Virus record (IMG/VR): IMGVR_UViG_3300044648_000159
Span: 1 to 58,566 of that record
Strand: one strand, 5' to 3'
DNA: 58,566 nucleotides
DNA from: a virus
Part shown: one piece after another, positions 1 to 58,566 of the stretch
Layout of the letters: each line of letters begins with the position of its first letter
Position numbering within the stretch: position 1 is the first letter of the stretch
Position numbers and translations under genes: made by a program
Notes under the pieces: generated by a model
What the model was told of the DNA's origin: nothing
The model's input: only the letters and a program-made list of their open reading frames with translations
The model's database searches: none

Positions 1-127
1 TGTCTCGCGCACCTTTCCGAGCTGGAAGCATGACTCCGGACGGTTGGCCGCTGCCGAAGAGAAGCGAGCGCGCAAGAAGGCTAAGCGGCTGCGCGATATG
101 CGTGGCTACTGATTAGCCCACACGAAC
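1..127. repeat. 127-bp terminal direct repeat (copy 1)
   Basis: Bases 1-127 are identical to 58440-58566. An exact overlap of this size at both ends of a contig is what an assembler leaves on a circular or circularly permuted molecule. It contains the last 112 bases of the gene annotated at 58345-58551, so that gene is intact across the junction. A genuine short terminal repeat cannot be excluded, but the repeat lies inside a coding operon rather than at a packaging site. Confidence 0.95.
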
Positions 128-148
128 TGAAATGAGTAGGAAATAACA

Positions 149-661
149 ATGAGTAACGTGATTGAAATCGAGCCGCAGGCTGTAGACCTGGATCCAGTGT
201 TCGCCAAGCTGAGCGACGCTCACGGCAAGCTCGCGCGCCGAGCGAATGAATGGAACCGTTGCAAGGACAAATACCTGAAGTTTGTACAGGAAATGATCCT
301 GCTCGGCTGCGAGCTAAGCACCGACTCGGAGTTCGATTTCCATTTTCGAGTGGCAGGCGACAAGCAGAAGTTTCTCCAGCTCGTCCGATGTCATCGCCGG
401 TACGGCTTCAAGCCGGATATGCCAGCCAAGGGCGCCACATCCGCGTTCTGGCGGATCAATGACTATGCCGAGCAACTAGGCATGTACCTGTCGTTCAGTT
501 CGACCGTCTGCCATCGAGTGAAGGTCGGCACAAAGACGGTTGAGCAAGACGTATACGAGACTCGTTGCGAAAGCTTCGTCCCGGATGACGATCCACAGTT
601 ACAGGCCCCGGCATCGCCTGTAGCAGTGTTGACATCGTTCGGCGACGACATCCCCTTCTGA
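149..661 (+). CDS. Early protein with an SSB-like acidic C-terminal tip
   Basis: A 170-aa soluble protein of unrecognised family, preceded by an AGGAAATAAC-type ribosome site. Its last residues are GDDIPF, almost the same as the DDDIPF end of the phage SSB at 3124-3546. In SSB this tip recruits replication and repair proteins. The body shows no OB-fold signature I recognise; it has an N-terminal helical part (residues 15-55) and a mixed central part. I infer that it may interact with SSB partners or be a diverged ssDNA-binding protein. It is in the first part of the rightward early operon. Confidence 0.75.
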   Translation: MSNVIEIEPQAVDLDPVFAKLSDAHGKLARRANEWNRCKDKYLKFVQEMILLGCELSTDSEFDFHFRVAGDKQKFLQLVRCHRRYGFKPDMPAKGATSAFWRINDYAEQLGMYLSFSSTVCHRVKVGTKTVEQDVYETRCESFVPDDDPQLQAPASPVAVLTSFGDDIPF

Positions 662-683
662 CCGTCATCGCAGGAGAAAGGAT

Positions 684-1115
684 ATGACGCAGACAATGAT
701 GAAGTGTGGATGCGCGGCGCAAGGTCATCGCGTGATGAAGGACGATAGTCGCATTCCGGCTTGCCTCATCCATGACTGCGTTGAGCCGGCCGTGTCTGCT
801 CCTGATCTCACAGACCGTAAAGCACGCTGCGCCTACTACGGCAAGAGTACCGCTAAGCGCGGCAGCTATGGCGGCGGCAACGAGTGCAACTATGGTCAGA
901 GCAAAGCTCCCATCTGCACCTGCGAGCAGCCGTCCTCTCCGAAGCTTCCGTTCTTCGAGTACTGCGGTGACGGATCCACCGAAGCAAAGAAGTGCAAGTG
1001 CGGCTATTACGAGTCTGCGCACACGCCGGGATCGAGCATCCAATGCAGGAAGTTTGAACCACACGGCTCGCACGAGTTCGACAAGTTCTACTGCGGCTGT
1101 CACGGCTGGGATTAA
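684..1115 (+). CDS. Cysteine-rich small protein
   Basis: A 143-aa protein with a strong AGGAGAAAGG ribosome site upstream. It contains many Cys residues in pairs (KCGC near residue 8, CTC and CKCGYY in the second half, CGCHGW at the C terminus), consistent with one or more zinc-binding knuckles. No family recognised. It is co-directional with the rest of the early operon; a methionine five codons in is an alternative start. Confidence 0.7.
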   Translation: MTQTMMKCGCAAQGHRVMKDDSRIPACLIHDCVEPAVSAPDLTDRKARCAYYGKSTAKRGSYGGGNECNYGQSKAPICTCEQPSSPKLPFFEYCGDGSTEAKKCKCGYYESAHTPGSSIQCRKFEPHGSHEFDKFYCGCHGWD

Positions 1116-1118
1116 GCC

Positions 1119-1418
1119 ATGGACATCGAAGTTCGAGCAGATTTTCGGAACCGGGGCTTCTGCCTGTTCGTGAACGGCGAAGCGATCGGCCAAGTGTTCA
1201 CAAGTTACAAGCTGCTCGCGATTACCCGCGACTGGCTGAGGTCTGAGGTCGAGCACATGAAGATGTATCCCGACGAGATGAGCAACCGCAGCCCACAGTG
1301 GCTGGAGTTCATGGCGAGCCTGGAAAGCGGCTGGCTGGATCGTGAGCCGCACCAGATCGTCAGCCGTGACTTCGCCTCGGGGGTGGCCGACGAGCCCGCC
1401 AAGGAGATTGCAGCATGA
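1119..1418 (+). CDS. Hypothetical early protein
   Basis: A 99-aa acidic, soluble protein starting three bases after the previous stop and overlapping the next start by four bases (ATGA), so it is probably translationally coupled. The N-terminal part looks like a small beta-rich fold (RGFCLFVNGEAIGQVFTSYK). I do not recognise the family. Confidence 0.7.
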   Translation: MDIEVRADFRNRGFCLFVNGEAIGQVFTSYKLLAITRDWLRSEVEHMKMYPDEMSNRSPQWLEFMASLESGWLDREPHQIVSRDFASGVADEPAKEIAA

Positions 1419-1750
1419 GCGCCGTACCGAAGTGGCGATCCATCCGCCAGCAAGTGCTCGATGACGCGCGCTGGGGCACGGGTGAGGCTCATCTAGAGCC
1501 GACAGAGGTGCCACAGTGGATCGCCGAGGCTGGTGACGAAGATGTCATAGCGACGCTCAGCGCGGCTCTCACCGAGGTCGAGGGAAAAGACAACGCGAAG
1601 CTGTGCGCCCTCCTCGACCTTCTGTGCGAGCGTGGCGAGGACTTGGCCTTGAGCAAGGTCGATGACCTGCTGGAGATGCTCCGCACGGCGTTGACCAACC
1701 ATTGCATCCGCCAGGCACAAAAGATGGTCGACGCGGAGCTCGTGTCATGA
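1415..1750 (+). CDS. Hypothetical early protein, helical
   Basis: A 111-aa protein, mainly helical and Leu/Ala/Glu-rich, with a repeated leucine pattern between residues 45 and 105. It is joined by ATGA overlaps to both neighbours. No family recognised. Confidence 0.7.
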   Translation: MSAVPKWRSIRQQVLDDARWGTGEAHLEPTEVPQWIAEAGDEDVIATLSAALTEVEGKDNAKLCALLDLLCERGEDLALSKVDDLLEMLRTALTNHCIRQAQKMVDAELVS

Positions 1751-1839
1751 GCACAGCCGCGAAGATCGGAGTGATTCTAATCCTCCTCGCCGCCGGCGCG
1801 TGGTTCGGCGTAAAGCTTGCTGAGTGGGTGGCGCCATGA
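1747..1839 (+). CDS. 30-aa single-span membrane miniprotein
   Basis: A very short frame starting in an ATGA overlap with the preceding stop and ending in an ATGA overlap with the next start. It encodes MSTAAKIGVILILLAAGAWF followed by a short tail ending WVAP. One hydrophobic helix (residues 6-20) is obvious. Coupling on both sides supports it being a real gene; function unknown. Confidence 0.6.
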   Translation: MSTAAKIGVILILLAAGAWFGVKLAEWVAP

Positions 1840-2012
1840 ACTTTAGAGCACAAGCAGAAATGTTAGTCCTGTTCCCGAAACGCATTCTGGCGGTCTGGAA
1901 GGACAACACCATGCCGAAGATCGACTGGTCGAAGTACGACAGCCCGCCAGACCAGGTGCGACGAGCAAACGTCGCGAAGTTGAAATTGGACCGTGTGAGG
2001 AAAGGACGATGA
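1836..2012 (+). CDS. Small basic protein
   Basis: A 58-aa basic protein (ending RVRKGR) that overlaps both neighbours by ATGA. A GTG at 1824 is an alternative start, but the ATG at 1836 gives the typical coupled overlap. It directly precedes the recombination ATPase. No family recognised. Confidence 0.6.
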   Translation: MNFRAQAEMLVLFPKRILAVWKDNTMPKIDWSKYDSPPDQVRRANVAKLKLDRVRKGR

Positions 2013-3127
2013 GCCTATTTATGAAATCAGAAGCCGGTCATTCGCACTTAAAGGCGGGCCTGTTGGGTCTCGCCGGCTCAGGCAAGACCTACACCGCCAG
2101 CTCGATTGCTGTCGGTCTCGTTGGCTACATGCAAGAACGCGGTGTCTCGGCAAAGAAGCAGGTAGCGTTCGTTGATACAGAAAACGGCGCGGCCTGGGTC
2201 ACACCTCGCTTCAAGAAGGCAGGCATCGAGCTGATGGTCGCCCGAACTCGTGCGCTCACCGACCTCCGAGACGCCATTCGCTGGTCTGTTGACAACGCCG
2301 ACGTGCTGATCATCGACTCCATCACCCACTTCTGGACAATCTTTTGCGACGAGTACGCGGTTCGGAAGAATCGCAAGCGCGGGCTGGAGTTCTCTGACTG
2401 GAATCTGGTCAAGCGTGAGTGGCGCGAGAACTTCACCGACCTGTACCTCAACACCCCGCTGCACATCATCATGTGTGGCCGTCAGGGCTACGAGTATGAC
2501 ATGCAGGTCAACGATGCCGGCAAGAAGGAGCTCGTCAAGACTGGTGTGAAGATGAAGGCGGAGGGTGAAACTGGCTTCGAGCCATCCCTACTCGTCCAAA
2601 TGGAGCAAGAGCAGCTTCTTAAGGATGGGTCCGTCACTGGTGTGGAGCGCATCGCATACGTGCTCAAGGACCGTTCTACGTTCCTGGATGGCAAGACGTT
2701 GCGAGACCCGACATTCGCAGACTTCCTGCCGCACATCTCCGCTCTCGACATCGGCGGAGTCGGCGTTTCCGTCAACACCAACCGCAACAACGGTACGTTA
2801 TTCAGCCAAGACGGTAACGACACCGAGTGGAAACACCGCGAGACACAACGTGAGATCGCGCTTGAGGAGATCCAGGCTGAGATCGACAAGATGTTCCCAG
2901 GACAGAGTGCCGACGTTAAGGCCGCTCGTGGGGCGTATGTTGAAGAGATCTTCCAGACTCGGTCGAAGACCGCCATCGAGCGGAAGTCCTTGGATGAGCT
3001 TGTCGAAGCGCGAAACAAGGTTTGGATGAAGTCTCGTGGCCACGAATATGGCGTCCAACCACCGCCAATCGAATTGAAGCTTGAGGTTGAAGTGCCGATC
3101 GAAGCGCCGAAGGAGAACGCGGCGTGA
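2009..3127 (+). CDS. RecA-fold P-loop ATPase, Sak4/AAA_24-like recombination protein
   Basis: A 372-aa protein with Walker A GLAGSGKT (residues 20-27), a conserved VDTENG acidic strand (about 55-60) and Walker B VLIIDS (99-104). This is the layout of phage AAA_24/Sak4-like ATPases, RecA-like proteins that support strand annealing together with SSB. The C-terminal third (after about 260) is extra: charged and helical. The gene is coupled to ssb by a four-base overlap, and a nuclease-like gene follows, which supports a recombination role. Exact activity is inferred. Confidence 0.8.
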
Positions 3128-3546
3128 GCGGCCTCAACAAAGTTCAGATCATCGGCCACCTCGGCGCGGATCCCGACACGCGCTACATGCCGAGCGGCAA
3201 GCCGGTGACAAACATCCGCGTGGCCACGTCCGAAACCTGGAAGGACAAAGAGAGCGGTGATCGCAAGGAGAAGACTGAGTGGCACTCAATCGTCTTCTTC
3301 GACAAGTTGGCTGAGATCGCCGCCGAGTACTTGCGCAAAGGGTCGCAGGTGTATGTCGAGGGCAAGCTGCAAACGCGGAAGTGGCAGGACAAGGAAGGCA
3401 AGGACCGCTACACCACCGAGATCATCGCGCAGCAGATGCAGATGCTTGGCGGCAAGCCGCAGGGGGAACGCCCGGCGAAGTCGCAGCAGGAACGGTCAGT
3501 GCCGCCTGCTGATGATGGTGGCTTCGACGACGACATACCGTTCTGA
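3124..3546 (+). CDS. ssb: Single-stranded DNA-binding protein
   Basis: A 140-aa SSB. The N-terminal OB fold (residues 1-105) shows the family signatures: [38 protein letters not shown] and a [11 protein letters not shown] strand. A short flexible linker leads to the acidic tip DDDIPF. The start is GTG at 3124, overlapping the ATPase stop. It coats ssDNA during replication and recombination and probably partners the upstream ATPase. Confidence 0.97.
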
Positions 3547-3554
3547 GACCGACC

Positions 3555-4241
3555 ATGAACGACGAAACACAAGGCGTTATCCGCGCAACCCGCGGTCCCA
3601 TCCTCAAGGAATACGAGGATGGGTCACTCGCGGTTCGCGTCCTGATCGCGCCGCCCGACAAGCAGACGTTTATGAAACTTCTGCCGGATGTGAACCTGCC
3701 GATATTCATCGCCGCTGAAACGATGGATAGCGCGCAGCGTGGGCTGCAAGAGGAAACGATTCAGACGTTCGGCGAACACGCTCAGACGCTGATGCTCCAT
3801 TCCGACTGGATGGGTAACCCGAAGGTGTGGGAGCAGATCGGCACGGACGACGACTATCTCAAGTGGTGCCGGGAACAGAAGTGCGCCCACTGCAGCAAAG
3901 CCCCGAGGTGGGAGATGGATACCTTCATTCAAAGTGAAGCGGCGCATGTGCGCAGAGTAGCGAACGGCGCGGGAACCGCGATCAAACCGCCCTACTCGGC
4001 TATCCCTCTCTGCAGTGGGTGCCACAGAGATCAGCACCAGCGAGGTGAAGACGCGATCGGTGGCAAGGACAAGCTCGACAGGATGCGCCTGGCTCACGTC
4101 AAGCAGTGGGCATGGGAAACCATGCGAGAAATATTCGATGTTGAATCGATGCGTGAGGCGAACCCGACCGACGTTCTGGCTTGGGCAAAGTCACACGGCA
4201 TCGAGCGATATCTACCAAGTGGATATAGGGACGCGGCGTAA
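3555..4241 (+). CDS. Zinc/HNH-type nuclease-like protein (DUF968/Ref-like)
   Basis: A 228-aa protein. The C-terminal half has CAHC (about 112-115), EAAHVRR, then CSGCHRDQHQ (about 155-164), the spacing seen in HNH-type beta-beta-alpha metal nucleases of lambdoid phages (DUF968, Ref-like). The N-terminal 100 residues resemble a small separate domain. It follows ssb by nine bases, giving an ATPase-SSB-nuclease trio. Nuclease activity is inferred from the motif. Confidence 0.7.
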   Translation: MNDETQGVIRATRGPILKEYEDGSLAVRVLIAPPDKQTFMKLLPDVNLPIFIAAETMDSAQRGLQEETIQTFGEHAQTLMLHSDWMGNPKVWEQIGTDDDYLKWCREQKCAHCSKAPRWEMDTFIQSEAAHVRRVANGAGTAIKPPYSAIPLCSGCHRDQHQRGEDAIGGKDKLDRMRLAHVKQWAWETMREIFDVESMREANPTDVLAWAKSHGIERYLPSGYRDAA

Positions 4242-4294
4242 GATCGACGATGTCCGGTTTTTCCACCGAGCATACAAAAATGCAATCAACAACA

Positions 4295-4310
4295 AATAAT
4301 TACAATTATT
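4295..4310. repeat. AT-rich 7-bp inverted repeat upstream of integrase 1
   Basis: AATAATT-AC-AATTATT, a perfect inverted repeat in an AT-rich island within the 123-bp gap before the first tyrosine recombinase. It may be a recombinase binding/crossover site or an operator; nothing else in the gap decides between these. Confidence 0.45.
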
Positions 4311-4364
4311 CTAATGCTGTGTTTCCCGCTGTGACGTTCTCATGCTCAGCGCAAAGTTGCGCGC

Positions 4365-5192
4365 ATGAACACAGCAACACCGGCCGTCACCGTCAACGAC
4401 ATCCTGGACCGATTCGAATCGGAGTACATCCCTTACGAGCTCAGCCCGCGTACCGCCCGGGACTACGCCAGGCATGTGCGCGACCTGCGCAGATGGTTTG
4501 GCGAGCGGATAGCGGACGAGATGAGGCCGCGGGACTTCGCGCAGTTCATGAATGTGCGCAAGGGGCGTATCCAGCGGAACAAGCAACTGGCCGTTCTCTC
4601 GTGCGCCTTTCAGCAGGCAGTTTCCTGTTGGTTCATCGTAGACCGCAATCCCTGCAGAGATGTGAAGCGGCATCGCTCACGTCCGCGCGATCGATACATC
4701 ACAGAAGCCGAATTCAGGAGCTTTCAGGTGATGGTGCCGAAGCGCATGAAGATCGCCATGGAGCTGTCTCTGCTCACTGGCCAGCGTCAAGGCGACGTGC
4801 TGTCGCTGAGGTGGTCGCAGGTCGATCGTACTGCAGGCTGCATCCAGATTCAGCAGGGCAAGACCGGCAAGCGTCTCGAAATTGGGATCTCGCCAGCGCT
4901 GTCGGACGTGCTCGATCAGTGCGTCGATATGGCGCCTCCTGGCGAGTACGTCATTCGTCGGAGAGACGGAGAGCGCTACACGTCCGATGGCTTCCGAGCT
5001 ATCTGGCAAAGACACCAACGACGCTGGGCTGCGCTAGGGAACACCAGGTTTAGCTACCATGATATTCGCGCGAAATCAGCTAGCGAATGCAAGACGGTCG
5101 AGGAAGCAATGTTGCTTCTTGGCCACGCAAGCATCGGCATCACGCGCCGAATTTATGACCGCGGAGTGCGTCGAGTTCAACCGCTCAGATAG
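4365..5192 (+). CDS. int: Tyrosine recombinase 1 (phage integrase family)
   Basis: A 275-aa tyrosine recombinase. A SAM-like core-binding domain (about 10-100) is followed by the catalytic domain with Arg141 (GQRQGD), a beta-hairpin Lys (QGKTGK, 166/169), H232-x-x-R235, His254 (LLGHAS) and nucleophile Tyr264 (RRIYDRG). All catalytic residues are present, so it looks active. It has no N-terminal arm-binding domain and no recognisable tRNA or att core downstream. It is a second recombinase besides the one at 12031, so its job (integration, dimer resolution, mobile cargo) is open. Confidence 0.9.
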   Translation: MNTATPAVTVNDILDRFESEYIPYELSPRTARDYARHVRDLRRWFGERIADEMRPRDFAQFMNVRKGRIQRNKQLAVLSCAFQQAVSCWFIVDRNPCRDVKRHRSRPRDRYITEAEFRSFQVMVPKRMKIAMELSLLTGQRQGDVLSLRWSQVDRTAGCIQIQQGKTGKRLEIGISPALSDVLDQCVDMAPPGEYVIRRRDGERYTSDGFRAIWQRHQRRWAALGNTRFSYHDIRAKSASECKTVEEAMLLLGHASIGITRRIYDRGVRRVQPLR

Positions 5193-5381
5193 AGCCGTCC
5201 GAAGCACGATAGTAAGTGAGGTCTCGGGGCACCAGCGCTTCAGGAACGCCCCGTCCATGAGGAGTCATGCCCTCATGGGTGATTGTTTCCAAATACCGGG
5301 TTCAGGTGTGGCAATTCCTTCCCGGACCGTGATCGCCGAAAGGCTATCGAGCATGCGGGGAAAACCGAGTACCCAGATTGG

Positions 5382-5579
5382 ATGATTAGGATAGATCACG
5401 GGGAAAGGCCCTTCGACATTCTTCCGAGAGACCATCGCAGCGATTTGGCAATGAGCATGAACAAAAGAAACCGAGACCGATTGTTAAAACTCGCCGTGCG
5501 CTTGGATCGTTGGGCGCTGCGGATCAGAAGGTATTGCCGTGACAACACGCCAAAGCGCCCGCGCAAGGCGGCTGTATGA
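5382..5579 (+). CDS. Small basic hypothetical protein
   Basis: A 65-aa Arg-rich protein ending in an ATGA overlap with the next gene. The start is uncertain: ATG 5382 is chosen, a TTG at 5283 would add 33 residues, and ATG 5454 would shorten it. No good ribosome site is visible. The 190 bp between integrase 1 and this start hold no other gene that I can support. Confidence 0.4.
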   Translation: MIRIDHGERPFDILPRDHRSDLAMSMNKRNRDRLLKLAVRLDRWALRIRRYCRDNTPKRPRKAAV

Positions 5580-5749
5580 GTGCCCTCCTCGCTCAAGAAT
5601 TGGAGAACCGCTTTATGCAGCTGCCGGCGACTCAACGAAAAGATCCACGCTCTCTGATTCGGATCGCGGTCGAACTGACTCGCGACCTGATGAAAGACAG
5701 CCCGGAAAGTGTCGACGAGTTTCTGAGTTTTCTCCGAGGCGTGAACTGA
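5576..5749 (+). CDS. Small hypothetical protein
   Basis: A 57-aa amphipathic helical protein. Its ATG overlaps the previous stop (ATGA). No family recognised. Confidence 0.6.
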   Translation: MSALLAQELENRFMQLPATQRKDPRSLIRIAVELTRDLMKDSPESVDEFLSFLRGVN

Positions 5750-5782
5750 TGGACTCGCGCACACCCGATTACAGGAGCAAAA

Positions 5783-5962
5783 ATGAAAGGCGCTGATTGG
5801 ATTCTAGTTTGGGCGTGGGTGGCATTCCTGCTGCTTATAGGCCCGCTTCTTTTCTCGGCACGAGACAGCCTGATGGTCTTCGTCGGCTTCTCAATCTTCG
5901 TGGCGCTCGCGTACCTCACGCAGCGTCGAGTGGTTCCAATAATCAAGGAGAAAATCAAGTGA
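5783..5962 (+). CDS. Small membrane protein, partner of SPFH lipoprotein
   Basis: A 59-aa protein with an AGGAG ribosome site. Two hydrophobic segments (about 5-21 and 29-43) make it a small integral membrane protein. Its stop overlaps the GTG start of the SPFH lipoprotein, so the two are probably made together at the inner membrane. Confidence 0.7.
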   Translation: MKGADWILVWAWVAFLLLIGPLLFSARDSLMVFVGFSIFVALAYLTQRRVVPIIKEKIK

Positions 5963-6813
5963 AGCGCATCCTGATCCTGTTTCCCATCCTGCTGCTGGCA
6001 GCAGCGTGCTCAAAGGTTCCTGTCGGCAACGTTGGCGTCAAAGCGTACCTTCTTGGCGGATCGAAGGGCGTCGATACCGAGGAGCTTTCGCCTGGCCGGT
6101 ATTGGATCGGCGTGAACGAGGAACTGTTCCTGTTCCCGACCTTCACACAGACCTACGTGTGGACCAAAGAGCCCGTTGACGGCGACGCCACGGACGAATC
6201 CCTAACTTTCCAGAGTATCGAGGGGATGAACGTCAATGCAGACGTCGGCATCACCTATGCGGTCAATCCATCGAAGGTCACAACGCTCTTCGAGAAGTAT
6301 CGCCGGGGCATCGACGAAATCACGGACCTGTACCTGCGGAACATCGTGAAGGATGCGTTTGTCGCAGAGGCCGGAAAGCTGCCCATTGAGACGGTCTACA
6401 AGTCAAAGGAAAAGCTTCTGCTGGACGTTGAAGCGCGCGTTGAGAAGCAGGTCGAGCCGCTAGGGATCAACGTCGAGAAGTTGTACTGGGCCGGTGGGTT
6501 TCGCCTGCCGCCGCAGGTAACGAACGCGATCAATGCCAGCATCGAAGCGACACAGACCGCCATTCGCATTCAGAACGAGGTGGCGCAGACCAAGGCAGAA
6601 GCCGAAAAGACGATCGCCAAGGCCCAAGGTGCGGCGGAGTCGGTTCGTCTGGCTGCGCAAGCAGAAGCCGACGCCATCAGCATCAAGGGCAAGGCGCTGC
6701 GAGAAAATCCAGCCACCATCGAGCTGTCGGCTATCGAGAAGTGGAACGGTGTTCTTCCCACCATCACCGGCACCGCTGCTGTGCCGTTCGTGACGGTCCC
6801 GCAAGGAAAGTGA
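5959..6813 (+). CDS. SPFH/prohibitin-domain lipoprotein
   Basis: A 284-aa protein starting at GTG 5959. Residues 1-17 form a lipoprotein signal with lipobox LAAAC. An SPFH/band-7 domain follows (about 20-200) with the typical region of channel-forming prohibitins (LSPGRYWI, FQSIEGMNVNADVGITYAV, YWAGGFRLPPQV). A long Ala/Glu/Lys coiled coil occupies about 200-250. Host SPFH proteins scaffold membrane proteases such as FtsH. A phage version with a lipid anchor instead of an N-terminal membrane helix may act in lysogeny control, exclusion of other phages or membrane protection. Confidence 0.85.
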   Translation: MKRILILFPILLLAAACSKVPVGNVGVKAYLLGGSKGVDTEELSPGRYWIGVNEELFLFPTFTQTYVWTKEPVDGDATDESLTFQSIEGMNVNADVGITYAVNPSKVTTLFEKYRRGIDEITDLYLRNIVKDAFVAEAGKLPIETVYKSKEKLLLDVEARVEKQVEPLGINVEKLYWAGGFRLPPQVTNAINASIEATQTAIRIQNEVAQTKAEAEKTIAKAQGAAESVRLAAQAEADAISIKGKALRENPATIELSAIEKWNGVLPTITGTAAVPFVTVPQGK

Positions 6814-6815
6814 CA

Positions 6816-7079
6816 ATGGACCCGCTCACTTCTGAGGGCCGAAGCAAGTTCCGACTGCAATTCGGCGCATTCGCTCCAAAACTGCGCGAGCAGATCATCG
6901 CTGCCGGCTTCGAACTCAAAGAGCCCGTCGTGAAGTCCAGCCTGTACCTAACGCATCTGCAGGCTGATGCCGATGCTGTGGCCCGCCTTCGCATTCGAGC
7001 ACGCATCACCGAGGCACAGGCTAGAGCGGCTGAAAGGAAGATTGTCAAAGAGATCGGACAACTGTTGGTGATCCCATGA
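6816..7079 (+). CDS. Hypothetical early protein
   Basis: An 87-aa protein, helical and Ala/Arg-rich in its C-terminal half, with the ATG two bases after the SPFH stop and an ATGA overlap to the next gene. No family recognised. Confidence 0.65.
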   Translation: MDPLTSEGRSKFRLQFGAFAPKLREQIIAAGFELKEPVVKSSLYLTHLQADADAVARLRIRARITEAQARAAERKIVKEIGQLLVIP

Positions 7080-7318
7080 ACGAGCAAGTCTCCTCGGACT
7101 CCTTGAGTACTCTCAAGGCGCGCGCCGAATTGGCACTACAGCTCGGCAAGGGCGCTGTTGTCGATGCCTCTATGGCGCTCGCCCTCGTCGAGTGCGCAGA
7201 GGTACTGAAGGACATAGACGACAACCGCAGAATCATGGCTTCTGGCGGCTGCGAGTGCAGCGACTGCCAGACGGCTCGTCGCATGGAATCCGCGATCGCG
7301 AAGCTGGAGGCCCTGTGA
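7076..7318 (+). CDS. Small early protein with a CxCxxC motif
   Basis: An 80-aa helical protein with a CECSDC cluster near the C terminus that could bind a metal. Overlaps both neighbours by four bases, indicating coupled translation. Function unknown. Confidence 0.65.
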   Translation: MNEQVSSDSLSTLKARAELALQLGKGAVVDASMALALVECAEVLKDIDDNRRIMASGGCECSDCQTARRMESAIAKLEAL

Positions 7319-7974
7319 CTCAGCCCACCAAAGAGGATCAGGTCGTCTATCGGGCGACTTCGAAAGCCTACCCTCATTCGCATGTTCACTTCGGTGACTA
7401 CGCGGCGGCGAGAGCATGGGCTGGTGATGACGGTTCAGTGGACCCCGTGTCGCTGCGATCGTATGCGAGTCTGCGAACCGTAGAGCAAGCGCCATCGAAA
7501 GAACGGGTCGCGGAGCTGCTGGAGTTTTGGTCTGAGCAGCTTGAAGTATCCATGCGTATGGATGGTGCACGCCACATGCGTGGCGATGCCATGCGCGACA
7601 CGATCACTGTACTCAGGCAGCTGCAGTCATCTCCCGAACCGGCATGTGAGTGCCCGCCACCAGGAACCAGCAGCAGCAGCGTGTCGCCGTTCTGCCGCGT
7701 CCATGCTGTGCGGGCCTGTCGTTACAGCATCGAACCGCACGGCGATGGTCATGCGCTATATCGAGATCGCAGCAGCCAGTTCCACGGCTTCAACCTCGCG
7801 TATATCACTGAGGCCGAGCCGGAGGCGTTGCACCTGATCGAGCGCGCACTGAACGCAGGAGCATCGCAACCGCCAGGACTGCGACATACCTGCACGATCT
7901 GCGGCGGCGATGTCGATCTATCGAACGCGGCCAAGCCTACGACTCAGGTTGGCCCAGGCGGGAAACGGCCATGA
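7315..7974 (+). CDS. Hypothetical early protein with C-terminal zinc motif
   Basis: A 219-aa protein starting at GTG 7315 in a four-base overlap. The central part holds CECPPP and FCRVHAVRAC; a CTICGGDV knuckle sits near the C terminus. It looks modular, perhaps two or three fused small phage domains. No family recognised. Confidence 0.65.
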   Translation: MTQPTKEDQVVYRATSKAYPHSHVHFGDYAAARAWAGDDGSVDPVSLRSYASLRTVEQAPSKERVAELLEFWSEQLEVSMRMDGARHMRGDAMRDTITVLRQLQSSPEPACECPPPGTSSSSVSPFCRVHAVRACRYSIEPHGDGHALYRDRSSQFHGFNLAYITEAEPEALHLIERALNAGASQPPGLRHTCTICGGDVDLSNAAKPTTQVGPGGKRP

Positions 7975-8150
7975 TTGCAGTTGAAGAAGATGGCGATGAG
8001 ATATTCACGCCGATGCCGAAGGAGTGCCACGGCTGGCCGGCCAGGCACGAGCCCGCGCCTGTCGTGCCAATGAATGGCTTCATGCGATGCGAACATTGCA
8101 AGGCGAGTTATGGGCCAGCCCCATCAACTCTAACGAAGGGAGAAGGCTGA
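7971..8150 (+). CDS. Small protein with CxxC knuckle
   Basis: A 59-aa protein in an ATGA overlap with the previous gene, carrying a single CEHCKASYG knuckle in its C-terminal third. Probably a small zinc-binding protein of unknown role. Confidence 0.6.
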   Translation: MIAVEEDGDEIFTPMPKECHGWPARHEPAPVVPMNGFMRCEHCKASYGPAPSTLTKGEG

Positions 8151-8320
8151 TGCAGCAGTGCAATCCACCCTGCCCGCCGCATCTTTGCGAGCAATGGTTT
8201 CATCACGGCATGTGCGCGCTGGAGCCATGCCCGATCTGCGGCCGGAAGGCATGCCGAGGCCACTATCCTGGCGATGGCGACCCGCGCGACGGAAGCGGCC
8301 GAGCTTCGCAGGGAGAGTGA
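8150..8320 (+). CDS. Cys/His-rich miniprotein
   Basis: A 56-aa protein (TGATG start overlap) with nine Cys and several His, including CNPPCPPHLC and CPICGRKAC. Likely a zinc-stabilised miniprotein. One of a consecutive series of Cys-rich small genes. Confidence 0.6.
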   Translation: MQQCNPPCPPHLCEQWFHHGMCALEPCPICGRKACRGHYPGDGDPRDGSGRASQGE

Positions 8321-8322
8321 TC

Positions 8323-8679
8323 GTGTACAAAAGAAAACATCCCGAACGATTCGATGCTTGGTGGCGACCACTCACCCGTCAGGGTGACCCGTCGCACCGA
8401 TACGACCTCGTTGGTGAGGCGTTCGACGCTGGCTACGAGGCCGGCAAGAGCGCCGCCCTGCTGACGCTCGGTCGAAAGCTTATCGAGCAGTATGAGCCCA
8501 CTCCGGAAACGCCAGTGACTCGCTGCTCGTGCAAAGACTTTCCCGGCGCTGACGAGTTCTGCACGGCTACTGCTCACAAAGCGCCGAAAACGCCGCCTGA
8601 GCATGTATGCGGCTTGCAAGGCTTTGGAGCGCCAGGTGACATTTGCCCGGCATGTTCGACAGCGAACCGGAGAGTGTGA
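8323..8679 (+). CDS. Hypothetical early protein with Cys pairs
   Basis: A 118-aa protein starting at GTG 8323, six bases after a GGGAGA ribosome site; GTG 8317 would overlap the previous stop. It contains CSCKDF and ends with CPACSTAN. No family recognised. Confidence 0.6.
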   Translation: MYKRKHPERFDAWWRPLTRQGDPSHRYDLVGEAFDAGYEAGKSAALLTLGRKLIEQYEPTPETPVTRCSCKDFPGADEFCTATAHKAPKTPPEHVCGLQGFGAPGDICPACSTANRRV

Positions 8680-8936
8680 TGCCGCTATTGCCTGGAACGC
8701 GCTGGGACTACGTTCATAACGAGGACCCAAAGTGTCCTCACTGCGATCATTGGTGCGATATCAGCAAGAATGAGTGGTGGCATCTCTTCGATAACGACTG
8801 CAATGACCACGACGTGACGTGCCCGAGCTGCGAGAAGGAATTCACCGTGCACGTGCATTGCAAGTTCACGTTCAGCACTGATGACCAGCCCGAGCCTGAA
8901 GACTCAGCCGCGAGAACCGGAGCAGACCATGCGTAG
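8679..8936 (+). CDS. Zinc-ribbon-like small protein
   Basis: An 85-aa protein with CPHCDHWC and CPSCEKEF about 30 residues apart, the spacing of a zinc ribbon. The acidic tail is disordered. The start ATG overlaps the previous stop (TGATG). Probably a nucleic-acid or protein-binding adaptor. Confidence 0.65.
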   Translation: MPLLPGTRWDYVHNEDPKCPHCDHWCDISKNEWWHLFDNDCNDHDVTCPSCEKEFTVHVHCKFTFSTDDQPEPEDSAARTGADHA

Positions 8937-9123
8937 CGCATACGACGACTGGAAGCTTGCGACTCCGCCTGAGCACGAAGGCGCGAACGAGGTCGAGTGT
9001 CCGGACTGTAAAGGATTCGGAATGATCTGCGTCGGGACGAGCGGCCAGGACTGCGACGGCAATGCTCCAATTCTTGAGCAGTGTGAAACGTGCGACAGCA
9101 GTGGAACAGTTCTGCGTCGATGA
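8929..9123 (+). CDS. DnaJ-type zinc knuckle protein
   Basis: A 64-aa protein with two DnaJ-like repeats, CPDCKGFG and CETCDSSG. Its start lies inside the end of the previous gene. A similar CxxCxGxG protein is encoded at 33598-33801. Role unknown; it directly precedes the methyltransferase. Confidence 0.65.
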   Translation: MRSAYDDWKLATPPEHEGANEVECPDCKGFGMICVGTSGQDCDGNAPILEQCETCDSSGTVLRR

Positions 9124-9130
9124 GTGAGGC

Positions 9131-9658
9131 ATGAATGAGTTGGCTCTTTTCGCAGGCGCTGGTGGAGGCATTCTCGGAGGCGTCCTCCTTGGATGGCGAA
9201 CTGTCTGCGCAGTTGAACGTGATGCCTACTGCGCATCCGTTCTGGCGCAACGACAAAATGATGGACTCCTCCCGCCTTTCCCGATTTGGTCTGACGTTAC
9301 GTCTTTTGACGGCCGACCGTGGCGAGGCATTGTTGACGTCGTATCGGGCGGCTTTCCTTGCCAAGACATCAGCGTCGCAGGATCAGGAGACGGACTCAGC
9401 GGCGCCCGCAGCGGACTCTGGCGAGAGATGGCGCGGATCATTCGCGAGGTTCGACCGCACTACGTCTTCGTGGAGAACTCCCCAATGCTCGTTTCTCGAG
9501 GACTCGGACGAGTTCTTGGAGACTTGGCCGAGATGGGGTGCGATGCGGAATGGGGAGTGTTATCTGCGGCCGACGTTGGGGCCTACCACTTGCGAGAGAG
9601 GATCTGGATTCTTGCCGACGCCCGTCGCGGTGGACACGGGCAGCTATTTCAACCGTAG
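9131..9658 (+). CDS. DNA cytosine-5 methyltransferase, catalytic half
   Basis: A 175-aa protein with m5C methyltransferase motifs: I FAGAGGG (7-13, AdoMet binding), IV GFPCQDIS with catalytic Cys77, VI ENS (115-117) and VIII RERIW (155-159). It stops soon after motif VIII, without the usual target-recognition domain and motifs IX-X. Those may come from the overlapping frame 9135-10055, whose C terminus resembles motif IX. Probably protects phage DNA from host restriction or alters regulation. The start lies only four bases from that of the overlapping frame. Confidence 0.88.
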   Translation: MNELALFAGAGGGILGGVLLGWRTVCAVERDAYCASVLAQRQNDGLLPPFPIWSDVTSFDGRPWRGIVDVVSGGFPCQDISVAGSGDGLSGARSGLWREMARIIREVRPHYVFVENSPMLVSRGLGRVLGDLAEMGCDAEWGVLSAADVGAYHLRERIWILADARRGGHGQLFQP

Positions 9659-10055
9659 CGCAAGCGCAGGAGCTGCGAAGCGCCCGACACTTGGAGCAAT
9701 GGCGAAGTACGACCTATGGCCAACACCAACAGCAACGCTCGGAACGAACGGCGGACGAGTGACCCCAAGCAAAGCCAGGGAGGGCGGGACACTTATCGAA
9801 GCACTGAGTGCACGAATGTTTCCCACACCGACAGCGACAAACACCAAGGCGCATCACATGAGAGGCGCGGACAAGGGGAAGGATCGCGAGCCTCGCTCGT
9901 ACGGTGCCCATGGCCAGTTGAACCCAACGTGGGTCGAGTGGCTGATGGGGTGGCCTTTAGGGTGGACCGGATTACAGCCCTTGGAAATGGACAAGTTTCG
10001 CGAGTGGCAGCGACAGCATTCAGGCTGCTGCGAGCCAGACTCATCGCATAGTTGA
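9135..10055 (+). CDS. Overprinted partner of the methyltransferase
   Basis: A 306-aa frame shifted +1 relative to the methyltransferase. It overlaps all but four bases of it and then extends about 400 bases beyond its stop. From memory, related proteins are common in phages (SWLFSQALVEAF start; SRLSRFGLTLR, SGERWRGSFARFD, repeated PTPTAT). The C terminus has LNPTWVEWLMGWPLGW (about 262-277), resembling motif IX of C5-methyltransferases. This recalls M.EcoHK31I, where a second subunit carrying motif IX is read from an alternative frame of the first gene. Whether the overlapped part is translated needs testing. Confidence 0.7.
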   Translation: MSWLFSQALVEAFSEASSLDGELSAQLNVMPTAHPFWRNDKMMDSSRLSRFGLTLRLLTADRGEALLTSYRAAFLAKTSASQDQETDSAAPAADSGERWRGSFARFDRTTSSWRTPQCSFLEDSDEFLETWPRWGAMRNGECYLRPTLGPTTCERGSGFLPTPVAVDTGSYFNRSASAGAAKRPTLGAMAKYDLWPTPTATLGTNGGRVTPSKAREGGTLIEALSARMFPTPTATNTKAHHMRGADKGKDREPRSYGAHGQLNPTWVEWLMGWPLGWTGLQPLEMDKFREWQRQHSGCCEPDSSHS

Positions 10056-10073
10056 TTCCTTGAGTAAGTAAAC

Positions 10074-10892
10074 ATGGCAGAACTAAGCAAAATCGAATGG
10101 ACAGATCACACGTTCAATCCATGGATTGGATGCACCAAGGTCAGTGTCGGGCCGAAAGGCGCCTGCGTGAATTGCTACGCCGAGGTCGCGACTCCTACGC
10201 GTGCGATGCATATCGGCTGGGGTCCTGGGAAGCCTCGCCACCGCACGAGTGCGTCAACGTGGGACATGCCACTGCGATACGAACGCAACGCCGAGGCATT
10301 CCTTGCCGCGCACGGCCGAAGGCAGCGCGTGTTCTGCGCTTCGCTCGCCGACGTGTTCGACAACGAGGTCGATCCGCAGTGGCGCACGGATCTGTTCCGA
10401 TTGATCCAGCAGACGCCGCACCTGGATTGGTTGCTGCTCACGAAACGCATCGGCAACGCCCGGCAAATGCTCAACGACACGATGGCCGCTCTGCATCACA
10501 GCAGCTGGGACGAATGGCCGTGGGCTCACGTTTGGCTCGGATCGACGATAGTCACCCAGGACGAGTTCGATCGCGACGTTGAGAAGCTGATAGAGACGCC
10601 GGCACGCGTGCGATTCCTTTCGTGTGAGCCATTGATGGAATCAATCGAGTTCCCTCTGCCGTGCCGTGGCTCGCTATTCTGGAGCAGCGTGCACTGGATC
10701 ATCGTAGGCGGCGAGAGCGGCAGGAACCCGCGACCGATGGCGCAGCGGTGGGCTGAACGCATCCAAGAGCAGTGTGCCAAGGCCGGCTGCGCGTTCTTCA
10801 TGAAGCAGGGATCGGACGCGAACTGGCCGGCCTACAAAGATTTCAGCCGCTTCGCTCCGCATCTGCAGGTGCGCGAGTGGCCTTCTCACTAA
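10074..10892 (+). CDS. Phage Gp37/Gp68 family protein (DUF5131)
   Basis: A 272-aa protein opening with IEWTDHTFNPWIGCTKVS and a nearby CVNCYAE, then VFCASLADVFDNEVD, LLLTKR and IVGGESGRNPRPM. These are the hallmarks of the Gp37/DUF5131 family, common in temperate phages, with radical-SAM-like Cys spacing but unknown biochemical role. It commonly sits near DNA modification genes, as here, directly after the methyltransferase pair. Confidence 0.88.
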   Translation: MAELSKIEWTDHTFNPWIGCTKVSVGPKGACVNCYAEVATPTRAMHIGWGPGKPRHRTSASTWDMPLRYERNAEAFLAAHGRRQRVFCASLADVFDNEVDPQWRTDLFRLIQQTPHLDWLLLTKRIGNARQMLNDTMAALHHSSWDEWPWAHVWLGSTIVTQDEFDRDVEKLIETPARVRFLSCEPLMESIEFPLPCRGSLFWSSVHWIIVGGESGRNPRPMAQRWAERIQEQCAKAGCAFFMKQGSDANWPAYKDFSRFAPHLQVREWPSH

Positions 10893-10903
10893 TGGAGACT
10901 TGA

Positions 10904-11239
10904 GTGGGCTACGCAACCGAAGAACAGGCCACAGCGATCATCAAGGCGCTCGATGCGGATAAGGCTAAGCGCATCGACGAGATGCCTGACATAGACGCCG
11001 CGCTCCGTGTGTTTGCGCGCGCGTACCGCAGGCTGATAGAGCTTGGGTTTAGAGAAATCATCTACCACCCAAAGGATGGCAGCACGTTCGAGGTAATCGA
11101 GCCAGGAAGTACCGGAATCTTTCCTTGTGAATTCTGGGAGTCTCCAACGCGCGGCAGCTTCTGGATTCAGCAGGACGGCGGCACTCCTTCGCATCCAGTG
11201 CTATGGCGCCCATCGCAGGGCAAGGAAGTGAAGCCGTGA
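10904..11239 (+). CDS. Hypothetical early protein
   Basis: A 111-aa protein starting at GTG 10904, with an N-terminal helical part and a C-terminal beta-rich part (EIIYHPKDGSTFEVIEPGS). Overlaps the next gene (GTGA). From memory similar small proteins occur in other phage early regions; no function known. Confidence 0.7.
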   Translation: MGYATEEQATAIIKALDADKAKRIDEMPDIDAALRVFARAYRRLIELGFREIIYHPKDGSTFEVIEPGSTGIFPCEFWESPTRGSFWIQQDGGTPSHPVLWRPSQGKEVKP

Positions 11240-11337
11240 CCGACTTTCAAGTGACGATGATCGTTTTAGGCGTGGTGGCGATCTTTGCATACCTGCCCGA
11301 CATCATCCGCGCGTGGCGCCACAAAGACTCGGACTGA
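11236..11337 (+). CDS. 33-aa membrane miniprotein
   Basis: A short frame in a GTGA overlap, encoding one hydrophobic helix (VTMIVLGVVAIFAYLPDII) and a basic tail. Coupled to the upstream gene. Function unknown. Confidence 0.55.
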   Translation: MTDFQVTMIVLGVVAIFAYLPDIIRAWRHKDSD

Positions 11338-11352
11338 GTGACGGAGAAGACT

Positions 11353-11577
11353 ATGTCAACTGGTGATCCACCGATGATGAGCATTCCCAATACTGCCGGC
11401 ACTAGTCAGTGCCCGTACTGCCATCAATGGTTCATGGGCGGCCACTACTGCGGAGTTCTCCAAGGTCAGGGGAACGGCACGTGGACCCCGTCGCCTATGA
11501 CGGCCGACGAGTTCAGGAATATCCTGCGGGAAGAACTCGAATGGCATCGCAGTGAGATGGCGAAAGACCAGAGATGA
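11353..11577 (+). CDS. Small protein with zinc knuckle
   Basis: A 74-aa protein. ATG 11353 is chosen because GGAGA lies at the right distance; GTG 11338 is possible. CPYCHQWF and a downstream HYC suggest one zinc site; the C terminus is a charged helix. Confidence 0.6.
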   Translation: MSTGDPPMMSIPNTAGTSQCPYCHQWFMGGHYCGVLQGQGNGTWTPSPMTADEFRNILREELEWHRSEMAKDQR

Positions 11578-11596
11578 ATTGCGAGCCTGAGCAGTC

Positions 11597-11854
11597 ATGA
11601 AGCGCAAACGCAAGCAGAAACGAAAGCAGTTCGAGCACCAGAAGGGCCTGTGCTGCTGGTGTGTCGAGCCGATGATCTGGGGTAATGGATGTCACAACCA
11701 GAAGCTGTCCCCGACATGGGAGCACCTCGTTCCCAGGTCAATGGGCGGCCCGAACGCTTTGACCAACCTCGTACTGGCGCATCGAGCCTGTAACAGTGAC
11801 CGCGGGTTGCGCACTTGGCCGTCCGAGTTCCGGCCCTACTCAACAGCGACCTAG
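11597..11854 (+). CDS. Small HNH endonuclease-like protein
   Basis: An 85-aa protein with a very basic N terminus, CCWC, WEHLVPRS, then NLVLAHRACNSDRG. This is the HNH beta-beta-alpha-metal signature (H in EHLVP, N in the NLVLA helix, then a Cys-containing knuckle). It is a second HNH gene, distinct from the one near the terminase at 45432. Nuclease activity inferred. Confidence 0.75.
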   Translation: MKRKRKQKRKQFEHQKGLCCWCVEPMIWGNGCHNQKLSPTWEHLVPRSMGGPNALTNLVLAHRACNSDRGLRTWPSEFRPYSTAT

Positions 11855-11866
11855 GCTTGTGAGCAC

Positions 11867-12187
11867 ATGAACACCTACGACTTACGCGAGGCCGCAAGCA
11901 TCGCCAAGGTGCATTTCCAAACCTTGCGGCAAATGGCGGCCAGCAAAAAGCCGGATAGACCGCCAGGCGCTAAGATCGGCCGCGCCTGGGTATTCCCCTG
12001 TCATTTGTTTGACCGATGGATTGAAGAACAATGCCTCTCTACAAAAGACCCGGGTCCGATATCTGGTGGTGCCGCGGGTCAGTCGCTCGCAAACCGTATC
12101 GCAAAACGACGGGAACAGTTGATCGAGAAGAAGCGGAAGAGTTTGAAGAGCGCGAGCGTCAACGACTCTGGAGACTGCACAAGCTAG
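11867..12187 (+). CDS. xis: Excisionase-like winged-helix protein
   Basis: A 106-aa protein whose first 57 residues form an HTH_17/AlpA-type domain (YDLREAASIAKVHFQTLRQM ... KIGRAWVFPCHLFDRWIEEQ), as in excisionases. It overlaps the integrase start by 157 bases in another frame, so the C-terminal half may be a by-product of the overlap. Its place directly before the integrase supports a role as recombination directionality factor. Confidence 0.75.
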   Translation: MNTYDLREAASIAKVHFQTLRQMAASKKPDRPPGAKIGRAWVFPCHLFDRWIEEQCLSTKDPGPISGGAAGQSLANRIAKRREQLIEKKRKSLKSASVNDSGDCTS

Positions 12188-13071
12188 GGGATAAATCGTT
12201 CGTCTTGTGGCGAGACGTTGCTGAGCGCTGGATGAAGACGACGACGAAGCGCTCCCGTGACGTCGACACAATGATCCTCAAATGGCTGGAACCGTATATC
12301 GGTGACGAGCCGATCAAGGCTATCGATCGCGACGCGCTTGATGAGCTACGCCAGGCTGCGCTCGGGGAAGGCTGGGCAGAATCTTCCGTTGACCGCTATA
12401 TGTGCCTCGTGCGTTCCATCCTGAAAGCCTGTGTTGATGATTGGGGATTGTTGGACAAAATGCCCAAGGTGCCCATGTTCAACCCCGAGAAGACCGAACC
12501 GCGGTGGCTGACGAAGGACGAGTGGAAGCGGCTCCATGCCGAGCTCCCCGAGCACTTGCAGTTTGCCGCGCACTTTGCGGTGCTGACTGGTCTGCGCATG
12601 CGCGCCATGCTGGGGCTGACCTGGAATCGCGTCGACCTCAGTGCGTCCCGCCTGTGGGTGCCCGGCCGGCAGCAGAAGGGTAAGCGGACGCTGGGCATCC
12701 CGATCTCTGCCGAGGCGATGCGCGTGCTAAAGAAGCTGCGCAAGCTCAATCCCGAAGGGGATCACGTTTTCCAATGGCAGGGGCAGCCGATCAACGACGT
12801 CAACGGCAAGTCGTACCAGGAGGCGCTACGGCGCGCGGGAATCGAGGGAGCGAACTGGCACACCCTGCGCCACACGTTCGCTTCGTGGGCCGTCCAGGCG
12901 GGCGTGACGCTGCAAGAATTGATGGACCTTGGGGGCTGGCGGGACATCCGATCGGTGCTGGTTTACGCCCACCTTGCGCCCGACCACCTTGCTCAGGCAG
13001 CATCAAAGATCAGTACAAAAAAGGCACAGTCACGGAAAGCGGCAAAACACCAAGAGAGCGAAAATGCTTAA
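12031..13071 (+). CDS. int: Tyrosine recombinase 2, phage integrase
   Basis: A 346-aa integrase with an N-terminal arm-binding region (1-50), a core-binding domain (about 55-145) and a catalytic domain: Arg189 (GLRM), Lys in QQKGK (216/218), H277-x-x-R280, Trp303 in the position often held by His, and Tyr312. It is followed 16 bases later by the 3' part of a tRNA gene, the classical int-attP arrangement, so it is the likely integrase for lysogeny. It is the last gene of the PL operon. Confidence 0.93.
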   Translation: MPLYKRPGSDIWWCRGSVARKPYRKTTGTVDREEAEEFEERERQRLWRLHKLGDKSFVLWRDVAERWMKTTTKRSRDVDTMILKWLEPYIGDEPIKAIDRDALDELRQAALGEGWAESSVDRYMCLVRSILKACVDDWGLLDKMPKVPMFNPEKTEPRWLTKDEWKRLHAELPEHLQFAAHFAVLTGLRMRAMLGLTWNRVDLSASRLWVPGRQQKGKRTLGIPISAEAMRVLKKLRKLNPEGDHVFQWQGQPINDVNGKSYQEALRRAGIEGANWHTLRHTFASWAVQAGVTLQELMDLGGWRDIRSVLVYAHLAPDHLAQAASKISTKKAQSRKAAKHQESENA

Positions 13072-13086
13072 ATTACTGGAGAGAAG

Positions 13087-13135
13087 TGGTGGACCCGAGG
13101 AGGATCGAACTCCTGACCTCCTCATTGCGAACGAG
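13087..13135 (-). other. attP: attP core: 3' portion of tRNA-Ala(CGC)
   Basis: On the minus strand this reads as the anticodon arm, variable loop, T arm, acceptor 3' strand and CCA of a tRNA. The anticodon loop is TTCGCAA (anticodon CGC), the T loop TTCGATC, and the acceptor 3' strand CGGGTCC-A-CCA has U at position 70, fitting the G3-U70 identity pair of tRNA-Ala. No D arm or 5' acceptor strand is found upstream, so this is not a complete tRNA. Integration here would rebuild the host gene. Confidence 0.85.
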
Positions 13136-13332
13136 GCCACAGTTAGCAATATCAACGAGTTAGACTGCTTCTGCGGAGCAATAAATCGCGGGAAAACGGG
13201 GGGTGAATGTACAAATAGAGCACAGCGAAATTGTCACCCCTTCCCCGTAGTCCGTTCATTTGCTGCAAACCACATGCGGCCGCCAGCCTATAGTCGGCCC
13301 GCGGGGGAAACAATTACAAACAGGGGGCCAGG

Positions 13333-13524
13333 ATGAGCACTCCAGGCGAATGGGTCGCGTACACGCTGACGGCGGTATCGATATCAACGGTCGTCGCGGC
13401 TGTGGTCTATGCATGGGCCCGCGATCCTGACAAGGACCAGTATTGCAGCCGCTGCCAGGACGTCACGCCGTGGCATCCTAAGAGGGGATGCACTGTGTGC
13501 CACAGCACGGATTCGATTTTGTGA
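13333..13524 (+). CDS. Small membrane protein with two CxxC pairs
   Basis: A 63-aa protein with one membrane span (about 8-27) and CSRCQD / CTVCHS pairs after it. The 197 bp between attP and this start hold no gene; a promoter is likely there but none is convincing. Start of a second rightward cluster after the integrase. Confidence 0.65.
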   Translation: MSTPGEWVAYTLTAVSISTVVAAVVYAWARDPDKDQYCSRCQDVTPWHPKRGCTVCHSTDSIL

Positions 13525-13558
13525 GTATCGGACGATTAAAATTCAAAAGAGGTGTCGA

Positions 13559-13825
13559 ATGAATAACTATGTATTCGGGTTCTTCTTGGCTGTCATTTCC
13601 GCATCTACGGCGCTTGCTGAGGACTTGGGGCCGTCCCGCGCTGACTGCGTGGCGTTCATCTACAAGTACCAAGACTGCATGGAAAACCCCAGGTGCTTTC
13701 TTACGCAAGAGTACTTGGACAAAAGGCATGCATGCGACTCCGCTTACGACCTGGTAGACGAGGCACTGCGCGCCATCGATATCGCCGAAGAGAAGTACGG
13801 GAAAAAGCCAGATCGTCTGATCTGA
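13559..13825 (+). CDS. Secreted small Cys-containing protein
   Basis: An 88-aa protein with a clear Sec signal peptide (MNNYVFGFFLAVISASTALA, cleavage after ALA). The mature part has four Cys (DCVAF, DCMENPRC, HAC) suitable for two disulphides, so it acts in the periplasm. Good AGAGG ribosome site. It might be a lysogenic conversion or exclusion factor; function unknown. Confidence 0.7.
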   Translation: MNNYVFGFFLAVISASTALAEDLGPSRADCVAFIYKYQDCMENPRCFLTQEYLDKRHACDSAYDLVDEALRAIDIAEEKYGKKPDRLI

Positions 13826-13837
13826 ACGGAGCTGACG

Positions 13838-14164
13838 ATGCTTGAGCAATACACTCAGCCAGCCATGGCCGATCTGGTGAGCAAGAAGGAAGGCATCATC
13901 AAGGAAGTGCTCGACGCGTGCATCCCTGGCTGGACGATGGAAAGCATCCCGACTCGTTGCAGGTGGGTTCGCTATGCCGGCAGTCCTGTTGAAACCCTGC
14001 AGGTCGACGGCGAGGATGTGCTTGAGGTGCATCCGCTCCAGGTCTCACAGGCCGAGCGGGACGGCGAGCAGTTCGTGATGCGCGTCAGCCAATCGTATCG
14101 AAAGCTCGGCAGAGCAGTTCGTCAGGAGGGGGCCGCTCCCAACACACAATCTGAACAGAGATAA
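13838..14164 (+). CDS. Hypothetical protein
   Basis: A 108-aa soluble protein with helical N terminus and beta-rich middle. Twelve bases after the secreted protein. No family recognised. Confidence 0.65.
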   Translation: MLEQYTQPAMADLVSKKEGIIKEVLDACIPGWTMESIPTRCRWVRYAGSPVETLQVDGEDVLEVHPLQVSQAERDGEQFVMRVSQSYRKLGRAVRQEGAAPNTQSEQR

Positions 14165-14218
14165 GACGCAACGCACCGCCGATCAAAGGGTAGGCAAATA
14201 CCACAATAAGGGCTTTAC

Positions 14219-14500
14219 ATGGGGAGCAGCTGGGGTGAAGAAAAGCGGGAACCTTATTGGAAGTTGTTGCTCCACCTAGTTGGCCATCTCATCGGAACCG
14301 CGCTGATTTTCGTGACGTTTTTCACAATAGCGTGGTCTCTTTCAGCTCTGGTTGGCTATTTGCACGGGATACACGCACTCCCGGATGCAATTTTTCGATT
14401 AGTCTCCAGAATTGAGGTGGTTATTGTGTATGCTGATGCCGCGCTCTGCGGGACTGTGCTACTTGCATGCACATGGCGCTTTATCCGGGGGTTATTATGA
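14219..14500 (+). CDS. Two-span membrane protein
   Basis: A 93-aa protein with hydrophobic segments at about 17-47 and 64-86. Its stop overlaps the start of the next membrane protein (ATGA). Possibly an exclusion or signalling protein; no family recognised. Confidence 0.65.
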   Translation: MGSSWGEEKREPYWKLLLHLVGHLIGTALIFVTFFTIAWSLSALVGYLHGIHALPDAIFRLVSRIEVVIVYADAALCGTVLLACTWRFIRGLL

Positions 14501-14679
14501 ACGTCGTAAAGCCGATCGCCGAGGGCATCAAAGAGAGCTTCATGCTCGCCGCAAGTATCGTGGTGGCTGTCGTCACGGTAGTCTCTTCGTTCGCGCATCA
14601 CTCGGTGACCTTCAAGGGAGCCAACCGATGCGCATCACGGGACAGCGCTTCCATCGAGCCACGGACGAAGAACGCGTAA
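14497..14679 (+). CDS. Small membrane protein
   Basis: A 60-aa protein with a hydrophobic helix (about 14-33), coupled to the preceding membrane gene. The last 20 residues have an unusual composition and overlap an alternative 34-codon frame (14628-14732). Confidence 0.55.
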   Translation: MNVVKPIAEGIKESFMLAASIVVAVVTVVSSFAHHSVTFKGANRCASRDSASIEPRTKNA

Positions 14680-14691
14680 GCCATCGCCGGC

Positions 14692-14847
14692 ATGCCCTGC
14701 CCTATCTGCCGCGGCGAGCGCTGGGTTTGTGATGCCCACCAGCTCACACGGTGGGGCGAGTGCTGCGGTGAGCCGGGCGTCCCCTGCCGCTGTAATCCGG
14801 CCTCCGCATATGCCGCCCGGGTTCCGGGAGATATGCTCGACCAATGA
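14692..14847 (+). CDS. Cys-rich miniprotein
   Basis: A 51-aa protein starting MPCPICRGERWVCDAH, with GECCGEPGVPCRCNPA further on: a two-site zinc-knuckle pattern seen in many small phage proteins. Ends in an ATGA overlap with the next gene. No obvious ribosome site. Confidence 0.65.
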   Translation: MPCPICRGERWVCDAHQLTRWGECCGEPGVPCRCNPASAYAARVPGDMLDQ

Positions 14848-15020
14848 CGAAGTGCATCCAGAAGCAACTGAAGTTCCATACTCTCGCGCGTGAGGCAGCG
14901 CTACGGGGACTGAAGGCCGCTGACGAGGGCAAGCGCAAGGAAGCCATCGCCGCTCAAGTCGAAGCCGAACGCTACGTGCGCATGTACCGGAAATACGGCG
15001 GGACTCGACCGATCACCTAG
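14844..15020 (+). CDS. Small basic helical protein
   Basis: A 58-aa helical protein rich in Lys, Arg and Ala. Coupled by ATGA to the previous gene; its TAG overlaps the end of the convergent gene 15017-15301. Function unknown. Confidence 0.6.
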   Translation: MTKCIQKQLKFHTLAREAALRGLKAADEGKRKEAIAAQVEAERYVRMYRKYGGTRPIT

Positions 15021-15301
15021 TCTTCCTCCCACACCGGGAATCCACGCTCTCTCAACATCTGGTCAGTCGTCGTCGAGTTGAGCCAGAGCGTCATTACGGT
15101 TTTCTTCGTGCTCCCGCATTCACCGCAGGGCAGGCGCTCAAGCAGGTCACCGACCTGTGTCTCCGCGGGATAGTCGGCCGCGATGCGCGTGAGGTTCACC
15201 CGCTCTTTGAATCCGCACGCCTGGCAGTAGTAGCAGTACGCGAGCTGGCCCGCCGCCTCGCTCAGCGTAAGCGCTGCGCCGCTACCGGGGAAGTAGCTCA
15301 T
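15017..15301 (-). CDS. Zinc-ribbon protein paired with XRE regulator
   Basis: A 94-aa protein with CYYCQACG and CGECGS separated by about 35 residues, a zinc-ribbon arrangement. It overlaps the stop of the XRE regulator by four bases and is cotranscribed with it against the surrounding genes. A toxin-antitoxin-like or regulator-cofactor pair is possible but not shown. Confidence 0.7.
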   Translation of the reverse strand: MSYFPGSGAALTLSEAAGQLAYCYYCQACGFKERVNLTRIAADYPAETQVGDLLERLPCGECGSTKKTVMTLWLNSTTTDQMLRERGFPVWEED

Positions 15302-15528
15302 TTTAACAGCTTGCCGAAGGTCTTTCGCGGATCCAATCCTAGTGCCTCGGCGTACTCGATGAACTCCAGCACGTCGAGCATGACCGTGCCAGTCTCAATC
15401 TGCGACACGAATAGTCGATTACGTTTGAGCCTCTTGCAGAGCTGTGCCTGAGTAAGACCAGCCGCAAGGCGTGCTTCTCTCAAAGTCGTTCTCAGCTTGT
15501 TGTGGCGCTGGCTGTAGCGGTGCTTCAA
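15298..15528 (-). CDS. XRE-family transcriptional regulator
   Basis: A 76-aa protein that is almost entirely an XRE helix-turn-helix domain (LRTTLREARLAAGLTQAQLC, QIETGT, LDVLEFIEYAEALGL). It is divergent from the sigma-like gene 15649-16029, and a 9-bp inverted repeat lies between them. It probably binds that site and represses one or both directions. Confidence 0.85.
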   Translation of the reverse strand: MKHRYSQRHNKLRTTLREARLAAGLTQAQLCKRLKRNRLFVSQIETGTVMLDVLEFIEYAEALGLDPRKTFGKLLK

Positions 15529-15577
15529 TCCGTTGCGGTCCTGGCAAAAGACCGCTCGCTATTAACCATCAGATACG

Positions 15578-15600
15578 TGATTCTCATAATCTGAGAATCA
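15578..15600. promoter_or_regulatory. Operator-like palindrome between divergent regulators
   Basis: TGATTCTCA-TAATC-TGAGAATCA: a perfect 9-bp inverted repeat with 5-bp spacer, halfway between the XRE start (15528) and the sigma-like gene start (15649). A TAATCT at 15587-15592 could be the -10 of a rightward promoter. Likely target of the XRE protein. Confidence 0.65.
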
Positions 15601-15648
15601 TTCACCTGTGGCACACTACCCCGTACGAGCTACGGAGAAAGCAGCCTT

Positions 15649-16029
15649 ATGACGCGAAGCAGCATATCGGGTCAGGATGACGGGAATCGTGACGCCAGTC
15701 TCACGGAGGAGGTAAGAGACGAGGTTGTCCGCCGGCTACAGCGGTCGCTGGAGATGGACGGCGATGCGCCGATTGATCTGGCGCCAATCCATGAAGCAGC
15801 GGCCGACGCACCACCGCTGAGCGAGAAAAAGATTGCGCGAGCTCGGCGCTATGCCGATTCACTCGCCGAACCGCAACGCACGATGTTCGCTCAATACCTC
15901 GACGGCATGACCGCAGCCCAGATTGCGGAGTCAATGAGCCTAAAGCCGAAAGCCGTGGCTAAGTCCCTAGCGAAAGCCTACGTATCCTTGAACGCCATCC
16001 TCAATCACATGAGCAATGGTGGTGACTAG
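15649..16029 (+). CDS. Sigma-region-4-like HTH protein
   Basis: A 126-aa protein with GGAGAAAG ribosome site. The C-terminal part (about 72-118) reads as a sigma70 region-4/LuxR-type helix-turn-helix (LAEPQRTMFAQYLDG, MTAAQIAESMSLKPKAVAKS). The N-terminal half is acidic and lacks other sigma regions. It may be a small transcription activator, perhaps of the last part of the late region or of the switch it belongs to. Confidence 0.7.
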   Translation: MTRSSISGQDDGNRDASLTEEVRDEVVRRLQRSLEMDGDAPIDLAPIHEAAADAPPLSEKKIARARRYADSLAEPQRTMFAQYLDGMTAAQIAESMSLKPKAVAKSLAKAYVSLNAILNHMSNGGD

Positions 16030-16196
16030 CCCTGTAGTTTAGCCAAGGCCACATCCGCTTTGACGCCTGATGCGTCGACTTCTGCATCCGTCACATCCCG
16101 ACCTTCGGCATTGGCGACGGCGAATAGCTGGGCGATTTCCTGAGCCTTGGTCGCGTACTGCAAAAGCAGTTGAGCGAGGATGAGGGCGTTGCTCAT
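16026..16196 (-). CDS. Small late protein
   Basis: A 56-aa helical protein (MSNALILAQLLLQYATKAQE ...), start overlapping the stop of the lipoprotein gene by four bases. Last gene of the leftward late operon; convergent with the sigma-like gene. Role unknown. Confidence 0.65.
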   Translation of the reverse strand: MSNALILAQLLLQYATKAQEIAQLFAVANAEGRDVTDAEVDASGVKADVALAKLQG

Positions 16197-16522
16197 TGCT
16201 GGGCCTCCAAACGGGTTTGCACTGCCGTCAGCGCTACGATGATGGTGTTGAGTCGGTTCTCGGCCGCCAGCGGATCAGTCGCATGCAGTTGGCGGACGAT
16301 CTCAATCGAAGCTCGAGCCTGCGTCCCTTGGTTGTAAACGTCAGTCCTTGTGTCATCCGAGATCTTCCCGGCGGCGTGAAGTGATGCGGCGGTCGTAGCG
16401 ATCGATTCGACTATGCTATTGGCGACGACGACCTGCTTGTTGAACGTGTCGGCCTTGGGCACGCCGAGAGCGGCGCACGCGGCGAGCATCAGGATGAGAG
16501 GGAGAAATAGAACTTTACGCAC
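16193..16522 (-). CDS. Lysis-region lipoprotein
   Basis: A 109-aa protein from GTG 16522 with a GGAG ribosome site. N-terminal lipoprotein signal with lipobox LAAC (residues 12-15 region), then a helical periplasmic domain. Located right after the holin-like gene. It might serve as an outer-membrane spanin, though it lacks the usual proline-rich segment. Confidence 0.7.
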   Translation of the reverse strand: MRKVLFLPLILMLAACAALGVPKADTFNKQVVVANSIVESIATTAASLHAAGKISDDTRTDVYNQGTQARASIEIVRQLHATDPLAAENRLNTIIVALTAVQTRLEAQQ

Positions 16523-16703
16523 TGGTAGCTCCGTTTGGGATGAAGTATTGAACGCCGAACACGAACACCGTGTTGATCGCCAATGCGATCTCTGCTGGGA
16601 CACTGATTCCGGTCCCCTGCTCGAGCGCCCACACGGCGATGGTGCTGACTGCGCCGGCAAACCCACCGGCTACGATCTTTCGTTGGGGAGTGCTTGGATT
16701 CAT
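16515..16703 (-). CDS. Holin-like membrane protein
   Basis: A 62-aa protein with two hydrophobic segments (about 10-27 and 36-56), size and place as for a small class II holin: it follows the endolysin gene and overlaps the lipoprotein start by eight bases. ATG 16703 gives the natural N terminus MNPSTPQRK. Identification by topology and context only. Confidence 0.65.
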   Translation of the reverse strand: MNPSTPQRKIVAGGFAGAVSTIAVWALEQGTGISVPAEIALAINTVFVFGVQYFIPNGATSA

Positions 16704-16717
16704 AGGAACACCAATTG

Positions 16718-17188
16718 CTAGATGAAAATGAGCTGGTAATGCGGGCCGTCTAGGAAGTCCGGGCCGGGGTGGCGCTTTGCGTATTCGCCGACGTCGCGCT
16801 TGATGGTCTCTGGCGTTTCGCCGAGCTCGCTCATCATGCGATCCCATACGCCGCCCCAGATCAATTCTGTTTCCAGTTCGATAGCGGCCTTACGCACCGC
16901 CCACGCAATCGGGTAGATCGCCGGCCATTCCCAGCGCAGCTGCCCATCGATGTATGGAACCAAGTCGACCGCATGCCCGTAGCCGTCTGGCTGCACTAGG
17001 TGCTTGCTGTTGAGCGTTCGCGAGGCACCCGAGAGAACGTAAGCCTTCTGGCGCTCAAGCGTTCTAACGCCTTCGTGGACACCGAAGTCTACGGAGGTGT
17101 ATCTGATGGCGCGTTCAACGATAGATGCGAGATTTGGGTGGACACCCGAGAGATTGGCGCGTGATTTAGCGCCTAGGATAAAAGTCAT
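16718..17188 (-). CDS. Endolysin, M15 D-Ala/L-Ala-D-Glu peptidase family
   Basis: A 156-aa enzyme that cuts peptidoglycan peptides. Zinc-binding signature: SKHLVQPDGYGHAVDLVPY carries the His and Asp ligands (S-x-H ... G-x-A-x-D) and GPHYQL near the C terminus gives the third. The N terminus VHPNLASIVERAI ... FGVHEGVRTLERQ is typical of T5-like M15 endolysins. No signal peptide, so export needs the holin. Confidence 0.92.
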   Translation of the reverse strand: MTFILGAKSRANLSGVHPNLASIVERAIRYTSVDFGVHEGVRTLERQKAYVLSGASRTLNSKHLVQPDGYGHAVDLVPYIDGQLRWEWPAIYPIAWAVRKAAIELETELIWGGVWDRMMSELGETPETIKRDVGEYAKRHPGPDFLDGPHYQLIFI

Positions 17189-17265
17189 TGTGGTTGCTTA
17201 TGCCTCCAGCCATGAATGCAGATCGTCGCGAACAGCGCTACAAGAAATGCAAGCTCAGCGATCAC
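17185..17265 (-). CDS. 26-aa membrane miniprotein
   Basis: A short frame starting at GTG 17265 inside the end of the upstream gene and ending in an ATGA overlap with the endolysin start. One hydrophobic helix (ELAFLVALFATICIHGW). Possible small holin or lysis regulator; support is only the coupling and hydrophobicity. Confidence 0.45.
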   Translation of the reverse strand: MIAELAFLVALFATICIHGWRHKQPQ

Positions 17266-17569
17266 GATCGGTGAATTGCTTCACTATGTTGACGTACCAA
17301 TTGCCGAGCGTCGTAGAGATCTCGCTACGCAGGTCGTGCCAGCGCTCTCGAATGCTGATGACTTCACGCTCAAGATTGTCGACCTTGGTCTCCACGGCCC
17401 GGAGTCGCTCGTGTGCAGAAACATCATCCCTAACATGATCCGCTAGCGCCCTTTCGTTTCGCTCAGCCCGTGCGTCCTGTTTGTCGTCACGGCTCTGGCC
17501 GGCCCAGTAGATGATTCCCACTAGGCCGGCGGCGATCGTGATCGCTATCGCCCAGACCCACGGTTCCAC
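17255..17569 (-). CDS. Lysis-region membrane protein with coiled coil
   Basis: A 104-aa protein from GTG 17569: one N-terminal membrane helix (about 3-23) followed by a long charged coiled coil, the shape of an inner-membrane spanin (Rz-like). Its IRERWHDLRSE segment resembles QERWNDLKVE in the protein at 17767-18192, suggesting duplication. Two more membrane-coiled-coil genes lie upstream. Confidence 0.65.
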   Translation of the reverse strand: MEPWVWAIAITIAAGLVGIIYWAGQSRDDKQDARAERNERALADHVRDDVSAHERLRAVETKVDNLEREVISIRERWHDLRSEISTTLGNWYVNIVKQFTDRDR

Positions 17570-17572
17570 GTG

Positions 17573-17758
17573 TCAATCCCCCTCGTGATCGGCACCCTCA
17601 AGGCGCCTGTACGCCTTGCGGACCAGCTCGCCAACCTGAGCTGGTGTTGTCCCGTGCGGTATGGGCATCTCGTAGCTGTACGAAAGTTCCGGTTCGCGCG
17701 GTGTCGCCGCCTCCGTGAATGGACGCGCTCGACTGATGATGATGGTCACATGCGACAT
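17573..17758 (-). CDS. Small hypothetical protein
   Basis: A 61-aa soluble protein (MSHVTIIISRARPFTEAATP ...), four bases before the spanin-like gene. No family recognised. Confidence 0.6.
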   Translation of the reverse strand: MSHVTIIISRARPFTEAATPREPELSYSYEMPIPHGTTPAQVGELVRKAYRRLEGADHEGD

Positions 17759-17766
17759 AACGACTC

Positions 17767-18192
17767 CTAGTGATCTGATACAGGGATGCCACGCTTGGCG
17801 AGCTCAACCTTGAGATCGTTCCAGCGTTCCTGTGTGACGCGATTCTCACGCTCGACGAGAGCGAACTTTGCCGCCAATTCCTCAAACCGAGCGTTGGCAT
17901 GCATACGCATATCCTCCGCTCTCTTATCAGCCGATTCGGCTCTGTCGTATGCTGACTTGGCAACGATGCAGGCTACGAATGCTCCAACGATGGCAAGGGC
18001 CATCACCGCAACCACCCAAATCGCAACCTTACTTGCGCTTTTGTCGATCGTCAGCGTCAGGCTGATTGGCCCTTTCTGCTCGCTCAAGTTCGGTAACGCG
18101 ACTATCGAGTCCCCGGAGTTCGGTGTCGTGTCTGGAGTCCGAGCTGTCGTGGCGGGCGTCGGCTGACTCGAACCTTGCAACATCTCTTCCAT
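17767..18192 (-). CDS. Membrane protein with coiled coil
   Basis: A 141-aa protein: Thr/Pro-rich N terminus, one membrane helix (about 56-78) and a charged coiled coil to the end. The first 55 codons overlap the end of 18029-18400 in another frame for 164 bases. A shorter product starting inside (TTG near residue 36) is possible. Related in shape to 17255-17569; probably part of the lysis or exclusion apparatus. Confidence 0.6.
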   Translation of the reverse strand: MEEMLQGSSQPTPATTARTPDTTPNSGDSIVALPNLSEQKGPISLTLTIDKSASKVAIWVVAVMALAIVGAFVACIVAKSAYDRAESADKRAEDMRMHANARFEELAAKFALVERENRVTQERWNDLKVELAKRGIPVSDH

Positions 18193-18400
18193 TCTGCTTC
18201 TCCCTTTCGTTGAGCATCACCCGGATTTCGGCAAACGAGCTCGCGAAACTCCACATGATGCCAAAAAGCGCAACTATGCCAGCAAGAATAAGGGCTTGCA
18301 GCAGCTGCATAATCCATTGCCTCCCTGCGCTATCTCCGCTCACTGCAAACATCGTCTCCCTCTCATACGGGTCGAAATCCTCTGGAAGCTGCTCACGCAT
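18029..18400 (-). CDS. Membrane protein with charged C-terminal region
   Basis: A 123-aa protein from ATG 18400. A hydrophobic helix (about 32-53) is followed by a very charged helical part with repeated heptads and an Asp/His-Ser stretch (SADARHDSSDSRHD). The C terminus is dual-coding with 17767-18192. Lysis-region protein, exact role unknown. Confidence 0.65.
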   Translation of the reverse strand: MREQLPEDFDPYERETMFAVSGDSAGRQWIMQLLQALILAGIVALFGIMWSFASSFAEIRVMLNEREKQNGRDVARFESADARHDSSDSRHDTELRGLDSRVTELERAERANQPDADDRQKRK

Positions 18401-18498
18401 AGACCAGGCTCCCTTCGGTACTAAGTAAACAGGCTGGATTGGTGCGGTGAACAGGGATAGCGTTAGGCTCCCTAGTTCGGATAAATCGCCAAACCACC

Positions 18499-18675
18499 AT
18501 GAAGAAGTACAACTTCGACCCGCTCTGCCTCGATCTGGCAAGCCATTTTCTGGCGGACAGCGCACCAGAAGATGCAAAGAACGATCTGGCACAGGTCATA
18601 CAAGATGCTGTTGATGCTCATCGCCTTAAGACAGACAGGCCACCGCTGGCATCTTTTGAGAATCGACTGCAATGA
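18499..18675 (+). CDS. Small rightward protein in the late region
   Basis: A 58-aa acidic helical protein (MKKYNFDPLCLDLASHFLAD ...). It is on the plus strand within a leftward operon, together with the next gene, and so must have its own promoter. Small phage proteins of similar appearance are common; function unknown. Confidence 0.6.
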   Translation: MKKYNFDPLCLDLASHFLADSAPEDAKNDLAQVIQDAVDAHRLKTDRPPLASFENRLQ

Positions 18676-18815
18676 CCAAACTTGAACGCATCGCAGGCTT
18701 GACCATCCTTCTCGGGTTCATCTGCACTCTGGACGTCGCCTTTTTCGACCATCTCTCCGCACAACTCTCTGCAGTGATTGGCGAACTCGCGCAGGCCGTG
18801 TCGCTCAAGAATTAG
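18672..18815 (+). CDS. 47-aa membrane protein, antisense to late operon
   Basis: A short protein with one hydrophobic segment (about 6-20) and an amphipathic tail, coupled by ATGA to the gene before it. Its stop overlaps the stop of the convergent tail gene. Possibly a moron pair with 18499-18675. Confidence 0.5.
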   Translation: MTKLERIAGLTILLGFICTLDVAFFDHLSAQLSAVIGELAQAVSLKN

Positions 18816-19711
18816 CAGGCGATCTGTATCTGCCGGTACTTGTTCGCGTTCGTGAGCGACGGCCATGGGTCACCGGATAAGACCTCAAGCGCAACCTGAG
18901 TGATGTACATATCCTGCGTCTGAGGCGTCACAGTCTCCAACGCAACCTGCGTAATCACTGCGTGATTCGCAAACGCGCTGACAGCTTCGATGGCAAGCTG
19001 CGTCGCTATCGCGTTCGGACTGATGGTGTTGACGACTTCTACTGCTTCTTGAGTTTGACGCGCAACTGTCGCTATGGCGCCTTCCGGAACAGCTATCGTG
19101 TATGCGACCCAATCCTCGTTCGCGCTCGTGAAAGTGCCCGGATCATCTGCCGTGTCGGCGAGCGACGCTAAATCAGCAACGCTGACTCCGGCTCCCGAAG
19201 CTCCACCAGCCTGCGACGTTAGATTTCCGTATCCAGCTGGAGCAACACTTGCGGTTACAGTCGCATCAAAGCACGCCGCCGCGATAAACAGTAAGTCCTG
19301 AGATGCGCCCGAAATAGATACATTGGGTGGGTTCGCATTAGTGCTACTGCCCGACGCGCTGGCAATGAACACGGCCCCGCCGTGCCCAGTGATGCGAATA
19401 CAGATGTGCGAAGACTGCTCATCATTGTCTGGCGTGTAGTATCGGAGTAGGTCAAGACCCCCTCCTTGGGCAATCTTCCAAACAACACGAGCACTAACGC
19501 CGCCCGCCGTGACCTGCACGGTAGCGGTACGATTCCATAGTGGGCCTGAATATCCTTCATCGAAGGAAACACTTGAAATAGTGCCGCCATCGAACGCGCT
19601 TACTACAACAAGCAGGTCGCCTGCATTCGGACTGCCGAGATTGATCGCATGGTATGTCGAGTTAGAATTTACAAGCGTCGCTGTCCGCGCCGCTATGACC
19701 GGCGCGGTCAT
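18812..19711 (-). CDS. Phage tail/virion protein with C-terminal QVALE repeats
   Basis: A 299-aa Ala/Ser/Thr/Gly-rich beta protein. The C terminus has tandem repeats of about 20 residues (AIATQLAIEAV, VITQVALETV, MYITQVALEVL), a motif that recurs in virion proteins of siphoviruses. Last tail gene before the lysis cluster; probably a surface decoration or fibre component. Confidence 0.7.
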   Translation of the reverse strand: MTAPVIAARTATLVNSNSTYHAINLGSPNAGDLLVVVSAFDGGTISSVSFDEGYSGPLWNRTATVQVTAGGVSARVVWKIAQGGGLDLLRYYTPDNDEQSSHICIRITGHGGAVFIASASGSSTNANPPNVSISGASQDLLFIAAACFDATVTASVAPAGYGNLTSQAGGASGAGVSVADLASLADTADDPGTFTSANEDWVAYTIAVPEGAIATVARQTQEAVEVVNTISPNAIATQLAIEAVSAFANHAVITQVALETVTPQTQDMYITQVALEVLSGDPWPSLTNANKYRQIQIAC

Positions 19712-20736
19712 GCGGCTACCTTCACTCCAAACTCAGCGGAATTCAGGTTTGTTCTAGTCCACGCCGCTGCCGTATTGGGGTCAGTTTCTCTGATCTCACG
19801 ATAACAAGCGTACGTCGTACTGAGCGCTTGTGCAGATCCATCAGTATCGCTTCCGCCGGAACGAACTACCGATTGAATCGAACGATTGCCGGAGTCGTCC
19901 TTCTTGGCAACCATATTAATCTGGAGACCAAAGATACTGCTCGGCGTATGTGACATGTCAGTGTAAGCATACGTATCCTTCTGGGCTACAGTCGCAGACT
20001 GAACATAGTCTGTATCCCCATTTTGGGAGGCTTCATCAACGAGGGCATAGTTGTCTGTACTATTTCCGTCGGAGCCCGTTAGCTGCGAGCTATTGCCGTT
20101 ACCGCTGGGAAGATAGCAGTCGACTCGAACATCTCCCAGGAAATCGTTATTCGTGGAGCCTTGCCCGTCACAAATAACCAAATCATCGAAGTCTGTGTTG
20201 CTTGTCGCGATGCCACTTATCTGAATCACATTGGCACTGGCATTCGCCGTGTTCTTCGTGTCCTGACTCGTGATGTTTATCCAACCAGTGCTAGATCCGT
20301 TCACCTTCACTTCAACGCTGCCGGTGGTGTCATTGATCGCAACCTTAGTCTCAATGAAGTACTGAGTACTTATAGATAACGAGCTAGAGCTGGTTGCGAG
20401 AGTTGTGCCATTTCTAGTAGCACGAATAGTGCCATCTGGACGAACCCGAATGTCAACTTGAATACTTCCCGCATCCAGGAATGTCAGGAATGCGCGATCG
20501 TTCGAACCGTCGAACGCGCTGGTGCGAAAAGAATGTGACACAATCCAAGTGGCTTGTGCGTCTAGCGTCTTAGAAGCCGATCCACTGCTGGATGGAATTC
20601 GGAGAGAGTTTGTACTGCGCCTGCCATTTCCCGAAGAAATGGCAGGGCCACTGCCGCCGCCTGCTGTCGACGTCCATTTCTGCGTGATGTCAGCCGTTGC
20701 GTAGTGATCAAAGCTATCGACGAATCGAAGTGTCAT
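19708..20736 (-). CDS. Tail fibre-type protein with LamG-like domain
   Basis: A 342-aa Ser/Thr/Asn-rich beta protein. Residues 1-200 resemble a concanavalin/LamG-like jelly roll (FVDSFDHY start, TSWIVSHSF-type strands, DDLVICDGQGSTNNDFLGDV). The C-terminal third resembles phage minor tail proteins. Overlaps the next gene by four bases. Probably receptor or glycan binding. Confidence 0.7.
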   Translation of the reverse strand: MTLRFVDSFDHYATADITQKWTSTAGGGSGPAISSGNGRRSTNSLRIPSSSGSASKTLDAQATWIVSHSFRTSAFDGSNDRAFLTFLDAGSIQVDIRVRPDGTIRATRNGTTLATSSSSLSISTQYFIETKVAINDTTGSVEVKVNGSSTGWINITSQDTKNTANASANVIQISGIATSNTDFDDLVICDGQGSTNNDFLGDVRVDCYLPSGNGNSSQLTGSDGNSTDNYALVDEASQNGDTDYVQSATVAQKDTYAYTDMSHTPSSIFGLQINMVAKKDDSGNRSIQSVVRSGGSDTDGSAQALSTTYACYREIRETDPNTAAAWTRTNLNSAEFGVKVAA

Positions 20737-20754
20737 GGTTGAAGCCTCACTCTT

Positions 20755-21435
20755 TTACCGAGTGCCCGCAAGAATGAAGGAAATATCGGACAGCGACGCG
20801 TCCGGGGAGCTCGGAGCAATCACGGTCAGCACATCGCCCACCGCGAAAACAGTTTCGGATGCCATGTCAAAAGTGGCAGCTGTTGCAGCAGCGGCGAAGG
20901 TCATGGTGCCCACCGATACACCGTCTTGCTGGATGTCGAAGTCGGCATCCGAGGTTGCCGCGACACCGGCCACGCCTTGCGATGGCGATAGCCCCGCCGC
21001 GAATGTGACCTCACGCGGAAACGCGTACCGCAAACAAACTGCGCTAGCGTCAGGAACTCCGGTGACCATGGCACCCACATCGTATGGTGGCGCCCCTCCT
21101 CCACCGCCTGGCTCCCAATATCCCGAGCTGCTCTCGTCATACACGTACTCGCTATCACCAGGAACATAGGCACGCCATCCCGGCAGTGGCACCAGGAATT
21201 GCCAACCTCCCGAGTAGTACGCCACTTCCTGGGCATGACCAACCCACGCCCCCGTCGGCGTCGCTCCCACCAAGTACCGATCACCCTCAGCAGGCGATCC
21301 CGGGGGATCGTCCTGGTATCCGAGTGCGGATATCTGCATCGCCGCCTCAAGCGCACGAAACGCCGCATTGACGATCACCTCGGGCTGGCTTTGTGCTGCC
21401 GCGAGTTCGTCCATTTCAAGAATCGGCGTCGTCAT
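20755..21435 (-). CDS. DUF2793 tail protein
   Basis: A 226-aa protein whose start (TPILEMDELAAAQSQPEVIV) and GDRYLV / GWQFLVPLPGWRAYV segments are typical of DUF2793, found in tail modules related to gene transfer agents. A Gly-rich hinge (about 113-118) separates a C-terminal beta domain. It follows the large tail-tip gene. Confidence 0.85.
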   Translation of the reverse strand: MTTPILEMDELAAAQSQPEVIVNAAFRALEAAMQISALGYQDDPPGSPAEGDRYLVGATPTGAWVGHAQEVAYYSGGWQFLVPLPGWRAYVPGDSEYVYDESSSGYWEPGGGGGAPPYDVGAMVTGVPDASAVCLRYAFPREVTFAAGLSPSQGVAGVAATSDADFDIQQDGVSVGTMTFAAAATAATFDMASETVFAVGDVLTVIAPSSPDASLSDISFILAGTR

Positions 21436-24400
21436 ACGATTGATTCCCCAGGCGTGCCGCGGCCCACGATCGCGGACAGTTGATAGACTCGCACCGTTAC
21501 AGCAGCTACAGGACCGCCGAAATCAGTTGTTTGCTGGGCTGAGGTGTAGACGACTGATGTCGTAGAACTAGTTAGCGTGCGAAGAACAGTCACATCGTCT
21601 ACATCGATGATGTCAATGGAGTACGACTCGCTTGCTTCAGAGTTTGGCACCTCGATGCCGCTGCTCATGGTCTGGTGTAGACGGTCGCGGCGAATCCACG
21701 TAATGGTCAGGTCATCTGTCATTTCATCCCGTGACCCAAGAATATGCACGGGCGAGAATGTTTCTAGCGCCATTCCGTTTCCGGTAAACGCTTGACTTAA
21801 GGCTCCGATGAACTGCGATCCAATCGTGACTGCGCGATAGATCAGCTCGGCGCCAATCTGTGCCGTCGTCAACGGCAGGCGAATTATTCCTGGCCCCGAG
21901 ACCAACACAAAATAGTCATTAGCGGCGCTTGTTCCGACGATATGCTCAGTTCCGCGACGTCCACGCAACAGCGTTGTCAAGCGATAGCGGTTGGCTGAGA
22001 TGACTTCCGCATTCAAGAACTGAACAATCTCCCATCGTCCATTGACGCCGATCGCCGCCGCATTCGCCCCAAGCAACACTGCCGCTTCGGTCCGACTTTC
22101 CAGCGTCGTTCCTGTGGGAACTACCACGTCAATTTCATTCTCGTAGTCCCATGTACTCGTGATTCCAACGGGAAGTGCTGTATTCACGCGTCCTACCGTT
22201 GCCTCATTGGCCACAGCGCCTACCTGGACCCACGATCCACCACCATCAGCGCTACGGTAGATGACCGCCCCATTCCACGTCGTGCCGATCCCAGTACGCC
22301 TTGCTGCGGCATAAAATCCAGCGTCGTCGTCCTCCTCTCTGAGCGCCGGCAAATCCATCAACAGGATCTCGGTGGCCGCATTCAACGTCAATCTACTTGG
22401 CGGACGTGCGGGAACATCGGCCACTGCAGTCGACTCATAAGAGCCGTCATCATCGCGAACCAATTCTGCACGTCGCAGGATTAGATCAGATGCAGTGAGA
22501 GTTGCGATTCGCATTCGCTCATTGCGCCCGTCGACGGGCACAATAACCGCATCTGCAGGCTCCAACTCCGTCCAATAACGATCAAACGATATGTCGTGCA
22601 CCCACCTGGCCCGCCAGGCGTCTGCCCAAATGATCTCGGCAATCTGCGCCGCCTGGTCGTCATCGAGCGCGGCTACCAGATCAACGTCCACATCGTTCAC
22701 AGCGTCAGTTGTTAAACGAACCGGGCTGATTTGTTCCCCCGGCTCGTAATCACGACTTGGCGCCATGTAGTGAACGCGTATCATGCGCGGCAATTCAACC
22801 GCATCGATCTTGCGAGTGGTCACCGCTGGCGGAGCCTCTTGCCCACTCTCGTGTGCACTGAGCTCGTCAGCAGTGACTGTCGCTACCGCCGCCTTACCTC
22901 GAGTCACAAACTTAAGAACCGAGTCAGATTCGACGGAATCCCAGAATCCTATCATCCGCGTCGGCTCTATCGTGGCACGACCACTCATGGGTCTAGTGCG
23001 CGCATAGCCGTGTACAAAGATGGTCTCTAGATCGGTGACATTAATATCATCGTCCGTAAGGCCACAGTCATCACATACGCGTGCAACAATCGTTGCTAAC
23101 GACACATCCTCTGGAGATGGATGACCAAACTCCAACACAACGGGGCCGACCGTTGACTCGAACGTAATCATGCGATTACTGCCACCATCGAATACGCTTT
23201 CTCCATTGAACGAGCCAACTTGGCCCTGTGGCCCCCAATCAATGTCAACGTATGTTCCGTCCCTCGTATCTAGATAGCGCGTCGATGTAGTACGAGCCCA
23301 CGCTAGCCTGTGATTCTGCACACGGTCGAGATTATTGTTAGAATGAAACGCAGGCAGAGACGTTTCAATATTCCAAATTATCGCGTCTGTTTCTGGATCC
23401 CACTTGATCAATCGTTCTGTAGTGCTGCCAGCCGGTCCGCCAACCACACCAATCAGTAACGTTTGATCCCAGGCGTCGAATAAAAACAATCGAATATCGG
23501 AGAATCTGGTCCACGTCGCATCGATCGCAGATGCAGCGATACTGCCTATCTGTTCATCCTCAAACGCTAAAACCAATAATAGTGGATGGAATACTGCGCT
23601 AGGGCGATGAATCAGGAGTGGCTGTGATGTCGTCGTACTGTGATCACATGCAATGGCATATGCATAGGCACGACCAAGTAACGAAGTCAGTCCGCGGCAG
23701 ACCTTGCCATCGTCATATCCTGGAGGCGGCGTCCAGAACATACCTCCGATCATAGTCGTCCCGTCGTATCGGGAGAAATATGGCCCTGTCACCGAGACCG
23801 AGTAAATTACATCTCCATATCCCGGGACATATACCGTGACCGCCTCATCCCAAAAGTCGGAGGCCCCTCCCGCCGCACGCTGCATCTCCATCAACAACGT
23901 GTCCGGATTAAGACGAGCGATTGCTAAGTTGTCCCCGCTCGTAAACCACGGGAAATATATGTGCCCTAGATAACCAATCGTCAGCGCACCGATACCAATG
24001 TTAGGATACGGCCGCGGTGTCCCGGCTAACGCATCCGTGAACAGCACTTGCAGTATTTCAGTGTTGTCGGATGTTCGATAAACTCGGAATCCTTCCTCGT
24101 CTTCTCCACCAGACGTGTCCATGACAACATAGCGACCGCGAGCCCAATCGACTACCAACGTGCTACTAAAGTTTTCCTCCAGGATGCCACCCGGCAGGAA
24201 CGTTGGTGGAATGCGTTCGCGATCGGTCACGCCGTCATATACTTCAAATCTCCACTGCGGATGACGACGCGCTTGTTCGTCCGATAGGTGACGTTCATAA
24301 AATACAACGTAGGCCAGGTCCCGAAACGCGGGTACGTTACCAACGCCTTCGACCTGTTCGATGACTGGATCCGGGAGCTGATCGACTGCGCCTGTATAGA

Positions 24401-24908
24401 CCGTCATGCGAGCGGTATACAGAAATGAAGCTTCTGTGCGTTCCAGATACTCCTGAGCGGTCTCATCATCCTGCTGCGGCCGAACGTCATAGACCAGTTT
24501 GCCGTTTTCCCAGATTCTTAGGATGCCTCCGATTGGCCTGTCGAACGACCCACACAGCCCAACCGCGATAGATTGGAAGTAGGTATACGTTGTCTGTGTC
24601 TGCTCAGGACCGCCCTTACCTCCAACTTCTTCGGTCGTCACAATTTCGATGCGGGGACCCAGCCACATCACCGTGCCGGGAACTGTGATGGTCCCCCACG
24701 TTTCAATTACAGGTACACCGACCTGAGCGGTCGTGCTCTGCATGTCCTCCATGCGAGGACCGAACTGCTGTGGAAGTTGGGTTGGGAACAGCACCGTTCC
24801 AGCCAGCAGACCGAGCTGGATGCCATACATCGCACCAGTCGGGCCACCGACGAAGAATCCGATAATTCCGCCGATGATCGCCGAGCCGGCTTGCCCCGAA
24901 TTACTCAT
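21432..24908 (-). CDS. Large tail-tip/host-specificity protein
   Basis: A 1158-aa protein. A glycine-rich hydrophobic N terminus (IIGGIIGFFVGGPTGAMYGI) is followed by LFPTQLPQQFGPRMEDM and VGVPVIETWGTI, typical of the GTA/lambda-J-like baseplate proteins downstream of NlpC/P60 genes. Later parts hold a propeller-like region (about 250-560) and fibronectin-like strands near the C terminus. It should form the central tail tip that touches the host. Confidence 0.88.
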   Translation of the reverse strand: MSNSGQAGSAIIGGIIGFFVGGPTGAMYGIQLGLLAGTVLFPTQLPQQFGPRMEDMQSTTAQVGVPVIETWGTITVPGTVMWLGPRIEIVTTEEVGGKGGPEQTQTTYTYFQSIAVGLCGSFDRPIGGILRIWENGKLVYDVRPQQDDETAQEYLERTEASFLYTARMTVYTGAVDQLPDPVIEQVEGVGNVPAFRDLAYVVFYERHLSDEQARRHPQWRFEVYDGVTDRERIPPTFLPGGILEENFSSTLVVDWARGRYVVMDTSGGEDEEGFRVYRTSDNTEILQVLFTDALAGTPRPYPNIGIGALTIGYLGHIYFPWFTSGDNLAIARLNPDTLLMEMQRAAGGASDFWDEAVTVYVPGYGDVIYSVSVTGPYFSRYDGTTMIGGMFWTPPPGYDDGKVCRGLTSLLGRAYAYAIACDHSTTTSQPLLIHRPSAVFHPLLLVLAFEDEQIGSIAASAIDATWTRFSDIRLFLFDAWDQTLLIGVVGGPAGSTTERLIKWDPETDAIIWNIETSLPAFHSNNNLDRVQNHRLAWARTTSTRYLDTRDGTYVDIDWGPQGQVGSFNGESVFDGGSNRMITFESTVGPVVLEFGHPSPEDVSLATIVARVCDDCGLTDDDINVTDLETIFVHGYARTRPMSGRATIEPTRMIGFWDSVESDSVLKFVTRGKAAVATVTADELSAHESGQEAPPAVTTRKIDAVELPRMIRVHYMAPSRDYEPGEQISPVRLTTDAVNDVDVDLVAALDDDQAAQIAEIIWADAWRARWVHDISFDRYWTELEPADAVIVPVDGRNERMRIATLTASDLILRRAELVRDDDGSYESTAVADVPARPPSRLTLNAATEILLMDLPALREEDDDAGFYAAARRTGIGTTWNGAVIYRSADGGGSWVQVGAVANEATVGRVNTALPVGITSTWDYENEIDVVVPTGTTLESRTEAAVLLGANAAAIGVNGRWEIVQFLNAEVISANRYRLTTLLRGRRGTEHIVGTSAANDYFVLVSGPGIIRLPLTTAQIGAELIYRAVTIGSQFIGALSQAFTGNGMALETFSPVHILGSRDEMTDDLTITWIRRDRLHQTMSSGIEVPNSEASESYSIDIIDVDDVTVLRTLTSSTTSVVYTSAQQTTDFGGPVAAVTVRVYQLSAIVGRGTPGESIV

Positions 24909-25375
24909 GCAGCCCCTCTGAAGCTGCGGTGCGGCGGGCCACTCCAGTCAATTCCTACACTTGTAATCGGCACGCCATCTCGCCAACGCTGCAAAGAGAT
25001 AAACGCGCCGCCGCCGTCATGAACAATCGCGCCATGAGATACGCCAGCGCCTACCCCCACCATCATTCCCTGTGTCGACGTGTTACTTGTGAACACCTCG
25101 GGCGGAAACATCGATCGGCCACGCACCGTGAATTGGATATGTCCGGCAAGCATGACTTCAATTGAGTTGACGTTAGGGTGAGCATGTTCGGGGAACACAC
25201 CCGCATCCGTACTCATGAATAGTTCTGCTTGATAAGGAGCCTCTCGATATAAGATCACGCTGCTTACTCGGCTTCCTTGTGCTTCGAAGTCATAAGTCGC
25301 GGAGCGCGGAATGCGCCAAGCGGTCGGCGGAGTTTTCATAAACCATCGCGCGAAAGCTGCGAGGTTTCTATGCAT
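24905..25375 (-). CDS. Cupin-like tail-module protein
   Basis: A 156-aa protein from ATG 25375, overlapping the NlpC/P60 stop by eight bases. The segment PEHAHPNVNSIEVMLAGHIQ followed by HGAIVHDGG shows His spacing and strand pattern of a cupin barrel. It lies between the peptidase and the tip protein, so it is probably a small tail-tip component or assembly factor. Confidence 0.7.
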   Translation of the reverse strand: MHRNLAAFARWFMKTPPTAWRIPRSATYDFEAQGSRVSSVILYREAPYQAELFMSTDAGVFPEHAHPNVNSIEVMLAGHIQFTVRGRSMFPPEVFTSNTSTQGMMVGVGAGVSHGAIVHDGGGAFISLQRWRDGVPITSVGIDWSGPPHRSFRGAA

Positions 25376-25796
25376 ACGAAACGCCCGGAATCTTCCACAG
25401 AGAATGCTGGCAGCGCTGCCAAAGACCACGATAACCACACTCGACCACCTGACCAGCACGAGCGTCCGAATGAATAATGTTCCCGCCCGCATAGACGCCG
25501 AAATGGCGGGGGAATTTCTCTTGCGGAAACTTCATGACGATCAGACAGCCATCGATCGGCTGCGAGATCGGCGTGCACAGTTCTCGTACGCTACGAAGCA
25601 AATCCGGGTGAGCGCCCCGACCATAGTTGCGCTTGTCCGTAATGCCGAGAAACTGCGCTAAGTCGATGCCAGCACCTTTGAACGACAGGTCAATAAGTCC
25701 AATGCAATCCACGCCGCACAGTCCGCGGCCTTGATGCTGCCAGGGCACACCAATCAGCGCGCGTGCCTGTGCGACAAATTCTTCCGCAGTTATCAC
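25368..25796 (-). CDS. NlpC/P60 tail-associated peptidase
   Basis: A 142-aa cysteine peptidase. Catalytic Cys in LCGVDCIGLIDLS (about residue 30) and His in HFGVYAGG (about 98). It opens the cell wall during DNA entry and belongs to the tail tip. Four-base overlap with the DUF2163 gene. Confidence 0.92.
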   Translation of the reverse strand: MITAEEFVAQARALIGVPWQHQGRGLCGVDCIGLIDLSFKGAGIDLAQFLGITDKRNYGRGAHPDLLRSVRELCTPISQPIDGCLIVMKFPQEKFPRHFGVYAGGNIIHSDARAGQVVECGYRGLWQRCQHSLWKIPGVSYA

Positions 25797-26686
25797 GTTG
25801 GCCCTCGCAGGATTGCAAGAACACCCGGAATGAAAACACCGAAGCCGCGAAAGTTGATGATGTTGTCATGGACATCTCGACACGTGCTCAATCGCCTGTC
25901 GCATGCCGGCGGCAACTCAAGTGTATCTCCCACCACCGGGTCAGCAGGAAATTCATCCCAGGTTGTAATTGTAAGTGTAGTTCCGACGATTACCGCTCGT
26001 TTAACCTCTCTGAAGAAATCTTCATTTTCACCAGATGTAAATGTCAGCTTCGCCCCATCAAAGTAAGTCGGATTCGGTGCAGCTGCGCCAGCGGTGATTT
26101 CTATGTCGAATCTTCTGCGACTCGTGACCGCTGTAACGATTGCTTGACGTGTTGCCGCAGGTAGATTGAAGCCGCATCGAATGTCGCCAAACTCAACCAC
26201 ATTGCAACGCTCGGAGTATGTCCATCCGATGTTTTGCGAGAGTCTCTGAGTCAATCCACGTACTTCAACCTTATAACGCCCATCCGAGTCTCTGGACGGG
26301 ATGCCAAGGTATCCACGACGCTCAACCAGCTGGCCATCGTCAGGGCTCAAATAATTAATACCGAAAACATGAACTGGTGCGTTGTCCAGCAATCCTGCCT
26401 CGATCTCCGCTACCGTAATATCTGGAATCTCGTATTCGTCCGGGAGCGCGCCATCAACTTCCATATTGTCGACTGACATATCGCTCGTAGAGCGAATGTC
26501 TGAACCGGTGATATTTGCTACTGATCGATACACACCCAGGTGTGATCCGACAGTAATCTCAATATCTTGATCGTGATCTGTCGACCGAATTATTTCGCCG
26601 TTACCTTTCTCGATCGTCCAACAGATAGCTAGCGTGCTAACTTCCTGGCGAAGATGCGCCAGCAGCGGCGCTGACACTGTTCTCAT
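25793..26686 (-). CDS. DUF2163/BR0599-family tail protein
   Basis: A 297-aa protein. Signatures include TDHDQDI near the start, RGLTQRL, CNVVEFGDIRCG and the conserved C terminus CRDVHDNIINFRGFGVFIPG. This family sits between DUF2460 and NlpC/P60 in GTA-like tails and forms part of the distal tail or tip complex. Confidence 0.93.
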   Translation of the reverse strand: MRTVSAPLLAHLRQEVSTLAICWTIEKGNGEIIRSTDHDQDIEITVGSHLGVYRSVANITGSDIRSTSDMSVDNMEVDGALPDEYEIPDITVAEIEAGLLDNAPVHVFGINYLSPDDGQLVERRGYLGIPSRDSDGRYKVEVRGLTQRLSQNIGWTYSERCNVVEFGDIRCGFNLPAATRQAIVTAVTSRRRFDIEITAGAAAPNPTYFDGAKLTFTSGENEDFFREVKRAVIVGTTLTITTWDEFPADPVVGDTLELPPACDRRLSTCRDVHDNIINFRGFGVFIPGVLAILRGPT

Positions 26687-27324
26687 ACGCGCGGTATCCT
26701 GATCTCAGCAATCGAGAAGTCACACGCTTGCAAGCGCTGTTCTGAAATCGCGATATCCAACACGCTGTCAAAGCGTGCATACACGTAGAATTCACCACCC
26801 CACGCTGTCGGAGTTCCTACGAATGATTCTTCTGGCGTTAGTAGGCCAGTCCCCTCGTCTAGCGTCCACGAACTCTCAGGTTGCTCAACGCCAGACTCAT
26901 TCGCCACACGGATTGTGTCGCCCTTGGGCTTGTATATTTCTCGAATCTGCAGAAGCGATCCGAATGCGTATGACTTCACCAATTGATAACCAGACGGGCT
27001 GTCTTCCTCGAAAACTAACCCCTGGTCCAAGGGCGTCGGCGTCTCATGAGTTTTGCAGCTCTTGTAGTCTGCGTGGTCCTTGAGACGGAAGCCAGTGGCC
27101 ATACCGCCCATCGCATGCCAGAAATACAGGATCTCCTGGATCTCTTCCTCAACACGGTTTCCCATCGGCACGGCCACGTAGCGATGCAATGGTCTAGACC
27201 ATTTTCGAGTGCGGCGTTCGTGCCCGCCCTCGCGCTCTATGATCTTGACTTTGTAACGGGGGCCGCTTGTGAAGCCGAACGAAGGACATCCGGGGAAGAT
27301 TTCCGTCGTGTCAGGTATCAGCAT
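26683..27324 (-). CDS. DUF2460 distal tail protein
   Basis: A 213-aa protein following the tape measure gene. FPGCPSFGFTSGP, FWHAMGGMATGFRLKDHADY and the C-terminal CDFSIAEIRIPRV fit DUF2460, the distal tail (Dit-like) protein of GTA-type tails. Overlaps the next start by four bases. Confidence 0.93.
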   Translation of the reverse strand: MLIPDTTEIFPGCPSFGFTSGPRYKVKIIEREGGHERRTRKWSRPLHRYVAVPMGNRVEEEIQEILYFWHAMGGMATGFRLKDHADYKSCKTHETPTPLDQGLVFEEDSPSGYQLVKSYAFGSLLQIREIYKPKGDTIRVANESGVEQPESSWTLDEGTGLLTPEESFVGTPTAWGGEFYVYARFDSVLDIAISEQRLQACDFSIAEIRIPRV

Positions 27325-29552
27325 CAGTTATTACGCCTGCTGGCCATGGCCATCCCACGAGATGCCGCGGCCGCGATCTGCTGCTCGGTGCTTCGACTGA
27401 CGCGCTCACCAGTTTCGGCGCGAACGCTGAAGGTCTGATTCACGACCATGCCACCACCCATGTTCGGCATCTTAGACAGCGGGATGATGTCGCCGCCCAC
27501 TCGAGGACGAAAAAATTCCGGCTCTCGCTCGTTGACGCGGTAGTTCATGCCAGCAAGCACGGGACCGCCAATCGCCCGGGCACCTCCGTAACCCAGTGCC
27601 CCTGCAGCCATGCCGATCCATCCGCCTCCGGTACCGCCGCCAGCTGCGCCGAAGAGTCGTTTTGCAATGTCAGCAGCCACAGCTTGAGCAATAAGCTTCT
27701 TGATCATCTCACCGAAAGATTTCACCACCCCATCCAAACCCTCATCGAATCCAGACACAAGCGTGTCCGCAATGATGTCCTGCGTATTACGCGCCGCCTG
27801 CTCCTGAAAGATTGTTAGAGTATCGAGACCATCAAGGAACCGTTTCTCGAAGTCCTTCTCGAAGGACTCAATTCCCTGGTCCAGGCTTTCGCTATTCTGG
27901 CTCGCGAATTCGGATACCGCCTCGGCCGCACCATTAGCAGCCTCGGTCATTATCTCCAGTTGTAACGTCAGGTCGAGCAACCTCTCCTTCAGCATCTCGC
28001 CGTTCTCGCCTGCCTGCGTAAATGCCACGGCCAGATCGCCGTGCGCCACTCGATAGGCAAGGGTTGCCGTCTCGCCCATCTCGAATGTCGCAATCTGCTG
28101 CTCCAGCGATTGCGTCATTTTCTGCACTTCTTCGACCGCCTTCTGCTGCTCCTCTGCTGCCTTCTTCTGCTCCTCCACGAATTTCTTTTGAGCTTCGGCA
28201 GATTTCACAACTGTGTCATAGCGGCGAGCCAGTGCCAGAATCTGTTCCTGTTCCGACTTGCTTAGCTCATCTAATGCACCTGACTGAATCTGATAGCTGA
28301 TCTCCGCGGCCTTACCGACCTTGCCATAAAGCGCGATTTGCTCATTGAGTTTGTCAGAGAGCTTTACGAACTCTTCGGATGGGGGAAGAGGAGCTGGAGG
28401 TCCACTGCTAGATGACGGCTTCGGAGCCTTGGCATCCTCGATCTTCTTTGTGAGTGCCGCGATCTCGGCATCTAGCTCTTCATCGCTATACCACTTGACG
28501 ATTCCATCCTTACCAAAGAACACGAGCTTCTTATTTGCTCTGAGGCGCATCGCACGCGCTAACGCCGCCTCTAGTTCCGCGATATCCGCATCACTTGGTT
28601 CTTGCAACCTGACCTTCAGATCAACCGGGAGTTCATCTCCAAACAACTTGTTGTCTATCAAAGATCCAACGTTCGAGAACACTTGAACAAAGTTCCCGGC
28701 CGCCGCCAGTAGCTTTAACGCTGCTCCGCCGGCCGCCAATAACCCACCGGTCAACCCGTCCAACCCGCTTTTCAGCCCTGGATTCTGCAGCGATTCCTCA
28801 AGCTCATGAAGGGCCGATATCGCACCTGGCAGCCCGCTTTTTTGCTCCAACAAATCTCCGAAAGCGTTCTTTACTCCCTCAAGTGCTCCGCCGAACGTAT
28901 TTCTTGCGGCTTGTGCAGCTCCTCCGAAACGTGCCTCCAACTGTTCTAACAGCAGGCCCTGTGCTTTGGACATCTGCCCAGTTTCGGCGAGCTGCTTAAT
29001 GAGTTTCTTCTGGTCGTCAGCAAGTACAACACCAGCCCGAGATAGCCGCTTCATTCCAGCGACCGGGTCAGCAAGCGCGCGGCCGACAAGCATGGCCGCT
29101 GAATTGAGGTCCTGACCGAGGGCAGTAGATAGATCAAGAATTGCAGACTGGGCTCGCTTGAACTCCGTTCCGCCAATCTCTTTGAATGTGAGCAGAAGCG
29201 ACTGCATCCCCATGATCGCTTCATCGTCGAACGTAGACAGCTTCTGGAGTTCCGAAGCCATGTTCGCTAGTTCTGATGTCGTTAGACCAGCAGCGCCGGC
29301 GTTGTTCTTTACGGCGACCTCCAGCGCCGCCATCGCTTTTTCTGCCTGCGCGGTAGCATCAACGATGGCAGCAAATGAAATTCCAAGTCCAAGACCGCCA
29401 AGAGCGCGACTTATCTTGGAACCCATCGACTGAAATGATTTCTCTATCTCCTTTGCGCGCCGATCCGCAAGACGCGCGTTGCGCCCCAAGTCCGTCTCGA
29501 ACTTGCCAGAGCGCAGCAGAAGATCAATAAAGAGACTACCGAGACCGGCCAT
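27324..29552 (-). CDS. Tail tape measure protein
   Basis: A 742-aa protein: N-terminal coiled-coil and Ala-rich region (about 1-300) with a hydrophobic patch, a long charged coiled coil (about 400-560) with KKAAEEQQKAVEE-type repeats, and a Gly-rich C terminus (GAAGGGTGGGWIGMAAGALG). It sets tail length and guides DNA. Its length suggests a tail of roughly 110 nm by the usual 1.5 angstrom per residue rule. Its start overlaps the frameshifted chaperone end. Confidence 0.92.
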   Translation of the reverse strand: MAGLGSLFIDLLLRSGKFETDLGRNARLADRRAKEIEKSFQSMGSKISRALGGLGLGISFAAIVDATAQAEKAMAALEVAVKNNAGAAGLTTSELANMASELQKLSTFDDEAIMGMQSLLLTFKEIGGTEFKRAQSAILDLSTALGQDLNSAAMLVGRALADPVAGMKRLSRAGVVLADDQKKLIKQLAETGQMSKAQGLLLEQLEARFGGAAQAARNTFGGALEGVKNAFGDLLEQKSGLPGAISALHELEESLQNPGLKSGLDGLTGGLLAAGGAALKLLAAAGNFVQVFSNVGSLIDNKLFGDELPVDLKVRLQEPSDADIAELEAALARAMRLRANKKLVFFGKDGIVKWYSDEELDAEIAALTKKIEDAKAPKPSSSSGPPAPLPPSEEFVKLSDKLNEQIALYGKVGKAAEISYQIQSGALDELSKSEQEQILALARRYDTVVKSAEAQKKFVEEQKKAAEEQQKAVEEVQKMTQSLEQQIATFEMGETATLAYRVAHGDLAVAFTQAGENGEMLKERLLDLTLQLEIMTEAANGAAEAVSEFASQNSESLDQGIESFEKDFEKRFLDGLDTLTIFQEQAARNTQDIIADTLVSGFDEGLDGVVKSFGEMIKKLIAQAVAADIAKRLFGAAGGGTGGGWIGMAAGALGYGGARAIGGPVLAGMNYRVNEREPEFFRPRVGGDIIPLSKMPNMGGGMVVNQTFSVRAETGERVSRSTEQQIAAAASRGMAMASRRNN

Positions 29553-29844
29553 TCTTCACCATGCCAAAGGCTTTGACGACGTCATCTAGGTTTAGACCTT
29601 TCGGCTTCGGCTTGTACGGCAGGAAATCTTCCATGTTCCCAGTACCTCCCAACGCCTTAGCCACGATTGAGCACAACTGCGCAGATCCCCTGTCGTAGAG
29701 ACGAATGGGGTCGAGCCTGCCATTCCTCTCGAAATACTCGATCCAGTCGATCCACTCTTTGTGAGTAAACGTTCGTTTGCATTCGCGTACCGGTCGCCCA
29801 ATTGCGCACGCGATCTCGTGCCAAAGATCGACGACCGTTAGACG
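29536..29844 (-). CDS. Frameshift extension of tail assembly chaperone (T part)
   Basis: A 102-codon frame with no start codon of its own, opened by a TAG at 29856-29854 and ending at TAG 29536. Its product begins RLTVVDLWHEIACAIGR and includes EWIDWIEYFERNGRLDPIRL, typical of tail assembly chaperone C-terminal parts. It can be made only by a -1 shift from 29838-30212 at the GGGAAAC site, giving a fusion of about 225 aa, as in lambda gpG-GT. It overlaps the tape measure start by 17 bases. Confidence 0.88.
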   Translation of the reverse strand, partial: RLTVVDLWHEIACAIGRPVRECKRTFTHKEWIDWIEYFERNGRLDPIRLYDRGSAQLCSIVAKALGGTGNMEDFLPYKPKPKGLNLDDVVKAFGMVKNGRSR

Positions 29845-29850
29845 TTTCCC
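29811..29850 (-). promoter_or_regulatory. Programmed -1 ribosomal frameshift site
   Basis: The heptamer G-GGA-AAC lies at 29850-29844 on the minus strand, in the X-XXY-YYZ register of the upstream gene and just three codons before its stop. A stem CGATCT/AGATCG with an 8-nt loop follows at 29830-29811, 13 nt downstream, and may stimulate the shift. Lambda uses GGGAAAG at the same place. Confidence 0.88.
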
Positions 29851-30212
29851 GCGCTATCTCCCTGCGAGGCCGCATCAGCCTCTGGAGACGCTTCATCTGA
29901 AGCCTTTTGCAAGTCAATCCCTTGAGCCTTCATCGCTGCGTTTGTCAGCACAGTGGCAGGTTCTTTCGGGAGCCTCTTCCATGTCTCAAGTGTGAACACT
30001 CGACTACCGGCCTTGTCCTCAATCGCAGCCACTGCAGTGTCGTGCAAGACCTTCAGTCCACGACGATCGCTGTCGTCGCTGTCCGGGTACGCTTGTGCCG
30101 CTTCCCGGTTGAGTTCCTGGAACTCGTAGTACCCAAGTTCCCGGATGTAGTAAGTGACTTCCTTACCCTTGTGCTTCACCGTCACTGCATGACGTTCAGT
30201 ATCGAAGTCCAT
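29838..30212 (-). CDS. Tail assembly chaperone (G part)
   Basis: A 124-aa protein between the tail tube and tape measure genes, the fixed place for the gpG-like chaperone. It starts MDFDTERHAVTVKHKGKEVT and ends AGNV after an acidic Ala/Ser tail. Most ribosomes make this form; a minority shift at GGGAAAC to make the longer form. It binds the tape measure protein and recruits tail tube subunits. Confidence 0.88.
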   Translation of the reverse strand: MDFDTERHAVTVKHKGKEVTYYIRELGYYEFQELNREAAQAYPDSDDSDRRGLKVLHDTAVAAIEDKAGSRVFTLETWKRLPKEPATVLTNAAMKAQGIDLQKASDEASPEADAASQGDSAGNV

Positions 30213-30213
30213 A

Positions 30214-30696
30214 TCAGCTTTCCGTCCGCGGGAAGATTTCCGGGAAGTCGGAGACTTGAATGCTGATGTTTGACGTCACCACCGTGTTGAGCGCGAAATC
30301 AAACGGCACGTCGGATACGAAACCGTTGAAGAGAATCCACGAGCGCGTTTCTGGAAGGTCGAAAACATCATCAGACCCTAGCGTCGGAGCGGTAGTGCCA
30401 TCCGACCAGCCGATCGCCCAATCAACCTTATCTCCGGAACGGAACAATTGATGGACCGCGAGATGCGTTGCATCCTCCGGATCAAAGTTCACGGTGAATG
30501 TCGCCGTGCCTGGCGTTGGCATGCCGGCTTCGTACGTACGCGCCAGCGATTCCAAGCACGTCGTCTCGATCTGATCGCGCGAAGCGCTCACACCAGTGAG
30601 ATTCGTCACGCACCCGATCCGCAGTAGTTCTGCAGGGTTCGACTCATCGGCCGGCACGATGACATACAGCATCGTGCCCTGTGTTCGCTTCGCCAC
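30214..30696 (-). CDS. Tail tube protein
   Basis: A 160-aa protein with tail-tube features: short N terminus, TNLTGVSASRDQIETTCLES, FTVNFDPEDATHLAVHQLF and NGFVSDVPFDFALNTVVTSN. It forms the hexameric rings of the non-contractile tail. It is separated from the previous gene by tandem terminators. Confidence 0.9.
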   Translation of the reverse strand: MAKRTQGTMLYVIVPADESNPAELLRIGCVTNLTGVSASRDQIETTCLESLARTYEAGMPTPGTATFTVNFDPEDATHLAVHQLFRSGDKVDWAIGWSDGTTAPTLGSDDVFDLPETRSWILFNGFVSDVPFDFALNTVVTSNISIQVSDFPEIFPRTES

Positions 30697-30715
30697 GTTT
30701 CAGTCTCCCAAAATG

Positions 30716-30763
30716 AAAAAACCCGCACGTGGCGGGCACAAAAAAGCCCGCTCAAGACGGGCT
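30716..30763 (-). terminator. Tandem Rho-independent terminators
   Basis: Two hairpins read on the minus strand: AGCCCG-loop-CGGGCT (30763-30745) followed by TTTTTT, and CCCGC-loop-GCGGG (30736-30722) followed by TTTTTT. They lie between HK97-gp10 and the tail tube gene, so tail tube expression depends on read-through (Q antitermination) or is tuned here. Confidence 0.85.
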
Positions 30764-30792
30764 TCTCAACAGGTTACAAACTCAACTTGAAA

Positions 30793-31269
30793 TCATCTGC
30801 GACGCGCTTTCTTCACTGCGCGATCGATGGCCTTTCTCGACTCCGAAATAAATACGCTCAGCGCTTCGGACGATTTCTCCGGCACCACCGGGCGCAGCCA
30901 AGGCTTTGCAGGAACTTGCTCATTACCAAACTCAAGCATTCCGCCGTATGCATGCACCGAAGCTCCATTCGGCGCACGATCCTTTCGCCTTAGCCTCACC
31001 AGAACGCGCTCGTTTGCGCCGGATCTCTGGGGGTTCGGATCTCTGCTGACAATCACAGCCTTCTTTAGCGTGCCGGTAGACACACTCGGACGGCCGTCTT
31101 TGTTAGGTTCCGCGACGATGCGATCGATGTTCGCCTTGGCGGCCCGCTGAAAAACTTGTCCAGCCTTTCTAAGTCCGACTCGGACTGGACCACCCTTGAC
31201 GCTCACGATCTCTCGCGGGAGCGCCTCAAGTGTCCTTAGGAGTTCGCCGAGACCTTCAACTTCCGCCAT
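30793..31269 (-). CDS. HK97 gp10-family tail completion protein
   Basis: A 158-aa basic protein: VEGLGELLRTLEALP, AKANIDRIVAE, STGTLKKAVIVSR, GGMLEFG and AKPWLRPV are the HK97_gp10 signatures. It joins head and tail. The 79 bases before its start contain no gene I can support. Confidence 0.9.
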   Translation of the reverse strand: MAEVEGLGELLRTLEALPREIVSVKGGPVRVGLRKAGQVFQRAAKANIDRIVAEPNKDGRPSVSTGTLKKAVIVSRDPNPQRSGANERVLVRLRRKDRAPNGASVHAYGGMLEFGNEQVPAKPWLRPVVPEKSSEALSVFISESRKAIDRAVKKARRR

Positions 31270-31348
31270 CGTTGTTCCAGTCGTTCCAGGCGCTCACGAA
31301 GCTTCTGTGGCATGAACCGACGGGCTGCCGCGCATGGCTTGCATGACG

Positions 31349-31873
31349 TCACAGCACGTCGAACAGGCTTGCGGTCTTGAAGCAAGTCAGTGCGCTCCCC
31401 GGAGAACAATTGATTACTTCCGCGTCAGACTTCCAGCGCTGGAACTGCCGCAGCATGCGATGAAAATCAGCGGGAGTTGAGTTCTTCAGTCCCGCTGGGT
31501 GCTTGCCGAAGTAGTGCGTACCGCGCATATCGAGGCCGAGCAGAATGATGCGTGTCGCACCCAACATCAGAGCTACGCGCATTCCCTGTAACCCACTGTT
31601 TGATCCAGTGGGGAACATTGGCTCGGGCTTAAGCCTCTCAGTTCCCCTGTGTTCGCCTCCGCAAAACTTGCGCCCGCCAAACTTCAGTGCGTCGGGGTGC
31701 TGCTTCCACCATTTGATGTCATTGCTCACCATCGCATTCGCCCAAGGCGCGAGCTGGTAGGCATTCGAGACCGCAACGGCTTTGCAGCGCTGCTCGTCGT
31801 GCGCCTGCCTTACGTGCTCGATCTGCTCGGGCGATAAGCTTTGTCCCGTGGCAAGCACCACGCATGTCGTCAT
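31349..31873 (-). CDS. Rossmann-like DUF115/GT29-like protein A
   Basis: A 174-aa protein: CVVLATGQSLSPEQIEHVRQ (nucleotide-type loop), AVAVSNAYQLAPWANAMVSND, NSGLQGMRVALMLGATRIIL and GLDMRGTHYFGKHP. It resembles the Rossmann-like fold of DUF115/MptE-like and sialyltransferase-type proteins found in phages. It is a clear paralog of 34971-35498 (same motifs in order). It lies between DUF3168 and gp10 genes. A glycan or nucleotide-sugar role is inferred only. Confidence 0.75.
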   Translation of the reverse strand: MTTCVVLATGQSLSPEQIEHVRQAHDEQRCKAVAVSNAYQLAPWANAMVSNDIKWWKQHPDALKFGGRKFCGGEHRGTERLKPEPMFPTGSNSGLQGMRVALMLGATRIILLGLDMRGTHYFGKHPAGLKNSTPADFHRMLRQFQRWKSDAEVINCSPGSALTCFKTASLFDVL

Positions 31874-32238
31874 CGATCTGTGAAGAACTCGAAATCGAGC
31901 ATGTAGCCGTAATTTCGGGTCGTCGGATCACGAGGGCGCTGGATGGCGTTGACCATATGAGCGTGCGGCTCGATTGCATTTCGAATGGCGACCGCAGCCG
32001 CATCGGTAGTTGCCTGGGTAGCGCCGTACACGTCGATCTGCACGCGAGAATCGTCCAGATCCGGAAGCTGACCGAGATAGTTGGCCGGCGTGCTGAACGG
32101 CATTTGCCACACGGCATACACAGGAGGCTTGTCCTGGGGCGCTTCACCGAACGGATAGAAGCGCATGTTCGGCGGCGATCCCAGCGCCGCTCTACAGGGC
32201 GCGGATGCGGCGACGATGGCAAAGACTGCGGGCGTCAT
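31870..32238 (-). CDS. DUF3168 tail terminator (gp17-like)
   Basis: A 122-aa protein from ATG 32238. MTPAVFAIVAASAPCRAALG, MRFYPFGEAPQ, YAVWQMPFSTPANYLG and the IDVYGATQATTDAAAVAIRN helix fit DUF3168, the tail-completion protein. It lies before gp10 in transcription order, the reverse of the usual order, and is surrounded by accessory genes. Confidence 0.85.
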   Translation of the reverse strand: MTPAVFAIVAASAPCRAALGSPPNMRFYPFGEAPQDKPPVYAVWQMPFSTPANYLGQLPDLDDSRVQIDVYGATQATTDAAAVAIRNAIEPHAHMVNAIQRPRDPTTRNYGYMLDFEFFTDR

Positions 32239-32240
32239 GT

Positions 32241-32960
32241 CTAGTAGTAGTGATCGTGAATCCAGGGCGACGCCTGAAGCGCCGAGTAACACCAAGGATC
32301 CGGCCGGCCATGAAAAATCACGATGCGGGCACCTTTGGGTAACTTGCTCTGGAATTGCTTCACGCAGTGGTCGCGATAAGAGTAGACACCGTGCTTTGGC
32401 CCCCAACCCGCTAGCTTCTTCCGCATGACGTAGTAGAGCCACGATTGATCGGAGCCCTTCATCTTGCCGTCTTGAGTCGCGAGGCGCGGCGATTTCACCG
32501 GATCGAAGGTGTCCCATATGTCGGTGTGGGCGCCCGCGGTAGCCATCACCATTGACGCGCAGTGCGTGATTGCCGGATTCCCGGTCTCCCACATCAGGAA
32601 GGGTTCTTCGCGGTGGAAAATCGGCGTCAGGTCGTCAGTAACCACTACATCCAGATCCATGAGCACCATGCGCGTGCCGCGGCCAATCAGATCGGCAAAC
32701 CAATCGGAATGCACCTTCAGCCGTCGATAGCAACTCGGGCCGGCGGGCCATGAAGGATTCGGGATGGCGGCGTGGTCGTCCCACAGCGGAATGTGCTCGA
32801 CCTCAGGATCCAGCCCAGTCGCATCGTCCGTCACGCAGATGAAGCGGAACGGATGCGGATAGTGGCGCGCCACCATGCGCCGGAGCGTGTTTACATGGAC
32901 CGGTAAGAACGTGCTGCGGTAGCCAGGCTTTGACCACTTAAACGCGATAACAGCAATCAT
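32241..32960 (-). CDS. Glycosyltransferase (GT-A, GT8-like)
   Basis: A 239-aa protein with HVNTLRRMVARHYPHPFRFI, SCYRRLKVHSDWFADLIG, and MDLDVVV (the DxD metal/nucleotide-sugar motif, about residues 101-107), ending with GARIVIFHGRPDPW. This is the layout of small GT-A glycosyltransferases. Part of a block with GDPD, ATP-grasp and two Rossmann-like proteins. The substrate could be host envelope glycan, virion or DNA. Confidence 0.82.
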   Translation of the reverse strand: MIAVIAFKWSKPGYRSTFLPVHVNTLRRMVARHYPHPFRFICVTDDATGLDPEVEHIPLWDDHAAIPNPSWPAGPSCYRRLKVHSDWFADLIGRGTRMVLMDLDVVVTDDLTPIFHREEPFLMWETGNPAITHCASMVMATAGAHTDIWDTFDPVKSPRLATQDGKMKGSDQSWLYYVMRKKLAGWGPKHGVYSYRDHCVKQFQSKLPKGARIVIFHGRPDPWCYSALQASPWIHDHYY

Positions 32961-33601
32961 TGCATCAACTGCCGCACGCGCATCGTCTCTAGCAGGTGCA
33001 CTCCGTACCCCATCAGGCGCGCAGCCATCGCCCTATCCGCGACTTCGTATGAAACCCATAGGAAGCCGGGCCACACCTGCCCCGTAACGTGCTTCTGGTC
33101 AATGAACACGTACTCGGGCTTGTGTACATCGCAGGCCGCCTGACTTTTCGGGCCTAAGTCGGGAAGGACGAAGCCAATCCGATAACCCTTGACCCGAGCA
33201 AGTAGCGCCGCATCGTGATCGAATGAGACGATCACGCACCGATCCGGGGGGCACACCTCGCACACCCGATCCACGACCGTTCGTGCGCCGAACTTGGTCA
33301 CGCCGTCGCGCTTGATCTCTATGAATGCGGTCGCCTCTCCCAACGCCGCAATGCCTTCCGACAAGGTCTCGACACCGAGAAACTTCAATCCTTCGGCGCT
33401 CGTATCGAACGAATCACGGTCTTTGCCGAACAACCTGAGCAAACAAGCGTCGTGCATCAGGACGGGCACTTGGTCGCTGGACATTTGGACGTCTAATTCG
33501 ACAAACCGAGCACCGAGTTCAACGGCAGAGCGTATTGCGGCGACTGAGTTTTCCCGGTGCTCAAGCGCATTGCCGCGGTGAGCGACGATGCGGTCTCTCA
33601 T
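32957..33601 (-). CDS. Glycerophosphodiester phosphodiesterase family protein
   Basis: A 214-aa protein from ATG 33601. IVAHRGNALEHRENSVAAI, ELGARFVELDVQ and VLMHD contain the catalytic H-R-E-x-D-H set of GDPD enzymes; EIKRD and WVSYEVADRAM fit the rest of the TIM barrel. No signal peptide, so it acts in the cytoplasm or on the virion. It overlaps the glycosyltransferase by four bases, so the two are coupled. Confidence 0.9.
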   Translation of the reverse strand: MRDRIVAHRGNALEHRENSVAAIRSAVELGARFVELDVQMSSDQVPVLMHDACLLRLFGKDRDSFDTSAEGLKFLGVETLSEGIAALGEATAFIEIKRDGVTKFGARTVVDRVCEVCPPDRCVIVSFDHDAALLARVKGYRIGFVLPDLGPKSQAACDVHKPEYVFIDQKHVTGQVWPGFLWVSYEVADRAMAARLMGYGVHLLETMRVRQLMQ

Positions 33602-33801
33602 GTGACTATGCCGTTGCCTGCGGCATATGCGCGATCCTGCTCCGTTAGAACCTTCGGGTTGTCGCCGGATGGAGGAACCTGCCCGTAGCCACCACATCGT
33701 GGACAGATGTGATTGTTCACTCGCATGACAAGCCCGCTTCTATTATCCCCTGTACCGGCGCATAGCCGACACCGACAAGATGTATCTGTCAAACTCAGCA
33801 T
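33598..33801 (-). CDS. DnaJ-type zinc knuckle protein
   Basis: A 67-aa protein with CRCRLCAGTG and CPRCGGYG, a two-site DnaJ-like zinc pattern. Coupled to the GDPD gene by a four-base overlap. Resembles the early protein at 8929-9123. Confidence 0.7.
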   Translation of the reverse strand: MLSLTDTSCRCRLCAGTGDNRSGLVMRVNNHICPRCGGYGQVPPSGDNPKVLTEQDRAYAAGNGIVT

Positions 33802-34115
33802 GGATAGAGAACCTCTCGCGCCCGGTGCTCGCACTTGTACACCTCGACACAGTGATCGGGTTCCCAGAAATAGATGTAGTCCGCGAGCGCGCCCAGAAAC
33901 AACCCGGCGGCGCGCTTCCATCCACGTTCGGTCGAGATCCAGCGGCCCAGCAGCCCTGAGATGGTTTCGCGAGGCAATGCCCACGGCAAGAACACAACCG
34001 CACAGAGGGCCATGTTCAGAACGATGTATATGACGAACACTCGCGAAAGAAATCGACGCCACAGCGGACGACGTGCGGCGATTTGGGTTGCTATCGCTAG
34101 TGCTTCTTCTGCCAC
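33795..34115 (-). CDS. Membrane-associated accessory protein
   Basis: A 106-aa protein taken from GTG 34115, within the end of the ATP-grasp gene. A hydrophobic segment (about 24-46, VIYIVLNMALCAVVFLPWAL) gives one membrane span; the C terminus has WEPDHCVEVYKCEHRAR. It is the only membrane protein of the accessory block and may tether it to the membrane. Confidence 0.6.
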   Translation of the reverse strand: MAEEALAIATQIAARRPLWRRFLSRVFVIYIVLNMALCAVVFLPWALPRETISGLLGRWISTERGWKRAAGLFLGALADYIYFWEPDHCVEVYKCEHRAREVLYPC

Positions 34116-34990
34116 GTTCCAGCCTCGAGTTCGTCCAACATCACATCCCAAATCTGATTCCACGTCTTCCCAGATCCGAAAAACGGGGCAGCGCCACACG
34201 CTCCGGGCGATGGCCAGGGAAAAGCCAAACTGGATTCGATAAATCGCCACTGGTCGCCGTCCTGCAAGACGTCGATTGCACACCAACGTGTGTCGATTGC
34301 AGCAAACACCTGATCGGCATACGCGAGCAGCGACTGAACCTGCGGCGTCACCGTCATGACCGGCCCGACGTTTCCGGTCTGCGCGACTGGTTTATCTGGG
34401 TAGCAATACCGCATGAATGCCGCTCGCTTCGTTCCAACTGCATTCACACGCCACGTCACCGTGTGCGGAATGAACTGCTGCAGAAGTGCGTAGCCTTTCT
34501 GCACCGATCGTGCATTCCCGGCGCAGTGATGCACTGGAACGCCCGCAGCGAACAGCGACGCCACGTGCGCAATCGCCTCGTGCTTGTTCTTCAGGATGCG
34601 AACGTTGACAGAGCTGGCGCCTACATCCGCCTTGCTGACCAGCGGATAGGGCGCGGACTGCTCGCAAAACTGCAAAGCCTCGTCGCGATCCGTGAATCGC
34701 CACGTCGGCGGCATCCATTCCGACCAGCGCCGAAACTGTTCGGACTTGGCCTCGTACACCCTGACCTGTGCCTCGTCCTGAACCATCGTCAATCGAGCGG
34801 ACATCAGGTCGTAGTCGCGCTGGTTCCTCTGCAGCGCCTGCGGCTCGGCATGGCACCGAATGAAGCCGACGCCGTCTGTATTCACTTCCTCGCCGCGGAA
34901 GATCCGCCGGGCATCGTACCCGCGGGCCTTTGCCGCTTTGATGAGCGACTCGAACCACACGTGACGCTCGTCAAGAACAAATAACTTCAC
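34097..34990 (-). CDS. ATP-grasp-like protein
   Basis: A 297-aa protein. A Rossmann-like N-terminal part (about 1-90) is followed by YPLVSKADVGASSVNVRIL (ATP-binding Lys and Gly-rich loop) and AIDVLQDGDQWRFIESSLAF (acidic metal ligands), the order found in ATP-grasp ligases. Overlaps paralog B by 20 bases. It probably ligates an amino or carboxyl group in the pathway of this block; substrate unknown. Confidence 0.75.
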   Translation of the reverse strand: MKLFVLDERHVWFESLIKAAKARGYDARRIFRGEEVNTDGVGFIRCHAEPQALQRNQRDYDLMSARLTMVQDEAQVRVYEAKSEQFRRWSEWMPPTWRFTDRDEALQFCEQSAPYPLVSKADVGASSVNVRILKNKHEAIAHVASLFAAGVPVHHCAGNARSVQKGYALLQQFIPHTVTWRVNAVGTKRAAFMRYCYPDKPVAQTGNVGPVMTVTPQVQSLLAYADQVFAAIDTRWCAIDVLQDGDQWRFIESSLAFPWPSPGACGAAPFFGSGKTWNQIWDVMLDELEAGTWQKKH

Positions 34991-35498
34991 GCAACTCGCC
35001 CATTGGAAACCGTTTCAGCGCCGAACCCGGCGTGCAGTTGATGACCTCGCCCTGACGCCAGCCGTCGAACTGCTTTAGAAACGCCGCGAACCTTGCGGGC
35101 GTCGTGTTCTTCAGTGGCTCGGGGTGCGCGCCGAAGTAATGCGTGCCGTGCATGTCGAAGCCGAGCAACAGGATACGGCTCGCGCGAAACACGTCCCGCG
35201 CAACGCGCATGCCTTGCAGGCCGCTGTTCACCCCGGAATTGAACTCGCCGGTCTGCTCCAGGCGCTCCACACCGGGATAAGGCACGCCACAGAATCTGCG
35301 ACCCTGGAACTTCGACGCGTCCGGGTTGTTCAACCACCAGTTGCTGTCGTTGCTCACGATCGCATCGGCCCATGGCGCCAGCTTGTACATGTCCGAGATG
35401 GCCACAGCGCCGCACTTCCCAGCTTCATGCACTTCGCGAACGTATTCCACTTGCTCAGCCGTTACCGACTGACCAGTGGCGAGCACGACGAAGTCCAA
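34971..35498 (-). CDS. Rossmann-like DUF115/GT29-like protein B
   Basis: A 175-aa paralog of 31349-31873: FVVLATGQSVTAEQVEYVRE, VAISDMYKLAPWADAIVSND, NSGLQGMRVARDVFRASRIL, GFDMHGTHYFGAHP, CTPGSAL. First gene of the accessory block, directly after the head closure gene. The duplication within one operon suggests two related acceptor or donor specificities. Confidence 0.75.
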   Translation of the reverse strand: MDFVVLATGQSVTAEQVEYVREVHEAGKCGAVAISDMYKLAPWADAIVSNDSNWWLNNPDASKFQGRRFCGVPYPGVERLEQTGEFNSGVNSGLQGMRVARDVFRASRILLLGFDMHGTHYFGAHPEPLKNTTPARFAAFLKQFDGWRQGEVINCTPGSALKRFPMGELREVICS

Positions 35499-35852
35499 TC
35501 ACGCTCCGTCGTTCACGCCTTCACTGCACGGGGCAGTGACGTATTCGAGGCCGCTGTCAGGGTCTGCCAGCCATCCGGCAGGGTTGTATATCTTGCCGGT
35601 GCTCGGATGAAGGATGCGCATTTGCGCAGTCAGCCCCTGGCGATGACGGATCGTGATTCGTGCGGTGATCTGGCTCTGCATCTGCTGGCTTGCGATAAAC
35701 TCGCGCACACTCAATGGTTCGATCGCTGCGGCCACATTCGTTGCGAAGTCCTGCCAAACGGTTCGCATCTCGCCCGTCGCAGGATCCTGCGCGTTGTGCT
35801 GCCTTTGAATGCTTATTCGGTGCCGAAGGCGACCAGCTGCTAACGTCGGCAT
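35499..35852 (-). CDS. Head closure protein (SPP1 gp16-like)
   Basis: A 117-aa protein: LRHRISIQRQH, TGEMRTVWQDFATNVAAAI, RITIRHRQGL and MRILHPSTGKIYN fit the head-tail joining family. Adjacent stop and start with the gene before. Confidence 0.9.
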   Translation of the reverse strand: MPTLAAGRLRHRISIQRQHNAQDPATGEMRTVWQDFATNVAAAIEPLSVREFIASQQMQSQITARITIRHRQGLTAQMRILHPSTGKIYNPAGWLADPDSGLEYVTAPCSEGVNDGA

Positions 35853-35854
35853 GA

Positions 35855-36223
35855 CTAAGCCAACGCTGGATCGCGCAACGGGTAGAGGATGGCCGTCACG
35901 GGCATCGGCAGATGCCCCTGATCAAATACCGGCCTGAAGCTACCTTCTCCACCCTCGTCCCGGTTGCGCCACAAGTATCCGACGAGAATCTTCGTGGCCT
36001 GCTGCACCTCCGGCCGGACGACCTCGGTGTAGACGATATCGTCATTGCTATCGACCACCGGATCGCCGGCGCTGTCGATCTCCGCCACATATGGGGATGC
36101 GCTCTTGAGATAGTTCAGCACCATCGCTGAGGCGGCATCGACGACTTCCTGGAGCTCGTCCTCATCGACCTCGTCGCCGCCACGGATCTGCAGCAGCGCT
36201 TGCTCAACGGTGATGAGCGCCAT
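35855..36223 (-). CDS. Head-tail connector (gp6-like adaptor)
   Basis: A 122-aa acidic helical protein (MALITVEQALLQIRGGDEVD, VDAASAMVLNYLKS, ATKILVGYLWRNRDE), matching gp6/gp15-like adaptors that bind the portal ring. Ends in LYPLRDPALA, typical of the family. Confidence 0.88.
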   Translation of the reverse strand: MALITVEQALLQIRGGDEVDEDELQEVVDAASAMVLNYLKSASPYVAEIDSAGDPVVDSNDDIVYTEVVRPEVQQATKILVGYLWRNRDEGGEGSFRPVFDQGHLPMPVTAILYPLRDPALA

Positions 36224-37158
36224 CAGGAGCCCCTCCCGTCACGACCTTTCTTCACGGCAAGGCGCCAGTCAGGTGACTGACCGGGCTTCCCACTCGGCGC
36301 GTCCTTCTGCGAGATCCAGTAGCTACCGTCGGCCGTCACCGCATCACCGCGCTCGTATGTGCGATCGGCCTTGTATACACCGCGCTCGAGCACGACCGGA
36401 ACCGTAAATTTGAACTCTTTGCGCTGCTCGCCCCGTTCGTGGATAAACGTGAAAGCGCGCTCGCCGTCGTGCTCGACGCGCAGATCATCGAAACCAAGGC
36501 CGTCTGCCCCGTCCTTTCCGTTCACACCGTCACGGCCATCCTTCGGTTTGTCGAAGGACGCCAGCAGACGCGTGTGGATGTCCTGTGCGCGCCGCTCGAA
36601 ATCTAGCGCCCACTTGTCGAACGCTTGCTGGAAATGCGGAAGAACATCGTCAACGGTGACTGACTTGCCGTCGGATCCGCGCTCGCCATCGCGCCCGTTC
36701 TGCGGCAACGGGATGGACTTGAGAAAACCATCGATAATTGGGCGTACATCGTCGATGGTGATGCTCTTGCCGTCGACCCCATCGCGGCCAGGGATGCCAT
36801 CTTTCCCATCAACACCGTCACGACCATCCTTGCCGTCTGCTCCAGGCTGTCCCGGTGCTCCGTCTTTTCCATCAATACCGTCTCGGCCATCTGTGCCAGA
36901 CGCACCATCCTTACCGTCAACACCGTCTTCTCCTTTCTCGCCCCGATCTCCGGGAGGGCCCACCTCACCCTTCTCGCCCGGATCACCCTTGATGGACTCG
37001 CCGGGAGCGCCACGCTCGCCGGGATCGCCTTTCTCGCCCTTCTCCGGCTGGAGCTGCTCGAGCGCCGTCAATCGCTCGACAATCGGCCCAATGGCTTTCC
37101 CACAGTACTCCTTGACGATGGCCGCAACTGACTTGGCCCATTCAACCGGGTCGTTCAT
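36223..37158 (-). CDS. Collagen-like protein with C-terminal carbohydrate-type domain
   Basis: A 311-aa protein from ATG 37158. The N terminus is helical. About residues 40-135 form Gly-X-Y repeats (GEKGDPGERGAPGES-like units rich in KGD/RGD triplets), a collagen triple helix; a shorter stretch follows near 205-220. The last 60 residues (YERGDAVTADGSYWISQ, GQSPDWRLAVKKGRDGRGS) resemble a small carbohydrate-binding-type domain of phage fibres. Trimeric fibre expected; its place between portal and connectors is unusual. Confidence 0.88.
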   Translation of the reverse strand: MNDPVEWAKSVAAIVKEYCGKAIGPIVERLTALEQLQPEKGEKGDPGERGAPGESIKGDPGEKGEVGPPGDRGEKGEDGVDGKDGASGTDGRDGIDGKDGAPGQPGADGKDGRDGVDGKDGIPGRDGVDGKSITIDDVRPIIDGFLKSIPLPQNGRDGERGSDGKSVTVDDVLPHFQQAFDKWALDFERRAQDIHTRLLASFDKPKDGRDGVNGKDGADGLGFDDLRVEHDGERAFTFIHERGEQRKEFKFTVPVVLERGVYKADRTYERGDAVTADGSYWISQKDAPSGKPGQSPDWRLAVKKGRDGRGS

Positions 37159-38513
37159 GCGGCTAACAGCTCCAACTTGAGCGCGTCGAGTGATTTTCGA
37201 TTCCACTCGGCACGACGTTCCTCTGACTCATCATTGACCGGCGGCGCGGGCGCTGGTGCGGGTGTATCCGACTTGCCGAACGGATCGTCTTTTGCGTCTC
37301 GCTTGGCGAGAGCTGCAAGGCTGAAGTTCTGCTGCTGCAGGTAGAGCACGTCGCCTCCTACCTGAGGCGCCCAGTTCTCCATGCGACGCGCTTCGTTCGG
37401 CGCGAGCAATGCGCCGCTGATCGCCTTGATGTGCGAATCCAGCCGAGTCGCCGGATCCATTCGCAGCAACACCCCTTCGTCGAGCCACACTTCAGACGGA
37501 TCGCCCACCTCAAGCCCTTCCTTGAGGCGACGCTCGATGTTCTCGACGATCGGCTGCAGCGCCTGGTCGTAGTACTGTTGGTTCAGCGCCGCCACGTTAT
37601 TCGTCGTTGGCATCTGTCCCAGCCCTAGTTTGTACGGCGGGACGTGAAACGTTGCGCAGATCATCTCGCCGGTGAACTTCAACTGCTCGATAAGCTGCGA
37701 GTCCTCGGCAGTGATCGTCATGGCTTCGTACTTCAGGCCATCGCCGAGCACTGCAACCTTGCCGAAGTTGGCACCGCTGTAGTTCTCCTGCCAAGCGGTC
37801 TTCAATCGCCCAGCAGTCTCATCGGAAATGGAGCCCGGCGCGGTGAGCAAACCGCTCGGCCGGCTCATGTTTGCAAACAACAGTGCACTGTTCTGCTGGA
37901 TCGCTGCGCCCTGCATGGCGGCGATACCACAGGCGAATATTGGAGATACACCTATGAGCGGGTGGTACAGCGTCCACAACCGATCGTGAATCATCTCACT
38001 CGCAGGTACGACGATGCTTTCTTCGACATTGGAAAGCCGATCCTCACTGAGTTGGTAGTAGATACCGCCATCCTCAGTGATTAAGGGCATCACTTTGCAC
38101 GGATCCAGGATATACAGTGCAACTACGAAGCCACGCTCGTCACGCTGCTTGAGGATGTAGGTGTTGCCATTCAAAAGCAGTGACAGTACCCATAGCCGCA
38201 TGAACTCGCAGTAGGTCTGATAGCGATTGGGCTTACGCAGTAATGGACGCTCGCGCGTCGCTACAAAAATGCGTTGTGTGCTGTCGTAGTTCATCACCGT
38301 CGCCGGCATCTTGCCGATGTCGCCGGCAATCAGCGTCGCACACGAAAATACAGCCCAGTTTTGTACGACCGTTGCGCGGTCTATTTCAACGTTCTGTTGC
38401 CAGGCGCCCGTAAAGGACTCGAGCACGCGCGGCCACCATGACCACGTGCTGCCTCCGATGGGCGAGAGATACGAGGCCGCTTTATAGAACAGGGCGGCGA
38501 CCTGCTTCTTCAC
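37155..38513 (-). CDS. HK97-type portal protein
   Basis: A 452-aa protein from GTG 38513. AVFSCATLIAGDIGKMPATV, LLLNGNTYILKQRDERG, HPLIGVSPIFACGIAAM, GGDVLYLQQQN-type C terminus are typical of HK97 portal proteins. It forms the dodecameric DNA channel. Overlaps the collagen-like gene by four bases. Confidence 0.95.
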   Translation of the reverse strand: MKKQVAALFYKAASYLSPIGGSTWSWWPRVLESFTGAWQQNVEIDRATVVQNWAVFSCATLIAGDIGKMPATVMNYDSTQRIFVATRERPLLRKPNRYQTYCEFMRLWVLSLLLNGNTYILKQRDERGFVVALYILDPCKVMPLITEDGGIYYQLSEDRLSNVEESIVVPASEMIHDRLWTLYHPLIGVSPIFACGIAAMQGAAIQQNSALLFANMSRPSGLLTAPGSISDETAGRLKTAWQENYSGANFGKVAVLGDGLKYEAMTITAEDSQLIEQLKFTGEMICATFHVPPYKLGLGQMPTTNNVAALNQQYYDQALQPIVENIERRLKEGLEVGDPSEVWLDEGVLLRMDPATRLDSHIKAISGALLAPNEARRMENWAPQVGGDVLYLQQQNFSLAALAKRDAKDDPFGKSDTPAPAPAPPVNDESEERRAEWNRKSLDALKLELLAA

Positions 38514-38701
38514 TATCGATCCTCAGCCGTCATGTCGCGGCGCTTGTATCCGCGATTCTTGCGCCGGCCTTCGACTTCGGTCTTCCGCGCTGCCTGAGCC
38601 AACAAGAGCACATCGACAAACTTCTCATCGCAATCGAACTCTTCATCGGCCACGATGATTCTGCCCCCGTAGTACATCTCTTTATTCGCGATGAGTTTCA
38701 T
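38513..38701 (-). CDS. Small head-region protein
   Basis: A 62-aa charged protein (MKLIANKEMYYGGRIIVADE ...), between capsid and portal genes. A mixed beta start and very basic C terminus. Similar small proteins are common at this place; possibly a DNA-binding or connector helper. Confidence 0.65.
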   Translation of the reverse strand: MKLIANKEMYYGGRIIVADEEFDCDEKFVDVLLLAQAARKTEVEGRRKNRGYKRRDMTAEDR

Positions 38702-38713
38702 GAATACCTCGGG

Positions 38714-38742
38714 AAAGAGGAGCCCGGTCGCCCAGGCTCCTC
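38714..38742 (-). terminator. Terminator-like hairpin after capsid gene
   Basis: On the minus strand GAGGAGCC-loop-GGCTCCTC followed by TTTCCC, in the 51 bp between capsid and the 62-aa gene. The U run is short, so it may act as an attenuator that favours capsid over portal expression. Confidence 0.6.
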
Positions 38743-38752
38743 GGAGTTGGGC

Positions 38753-40177
38753 TTACTCGCCCCAGTTGACGGAGTTGAGCCACGACACCGACGTCGAACG
38801 GGCCTTCGTCCAGTTAACGAACCGCTCAGCCTTGATGCCCAGCATGTTGTGCTGCCAGAGACTGACCAGAACGGTGGACGCAGTGACCGGGTTGGTCGGC
38901 GCATCGTCCATCTGCAACGATGCCTCGCGGCTAACATCGATCGACACCTGGCCGTCATCCGCCAGCAGGATCTCCGGCGCGTTCGCCAAAATGACGATCT
39001 TGCCGTTGGCCGAGGTATTCAGCAGGCCGTTGGACTGGGAAGTCACAACCGGCAGGCCGAAGAAGCTTCCGCCCTCCGCCGAGATGCCCGGAAACGACAT
39101 CTGACCCAGCGAGTTCACCATGGTGGACAAGCGCATCGCGACGACTGTGGGCATGATCCACACGCCGCCGACGACACCCTTGTTGTTGGTGATCCACTCG
39201 CCGAACAGCGTGTTCACATCCGTTCGGACGTTCGCCTCGGAAGTGCCGCCGCTGCCTGCCGCCGTCACGCCGTTGGTGATGGAAGCGGGCTTCACGTTGG
39301 CGGATCCAGAGTTGTCCGGATCCACGAAGTCCGAATCCATGACTTCGACCACCGCCTTGGCGAGATCACCGCGGATGATGGCTTCGGCCGATGGGCTCGA
39401 GAAGCGAGCCAGTTCCTCGGTAATGGCAGTGATGACCGCCAGCTTGGTGTGGCCAAGCGTGATGGCATCGAACGCCTGACGGCTCAGCGGTTTCGGAGCG
39501 CCCTCACCCACCCACTGGGCGGTGGCACCAGCGGTTTGCCGGGCCATGCGGATATCGAACGGAACACGTCGCAGGTTCGGGATACGACCGATGATCGTCT
39601 GCGGCCGCAGAAAATCGATGAAGTCGTTCACCATGTTGGTGTAGTACACCAACGGCGAAGCGAAATCGGAGTCAGTCGTGGTGCCGACGTCGACCGCGGT
39701 CTTGACGATCTGCTCGGCGGACATGCGCGTACGCAGTTCCAGCGCCTTGTGCAGGTTCGCATCGTCCTTGAATCGCCCTTTCGCGAAACTCAGGGCATCA
39801 GAGATGCTGCCCTTTCCCGCGGCCAAACATCCGACATACCGCGCGAAGTCGAGACCCTTCTCGCGCTTCTTGTCGAGCTGCACGATGTGCGGCGTACCGC
39901 CGCGCTGACGCGAGCCTTCCTTCTCATCGATGCCTGCATCGACGGTGACACGAGCCGCCTTGGAAACGTTCAATCCTTCCAGCTTGCGCAGGCGAACGAG
40001 ATCCTTGTCGACCGATTCGATGTCCGCAGTCAGATCGTCGGCTTCGGTGCCTTCCGCTTCGTCCAGACCACGCTCTTCGTCGATGGTCTTCTGGGTGATG
40101 TCATTGAGACGCGCAAGCTTCGCTGCGCGGGTGTTTTCAAGATCCTTGATTTGATCTTGCAGGGTCTTCTTTGCCAC
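38753..40177 (-). CDS. Major capsid protein, HK97 fold
   Basis: A 474-aa protein. Residues 1-115 form a coiled-coil delta/scaffold domain (QIKDLENTRAAKLARLNDIT); the mature HK97 part follows, with FRV-type motifs, AITEELARFSSPSAEAIIRG, GGVWIMPTVVA, and the E-loop/A-domain end WQHNMLGIKAERFVNWT. The prohead protease should remove the N-terminal domain. Confidence 0.95.
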   Translation of the reverse strand: MAKKTLQDQIKDLENTRAAKLARLNDITQKTIDEERGLDEAEGTEADDLTADIESVDKDLVRLRKLEGLNVSKAARVTVDAGIDEKEGSRQRGGTPHIVQLDKKREKGLDFARYVGCLAAGKGSISDALSFAKGRFKDDANLHKALELRTRMSAEQIVKTAVDVGTTTDSDFASPLVYYTNMVNDFIDFLRPQTIIGRIPNLRRVPFDIRMARQTAGATAQWVGEGAPKPLSRQAFDAITLGHTKLAVITAITEELARFSSPSAEAIIRGDLAKAVVEVMDSDFVDPDNSGSANVKPASITNGVTAAGSGGTSEANVRTDVNTLFGEWITNNKGVVGGVWIMPTVVAMRLSTMVNSLGQMSFPGISAEGGSFFGLPVVTSQSNGLLNTSANGKIVILANAPEILLADDGQVSIDVSREASLQMDDAPTNPVTASTVLVSLWQHNMLGIKAERFVNWTKARSTSVSWLNSVNWGE

Positions 40178-40781
40178 GGTCGTAATTCCTCGGGATGAGT
40201 TGCACCGGGCCGCGCTTGCGGACCGGAGTGATGTCCCGAGACGCCGGGGAAGATTTGATCAAGGCGACGCCGCCACGCTGCTCACGGCCTGACGCGGCCA
40301 GCAGTTGGCGATCAATCGACTTGATTGTTTGGATCGATGCATCGCCGTTCGCGGCGATAGTGACTCCGCTCAGCTCGAGCCAGAGCCACTTAAGAAATCT
40401 GACGCCGTACGTGCCTTCGATGCGCGCCGCCTCAATCGACTGGAATCCGATTGAAAGACCCCGTACGAGGCCGCTCTTGATATCGGCCCATGCATTGTTC
40501 AGGCGTTCTGCCCAGGCCGGAGGCGAATCTGCATCAGGAGTGACCAACTTTACGGTGACTTCGATGCCTTCTTTCGTGACCTTCGCCTTGGTGACGTGGC
40601 CGATCGGCTTTGTAGCGTCGTGTTGCCACAGAAATGGAATGGGCAACTGAAACTCCGCGCCTTTCGGCTCGACGATGTCGCCCATGCGATCAACGGTCGG
40701 AGTCGTCGCGATTCCAGTGAGCTCACGCTTGTCTTCGTCAAAGGCTTTGATCTCAAGCAGGCTGTGCGCTCGCTTAAGCAT
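40137..40781 (-). CDS. Prohead protease (S78, HK97-type)
   Basis: A 214-aa protein from ATG 40781. IKAFDEDKRELTGIATTPTV, IPFLWQHDATKPIG (catalytic His) and VRGLSIGF (catalytic Ser) mark the herpesvirus-assemblin-like fold. The C terminus overlaps the capsid start by 41 bases. It matures the procapsid. Confidence 0.93.
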   Translation of the reverse strand: MLKRAHSLLEIKAFDEDKRELTGIATTPTVDRMGDIVEPKGAEFQLPIPFLWQHDATKPIGHVTKAKVTKEGIEVTVKLVTPDADSPPAWAERLNNAWADIKSGLVRGLSIGFQSIEAARIEGTYGVRFLKWLWLELSGVTIAANGDASIQTIKSIDRQLLAASGREQRGGVALIKSSPASRDITPVRKRGPVQLIPRNYDRGKEDPARSNQGS

Positions 40782-40798
40782 TTGGACACTCCAGAATT

Positions 40799-40821
40799 GG
40801 AAAACCCGCATCGGATGCGGG
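40799..40821 (-). terminator. Terminator between TerL side and protease
   Basis: On the minus strand CCCGCAT-CCG-ATGCGGG followed by TTTTCC, upstream of the prohead protease start. It would stop leftward transcripts from the terminase side unless antiterminated, and would leave the head genes to read-through or their own promoter. Confidence 0.75.
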
Positions 40822-40837
40822 TGTTAGAATCGGCCCT

Positions 40838-41074
40838 ATGGCACGCCAACTGATGAGTCAGAAAAACACGCGCAAATTGGCGCAACAGTCCGGTCTGGAC
40901 GTCATTGCAGTCCTCGTGCGCGGCGGGACGGGCCACCGGAAGGATCTCTGCCTTTCCGATGGCACTATCGTTTATCGATATCCAGACGGATCACTGATCC
41001 AGGACCCTTCCACTCGACACCCCTATAGGCGTCTTGCAGATGGAACTGTTCGGCATCAGACAAACATCACCTGA
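40838..41074 (+). CDS. Small antisense-oriented protein in head region
   Basis: A 78-aa basic protein on the plus strand, facing the end of TerL (19-base overlap of 3' ends). It fills a 275-bp space without a minus gene. The sequence is balanced and has a compact beta-looking middle (DLCLSDGTIVYRYPDGSLIQ). It may be a moron; no ribosome site is obvious. Confidence 0.55.
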   Translation: MARQLMSQKNTRKLAQQSGLDVIAVLVRGGTGHRKDLCLSDGTIVYRYPDGSLIQDPSTRHPYRRLADGTVRHQTNIT

Positions 41075-42729
41075 TACTTCTTCTCGGGCTCGCGAGTACC
41101 GAGTGCACGGCCCATACTCATGACCAAGGCAACTGGACCATCGATCTTGCACCGAGGGTCGTGCTCGTTTTCCTTGCGCGGATAGATGTTCTCTTTCGCG
41201 TCGATCTTCGCCGCGACGTTGCCCATCATCCACGTCATCACCGGGTTGCCGTCATGCCAAAGGCGGCGACTGATGACGCGCGCCTCAACTTCCTTCATCG
41301 GTTCGCTCATGTTGCGCACCGTCTGATTGAAGTTGACGACTTTGTCCTTGAGGCTCGTGCTCTGCAGGCGGTTCATCAGGTCGTTCGCCTGCCAGTCATC
41401 GAAGCCGGCGTCCTGCAGGTCCACGATAGACGCGAACCGCTTGATGTCTTCCTCGATGAACGCGATGTCGGTCTGTGCGCCCGGAGTGACAATCAGATCA
41501 CCGCTCGTCGCAAACTGGCGGTACTTATCGTTCTCCTCAAGCGCTGCCTCGGGAACGTAGAACCGCGGGATGCAAAATGATTCCTGGCCACGCTCAAACA
41601 ACATCACCAGAGCCGCGACGTCCAGCTTGCTGGCAAGGTCCACACCCATCCAGCACGGCACGCCGCGGAAGTCTTCTACAGTCATCACCCGCTTCTGGCG
41701 CTGCCAGGCGAGCATGTTCATCCAGACGGTACGCGCACCAACCCATTCGTTTAGATGTTTGGTGCGGAATGAGTTTTGTTTGGTCGCCGAGCGCTTCGCT
41801 TGCGCGAGCTGCGCCAGCAGGAAGTCTTCAAAGACGCTGACACCGAAATTCGGGTTCGCTTTTTTCAGGCTGGCCGGGTCCTGCCAATCGTCCTCTTCGT
41901 CGATCCCATAAATTATGCCGAACTGCGTCTCGTCTTCGACCTGTCGTTCCAGGATGCGAATCACATCCCTACGTTTTTCGTAACAGGGGCCGCCTAGATT
42001 CGATCCGGCCGTCGTTATGATCGACAGCAATGGCTGCTCGCGAGCGCCCATGCCCGTTCGCATCGCGTCGGTCATGTGGTCACTGTCATGCTCGTGAAAT
42101 TCATCAATGAGAGCCGCATGCGGGCTGGAGCCGTCACCCGGCTTTCCAATCATCGTCTCGAACTTCGACATATCGCTGGTGATGTACAGCGGGCCCGGGT
42201 TCTTCGCATTCCCTGACTGGTCGATGCTGTATCGGTCACGCAGCGCCGGCAGCTTCTGCACCATCTGCCATGCCGGGCGGAAAATCTCGTGAGACTGTTT
42301 TTCAGTCGTCGCGCCGGAGTACACCTCTGCGCCAGCTTCACCATCGGCACAGAACAGATAGATTCCGCGGGCCGCGAGACGGATACTCTTGCCGTTTTTT
42401 CGAGGAACTTCCTCGAAAGACTCTCGAAACCTGCGCTTATCAGTGTCGCGATGGAGCCAACCGAAAAGATTGGCTTCGATGAAACATTGCCACGGCTGAA
42501 ACTTCAGTCGGTCGCGCTGCGCGGCCCATCGACCCTTTGTATGAGGCATTCGCTGCATGAATTCGCACGCGCGATTCGCGGCGTCTTCATTGAAGTAGTA
42601 CGGCCAATCCGTACGCTCCAGATCAGCAAGGAAACGTTGGCACGCCAGGCGAACGTACTTGCCGGCGACGACACGTCCGTCAACTACATCTCTCGCGTAA
42701 TGTTTCGCTCGATCAGATGATGTTTCCAT
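41056..42729 (-). CDS. Terminase large subunit
   Basis: A 557-aa protein of the Terminase_1/HK97-like type. The ATPase has a variant Walker A EVPRKNGKS and Walker B AALIDEFHEH; the nuclease domain has MGVDLASKLDVAAL with the first catalytic Asp and later acidic residues (DDWQAND). It cuts concatemers and pumps DNA into the head. A strong terminator lies directly upstream of its start. Confidence 0.95.
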   Translation of the reverse strand: METSSDRAKHYARDVVDGRVVAGKYVRLACQRFLADLERTDWPYYFNEDAANRACEFMQRMPHTKGRWAAQRDRLKFQPWQCFIEANLFGWLHRDTDKRRFRESFEEVPRKNGKSIRLAARGIYLFCADGEAGAEVYSGATTEKQSHEIFRPAWQMVQKLPALRDRYSIDQSGNAKNPGPLYITSDMSKFETMIGKPGDGSSPHAALIDEFHEHDSDHMTDAMRTGMGAREQPLLSIITTAGSNLGGPCYEKRRDVIRILERQVEDETQFGIIYGIDEEDDWQDPASLKKANPNFGVSVFEDFLLAQLAQAKRSATKQNSFRTKHLNEWVGARTVWMNMLAWQRQKRVMTVEDFRGVPCWMGVDLASKLDVAALVMLFERGQESFCIPRFYVPEAALEENDKYRQFATSGDLIVTPGAQTDIAFIEEDIKRFASIVDLQDAGFDDWQANDLMNRLQSTSLKDKVVNFNQTVRNMSEPMKEVEARVISRRLWHDGNPVMTWMMGNVAAKIDAKENIYPRKENEHDPRCKIDGPVALVMSMGRALGTREPEKKYQVMFV

Positions 42730-42734
42730 TCGCC

Positions 42735-42762
42735 AAAGAAAAGGGCGACCGAAGTCGCCCTT
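42735..42762 (-). terminator. Strong terminator with UUCG tetraloop before TerL
   Basis: On the minus strand AAGGGCGAC-TTCG-GTCGCCCTT followed by TTCTTT, a 9-bp perfect stem with the extra-stable UUCG loop. It ends any transcript that has passed through the GG-rich array and lies six bases before the TerL start codon. Confidence 0.92.
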
Positions 42763-42774
42763 GTTGCCTCACCG

Positions 42775-43205
42775 TTTCTCAACTGGCCTCATCTGGCCTA
42801 ACCTCACCTCGCCGGCCTCGCCCGACCAAGCCATGTTCTCCTTGCCGTATCGCAATCGACCGCGCCACGCCCGCCACGCCTAACCCGGCCCGACCAGTCC
42901 GCAACAAGCCCCATCTTGCCCGGCCTTGCCGGTCATGCCTCACCCGGCCGTAACAGACCGCGCCGTTCACTGCCACGCCCAACCAATCCCCGCCTTGCCT
43001 GCCAAGCCACATCTCGCCTATAGCACCTGACCTTATCTCACCGTGGCTGCCTCGCCCGGTCTTGCCCGGCCCGGCCGCACCTAACCCGGCCTGCCTCGCC
43101 AATCCGCGTTAGGCCATACCAAACGCCAACCTCGCCTAGTCCTTCACGCCGCGCCTGCCTAGCCCCGCCACGCCCTCCGAGCCGGACTATACCCAGCCAG
43201 CCCCT
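42775..43205 (-). repeat. GG-rich noncoding array with about 5-nt periodicity
   Basis: About 430 bases without a supported gene. On the minus strand GG or GGC recurs roughly every five bases with changing neighbours (GGCAAGGCGGGCTAGG, CGAGGCAGGCCGGGTTAGG, GAGGTGAGGTTAGG). No exact long repeat unit exists; only the spacing is kept. Open frames in it encode low-complexity Gly/Arg/Trp protein and are by-products. It lies between gene 43222-43719 and the UUCG terminator, so it should be transcribed. Possible roles: structured RNA, protein-binding or packaging-related DNA. Confidence 0.8.
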
Positions 43206-43221
43206 ACCTAGCCCGCCTTGC

Positions 43222-43719
43222 CTATGCGTTCGGCCGATTCTCCGGCTTACGCTTCTCTGCCTTCGACTTCGCGCGGTTGACGCCAGCAATCAGGCGATCA
43301 ACTTCGGAGCGCAGATTCAGCGCCGCCGCGACCTCCTGGGCCCGAGTTAGCGCCGCCTGCGCACGAGCAAACTCGTAGATGATGGCCCTGCGCGCAAGCT
43401 CTTCATCGTCACGAAGTGCCGTGATGCTGATATATCCTTGCTCACGCGCCGGCACAGACGGGTCACGAACGTAAGCAACCGAAGTGACAATTGTGGCGTC
43501 TGTCCTGCTCATCACGCGCACAACACGTATCAATTCGCGGGCTGTGTCGAGCCAGTGCGCATACGAAGCCTTGCTGACATCCCACTCAAATCTGTCATGC
43601 AGCGGGCTATCTGGATCGCGAGCATCTTCGACAACGGCGTCGGGGCGAATGCGCCCGCCACTTCTGGCGGCGATCTCATCTATTCTCTCGCGAATTTGCG
43701 CAATGTTTTCCATTGTCAC
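43222..43719 (-). CDS. Conserved phage protein near terminase
   Basis: A 165-aa protein: GTG 43719 overlaps the previous stop; ATG 43713 is an alternative. It contains AQIRERIDEIAARSGGRI, VVEDARDPDSPLHDRFEWD and RVVRVMSRTD. From memory this is a recurring phage family of unknown function, usually next to the gene found here upstream. C terminus is a basic helix (RAKSKAEKRKPENRPNA). Confidence 0.8.
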   Translation of the reverse strand: MTMENIAQIRERIDEIAARSGGRIRPDAVVEDARDPDSPLHDRFEWDVSKASYAHWLDTARELIRVVRVMSRTDATIVTSVAYVRDPSVPAREQGYISITALRDDEELARRAIIYEFARAQAALTRAQEVAAALNLRSEVDRLIAGVNRAKSKAEKRKPENRPNA

Positions 43720-44480
43720 GCCACCTTGAAACCACGACGCTGCACTTCAACGTCGAACCACGATAAGAGACTCTGCGTTTCATCGTCGTAACACTCGGGA
43801 TTGGCCAGCGCCTCGTCCTGGGCTTTGCGCACGCCCGTCTTTGTGATGCGCCCGAAATCCGGATCTGATGGCGCACACAGTCGAAACGTTCCATAAGAGC
43901 CAGCGCCCTTCTCAACGCGCCAGTCACCCACGCCGGCCGTGATGCCCCCGGCGGCCAGCAGGTTCGCCACCGACTGCTCGCGCATGATCGGCTTCACGAA
44001 CTTGACCGTGATGCGACACGCCCACTCTGGAACGATCGCGCGGCTGCGCACGTCCGGCGTGCGATTCATGTCCGCCGAGCGCGTTACCGACATCAGAAGC
44101 TGCGGCACACCGAACAGGTCGACGCGGTCGCCCTCGATGTACACCAGCCGGCCGATCTGCGCCTTCTTCGCGCCAGGGATATCCAGCGCCGCTGTACGCA
44201 TCGCGCCCTTGAACATCGACGCCAGCAGCTGCAAGCGCGTTTTGCCGCCGTCGCCCTGTGACATGTATGGCGAGGCGCGGAACTCAGCAAGCGGATCGTG
44301 CTTCAAGGTCGAAGCCTTTTCCGCCGCGTTCTTCCGACCCTTCGGCATCAGCAGTTCGCGCTGTGCCTTCTCACTCATCCGGTTCAAGATGATCGGGCTC
44401 GTTCCAATGACGCAGAAGTCCATCGCTCCCTGCATCACTTCCATCACGAAAACTTCGCTCTCGTCTTTCGGCTTTGCCAT
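43716..44480 (-). CDS. Conserved phage protein near terminase
   Basis: A 254-aa protein taken from ATG 44480, six bases after GGAG (ATG 44492 would add four residues). It contains MPKGRKNAAEKASTLKHDPL, ADMNRTPDVRSRAIVPEWAC and LAAGGITAGVGDWRVEKGAG. A recurring phage protein of unknown function, paired with 43222-43719. Fold suggests a RAMP-like or nucleic-acid-binding beta-alpha arrangement, but this is a guess. Confidence 0.8.
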   Translation of the reverse strand: MAKPKDESEVFVMEVMQGAMDFCVIGTSPIILNRMSEKAQRELLMPKGRKNAAEKASTLKHDPLAEFRASPYMSQGDGGKTRLQLLASMFKGAMRTAALDIPGAKKAQIGRLVYIEGDRVDLFGVPQLLMSVTRSADMNRTPDVRSRAIVPEWACRITVKFVKPIMREQSVANLLAAGGITAGVGDWRVEKGAGSYGTFRLCAPSDPDFGRITKTGVRKAQDEALANPECYDDETQSLLSWFDVEVQRRGFKVA

Positions 44481-44526
44481 CACGCTCTCCATTCTTTGGG
44501 TAGAAAGTACCGTCGAATGAGAGATT

Positions 44527-44562
44527 AATACAGCTTTCTGTATTGCTGCAACAGTTTACTGT
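44527..44562. promoter_or_regulatory. Two tandem operators for the XRE regulator 44579-44812
   Basis: Site 1 is AATACAG-CTTT-CTGTATT (44527-44544); site 2 is ACAG-TTTA-CTGT (44551-44562). Both share ACAG-N4-CTGT and their centres are 21 bp apart, two helical turns. They lie in the intergenic region between the leftward gene ending its start at 44480 and the rightward XRE gene, so binding would control both promoters. Confidence 0.8.
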
Positions 44563-44578
44563 ATTTATTCTTCAGCCT

Positions 44579-44812
44579 ATGAACGGGACAATGCCGGCCG
44601 TGATTACCGGCCCCAAACTCAAAGCCATCCGAGCGCTACGCGGCATGACGCAGGCGGAGCTCGCCCACCTTGCGGGCATCAGTCCTGTGACCATCGCCAC
44701 CTTCGAAGCTGGAAAATCCCATCTTCGAACCGACACCGTCGTCAAACTCTGTGAAGCCCTCGGCGTGAAGGTCAGCTACCACGTCGACGGCACCGAAATC
44801 TCCGGTCCCTAA
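44579..44812 (+). CDS. XRE-family repressor in the packaging module
   Basis: A 77-aa protein from ATG 44579. It is a single helix-turn-helix domain: LKAIRALRGMTQAELAHLAG, ISPVTIATFEAGKS, TVVKLCEALGVKVSYH. It is divergent from the two conserved genes 43222-44480 and convergent with TerS (four-base overlap of ends). It probably autoregulates through the two ACAG-N4-CTGT sites. It is unrelated in place to the CI/Cro switch. Confidence 0.88.
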   Translation: MNGTMPAVITGPKLKAIRALRGMTQAELAHLAGISPVTIATFEAGKSHLRTDTVVKLCEALGVKVSYHVDGTEISGP

Positions 44813-45192
44813 AATCGATCGAACTCGTTGCCCTCATCGCCAGGCTTCTCAGTCCCAAGCTTCTGACGATCGGCAGGCGTCATACCGAGCCGAGCCAACA
44901 TTCCTATTAGATGGGTGTACTTGCCAACCGCGAACTCGGGCGGGCTCTTCCGATACTCGGCCAGCAAATTGGCCAATGTTTCCAGCGCAACTCGGTCAGC
45001 ACCCTTCAGCACGCCAGTCGGCGCCAGCGATTCGAGCTCGAACCAGCACGCCTTCGCTTCGTCGGTCAAATGTGCCGGCGCAGTTCCGATCGGCTGCTCG
45101 ACGGCGGGCGGTGTCTTGCGATACCGCTCAGGGTGTTTACGTGTCGCCCCTTTCAGCTCGGCGACTTCGCGGCTTTGCGGGTGACGAGCCAT
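44809..45192 (-). CDS. Terminase small subunit (P27-like)
   Basis: A 127-aa protein from ATG 45192. Basic N terminus (ARHPQSREVAELKGATRKHP), then DEAKACWFELESLAPTGVL, DRVALETLANLLAEYRK and GMLARLGMTPADRQKL, the P27-family pattern. It recognises the packaging site and loads TerL. TerL lies 2 kb downstream, unusually far. Confidence 0.88.
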   Translation of the reverse strand: MARHPQSREVAELKGATRKHPERYRKTPPAVEQPIGTAPAHLTDEAKACWFELESLAPTGVLKGADRVALETLANLLAEYRKSPPEFAVGKYTHLIGMLARLGMTPADRQKLGTEKPGDEGNEFDRF

Positions 45193-45198
45193 AATCAA

Positions 45199-45431
45199 AC
45201 TTTAGTTGATGATCTAAATTATTGACGCGACACAGCGGTTAGCTTCGGCTCATCAAAATGTGCGTGTGCATACGCACTGTTCGGCGCGATTGGGCGGTGC
45301 AGCTTGCGCAGTCGCAGCAAAAGTTAATTCTGGAGAGGTGCGAAAAGAGAGGGGCGCGCGTTCGGCAGCGGCGACGGCCGGCAGATCGAAAATACCCCCC
45401 ACCCGATAGGGGTGTCCCCCCTTCTGAGCTA
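45199..45431. other. Noncoding region, candidate cos site
   Basis: A 233-bp gap between TerS and the HNH gene, both leftward. In HK97-like phages with an HNH endonuclease next to the terminase, cos lies in this interval. It holds a GC-rich part and a C-run flanked hairpin (CACCC-loop-GGGTG near 45406-45424). No nick site can be named from sequence alone. Confidence 0.4.
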
Positions 45432-45794
45432 TCATGCGATGCCCATACAACGCGGTCGACTCGGGACAGTATTCGGCAACGCAGTGCCTGCCTGCTCTGC
45501 CAGAGTCTTCCTGCTATGACATGAGCGACACATGCTGACCAAGTTGTCGTCGGCCGTTGGATGTCCACCCTGTGCCAGCGGTGTCCAATGGTCGACGTGC
45601 TCGGCCTGTACAGCCCTGCCTTCGCATGCACAGCACTGGCATAGGGGATCACGCCTTAGCTTCGCTTCTCGTGTGTGCTGCCAGAGCGCCGAGTCATAGA
45701 AGCGCTTGCGCGTGCGCTGATCTGCATCACGGCGTGGCGCATGCTGCTTTCCGCTATACGCTGCCGGCTTGTGGTTGCGAGGCGCGGACGGCAC
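45432..45794 (-). CDS. HNH endonuclease associated with packaging
   Basis: A 120-aa protein with CQCCACEG, AEHVDHWTPLAQGG and NLVSMCRSCHSRK: a complete HNH motif (H-N-H plus two zinc Cys pairs). Placed next to TerS, like the HNH proteins that help cos cleavage in HK97-type phages. Start at GTG 45794. Confidence 0.92.
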   Translation of the reverse strand: MPSAPRNHKPAAYSGKQHAPRRDADQRTRKRFYDSALWQHTREAKLRRDPLCQCCACEGRAVQAEHVDHWTPLAQGGHPTADDNLVSMCRSCHSRKTLAEQAGTALPNTVPSRPRCMGIA

Positions 45795-45811
45795 CCTTAC
45801 TCTCCAGCTCC

Positions 45812-46237
45812 ATGAAAACCACTGACGACTATTTCACCGACTGGGAATCGCACTACTTTGGCTACGGGTACGGAACCGGTGAGCCACATGTATTCGATTC
45901 CCTCAAACGTTTTTTCCACGCCATCCGTGATGATGGTGGATATAACTACCGAGACCTCGAAGCAGCATGCACACCGGCAGTGGCATGGCTATTGATCTCT
46001 ACTCTCTGTCGAGCGCAGGTGCTCGATTACGGCACATCGCCGCGAGGCGGCTGGCTGACCAGCAACGGTAAAGCACTCTGCGAGTACGTGCGTACCCATT
46101 CAGTAACCCAACTCATCGAAGTCACCGACCGTGACGAGAACTACCACGAATGCTTTCCAGACTATTGCAACTGTGTAGGCCGTAAAGACGACGGGTGTTG
46201 CAATCTGAATCCGTTCTGGTCGAAGAAGCTCTACTAG
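45812..46237 (+). CDS. Rightward hypothetical protein
   Basis: A 141-aa protein on the plus strand, divergent from HNH and convergent with the next minus gene (four-base end overlap). YFTDWESHYFGYGYGTGEPH, DLEAACTPAVAWLLISTLCR and a Cys cluster (CFPDYCNCVG, GCCNLNPFW) near the C terminus are visible. A probable winged-helix-like middle; family not recognised. Confidence 0.7.
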   Translation: MKTTDDYFTDWESHYFGYGYGTGEPHVFDSLKRFFHAIRDDGGYNYRDLEAACTPAVAWLLISTLCRAQVLDYGTSPRGGWLTSNGKALCEYVRTHSVTQLIEVTDRDENYHECFPDYCNCVGRKDDGCCNLNPFWSKKLY

Positions 46238-46398
46238 CTATCCAGCGGCGTACCATCTAGATACGTCGTCGGCGCTGGCGCGTCCTCACTCTCTTCGACA
46301 TACTGAGATGCGATGACGTGGGCCAGCGTGTCGATAGCTTGAGCCTGACGCTCAAGAGCTTCGGCAAGACGAGTAAAGGCTTTGGCTAGTTCATCCAT
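46234..46398 (-). CDS. Small coiled-coil late protein
   Basis: A 54-aa protein, helical for residues 1-35 (MDELAKAFTRLAEALERQAQ) with an acidic tail. Overlaps the upstream gene by eight bases. Function unknown. Confidence 0.65.
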   Translation of the reverse strand: MDELAKAFTRLAEALERQAQAIDTLAHVIASQYVEESEDAPAPTTYLDGTPLDS

Positions 46399-46618
46399 CG
46401 ACGGGCGCAGCCTCAGCTGATTTCTCGTGCATCTGGTACCGCTTGACGACGCTCATCACCTTGTCCAGCTGATCACGCTCAGGAATGAACTCCACTATCG
46501 CATGGACAATCTGGCCTGCACGGAATCGAAGATCAACCGCCGATACTTGATTCATCGGCAGTCCCAAAGCATCACAGATCTCAGGGCCAATCTCGTTGGT
46601 TGTAACCGGGTTGCTCAT
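46391..46618 (-). CDS. Small late protein
   Basis: A 75-aa protein with a helical start and a beta-rich middle (VDLRFRAGQIVHAIVEFIPE). Four-base overlap with the preceding gene. From memory similar short proteins occur between fibre and terminase genes in other phages; function unknown. Confidence 0.65.
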   Translation of the reverse strand: MSNPVTTNEIGPEICDALGLPMNQVSAVDLRFRAGQIVHAIVEFIPERDQLDKVMSVVKRYQMHEKSAEAAPVDG

Positions 46619-47106
46619 TTGACCTTCAACTCAATCCGCACTTCGTACTCAAGCCCGGTCGTGGTTGTGACGACGCCGACAATGCGGTACTTCTCGCCTG
46701 CCGTGCCACCAGCAACAGTCACCCGAGCCTCTTGCATGGCCGGTAGGTCGATGACCTGCTCATTGGTCAAGGTGATGCCGTCCGGCGGAGTCCAGGTGAC
46801 GCTGTCGATCCGGTATCGCAGGCTGTCGTAGGTGATCGCCTCCGCCGTCCACGTGAGTGAGCCATCTTCGACCGACTCGCCGCTTTCCGTTGGCCAGTCA
46901 GGCTCGAAGTCATCACCGTTTGTAACACCACCGCTGGACTGGTACTGCCAGCCCGTGCCTCCATCGAAAGATCGCACATGGGCACCATTGGCATAGGGAT
47001 AGTTCGGCTGCCGCAGAATCGCGAACCGCTCAGTCAGGTCAAATGCATAGTCCAGCACCGATAGTGGGCCCTGGCATACCTTAAGCGTGGCGATGCATTC
47101 GGTCAT
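46615..47106 (-). CDS. Virion-type beta protein
   Basis: A 163-aa beta-rich protein (WTAEAITYDSLRYRIDSVTW, VTVAGGTAGEKYRIVGVVTT). The C-terminal 80 residues resemble the small immunoglobulin-like adaptor domain of fibre attachment proteins. Coupled to the large repeat fibre gene. Confidence 0.65.
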   Translation of the reverse strand: MTECIATLKVCQGPLSVLDYAFDLTERFAILRQPNYPYANGAHVRSFDGGTGWQYQSSGGVTNGDDFEPDWPTESGESVEDGSLTWTAEAITYDSLRYRIDSVTWTPPDGITLTNEQVIDLPAMQEARVTVAGGTAGEKYRIVGVVTTTTGLEYEVRIELKVK

Positions 47107-48974
47107 CTTCGTGGAACTCTAAACCATCGATGTGCCGGAATGATGATCTCCGATTCCTCGGTCGTGCTGGTGAACGTATCCGACACACCACCGATCGTAA
47201 TGACGGTGTTAGTGGCGGTCTCGTAGCTCGCGCTGCTTGTATGCCGGGCTCGGACCGTATCGCCCACCTCAACCGTCCCAGGAGTACTGACGAATGTCCC
47301 CGACCCGTTGATATCGTAGGTGCCACCAGTCACGGAGATGGTCGCAGGGGCATCTATGCCGGCCACGGTAATCGCGGCTGACGTAATCACGGTCGAGCGC
47401 GCGACATCCGTCTGATCAGTGAACGTGAACGCATTGGGCGTGGTGTCTTCACCAGGCTCAGCAGCTTCGGTGGTACTGGTGAATGTGTCAGATACGCCGC
47501 CGATCGTTACGACAGTATTGGTAGCGGTCGAATTGCTCGAACTGCTGGTGTGCCGGGCCCGAACCGTGTCACCGTTACTGACCGTGCCAGACGTGCCAAC
47601 GAAGGTGCCCGAGGCGTTAATGTCGTAGGTGCCGCCAGTGACCGAAATGGTGGCTGGAGCGTCGATCCCCGAGACAGTAATCGCGGCCGAAGTAATGACC
47701 GTCGAAAGTGCTACATCCGTCTGGTCGGTGAAGCTAAACGCATTCGGCGTCGTGTCGTCTTCTGGATCAGATTCGGTGGTGCTTGTGAAAGTGTCAGAAA
47801 CACCGCCAATCGTGACAACGGTGTTGGTAGCCGTTGAATAGCTGGCGCTACTGGTGTGCCGAGCTCGCACGGTGTCGCCATTGTTGACCGTGCCCGACGA
47901 GGTTACGAACGTACCGGAGCCATTGATGTCGTAGCTACCGCCACTGACCGTGATAGTCGCGGCTGCATCGATACCGCTGACGGTAATCGACGCCGATGTG
48001 ATCGTGCTCGAGAGCGCAACGCTTGTCTGATCGGTGAAGCTGAAAGCGTTGGGCGTCGTATCGTCTTCGCCCTCCAGGAACCCCGGCGGCGGCCCGATCC
48101 AATCATTAATCCCCAAGTTCGCCGCAAAAGTCGCGTGCGAGTACATAACATAGTTGCCGACGTTCGCCGTGCCGACCGTGTTGAAGTAAAAGCCAAGACC
48201 TTCAAACTGGCCCGCATATTGCGCGTCGAAATCCCAACTTGGTTCCCAGTTCAACGGGACGCTAAGAGTTCGGACAACCACACCATCACGCGTTGTGACC
48301 CGAACCTTGTGTCTGCCGTTCGCGTTGCCTCGATCCTGACGCAGATCAATCATCTGCTCGAAACACAGCCACTCACCACCGGTTTGCGGAGGACCGGCGG
48401 CATGATTCGCCGAGCCTCGGATCTCAATGAGTTTGTTTGCGTCGGGACCGGAATCGATCGAGCCGGACGTCGGCGGCTCATGAAAGTTCGGGGTGGTAGT
48501 GACGGTTTGGTATGGATATTTCCAATTGTTCCAAACTGGCTGTCGGTGATCGAACACCGCGAGCCGATGATTCTGGCTATCACCAATGACCGTTGTGCAC
48601 TGGAATCCCCAGCATTTTGCATCGGGAGCTAGATCGAAATACCTGGGGCCGTAGTACACCAGGGTCCGAAAATTCATCTGGCCGATGTCGTTGACGCCAT
48701 CGGTGAGATCCAGAAACCGCAGCCAGCAGGCGTATTGCCCCTCACCGCCTACCGTCGCAGTTGGCGGATAGATCCGGACCGCATTCTCAGCGCCGTCGAA
48801 CGAGCCGCCGGCGACGATATCCATCGTCGCGCCGTTGCCAGATGTCAGCTGCTGGCCCAGCCCAGCGAAGCTGCCGCCAACTTCGATCCCAACGGTCTGG
48901 CCATCTGTCGCGAGCGCTGTTCCGATATCGGCAACGTCGCTAATGTATGTATTAGCCCACGTCAACTCCGCCAC
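47103..48974 (-). CDS. Large fibre protein with three tandem Ig-like repeats
   Basis: A 623-aa protein. Residues 1-305 form a jelly-roll-like domain (YACWLRFLDL, WNNWKYPYQTV, GLGFYFNTVG). Three repeats of about 102 residues follow, each with TPNAFSFTDQT, ITSASITVSGIDA, GTVNNGDTVRARHTSS and VTIGGVSDTFTST. They share much DNA identity (306-bp spacing), so the number could change by recombination. It ends IIIPAHRWFRVPRR. Probably a surface-exposed adhesin or fibre. Confidence 0.85.
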   Translation of the reverse strand: MAELTWANTYISDVADIGTALATDGQTVGIEVGGSFAGLGQQLTSGNGATMDIVAGGSFDGAENAVRIYPPTATVGGEGQYACWLRFLDLTDGVNDIGQMNFRTLVYYGPRYFDLAPDAKCWGFQCTTVIGDSQNHRLAVFDHRQPVWNNWKYPYQTVTTTPNFHEPPTSGSIDSGPDANKLIEIRGSANHAAGPPQTGGEWLCFEQMIDLRQDRGNANGRHKVRVTTRDGVVVRTLSVPLNWEPSWDFDAQYAGQFEGLGFYFNTVGTANVGNYVMYSHATFAANLGINDWIGPPPGFLEGEDDTTPNAFSFTDQTSVALSSTITSASITVSGIDAAATITVSGGSYDINGSGTFVTSSGTVNNGDTVRARHTSSASYSTATNTVVTIGGVSDTFTSTTESDPEDDTTPNAFSFTDQTDVALSTVITSAAITVSGIDAPATISVTGGTYDINASGTFVGTSGTVSNGDTVRARHTSSSSNSTATNTVVTIGGVSDTFTSTTEAAEPGEDTTPNAFTFTDQTDVARSTVITSAAITVAGIDAPATISVTGGTYDINGSGTFVSTPGTVEVGDTVRARHTSSASYETATNTVITIGGVSDTFTSTTEESEIIIPAHRWFRVPRR

Positions 48975-49007
48975 CTACTAACAGTATCTGCCCACGACAT
49001 CAGCTAT

Positions 49008-49307
49008 TCACACGCACTGCTCGCATCGGCCTGCCTCTACAGCCTGCTGATGCCTGCGGATAACGTCCCTATGGCGAGCAGCAATGATGGCCTTCAGGTC
49101 ACGATCACGATCCCCTGTGAGCCGCAACAGACCCTTTTTGTGTGCGCTCGGGAATGCGCGTGCGCTCCGCAATGGCTGATCAAATGGGATACCGCGCCGG
49201 GCGCGCTTCTTCAAAGTTTTCCAGTTGATCCCGGTGATTTTCGCGATCTCAATCAGCGTTAGCTGCTGGCCTTGAAACAGGTGCCGCTTGCGCCGGGCCT
49301 CACTCAT
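49008..49307 (-). CDS. HTH protein in fibre cluster
   Basis: A 99-aa very basic protein with a clear helix-turn-helix near the start (QLTLIEIAKITGINWKTLKK RARRG). The C-terminal half is charged and helical with a final CEQCV. It lies between two virion-type genes, so it may regulate late genes or be packaged. Coupled by ATGA to the gene upstream. Confidence 0.7.
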   Translation of the reverse strand: MSEARRKRHLFQGQQLTLIEIAKITGINWKTLKKRARRGIPFDQPLRSARAFPSAHKKGLLRLTGDRDRDLKAIIAARHRDVIRRHQQAVEAGRCEQCV

Positions 49308-50056
49308 TGGATGACCTTGCTCACGACGTTCGAAAGCGCGCTTTCTGTGCCGGCCGATGTATATGCCCTAACTCCGAAGTAGCGCGTACCAGGAGCAAGT
49401 TGTTGGATGACGTAGCGTGTCGTGCCCGGGCTGGCCAGCTGGATAGTCTGCGTCAGTGCGTCGGCCGTGAGCCCGTGGGAAATTCGATATCCGGCGATGT
49501 TGACACTCGCCGTACCGTCGGTGTTAAGCGTCGGCGGCGTCCACGAGAGAATCGCAGTCCCAGGACACACGCGCGTTTGTGGCTGAGTCTCTACCAGAGA
49601 TGGGCAGGCGGCGCCGCCATTCACCGGCTGTGTCACAATGGTCCGAGTTCGCACGACTGACCGGCTCTGCATGCCATCAGCGCAGGCCAGCCAGGCTGGA
49701 TCACTCCAGGCACCCCACGCACTGACCACACAATCAACCGGCGACAGCACCACCGATGAAGGATGGAAGGTGATGATCGAACGCTCTTCGATCTGGCACT
49801 TGTAAGTGACCTTGGATCCCGACGTCTTGGTTGCTGCCTCCGCCTTCCAGCGTTGCTCCTTCAACGCTCTACAAGCTTCAGGCGTGAAGTTGGCGCGGTA
49901 GGTCGAGTGAGAAGGATCGCTCGCGGCAATAATCGTCGTGCCACGATACAGTTTTACCGCCGTCTGCCGCTCCTCAGTGCCGTCCGCCCAAACTACCCCG
50001 GCAATCATCAGGCAAATGCCTGCCGTCACCACCGCAGCAGTGAGGTTGAGACGCAT
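49304..50056 (-). CDS. Secreted protein with TSP1 and fibronectin III domains
   Basis: A 250-aa protein. Signal peptide 1-24 (cleavage after VWA). A thrombospondin type 1 repeat lies at about 107-165: WGAWSDPAWLACADGMQSRS and VVRTRT, with Cys in the usual places (VDC, LAC, AAC, RVC). A fibronectin III domain follows (SWTPPTLNTDGTASVNIAGY ... YFGVRAYTSAG). It is the first late gene after Q. Exported or virion-associated, probably binds host surface. Confidence 0.85.
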   Translation of the reverse strand: MRLNLTAAVVTAGICLMIAGVVWADGTEERQTAVKLYRGTTIIAASDPSHSTYRANFTPEACRALKEQRWKAEAATKTSGSKVTYKCQIEERSIITFHPSSVVLSPVDCVVSAWGAWSDPAWLACADGMQSRSVVRTRTIVTQPVNGGAACPSLVETQPQTRVCPGTAILSWTPPTLNTDGTASVNIAGYRISHGLTADALTQTIQLASPGTTRYVIQQLAPGTRYFGVRAYTSAGTESALSNVVSKVIQ

Positions 50057-50144
50057 GGAAGCTCCAAGTTAGAAGGCCGCAACCCGCCCTGTTGTCTAGG
50101 GGACTAACTTAGGGATGTTGGCGGGTGCGGCCGGGACCAGAACG

Positions 50145-50170
50145 AAAAACCCGCCACTTTGGGCGGGTTT
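50145..50170 (-). terminator. Terminator after Q (tR'-like)
   Basis: CCCGCC-loop-GGCGGG flanked by A-run and TTT, working in both directions; on the minus strand it is AAACCCGCC-CAAAGT-GGCGGG-TTTTT. It follows Q by 31 bases and precedes the late genes, like lambda tR'. A possible late promoter is upstream on the minus strand (TTGCAC, 17 bp, TAACGT, near 50226-50198). Confidence 0.85.
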
Positions 50171-50200
50171 CGGGGGACAGTTAGAGACAATAACCCAACG

Positions 50201-50644
50201 TTATCCTACAGCGGACAACTGTGCAACAGGCTGCTTGGACAAAAATTCTGGGACAGGCAACCCAAGGATCTTGTATCGCGCTCGAGCTAGTCGACGGCGC
50301 AACGATTCCTCTCTGATCCCATAGATTCGCGCCTTCTCTGAGATGGTCCATACGGTTCCGTCTTCCTTCAGCTTGACCGCGAAGAACAGATAAACCGCCT
50401 CCCGCTCATTCTCAGTCAGCATCAGGATGCGCGCATGCGTGGCGTAGATGCCATCCGGCATGTCCAAGCACAGAATTCGGTGGCCAGGTGTACTGCCACC
50501 AGCACCGTAAAGCTGAGCAACCATTGCATTCACGCTTGGATGGCCGGTGTAGTCCGCGTGCCGTTCGATCCACCGACCCCAGCTGTTGAGCTCGCTGTCG
50601 ATCGCCTGCCGCGTGATGCGGTCCATGATGGTTGTCACACTCAT
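50201..50644 (-). CDS. Late antiterminator, Q-like
   Basis: A 147-aa protein at the end of the replication operon. DSELNSWGRWIERH, LTENEREAVYLFFAVKL and the C-terminal HTH ISEKARIYGIREESLRRRLA resemble Q-family antitermination proteins. With the terminator just downstream, it would allow polymerase to pass the terminators of the 34-kb late operon. Confidence 0.78.
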   Translation of the reverse strand: MSVTTIMDRITRQAIDSELNSWGRWIERHADYTGHPSVNAMVAQLYGAGGSTPGHRILCLDMPDGIYATHARILMLTENEREAVYLFFAVKLKEDGTVWTISEKARIYGIREESLRRRLARARYKILGLPVPEFLSKQPVAQLSAVG

Positions 50645-50943
50645 AGCTCCACCTTTTCGCCGACTGCGAGCAACGCCTCAAATGCACTCGTCGGCTTGTC
50701 GACGTTCCAGCGTTCGCAAAAGGCGAGCTGCTCCGGTTGATCTTTGCGCTTGCGCGCCTTGCCGGCCTTCCCCTGCGGCGTTTTGCATTCGAGCAGCCGG
50801 ACCTTGACCACATTACCGACGCGCTTGAGGCACAGCAGATCCACGGGTAGCTCGCGGTGAACTTCCCAGCCCGCGCGCTCGAGCGCAGCCACGATGACAG
50901 GCTCGGCGACATCCCGCTTAGCGGCTCGCCGGGTGTACCTCAC
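50641..50943 (-). CDS. PD-(D/E)XK-type nuclease (VRR-NUC/resolvase-like)
   Basis: A 100-aa protein taken from GTG 50943, which overlaps the previous stop; ATG 50973 would add ten residues. EPVIVAALERAGWEVHRELP, VDLLCLKR and VRLLECKTPQG give the D...ExK core (here Asp, then E-C-K). Its place before Q matches Holliday junction resolvases of lambdoid phages. Confidence 0.75.
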   Translation of the reverse strand: MRYTRRAAKRDVAEPVIVAALERAGWEVHRELPVDLLCLKRVGNVVKVRLLECKTPQGKAGKARKRKDQPEQLAFCERWNVDKPTSAFEALLAVGEKVEL

Positions 50944-51896
50944 TGGCCATCCCCACAAGGTTTGGTTGGCCAACAGATATCGCAGTACGGCTGGATGAGC
51001 CAGTCATGCGGGCATGCAGAGCACATCTCATCGTAGGTGGCTGGTCGAAATTTTCCGCGCATACTCCACGGCCGGCGTACTTCACACAGCATTCCATGTA
51101 TGGAATGCCTCAGCAGCTTGAACTCAGCTCCTTCCGCGCCGGCGTAGATGGAAACGATCTGACCGTCTGTCACCACCTGGCCAAAGGCTAGGTCTGGAGC
51201 ATCTGGCGGAGGTTTGGCTGAGCTGAGCGCTTTCGACTTATCCTGCTCGTAAACTGGCGAGCCAATGTCAGCGATCAAATCATCGCGCCCGGCCCACTCT
51301 GCAGCGATTCGCCAGCCGAGCTCAAAGGCACGGTCTACGCTAACTTCCGGCTGGGTGGCTGGCATCGTCACCCCGCACTTGTGGCACCAGCGGCGAACAT
51401 ACTGACCGCCATTGGTTTCCATCTGATTCACAATGGAGTGATCGCAGGGCTCGGGGGATGACGCGGGCGGGTCTACGGCATTCTGACCCGTGTAACCTAG
51501 CGCCATCCGGAGCGCTTGCAGTTCATAGCCCATGCTCTGGTGATTGTTGGTAGTGCCGTGCCTGAAGGCATCGCGCATTCGCTTCTCCAGTTCGTCATAG
51601 GGAAGCGCGCGCGGCTCGGGGGCGGCTCCACCTAGCGCCAGCGTCGCCGCCCCTCGGCACGCCTCGCAGGTGCTGCAGGACTGGATGCCGTGCAGGGCCG
51701 TGCGAAGGCGCTCGACTGTCCGCGCTGAATCGAGATCGTTGCAAACCGCCTCAAGCGCTCCGGTCTCAAGCTGTAGCAGAGCTTGCAGGCGCTCGATCTC
51801 GTCGGCCGCCTCGCGAAAGCGCAGTTCACCCTTCAGCGCGTACCACCGGCGAAGCCAGTCGGGGAGTTTCTCCTTCGACGGGACCGGGTCGGTCAT
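50940..51896 (-). CDS. Hypothetical replication-region protein, modular
   Basis: A 318-aa protein. N-terminal helical coiled coil (about 15-75), CSTCEACRG (about 73-81), a middle part with WCHKCGVTMP and a C-terminal zinc part CSACPHDWLIQPYCDICWPT. It appears assembled from small phage modules. No family recognised; coupled to both neighbours. Confidence 0.7.
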   Translation of the reverse strand: MTDPVPSKEKLPDWLRRWYALKGELRFREAADEIERLQALLQLETGALEAVCNDLDSARTVERLRTALHGIQSCSTCEACRGAATLALGGAAPEPRALPYDELEKRMRDAFRHGTTNNHQSMGYELQALRMALGYTGQNAVDPPASSPEPCDHSIVNQMETNGGQYVRRWCHKCGVTMPATQPEVSVDRAFELGWRIAAEWAGRDDLIADIGSPVYEQDKSKALSSAKPPPDAPDLAFGQVVTDGQIVSIYAGAEGAEFKLLRHSIHGMLCEVRRPWSMRGKFRPATYDEMCSACPHDWLIQPYCDICWPTKPCGDGQ

Positions 51897-52372
51897 GGCG
51901 CCTGACCTTTCAAATCCGCCAGTTCGCGCTCCAGCTCCGCGATACGACTCAGACGGCGATCCTCGGCTTCACGTTGACGCCGCTCGCGCATACGGACCAA
52001 CCATTCGCCTTGCAGTTCGGGATCCATCGGCTCGCCATTCAGTTCCCCTCCGCCATCCCAGATGAACTGATTCAGTGGAAAGTGCGCTTTGCAATGGACA
52101 CAGAAGGTGCCGGTGTAGAAGCGAGGGTTTCGCGCGTACGTCTCGGCAATTGCTGTGCCCGTAGTGGTCTCTCCACCGCATCCGATCTGACGCTCGACCT
52201 CACTCGGATATGCGTGGATGTAGGACCGACGCAGCGGCTTTACGAAGCCTTTGGCGCGCTCCTCCGGGGACAGCACCACGTAATCGCGCTGCATGCCCGT
52301 CGCCGGGTTGATCTCAGCGTGGCTGTGATCTGCTGGAACTGACTGGCCACTCACTAGGATTCGATCGCTCAT
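51893..52372 (-). CDS. Conserved phage protein with zinc knuckle
   Basis: A 159-aa protein: GMQRDYVVLSPEERAKGFVK, LRRSYIHA, GCGGETTTGTAIAETYARNP and TGTFCVHCKAHFPLNQFIW followed by a charged coiled coil. I recall this as a recurring protein of phage early regions with unknown function. Confidence 0.8.
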   Translation of the reverse strand: MSDRILVSGQSVPADHSHAEINPATGMQRDYVVLSPEERAKGFVKPLRRSYIHAYPSEVERQIGCGGETTTGTAIAETYARNPRFYTGTFCVHCKAHFPLNQFIWDGGGELNGEPMDPELQGEWLVRMRERRQREAEDRRLSRIAELERELADLKGQAP

Positions 52373-52593
52373 GACTTTTTGCTCAGTTCGAAGTGAAAGA
52401 CGCGGCCCTCGACGCGGAAGCTGACGAGATCTCGGCCAGTGTCGTCGACCTCGGCAACAGGAAATTGCAGGTTGTGCCCAAGCGCTTGCAGTCGCTTCAG
52501 GAACACGACGAGCAATTGATCCTTGAGGTCGTCAAGCACGTCGGCGTGGATGCCAGCGTCGGCTGCTCGCGCCATATCAATGCCCTTACCCAT
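52369..52593 (-). CDS. Small conserved protein
   Basis: A 74-aa protein, helical then beta (LVVFLKRLQALGHNLQFPVA, FRVEGRVFHFEL). Good GGAG ribosome site. Coupled to the next gene. Function unknown. Confidence 0.7.
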   Translation of the reverse strand: MGKGIDMARAADAGIHADVLDDLKDQLLVVFLKRLQALGHNLQFPVAEVDDTGRDLVSFRVEGRVFHFELSKKS

Positions 52594-52623
52594 TGCTTCG
52601 CTCCTTTGTCGGCGCTTGCTCGC

Positions 52624-52875
52624 TCATCGCGCCACCCGCTGCGGCCAAAATATATACGCCATGTCGCGCCAATCGCCGCGCTCGTACTGTTTCAGCAATG
52701 AGCACTCCAGCAGGATCGATGACAAGCCGCTGGCCGTGGTCACCAGGTAACGCCACTCGCCTTCGATCGGCGTCTTGATGCTTTCAATCCTGCACGTGCG
52801 GCCGATCATTCGACGATCGTATGCCGCTCGACCAACGAGCGCTTCTTCACCTGGAATGAACATGGGGTTCTTCAT
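52624..52875 (-). CDS. Small beta-rich protein
   Basis: An 83-aa protein (FIPGEEALVGRAAYDRRMIG, VTTASGLSSILLECSLLKQY), probably SH3-like. Start overlaps the previous stop by four bases. Function unknown. Confidence 0.7.
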   Translation of the reverse strand: MKNPMFIPGEEALVGRAAYDRRMIGRTCRIESIKTPIEGEWRYLVTTASGLSSILLECSLLKQYERGDWRDMAYIFWPQRVAR

Positions 52876-53048
52876 GCCGAAGGTTCCACGTGAATCTCTT
52901 GCGAGTGTTTCTTAGCCGCGCGATATAACTTCATGCATTGCTTGCACCACGGTTGCTTTCCATCGCGCGTCCACGTCGACTCACTGAAATCAGTGCGAGG
53001 CTTGTGACACTTACACCGGCAGCAGTGCTTGATGTCGGTGATGTTCAT
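52872..53048 (-). CDS. Small zinc-finger protein
   Basis: A 58-aa protein with CCRCKCHKPRTDFSES and CKQCMKLYR, spacing of a small HNH-like or zinc-finger fold without the nuclease His. ATG 53048 overlaps the previous stop (ATGA). Confidence 0.7.
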   Translation of the reverse strand: MNITDIKHCCRCKCHKPRTDFSESTWTRDGKQPWCKQCMKLYRAAKKHSQEIHVEPSA

Positions 53049-53167
53049 GTGCGTCGCTTCCGAAAAGAGCTGACTAACTGGCCCAATAGCACAACGTCGA
53101 ACGTTTCCTCGGTACTCCGATACCACCAGGAGCAGCACCAGTCCCAGCGGAAGCGGGACTTGGTCAT
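53045..53167 (-). CDS. 40-aa Trp/Arg-rich miniprotein
   Basis: A short frame with ATGA overlaps at both ends (53167 with the helicase stop, 53047 with the next start). It begins MTKSRFRWDWCCSWWYRS. Coupling supports it, although composition is unusual. Confidence 0.5.
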   Translation of the reverse strand: MTKSRFRWDWCCSWWYRSTEETFDVVLLGQLVSSFRKRRT

Positions 53168-54084
53168 ACAGTCATGCTCCCAATAAACAGCATCGGCTGG
53201 TCGGACTTGTTGCGCATGAACTGACCACTTCGATGCACAAACATCGGAACCCTGCCTATCCAGTTCGCCGGGCGGATGCCGCGGTTCTTCGCCACGATCA
53301 GCATTCCATCAGGCGCATCGAATGCCTTGTCTTCGTTGATGTCGCGCCACACGATGAACGTGTGATGTGACTGATCGACCAATGCGCCGGTGCCGCGGAT
53401 CGACTCACGCCCTGGCACCTGCGTTTCATCGACCTTCACGATGTGATGCACGAGGTGGATGTGGATGTTCAGCTGCATCGCGTAGTTCGTGAGCTGATTA
53501 GCGAACACGCGCTGCCCTTCGTAGTCGTCCTGTGCGAGCCCTGTGCGCATCAGGCTGTCGAGGATGAAGTGCGTGCAGCGCTTCTCTCGGGCGGCGTAGG
53601 CGATCAGTGCGAGCACCCGCTGCGGATCCATCATCCGCGTCTGGTTGTACAGCCAGATCTTCCCTGATGCCCAATTGCACGCAACGTCGATGTAGTCATC
53701 ACACTCGCGTACGTCGACGTCAGGGATCGCCAGCTGCGTGATATCGGCCATCGTCTCTTCAGGCTGCTCCTCCAGGAAGGCTCCGCACACCTTCTCGCCA
53801 CAGCGAGCCAGATGGATCGCGAACTGCTTCAGCATCGCTGACTTGCCGTGAAAGTTGATGCCGGCCCAGATGCTCAGCTGGCCGCCAGGCAAGCGAACCT
53901 TGTCGTGCAGTCCAGCCCAAGGAAGCGTCGCCCCTTGTCTCGCTCCCCGACCATGGAGCACATCGCTGATGCTTGTCACCAGCGTTCGCGGATCGACGAA
54001 ACGCTGTGTGTCCTCCTCGGTGAGCACGTACCGATCCCAGTCGATCGGAGTCTCGCGGATCAGAATTTTCCCGAGTGGATTCAT
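53164..54084 (-). CDS. DnaB/RecA-fold replicative helicase
   Basis: A 306-aa P-loop ATPase with Walker A AGINFHGKSA (about 74-83), Walker B HFILDSLMR (about 169-177), NIHIHLVHHIVKVDE and GTGALVDQSHHTFIVW (sensor and loop strands typical of DnaB and Twinkle-like helicases). It lacks an N-terminal primase or helicase-collar domain. It lies after the O-like protein, so it replaces lambda P plus host DnaB in fork unwinding, or loads it. Confidence 0.82.
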   Translation of the reverse strand: MNPLGKILIRETPIDWDRYVLTEEDTQRFVDPRTLVTSISDVLHGRGARQGATLPWAGLHDKVRLPGGQLSIWAGINFHGKSAMLKQFAIHLARCGEKVCGAFLEEQPEETMADITQLAIPDVDVRECDDYIDVACNWASGKIWLYNQTRMMDPQRVLALIAYAAREKRCTHFILDSLMRTGLAQDDYEGQRVFANQLTNYAMQLNIHIHLVHHIVKVDETQVPGRESIRGTGALVDQSHHTFIVWRDINEDKAFDAPDGMLIVAKNRGIRPANWIGRVPMFVHRSGQFMRNKSDQPMLFIGSMTV

Positions 54085-54404
54085 GCTGCCTCCCAGACAT
54101 CAACGGCCGGCGTGCGGTTCGTGCTCACGGTGAGCTTCACAGGGTTCGCGTCGAGCAATTTCGCGGAGAAGTCCGCAAGGTCAGATGGCGCTGGGTTGCG
54201 CAAAATCAGGTACACCCACAGCCCTGCAAGCGGCGACCAGTCGTGGTCATGGTCACGCGCATTTCGCACGCGGATCGTCAGCGCCCCGACGTCGTCTGTG
54301 AGGCGCGATGCCCATGCCCAGTCGTCCATCACGAACACGGCGAGCTGGGGGGCCTGACCACGCTGTCGGAGTTTCGCGAGGGCTCGGAGTTCGTACGGCG
54401 TCAC
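54081..54404 (-). CDS. Replication-region hypothetical protein
   Basis: A 107-aa protein: RALAKLRQRGQAPQLAVFVM, GLWVYLILRNPAPSDL. Between O-like and helicase genes with four-base overlaps to both. From memory similar proteins sit beside phage helicases. Function unknown. Confidence 0.7.
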   Translation of the reverse strand: MTPYELRALAKLRQRGQAPQLAVFVMDDWAWASRLTDDVGALTIRVRNARDHDHDWSPLAGLWVYLILRNPAPSDLADFSAKLLDANPVKLTVSTNRTPAVDVWEAA

Positions 54405-55246
54405 GACAGCGCCCCCTTGTAGCGCGGATCATCCTGCCAACTGTTTGGCTTCGACGAGTCCGCCAATTTGAGGCCCCTGTCGATGTGCTCCGCGTCTCTG
54501 AGAAACAACTCGATGCTGTCGTAAACGGTTTTCTGTTCGTTTTGCCCCATGTGATGCGGCGAACGTTTGTAGCCGCTGATCGACTGGCATAACTGTTCAG
54601 CCGTGTATGCCTTCAGCGCGACGCGGATCACCTTCAGCCGTTTCTTGTCCAGCTGAGCCTTCGGATGTTTGTGCTCTTGCCTCCAGTGATCGAAGACTGC
54701 TTGCACATCGGTCGGCAACGCCGACGAATGTCCGTTATGGTTCTTATCCTGATCCTGATCCTGATCCTGATCCTGATCCTGATCCTGGCTTCGATGGGGC
54801 TTTGAAGGCCCTTCCGAGGGGCTTGTGTTTTGACCATGTTCGATGAGGCAGAAAGCCTTCCCGTGAACAGCCAAAAACCTTGTTTTTAACTGACTTGGCA
54901 TCTTCTCAAGCTCTTTCCTGAGCCACGGCACACGCTTGTCTTTCGGGTCGAGCGCCTCGGCGATCTGATGCGCGGCCATGTTGATGACGAAAACCGTCTC
55001 AGAAGCCTCTTCGTACTCGCAAAATGCCTCATCTATGAGCCTTCGAAGGCCCTTCGATGCCCCTTCTGCCGAGAGGCCGGTCTCATGCGCCATGTACAGA
55101 ATCGGGCAGTGATAAACGCCGGTTGCTGTGGCATGTGGACTGGTCATCAGGTAGGTCGCGAGGATTTGCGCTTCTGGGTGACCGCGCAGATTCTTACCGG
55201 TGGCGCCGATCCAAAATCGAGGGGAAATAATTCCGTAGTCGCGCAC
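54401..55246 (-). CDS. O-like replication initiator
   Basis: A 281-aa protein starting at GTG 55246, which overlaps the previous stop (TAGTG). N-terminal winged-helix part (about 10-95: ISPRFWIGATGKNLRG, GVYHCPILYMAHETGL, EGASKGLRRLIDEAF), a Gln-Asp repeat linker (about 160-173), and a C-terminal DnaD/O-like helical part (FDHWRQEHKHPKAQLDKKRL ... SIELFLRDAEHIDRGL). It should bind the origin and recruit the helicase. Confidence 0.82.
   Translation of the reverse strand: MRDYGIISPRFWIGATGKNLRGHPEAQILATYLMTSPHATATGVYHCPILYMAHETGLSAEGASKGLRRLIDEAFCEYEEASETVFVINMAAHQIAEALDPKDKRVPWLRKELEKMPSQLKTRFLAVHGKAFCLIEHGQNTSPSEGPSKPHRSQDQDQDQDQDQDQDKNHNGHSSALPTDVQAVFDHWRQEHKHPKAQLDKKRLKVIRVALKAYTAEQLCQSISGYKRSPHHMGQNEQKTVYDSIELFLRDAEHIDRGLKLADSSKPNSWQDDPRYKGALS
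54745..54786. repeat. Hexanucleotide repeat in O-like gene
   Basis: Six perfect GATCCT units in a row (54751-54786), preceded by one imperfect unit TATCCT. On the coding strand it is AGGATC and encodes Gln-Asp repeats. It lies where lambda has its O-binding iterons, so it may be part of the origin, or it is an unstable microsatellite linker. Confidence 0.85.
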
Positions 55247-55434
55247 TAACGCAATCCCCTCTCGCGTTCCATCTGCTCGACTCGGTCGCGTGAGCGCAGA
55301 GCATGCAAGCGCGTCAGCTCCAGCCACGTCACTCGGTTCTCATCAGGCGAGCGATCCTCGCGCAGGAGATCGGCCTGGTGATCGATACGACGCTCCAGTT
55401 CGATATCCGTGTCTTGTGCTTCTGGGTTGATCAT
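55246..55434 (-). CDS. Small acidic/charged protein before O
   Basis: A 62-aa helical protein (MINPEAQDTDIELERRIDHQ ... VEQMERERGLR), coupled to the O-like gene by TAGTG. Function unknown. Confidence 0.65.
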   Translation of the reverse strand: MINPEAQDTDIELERRIDHQADLLREDRSPDENRVTWLELTRLHALRSRDRVEQMERERGLR

Positions 55435-55832
55435 GACGCGATAGTCGCTCGAACCTCATATCGCGACCCACACGACTGCTCACTCTGGTCGCTCCCAAAA
55501 AGAAGCCGCCCGTTTCCAGGCGGCGAATGGGGGAACGAGGAAACAAATGGCTGCGCCACACAACGAACTTTCGGCGCAAACTGTGAACTGCCTAGCGAAA
55601 ACTGTCGGGATGCTTTTCGCGTTTGAGGCGAACCCTTAAGCCGTTGACATCGCATCGATGACGACGCATCAGACCCTGCGTGTTTTCCGCTAGTGGGAAC
55701 CTCTTGCAGAGAAGTTAAGTCAGGATTACAAAACAAACGTACGTCGAAAAACACGGATGAGCGGGCGGATTCTTTCCCCGCACTTCCATCAGCGGAGCAA
55801 GTGATGGTGTACGTCTCTCTCATGCGGCTCAT
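55431..55832 (-). CDS. Doubtful frame spanning the tR1-like region
   Basis: A 133-aa frame with ATGA overlaps at both ends, which favours it. However, the terminator 55497-55524 lies inside it, and the product is Ser/Arg-rich and shapeless (SGKHAGSDASSSMRCQRLKG). I consider it more likely an untranslated leader. Confidence 0.25.
   Translation of the reverse strand: MSRMRETYTITCSADGSAGKESARSSVFFDVRLFCNPDLTSLQEVPTSGKHAGSDASSSMRCQRLKGSPQTRKASRQFSLGSSQFAPKVRCVAQPFVSSFPHSPPGNGRLLFGSDQSEQSCGSRYEVRATIAS
55497..55524 (-). terminator. tR1-like terminator in early leftward operon
   Basis: On the minus strand GCCGCC-TGGAAACG-GGCGGC followed by TTCTTTTT. It stands between the cro-side genes and the replication genes, as tR1 does in lambda. 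The 395-bp space 55435-55828 has otherwise no convincing gene (see 55431-55832). Confidence 0.82.
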
Positions 55833-56089
55833 TTCCGCCGCACTCCGGCATCTGCCGGTCGCGCTCCACCATCTTCCGTCTCGTCTCCAAACAGTTCCGG
55901 CTGGATTCCGTTTGCCTCCAGGCGGCGCTGGATTACTTTGTGCTCATGGATTTTCTTCTTCGCCCATTCCGACAGCACTTCGCGAGCAATGGCAGCTTTG
56001 TCCTTACCAAAGGCCAGCGCCTGCGCGTCCAACATGATGTCGATGGTCTCAGTGATACCCAGACGGAAATCCTTCAGGGGGACCGACAT
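55829..56089 (-). CDS. Small early regulator-type protein
   Basis: An 86-aa helical protein (FRLGITETIDIMLDAQALAF, REVLSEWAKKKIHEHKVIQR) directly after cro, in the place of lambda cII. It is not clearly CII; a ribbon-helix-helix-like fold is possible. Three bases separate it from cro. Confidence 0.75.
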   Translation of the reverse strand: MSVPLKDFRLGITETIDIMLDAQALAFGKDKAAIAREVLSEWAKKKIHEHKVIQRRLEANGIQPELFGDETEDGGARPADAGVRRK

Positions 56090-56092
56090 GAC

Positions 56093-56293
56093 TTAGGCCG
56101 ACTGCTTCAGATCGGCTTGATAAACCGACGGGTCAACTTTGAGTTTTCCGTTGGTCGCTCGTTCAAGTCGGTATGCAGCTGCCTCCGGGATGATTTCCGG
56201 CCACTGCTGGACGGCGCTGCGCGTGTAGCCGATCGCTCGAGCAACCGCGGCTCCGTTATCGTGGAAATGGGCCAACACATCGGTCTTTCGCAT
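56093..56293 (-). CDS. cro: Cro-like repressor
   Basis: A 66-aa protein typical of Cro/CI-type small regulators: RKTDVLAHFHDNGAAVARAI, GYTRSAVQQWPEIIPEAAAY, RLERATNGKLKV. It is the first gene of the leftward operon. The ATG lies seven bases after the likely -10, so the mRNA may be leaderless. Confidence 0.88.
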   Translation of the reverse strand: MRKTDVLAHFHDNGAAVARAIGYTRSAVQQWPEIIPEAAAYRLERATNGKLKVDPSVYQADLKQSA

Positions 56294-56302
56294 AGCACCG
56301 AA

Positions 56303-56363
56303 GGTACAGCATGCTGAACTGCCTAGTCAAGGATGCTGGACTGGCTGTTATCTATGCTGTGCC
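56303..56363. promoter_or_regulatory. OR-like region: three operators and divergent promoters
   Basis: Three 18-bp sites: GGTACAGCATGCTGAACT (56303-56320), AGTCAAGGATGCTGGACT (56325-56342) and a weaker one at 56346-56363 (half-site GGCACAGCAT on the minus strand). Centres are 22 and 21 bp apart. The leftward promoter has TTGACT in the middle site and TACCTT in the first. The rightward cI promoter has TATGCT at 56353-56358 and no good -35, like PRM. Confidence 0.88.
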
Positions 56364-56364
56364 G

Positions 56365-56634
56365 ATGGAAACAATGGGCGATCGAATTAGACAGCTTAGG
56401 GTCGCGCGTGGGCTGACTCAGCCGGCGCTGGGCGAACTATGCGGGGGCGTCACGAAGAGTGCTGTCAGCCAGTGGGAAGACGGCAGCACCGAGAACATCA
56501 AACTAAAGACGTTTATCCGTCTGTGCGAAGTGCTCCAGACGGACCCTCAATATCTGATCTGGGGCGCGGATCGCTCTCCGTCTGGGCCTCAGGGGGCGGC
56601 CGCACGCTTCCGCAAGCCCAGCATCGTTCGTTAA
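56365..56634 (+). CDS. cI: CI-like prophage repressor, short form
   Basis: An 89-aa protein, mainly an XRE helix-turn-helix domain (MGDRIRQLRVARGLTQPALG, TKSAVSQWEDGS, LKTFIRLCEVLQTDPQYLIW). No C-terminal S24 peptidase domain follows, so RecA-induced self-cleavage is not possible. ATG 56365 is seven bases after the TATGCT -10, so the message is probably leaderless as in lambda PRM; ATG 56374 is the alternative. Confidence 0.88.
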   Translation: METMGDRIRQLRVARGLTQPALGELCGGVTKSAVSQWEDGSTENIKLKTFIRLCEVLQTDPQYLIWGADRSPSGPQGAAARFRKPSIVR

Positions 56635-56782
56635 CGCATGCATGTTCTGGCGGGTGCGGAAACTGCACCCAGATCACATTGTCGGTTCGAAAGACCCTGG
56701 GCCGCCTTGACGGCATAACTCACCCGCTGTTGTCAACTGTGTAGTCCCGGAGACATCCCGGACCACTTTATAACGCCTATTC
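56635..56782. other. Gap after cI
   Basis: About 150 bases between cI and the OL-like operators. It holds a GGGTGC-GGAAACT-GCACCC hairpin (56656-56674) without a convincing U run, which could be the end of the cI transcript. No gene supported. Confidence 0.4.
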
Positions 56783-56823
56783 AGTCCAGCATGCTTGACT
56801 CCGGGTTTAGCTTGCTGTACAAA
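56783..56823 (+). promoter_or_regulatory. OL-like region: two operators over promoter PL
   Basis: Operators AGTCCAGCATGCTTGACT (56783-56800) and GGTTTAGCTTGCTGTACA (56804-56821), centres 21 bp apart, match the OR sites. Promoter: -35 TTGACT (56795-56800), 17-bp spacer, -10 TACAAA (56818-56823). Both hexamers are covered by operators, so repressor and Cro should shut off the rightward early operon. Confidence 0.9.
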
Positions 56824-56868
56824 GTCACCCATGCCAACCAACACCGCCAAGCGCATCGGGAGACAGCT

Positions 56869-57033
56869 GTGACCAACGCCGAGAAACAGAAGCTCATCGA
56901 GCGACTGCGCATCATGCGCGATCGGCTGCGAGCGCCGAAGCCTGCTGACATGGACGCGCTCGCGTTCTACGCGCGCCTGTGTGGCGCTGCTGCAGTGCTG
57001 CTCGACGACGCCCTTATCACTTTGAGCAGCTAA
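56869..57033 (+). CDS. First gene of PL operon, small helical protein
   Basis: A 54-aa protein from GTG 56869 with GGGAG six bases upstream. Helical (AEKQKLIERLRIMRDRLRAP, FYARLCGAAAVLLDDALITL). It is preceded by a 13-codon ATG frame (56831) that could be a leader. Function unknown. Confidence 0.7.
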   Translation: MTNAEKQKLIERLRIMRDRLRAPKPADMDALAFYARLCGAAAVLLDDALITLSS

Positions 57034-57050
57034 CAGATCGGGAGCTAAGC

Positions 57051-57449
57051 ATGGGCACCAACTACTACTGGTATGAAACAGATATTTGTGCGCACTGCCA
57101 CCGCAGCGGCGAGCGCAAACACATTGGCAAGTCATCTGCAGGGTGGGTGTTTGCTCTGCATGTGTATCCAGACCAGGGCATCAACGATCTGAACGACTGG
57201 ATTGATCGGTTCTACGAGTCCCCCAAGATCGCCGACGAGTACGGGCGCACCGTATCCATAGCCGAGATGCTGGAAACAATCTTGTTACGTGGCCGTAAGG
57301 GCGGTCACCCACCGAACTTTCCATGGGCTGAAAACTACGCCACTCCAGGTCCTCGCGGTCTAGTACGAGCGGATATGAAACGCCCATTTGGGGGAACCGT
57401 TCGCCATGGTGCCGGAACGTGGGATTGCCACACCGGCGATTTCAGCTGA
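57051..57449 (+). CDS. Conserved phage protein with CxxC knuckle
   Basis: A 132-aa protein: MGTNYYWYETDICAHCHRSG, HIGKSSAGWVFALHVYPDQG, RKGGHPPNFPWAENYATPGP. The MGTNYY start and HIGKSS segment are known to me from recurring small phage proteins that may bind zinc (CAHC, HCH, His). GGGAG ribosome site. Function unknown. Confidence 0.85.
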   Translation: MGTNYYWYETDICAHCHRSGERKHIGKSSAGWVFALHVYPDQGINDLNDWIDRFYESPKIADEYGRTVSIAEMLETILLRGRKGGHPPNFPWAENYATPGPRGLVRADMKRPFGGTVRHGAGTWDCHTGDFS

Positions 57450-57485
57450 GCCGCGCACAAATCACACCCTGAGTAGGAAACAAAC

Positions 57486-58067
57486 ATGCAAGCACATAAG
57501 GTACCCGAATCTCTTGCCGCGCTGATGATTGCCGGACTTCCTGGTGCGGTCGAGCGGCAGGAAGCTGCCGGTCAAGCCGAGCTTTGCCGTACTGAAGTCC
57601 TGCCAAAGGACTGCCCTCGCGCCGAGCTGGAGAAGTTCGGTGTGGTGTTCGGCACTGACCACGACGACCTGTTCGTGAACGTCACACTGCCAGCCGGGTG
57701 GAAGAAGCAGGCTACCGACCACTCGATGCACAGCGATCTTCTTGACGAGAAGGGCCGCAAGCGCGGCTCCATCTTCTACAAGGCGGCATTCTACGACCGG
57801 AACGCTGACATGCACCTTGTTAGACGCTACACCGTAGACAACCACTTCTCGTGTGACGAACAAGGCAACCCGGCCGAGTACGGCAAGCACACGCATCTGA
57901 GAACGGTCGTCAAGGACGGCGCGGTAGTCATCAAATCGTTCGATATTCGGCCGAAGGACTACAGCCGAGATAACTACAAGCTTGCCGAACAACATCAGAA
58001 AGACGCCTGCGCCTGGCTAACCGAACACTTCCCGAAGTGGGAAGACGTTACGGCGTACTGGGACTAA
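57486..58067 (+). CDS. Hypothetical early protein
   Basis: A 193-aa soluble protein. FGVVFGTDHDDLFVNVTLPA, GWKKQATDHSMHSDLLDEKG and GSIFYKAAFYDRNADMHL suggest a compact beta-rich fold. From memory it recurs in phage early regions; function unknown. Confidence 0.8.
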   Translation: MQAHKVPESLAALMIAGLPGAVERQEAAGQAELCRTEVLPKDCPRAELEKFGVVFGTDHDDLFVNVTLPAGWKKQATDHSMHSDLLDEKGRKRGSIFYKAAFYDRNADMHLVRRYTVDNHFSCDEQGNPAEYGKHTHLRTVVKDGAVVIKSFDIRPKDYSRDNYKLAEQHQKDACAWLTEHFPKWEDVTAYWD

Positions 58068-58088
58068 CTCCTAGAGCGAGACCGAACG

Positions 58089-58316
58089 ATGTACGAAATC
58101 GAGAAGAACGTTCCGATGCCATCTAACCATGGTCCTAAGCCTGCCTATCCGTGGCGGACAATGGAAGTTGGCGATTCGTTCTTCGTCGCGGTCGACAAGA
58201 ACAGTCAAAGGCATCGGAGCATCTGCGCTCAGTCCAGCATGGCTGGCAAGCAGCTTGACAGACAATTTACAACGCGTTGGGTCGACGGCGGCGTCCGAAT
58301 CTGGCGCACCAAGTGA
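58089..58316 (+). CDS. Small protein, DUF7303-like
   Basis: A 75-aa protein: YPWRTMEVGDSFFVAVDKNS, TRWVDGGVRIWRTK. This WRTMEVGDSF...VRIWR pattern is common among short phage early proteins, thought to be DNA-associated. A partial operator-like sequence (AGTCCAGCATGG) falls inside at 58231. Confidence 0.75.
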   Translation: MYEIEKNVPMPSNHGPKPAYPWRTMEVGDSFFVAVDKNSQRHRSICAQSSMAGKQLDRQFTTRWVDGGVRIWRTK

Positions 58317-58344
58317 TCATCGCACCCTCAGAGAGATAACGAAC

Positions 58345-58551
58345 ATGCTTACACACAGACGTTCGCACATCGGCGCAATCGCCGCGGCGGCCGGAATTCT
58401 GGCAGCAAGTGAGCCGCTTATCGGAAAGCCGAAAGCAGCTGTCTCGCGCACCTTTCCGAGCTGGAAGCATGACTCCGGACGGTTGGCCGCTGCCGAAGAG
58501 AAGCGAGCGCGCAAGAAGGCTAAGCGGCTGCGCGATATGCGTGGCTACTGA
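58345..58551 (+). CDS. Small basic protein across the contig junction
   Basis: A 68-aa Ala/Lys/Arg-rich protein (SHIGAIAAAAGILAASEPLI, LAAAEEKRARKKAKRLRDMR). Its last 112 bases are repeated at the start of the window; the next gene is that at 149. It may bind DNA or RNA nonspecifically. Confidence 0.65.
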   Translation: MLTHRRSHIGAIAAAAGILAASEPLIGKPKAAVSRTFPSWKHDSGRLAAAEEKRARKKAKRLRDMRGY

Positions 58552-58566
58552 TTAGCCCACACGAAC
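58440..58566. repeat. 127-bp terminal direct repeat (copy 2)
   Basis: Identical to bases 1-127; removing one copy closes the circle at about 58,439 bp and joins the rightward operon 56.8-58.55 kb to the genes from 149 on. Confidence 0.95.

Follow-up and report, generated by a model that had tools for sequence, protein, structure and literature searches.

Probable two-subunit C5-cytosine methyltransferase encoded in two frames along a single viral gene

The locus is situated on the plus strand of the window, by which the whole analysed stretch of 58,566 nucleotides (IMG/VR record IMGVR_UViG_3300044648_000159) is meant. Two ATG codons at 9131 and 9135, 4 bases apart, open two frames on the same strand, further designated as alpha and beta. 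The first ORF (9131–9658) encodes 175 aa up to a TAG stop and the second (9135–10055) encodes 306 aa; they overlap by 524 bases (9135–9658), and 397 more bases are found in the second ORF only. The start distance, the shared bases and the roughly 400 further bases had been described in the same way in an earlier note on this DNA and are confirmed in the sequence. Its statement that the first frame ends before the recognition domain holds as far as the TAG at 9656–9658, but it missed that the alpha frame reopens behind this stop for 130 codons, up to 10051, and includes motif X there. Two frames are indeed read, as claimed, but the doubly read stretch comprises the whole gene of about 920 bases rather than 524. 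The following features were recognised:

9131..9658, plus strand: N part of alpha with C5-cytosine methyltransferase motifs I–VIII, 175 aa, ending at TAG (PF00145, E 3.9e-29; phrog_363, E 2.7e-55)
9135..10055, plus strand: beta frame, 306 aa (phrog_1008)
9143..9166, plus strand: motif I (ALFAGAGG) of alpha (sequence)
9347..9367, plus strand: motif IV (GGFPCQD) of alpha with the catalytic Cys 77 (sequence; C77 invariant in 56/56)
9473..9484, plus strand: motif VI (ENSP) of alpha (sequence)
9587..9616, plus strand: motif VIII (HLRERIWILA) of alpha (sequence)
9612..9908, plus strand: variable region of beta with PTPxA modules, a likely target-recognition region as judged from the lowest conservation and a varying copy number
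9656..9658, plus strand: TAG stop at alpha codon 176, in the linker just past motif VIII (alpha open in 78/80 beta-selected viral relatives)
9659..10051, plus strand: C part of alpha in the same frame past the TAG, linker and motif X, first start codon ATG 9716 (sequence; phrog_363)
9918..9965, plus strand: motif IX-like segment LNPTWVEWLMGWPLGW of beta (P264 and E268 to W273 invariant in 57/57)
9971..10030, plus strand: motif X (ITALGNGQVSRVAATAFRLL) of alpha, past the TAG (sequence; relatives)

The gene directly downstream (10074–10892) encodes a DUF5131 protein (PF07505, E 1.6e-68) with weak similarity to the radical SAM mobile pair protein A; it was considered as a conserved partner and rejected, being present near 2 of 256 unique loci only. 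Further downstream are genes for an HNH endonuclease (11597–11854), a small excisionase-like HTH protein (11867–12187) and a phage integrase (12031–13071). As predicted from their sequences, the integrase, HTH and HNH genes are consistent with a temperate phage.

The N part of alpha reads MNELALFAGAGGG...GGFPCQD...ENSP...HLRERIWILA, followed by the TAG. It carries motifs I, IV (PC), VI (EN) and VIII, as had been noticed before, and belongs to the C5-cytosine DNA methyltransferases (PF00145) by these motifs and by a profile match covering alpha residues 4–162 (profile positions 4–160 of 324). Past the TAG the frame continues with WPVEPNVGRVADGVAFRVDRITALGNGQVSRVAATAFRLL, the motif X region, which was recognised by eye and through phrog_363, the latter matching on both sides of the stop (positions 54–221 and 229–312 of 327); when taken from ATG 9716, alpha matched phrog_32758 in addition to phrog_363 229–312. 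The IX–X part was not recognised by Pfam, with neither the C part of alpha nor beta having a family match. The AlphaFold model of alpha from the intact relative L002 included a Rossmann part at residues 1–178 (weak at 79–91) and a helix at 298–314, with about 190 to 294 modelled without confidence, and its best Foldseek match was M.HaeIII (E 2.3e-11), M.HhaI being among the first. Thus modelled, the L002 alpha is predicted to fold as a C5 methyltransferase, and the unconfident middle agrees with its reading as a linker.

Beta matched phrog_1008 with an E-value of 7.3e-32, so that two separate families listed in PHROGs, phrog_363 and phrog_1008, are the alpha and the beta readings of this one gene. 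Given this match and its many relatives, beta is no mere chance frame. The segment LNPTWVEWLMGWPLGW that had been taken for a motif IX-like C terminus is present, but at residues 262–277, i.e. about 30 residues short of the end; the name 'motif IX' may be given to it by its position and by analogy with the literature. No Pfam family was found in the beta of the window, and among 57 relatives there were just two weak unrelated matches, each in a single sequence. PDB sequence searches with beta and with the IX–X part of L129 gave no match at E up to 10, and the AlphaFold model of beta was unconfident (pLDDT 54.7, pTM 0.23). Conservation of beta is lowest at residues 201–225. Three PTPxA modules are present in the window (residues 162, 197 and 231, within 9608–9840, i.e. 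beta 158–235), and TP-type motifs past residue 140 vary from 1 to 6 per sequence among the 57 relatives. Each PTPxA module reads in alpha as a (V/M)A(D/N)-like piece of the linker. The number of modules may bear on the DNA target; with a variable modular region in beta and a linker-like stretch in alpha, target recognition would be placed mainly in beta. By the distribution of the motifs, alpha carries I–VIII and X, and beta the variable region and motif IX.

A search of IMG/VR with beta yielded 80 viral loci at 40–64% identity. In 78 of them, alpha ran uninterrupted from the start region up to and including motif X, the two exceptions being L035, with a TGA just before X, and L008, with an indel swapping the frames near the start. 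A genome scan produced 80 more loci, mostly from Pseudomonas, Acinetobacter, Burkholderia and their relatives, and in outlying cases from Verrucomicrobia, Planctomycetota, Patescibacteria and archaeal bins; beta relatives were also found in 6 plasmid records. Acinetobacter phage ABMM1 (OQ471969) is an example of a relative with an intact alpha/beta pair. A joint HMM survey of the collected loci counted 370 with both readings, 257 of which were unique (228 passed a strict filter); beta was in the +1 frame in all 257 and motif X in the alpha frame in 250. Where loci had been selected by alpha, beta was open to motif IX in 79 of 80, L238 having one stop. A draw of 398 genomes, taken from the family to which one Pseudomonas locus belongs, contained 11 with alpha, and an internal stop was absent from all of these. 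Nonsense alleles of beta were seen in L238, L257 and L279. Nonsense codons in the catalytic part of alpha, or indels, were observed in L109, L133, L105, L008 and L135, which, from their sequences, are apparently decaying or mis-assembled copies. A full-length methyltransferase frame in close relatives, which the earlier note would have taken as a sign of a sequencing error here, was thus found in the form of full-length alpha; the same relatives, however, keep the second frame open, and therefore the overprint is real and longer than had been supposed.

Of 81 loci, 78 begin beta with ATG, and 68 have ATG, GTG or TTG as the codon 4 bases upstream of the beta start. In 8 loci (L018, L033, L034, L050, L052, L056, L076 and L080) TTA occupies the position of the alpha start; all of them keep the beta ATG and have an in-frame ATG, GTG or TTG 9–63 bases upstream, so that alpha would carry a short N-terminal extension there. 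Such an upstream in-frame codon was present in 12 of the 12 loci checked for alternative alpha starts. Purine-rich sequences resembling ribosome-binding sites were seen by eye ahead of many start pairs.

Conservation in both frames was checked across homologs by synonymous codon shuffling (59 sequences, 40 shuffles each, scored with held-out profiles) and by the analysis of silent differences. Shuffles preserving alpha lowered the score of the held-out beta HMM from the observed 389 bits to 154, a loss of 60%, and introduced on average 5.5 beta stops; shuffles preserving beta lowered the alpha HMM score from 432 to 136 bits, with a mean of 9.6 alpha stops. L008 with its 5' indel (27 and 32 bits) was kept in these means and omitted from the 25-residue-window, fourfold-identity and silent-difference analyses; alignment A1 was made without L008 and L035, and alignment A2 without L008, L035 and the window. 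In blocks of 25 residues, every beta block from residue 1 to 300 was conserved beyond what alpha explains, and every alpha block beyond what beta explains. The results of the shuffles and blocks are inflated by shared ancestry, and therefore the test was conditioned on differences that did occur, which lessens this effect, albeit all-against-all pairs are not independent. Within alpha 1–165, 50,518 alpha-silent fourfold differences led to 2 beta stops against 1,098 expected from codon usage, with a mean BLOSUM score of the beta change of -1.18 vs -1.52 expected. Within alpha 166–250, 11,120 beta-silent differences led to 0 alpha stops vs 388 expected (mean BLOSUM -0.67 vs -0.93). The absence of stops combined with the loose BLOSUM scores indicates a linker that is held open with its sequence loosely kept, at the place where the variable region of beta is located. 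The opposite result was obtained for alpha 251–300, where beta stops appeared at the expected frequency (226 observed vs 116 by usage and 231 uniform) because the natural beta stops of many members lie there. Shared fourfold codons in alpha 1–165 had an identity of 0.48 in the lowest-identity-bin pairs vs 0.31 expected at saturation, so these sites are constrained yet far from frozen. Both frames are under protein-level selection in the relatives.

Long open shadow frames are frequent in genes rich in G+C, and beta might accordingly have been no more than a frame kept open by the codon composition of alpha, one of the three options originally offered for this locus. This option was rejected and has next to no probability: at the level of sequence, the 5.5 beta stops per alpha-preserving shuffle and the 2 beta stops against 1,098 expected contradict it, and purifying selection acts on the overlapped part of beta, whose own start codon is conserved. 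A programmed frameshift joining the N part of alpha to the C part of beta, another of those options, would add what the N part lacks, namely the variable region and motif IX, correctly ordered behind VIII. It is not needed, and is highly improbable, because it leaves unexplained the beta ATG in 78 of 81 loci, the selection on the first 150 residues of beta, and the open alpha frame with a conserved motif X past the supposed shift. The remaining option, a split enzyme with M.EcoHK31I as precedent, is supported by the distribution of the motifs and by the selection on both frames.

Since the relatives have a full-length alpha, the TAG in the window represents either a break, a peculiarity of this copy or an error. 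The window alone shows no working pair, its alpha being interrupted; the copy as sequenced is probably inactive. Its alpha keeps all 55 positions that are invariant in 56 relatives, 10 of them past the TAG; among 44 intact controls none of these was missing in 26 and one or more in 18, a few controls missing many, probably from guessed start coordinates. Internal alpha stops were present in 8 of the 250 unique loci with motif X in the alpha frame (codons 41, 109, 145, 166, 171, 171, 176 and 269), as counted from stop flags in 22 loci, the other 14 lying at the last aligned residues; this proportion probably understates broken alpha, as loci L170–L249 were picked by alpha and favour an intact one. 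Four of the eight stops fall in codons 166–176, namely in the window (176, TAG), L082 (171, TAG), L115 (166, TAA) and L376 (171, TAA), compared to 5.9% of the stops placed there by beta-preserving shuffles (P 7e-4, with the zone chosen afterwards and n=8). In the tree, the window adjoins L002, which is intact, and L082, which is stopped at a different codon, and the four loci are located on separate branches, hence the stop events were independent. An alpha-frame start codon follows 15–72 bases past the stop in each of the four.

A sequencing or assembly error in the metagenomic contig, with alpha intact in the phage itself, is suggested by the retention of all 55 invariants and by the source record being an IMG/VR contig. 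Against it stand L082, L115 and L376, which carry stops of independent origin in that zone, though these loci are also metagenome-derived, and a search in viral_contigs for a second copy of the stretch around the TAG, which gave 0 matches; on balance, such an error is possible, if rather doubtful. The retained invariants, the clustering of the stops on separate branches and the start codons behind them may also be explained by a working three-chain enzyme, made of alpha-N (I–VIII), beta (variable region and IX) and a motif X chain of 111 residues re-initiated at ATG 9716, and alpha does end naturally near the codon 176 point in type-B relatives and in actinophages. However, the 166–176 zone was chosen after the data had been seen, the stops number eight in all, start codons are common there anyway, and a good ribosome-binding site ahead of ATG 9716 was not seen by eye. 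Moreover, in alpha the branches leading to L082 and L376 exceed those of the sister loci in length (0.20 vs 0.08 and 0.28 vs 0.068, respectively), the branch of the window not being longer, and L082 and L376 each lack one invariant alpha residue. A three-chain enzyme at this locus is therefore considered unlikely, and less likely again is a natural three-chain enzyme in which the repeated breaks after VIII would be re-splitting steps toward a motif X in the other frame.

Readthrough or suppression of the TAG, by amber suppression or stop reassignment, would restore the full-length alpha and accords with the in-frame continuation carrying conserved residues and with the TAG in L082. Nevertheless it is improbable: the stops of L115 and L376 are TAA, no sign of TAG reassignment was seen (TAG ends 2 of the 33 long ORFs checked), no tRNA gene was found in the window, and no recognisable extension of the long genes resulted when TAG was read as sense. 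Most likely, the TAG marks either an allele that has recently lost its function or an error in base calling, and loss or error is ranked above the three-chain enzyme.

In M.EcoHK31I the second chain is read in an alternative frame of the first, with a shorter small subunit whose start lies within alpha. This alpha/beta C5 methyltransferase has the target YGGCCR. By motif layout and description the present locus is similar to it in having I–VIII and X on one chain and IX on the other, a layout found in the relatives and, by sequence, in the window, with the TAG between VIII and X. It differs in the position of beta, which here begins 4 bases behind the alpha start and spans alpha from end to end. 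The large subunit of M.EcoHK31I carries I–VIII, X and a predicted recognition domain, and the small one IX only, according to PMC3404938, in contrast to the variable region being located in beta here; M.EcoHK31I is also mentioned in PMC3439449 and PMC6456624. In M.AquI the cut lies inside the variable region, and both IX and X are on the second chain; as another two-chain C5 methyltransferase it is described in PMC3404938. The M.AquI type was rejected for the present family, since the window and 250 of 257 unique loci carry motif X in the alpha frame.

Two further groups can be compared. In the Paenibacillus larvae phages Leyra (gp61/gp62) and Shelly (55 and 'g55 internal gene'), too, one methyltransferase frame encloses another, which is in the same +1 phase and has a beta-like motif IX. 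Both frames are annotated, so public annotation already shows nested double coding of such a kind; unlike at the present locus, their beta is nested, starting 184 bases in and ending before alpha. The actinophages Catdawg (gp6/gp5, L163) and Lilbooboo (gp32/gp33, L165), together with L125, L129 and L159, have I–VIII in alpha and a +1 beta with the variable region and IX, but their alpha terminates behind VIII and X belongs to the beta frame, which corresponds to the M.AquI type of split. Hence, the frame of motif X differs between lineages. In the accessible parts of the open-licence PMC literature, no paper on an overprinted phage C5 methyltransferase family was found, and two-chain enzymes were named in methods papers; the retrieved parts of three other sources concern a retroelement in overlapping frames (PMC8008677), frameshift prediction (PMC10885494) and P. 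larvae phages, for which two cytosine methyltransferases are listed without discussion of an overlap (PMC6070908).

Overall, the locus very probably represents, on the evidence of sequence comparison, a C5-cytosine methyltransferase of the same two-subunit kind as M.EcoHK31I, overprinted from start to start over about 920 bases. Alpha, starting at 9131, would provide the SAM-binding and catalytic fold (I–VIII), a loose linker and then motif X, while beta, starting at 9135 in the +1 frame, would contribute its own N-terminal part, the variable region probably reading the DNA target, and motif IX. Both chains would be translated from one mRNA by means of the start codons 4 bases apart and might assemble as in M.EcoHK31I, with IX of beta near X of alpha. 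The pair would then methylate a short DNA target, the beta variable region helping to read it, and such methylation may protect the phage DNA from host restriction.

The layout is rare: two frames extend over the entire stretch and would give the two halves of one enzyme. To our knowledge, few same-strand overprints in phages would be as long or as widespread as this gene of about 300 codons, read nearly fully in two constrained frames. It occurs at about 240 unique loci (250 carry X in the alpha frame, with an interruption in 8) in viral contigs and in bacterial and archaeal genomes. Only one frame is annotated in the six named relatives inspected, alpha in H1, H2, H5 and H6 and beta in H4 and H11, which leaves half of a two-part enzyme out or filed apart. 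If the three-chain reading were true, phages would re-split the overprinted enzyme by breaking alpha just past VIII. The family offers a test bed for the coevolution of two proteins in one sequence, with the alpha linker being loose where beta is busy, for translation from starts 4 bases apart, and for a motif changing frames between lineages.

Follow-up and report, generated by a model that had tools for sequence, protein, structure and literature searches.

To our knowledge, virion glycosylation has been documented in few phages, mainly mycobacterial ones, and we know of no phrog_4603 marker in virion glycosylation of the Che8 type. PMC11256854 and PMC12619734 cite Freeman 2023 for glycans that mycobacteriophages carry on their capsid and tail-tube proteins, and phage-encoded glycosyltransferases of Che8 and its relatives are proposed to act on these proteins, whereas for the block treated here a glycan is a prediction. 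Unlike the block, the glycosyltransferase genes of Maravista lie near the 3' genome end (PMC11256854). The Gtr serotype-conversion cassettes also contain phage-borne glycosyltransferases, but they are expressed in lysogeny and comprise the flippase GtrA together with GtrB, whereas the block forms part of a late operon and has neither.

The operon pmgO-pmgP-ppp-pmgQ of phage P1, i.e., hdmB-hdmC-ppp-hdmD of P7, resembles the block in combining two phrog_4603 genes, a phosphoesterase, and a glycosyltransferase of family phrog_1962 in a lytic-stage operon; it differs in its location near myophage baseplate genes, in having the Ppp phosphatase in place of the glycerophosphodiester phosphodiesterase (GDPD), and in lacking an ATP-grasp gene. 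The P1 pmg genes have been carried as 'putative morphogenetic' for two decades. All four P1 genes are nonessential in the laboratory and pmgO is dispensable for plaques (PMC10695390), which fits the expectation for a modification. In P7, a C1-repressor operator is annotated for the operon, whose expression should therefore be lytic and switched off in lysogens. Phages D3, PAJU2, Psp6, and Mulvp2 carry a triad in which, as in the block, an A-family gene lies among connector or late genes, accompanied by a GT9-like protein and a methyltransferase; unlike the block, the triad is devoid of GT8, GDPD, and ATP-grasp genes. Besides these phages and the pmg (hdm) operon of P1/P7, phrog_4603 marks modules in phiNP, S20, and CcrSC.

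Organization of the block

In the window, i.e., the whole analysed stretch of 58,566 nucleotides, the head-tail connector genes enclose seven accessory genes, at the place given in the original prediction apart from small corrections: B, an ATP-grasp protein, a small membrane protein, a zinc ribbon, a GDPD, a GT8-like glycosyltransferase (GT), and A (Table 1). All are encoded on the minus strand, with the tail terminator gene (DUF3168) inside the block. The start of the GDPD gene was corrected, the longest open frame (to 33697) being too long. That all genes overlap by a few bases holds for most junctions, with overlaps of 20 bp (B/ATP-grasp), 19 bp (ATP-grasp/membrane), 7 bp (membrane/zinc), and 4 bp (zinc/GDPD, GDPD/GT, and DUF3168/A), but Hc1 and B abut, and gaps of 2 bp and 79 bp separate GT from DUF3168 and A from gp10, respectively. 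With dN/dS values of 0.03-0.21, purifying selection on the block genes is as strong as on the portal and capsid genes.

Table 1. Genes of the block and its borders in the window.
Feature	Position	Strand	Evidence	Remark
Hc1 head closure	35499-35852	-	PF05521/Phage_HCP 3e-24	upstream border of island
B, phrog_4603, possibly GT42-MptE-like, 175 aa, TTG start	34971-35498	-	phrog_4603 1e-23	
ATP-grasp protein, 297 aa, GTG start, predicted RimK/LysX/ArgX or Ddl-like fold	34097-34990	-	Foldseek on predicted model	
Small membrane protein, GTG start	33795-34115	-	one transmembrane segment; phrog_3342 3e-4	
Zinc-ribbon protein, 67 aa, optional insert	33598-33801	-	CxxC pairs	
GDPD, cytosolic glycerophosphodiester phosphodiesterase-like	32957-33601	-	Pfam 6e-20	
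GT8-like glycosyltransferase with DxD	32241-32960	-	phrog_1962 1.6e-13	
Tail terminator DUF3168/gp17, structural	31870-32238	-	PF11367 1.6e-11; phrog_78	between block and A
A, phrog_4603, possibly GT42-MptE-like, 174 aa	31349-31873	-	phrog_4603 5e-31	
gp10-like tail completion/neck protein	30793-31269	-	phrog_5 1e-12	downstream border

Predicted enzymes and accessory proteins

In profile searches against the PDB, the glycosyltransferase matches glycogenin-1 (6e-4), and both aspartates of its DxD motif, D102-L-D104, are invariant in ten homologues, as are G169, D171, and Q172. By profile similarity and DxD metal motif, the product classes as a GT8/glycogenin-like enzyme; its dN/dS amounts to 0.03-0.05, and its family, phrog_1962, is that of HdmD from P7 and PmgQ from P1. 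The GDPD matches PDB entry 1o1z (2e-11), and its HR, EN, ExD, HD, and EIK residues are conserved in seven homologues. Loss of catalytic residues, which would have told against the original prediction, is seen neither in the GDPD nor in the DxD of the GT.

The model of the ATP-grasp protein, although of low confidence (pLDDT 57), matches the structures of ArgX (2.4e-11), RimK (about 1e-9), and also LysX and Ddl in Foldseek comparisons, and the sequence profile matches D-Ala-D-Ala ligase in the PDB (0.005); the predicted fold is that of ATP-grasp enzymes. At the metal-binding E-x-N position the alignment reads E252-x-S254, the asparagine being absent. The small membrane protein possesses a single transmembrane segment near residues 26-44 (KD19 maximum 2.56), and its match phrog_3342 is a family of unknown function; a search among annotated phages found no relatives of either the ATP-grasp or the membrane protein. 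Weak Pfam matches of the zinc-ribbon protein are to DnaJ_CXXCXGXG and Anti-TRAP. Its slot is empty in the related genomes L009, L010, L016, and L028 and holds a methyltransferase in L011 and L008, and the gene is an optional insert. A LysW-like carrier role beside a LysX/ArgX-like ATP-grasp protein was considered and dropped, since the zinc-ribbon gene is absent in relatives and its product has no C-terminal Glu.

The A and B proteins

The profile of phrog_4603, annotated as alpha-2,3-sialyltransferase, covers residues 8-174 of A (5.3e-31) and 7-174 of B (1.3e-23). A and B are 58% identical, B is under purifying selection, and pocket-type residues (G10, S12, D52, S93, G113, D115, H120, and H125) are conserved. 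The GT42 sialyltransferases (CstI/CstII) and MptE/DUF115 proteins have GPSL, NSG, and GxD motifs similar to those of A and B in a Rossmann-type fold; unlike them, A and B comprise only about 175 residues and seem to be small Rossmann-type proteins whose resemblance to GT42/MptE enzymes is marginal. The expected likeness to sialyltransferases and DUF115 is weakly supported by sequence, the broad A1 profile matching nine GT42 chains of the PDB at 3.5e-4 to 0.11 and the narrower A2 profile none, and by predicted viral structures resembling A/B, which bear MptE-like annotation. In contrast, a Foldseek search of the PDB with the AlphaFold model of A (pLDDT 92) yielded no match with E <1e-3, and none of the 50 best matches was a GT42 entry. 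No stretch was sufficiently conserved in an alignment-wide pattern search with the broad A1 set.

It had been suggested that duplication of A/B was how the insertion arose. However, L016 and L028 hold the block with B only, and as their B sequences fall inside the B clade of the tree, the duplication is older than these lineages and than that of the window, and it does not explain the insertion.

Distribution in other lineages

Six genomes with adequate coverage (the window, L009, L010, L011, L016, and L028) keep the genes for B, ATP-grasp, membrane protein, GDPD, and GT together and in the same order, so the objection that these genes might be scattered in relatives fails. ATP-grasp and GDPD genes were found only in the window's clade and are dispensed with in the other islands; a specific pathway for a phosphodiester-linked sugar, as first envisaged, is therefore unsupported. 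The A/B family adjoins connector genes in 36 of the 36 IMG/VR loci collected by the A/B-family motif, and in a portal-based sample, which is blind to A, A is present at 9 of the 10 informative loci, the sole locus devoid of A (L068) being devoid of cargo as well.

Variable islands of sugar enzymes, likewise marked by phrog_4603, occupy the corresponding site in about 20 other lineages, and the cargo between A and the connectors varies by lineage, consisting of an epimerase (UDP-sugar, 1e-62), GT2, GT-D, GT8, and GT9-like proteins, FkbM, and other methyltransferases. Cargo of the GT-B-like and GT9-like families is called GT-like by pattern only, since profile searches of the PDB gave no confirmation, and several cargo proteins had no Pfam or PDB match. 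The location of A shifts, being before Hc1, after Hc1, after MCP, or beside the tail fibre. In some lineages (L023, L041, and L050/51), A occurs without cargo. Two scans of bacterial genome contigs, one for the A motif and one for the portal, found no relative.

Possible function and alternatives

The best explanation for the block, which we regard as moderately probable, is an accessory cassette, expressed late, that glycosylates virion proteins. It draws on gene content, intact motifs, purifying selection, the recurrent association of sugar enzymes with structural loci, and the dispensability in P1 known from the literature. That the late operon holds an accessory block of glycan type, as predicted, agrees with the core kept in six genomes and its intact motifs, and we infer with good support that the block performs glycan chemistry; catalysis and the identity of the sugar we likewise infer, and the acceptor may be a virion protein. 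The block would be one form of a glycosylation island, variable in content, within the late morphogenesis genes of tailed phages, with phrog_4603 as its hallmark. Late in the lytic cycle, A/B would most likely act with the GT8-like enzyme to move sugars from host nucleotide sugars to a virion protein, and the clade-specific ATP-grasp and GDPD proteins, together with an optional methyltransferase or zinc gene, might adjust or edit the glycan product.

More tentatively, and with somewhat less than even confidence, a virion-decorating system that is widespread but so far unrecognised might have phrog_4603 proteins as its shared core: a conserved transferase in the morphogenesis genes would pair with exchangeable genes of sugar, methyl, phosphodiester, and ligase type, giving each lineage its own glycan 'serotype', across HK97-type siphophages, P1, Caulobacter jumbo phages, and TAG-recoded phages. 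If the islands do act on virions, many proteobacterial-type phages, including the classical temperate P1 and D3, would carry lineage-specific surface glycans, which would affect adsorption and the stability of the particles as well as their recognition by antibodies and their escape from defences directed at the surface, and P1 genes called 'putative morphogenetic' for so long would acquire a role.

Remodelling of the host's surface glycans in late infection, or exclusion of superinfection, is a rather unlikely role for the cassette as an alternative to virion modification. Phages do encode envelope-modifying transferases, but when the block was searched for a GtrA flippase and a GtrB bactoprenol glucosyltransferase, its sole membrane protein proved to have a single span and GtrB was absent. 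Although this one protein spans the membrane and the usual substrates of GDPDs are phospholipid-derived diesters, GT, GDPD, and B have no membrane segments, and the one hydrophobic stretch of A is borderline. Its two integrases mark the window phage as probably temperate, so that lysogenic effects are possible, and it has a repressor as well; however, all mapped IMG/VR loci lie within structural genes and the P7 operon is under a C1-repressor operator. This operator and the missing flippase make superinfection exclusion, one of the roles originally considered, less likely.

Compared with a glycosylation cassette, it also appears unlikely that A and B are structural or assembly-chaperone neck proteins and the enzymes merely unrelated neighbours. 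The conserved pocket-type residues, the variable position of A, the repeated association with sugar enzymes, and the dispensability of P1 pmgO for plaques argue against such a role, although A is solitary in some lineages, its P1/P7 homologues are named morphogenetic in annotation, and its homologue ORF010 of PAJU2 is annotated 'structural protein', so that A might be a virion component.

We consider it quite improbable that the site is a hotspot gathering unrelated morons, where the neighbourhood with A would be functionally meaningless: sugar transferase and methyltransferase types dominate the cargo across lineages and the core order is conserved in six genomes under strong purifying selection, even if the content is strongly variable, HNH-like insertions occur (L017 and L010), and gp10 has been relocated more than once. 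Modification of phage DNA bases or of a small metabolite is very improbable, since, although DNA-hypermodifying phage glycosyltransferases exist (Pyle 2024, as cited in PMC12619734), the site is the late structural operon and not the replication genes, and DNA hypermodification was rejected when no gene of the thymidylate-synthase/hydroxymethylase family was found in the window record.

The order of gp17 and gp10 is indeed unusual, as had been noticed, with DUF3168 before gp10 and A in between, an arrangement peculiar to the window's clade; gp10 comes first in most other mapped loci, and in a separate recoded clade it is situated after the major tail protein.

An island marked by A-family genes

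The paralogous proteins A and B of the window both belong to phrog_4603, and genes of this family mark an island next to phage connector genes. In all 36 IMG/VR loci retrieved by an A-family motif, A adjoins gp6, Hc1, gp10, DUF3168, or a capsid gene. Cargo, i.e., the non-connector genes beside A, consists of epimerase, FkbM, GT2, GT-D, and GT8 in L018/L019 (L-numbers denote related IMG/VR loci), of a methyltransferase and a GT-B-like protein in L017, L038, L045, and L048, of sets of GT-B-like, GT-like, and methyltransferase genes in L033, L036, and L044, of a GT-D/methyltransferase fusion, a second A-family gene (A'), GT2, and GT8 in L027, of A', radical SAM, FkbM, and GT8 in L022, and of a GT9-like protein in L057. 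A few lineages (L023/L058, L041, L050/L051, and L053) carry A alone. In a small control confined to one portal clade, fetched by portal and not by A, A is present in 9 of 10 informative loci, and the lone A-less locus lacks cargo.

Isolated phages possess similar sets. In D3, PAJU2, Psp6, and Mulvp2, A is accompanied by a methyltransferase and a GT9-like protein; in phiNP, by A' and a GT8-like gene. The set of Tetraselmis S20 comprises A, GT-D, A', methyltransferase, GT2, FkbM, and a GT with 46% identity to that of the window. In CcrSC, A, GT-like genes, a methyltransferase, and GT9 immediately follow the tail-fibre genes. Phage-encoded glycosylation is a known kind of system; the arrangement and breadth of this island appear to be undescribed, and no account of it, or of phrog_4603 as its marker, was found in the open-access literature.

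The block in the window and its relatives

Late genes of the 58.6-kb window, an IMG/VR virus record, lie on the minus strand in the order capsid, portal, collagen-like protein, gp6, Hc1 (head closure), the block, gp10 (tail completion/neck protein), major tail protein, and tape measure. Pfam matches confirm GDPD, the tail terminator (DUF3168, gp17), and Hc1, the GT is assigned to phrog_1962, and the membrane protein gives a weak match to phrog_3342. Most block genes overlap, by 4-20 bp, but not all of them as originally noted, for Hc1 and B abut, and gaps of 2 and 79 bp separate GT from DUF3168 and A from gp10, respectively. The reversed gp17/gp10 order does hold: DUF3168 precedes gp10, with A in between, an arrangement specific to the clade of the window. 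At least two relocations of gp10 have occurred: it follows DUF3168 and A in this clade, and the major tail protein in the seemingly recoded clade L040/L042/L047.

A search for the same gene set in other phages bears out that these genes belong together: B, ATP-grasp, membrane protein, GDPD, and GT are kept in the same order in the window, L009, L010, L011, L016, and L028, and part of this order is visible in L008 and L060. Four relatives lack a gene between those for the membrane protein and GDPD, and L011/L008 have a methyltransferase there; among the mapped loci, a zinc-ribbon gene occupies this site only in the window. In L016, GTs occur in tandem as two GT8-like copies. Substitution ratios of block genes against L009, L010, and L011 (0.03-0.21), rough values as synonymous sites are near saturation, span the same range as those of portal, capsid, and tail genes.

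L016 and L028 possess B, lack A, and show the canonical gp10-DUF3168 order. In the tree, their B sequences nest inside the B clade and A of the window falls into a separate supported clade; judged from this placement, A and B duplicated before the lineage of the window arose, and the idea that the duplication had given rise to the insertion is not sustained.

Properties of the encoded proteins

The predicted structure of A (pLDDT 92) has no significant fold match in the PDB; among predicted viral proteins it matches those of uncultured phages, some annotated as MptE-like. A broad A-family profile finds GT42 sialyltransferases as best PDB matches (3.5e-4), which a narrower profile does not retrieve. 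The phrog_4603 label "alpha-2,3-sialyltransferase" is therefore too specific, and "GT42/MptE-like" is fair. The PHROG name also appears, as "alpha-2;3-sialyltransferase", on D3 orf7 and P1 pmgO in RefSeq phage records (NC_002484 and NC_005856, among others), although sequence evidence for exactly this activity in their family is weak.

Both a DxD and a GSDQ motif are present in the GT, whose profile matches glycogenin, and the GDPD retains its catalytic residues. Support for an ATP-grasp identity comes from a low-confidence model whose fold matches those of ArgX, RimK, and Ddl, and from a weak profile match; the metal-binding motif is without the usual asparagine.

Possible function of the island

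The most economical reading is that the island enzymes act in the cytoplasm while particles assemble and would transfer sugars onto a virion protein, with capsid, tail tube, collagen-like protein, and fibres as candidate acceptors. A precedent exists in mycobacteriophages, in whose virions capsid and tail-tube proteins carry glycans (as cited in PMC11256854 and PMC12619734). Alternatively, the enzymes might modify the envelope. A structural role of A and B is suggested mainly by the label "structural protein" on the PAJU2 A homologue. In phages P1 and P7, hdmB/PmgO and hdmC/PmgP are A-family members and hdmD/PmgQ belongs to phrog_1962 (2.5e-128). In P1 single-gene work, pmgO, pmgP, ppp, and pmgQ are dispensable (PMC10695390; PMC9024508), and in P7 an annotated C1-controlled operator precedes the hdm operon, which argues for an accessory, lytic-stage activity and neither for a required connector part nor for a lysogeny-only function. 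The island might also be a plain moron hotspot. Modification of DNA is disfavored, as no thymidylate-synthase-type gene was found in the window record.

Additional features of the window and related loci

No prophage relatives of the window phage were found in the bacterial genomes scanned with A motif and portal; the phage is probably temperate, since it encodes two tyrosine integrases and a repressor-like protein.

Coordinates of selected features
Feature	Record	Position	Strand
A	window	31349-31873	-
B	window	34971-35498	-
Collagen-like protein	window	36223-37164	
Tyrosine integrase	window	4365-5192	
Tyrosine integrase	window	12031-13071	
Repressor-like gene	window	56311-56634	
Tandem GTs	L016	3371-4845	
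HNH-endonuclease-like gene	L010 (region seen as L072)	5323-5901	
HNH-endonuclease-like gene	L017	7615-8499	

The collagen-like protein (Pfam Collagen 7e-15), encoded adjacent to the portal gene, occurs in relatives both with and without A. Some PHROG "portal protein" profiles end in a stretch that matches the C-terminal part of this protein, which looks as if it had been split off from a portal fusion. The HNH-endonuclease-like genes, identified by eye, lie in or beside the island. In L040, L042, L043, and L047, which have the same island, in-frame TAG codons occur across late genes, often at Gln and in some cases at Glu columns; because translation of TAG as Q yields full-length genes in L040, L042, and L047, these phages look recoded.
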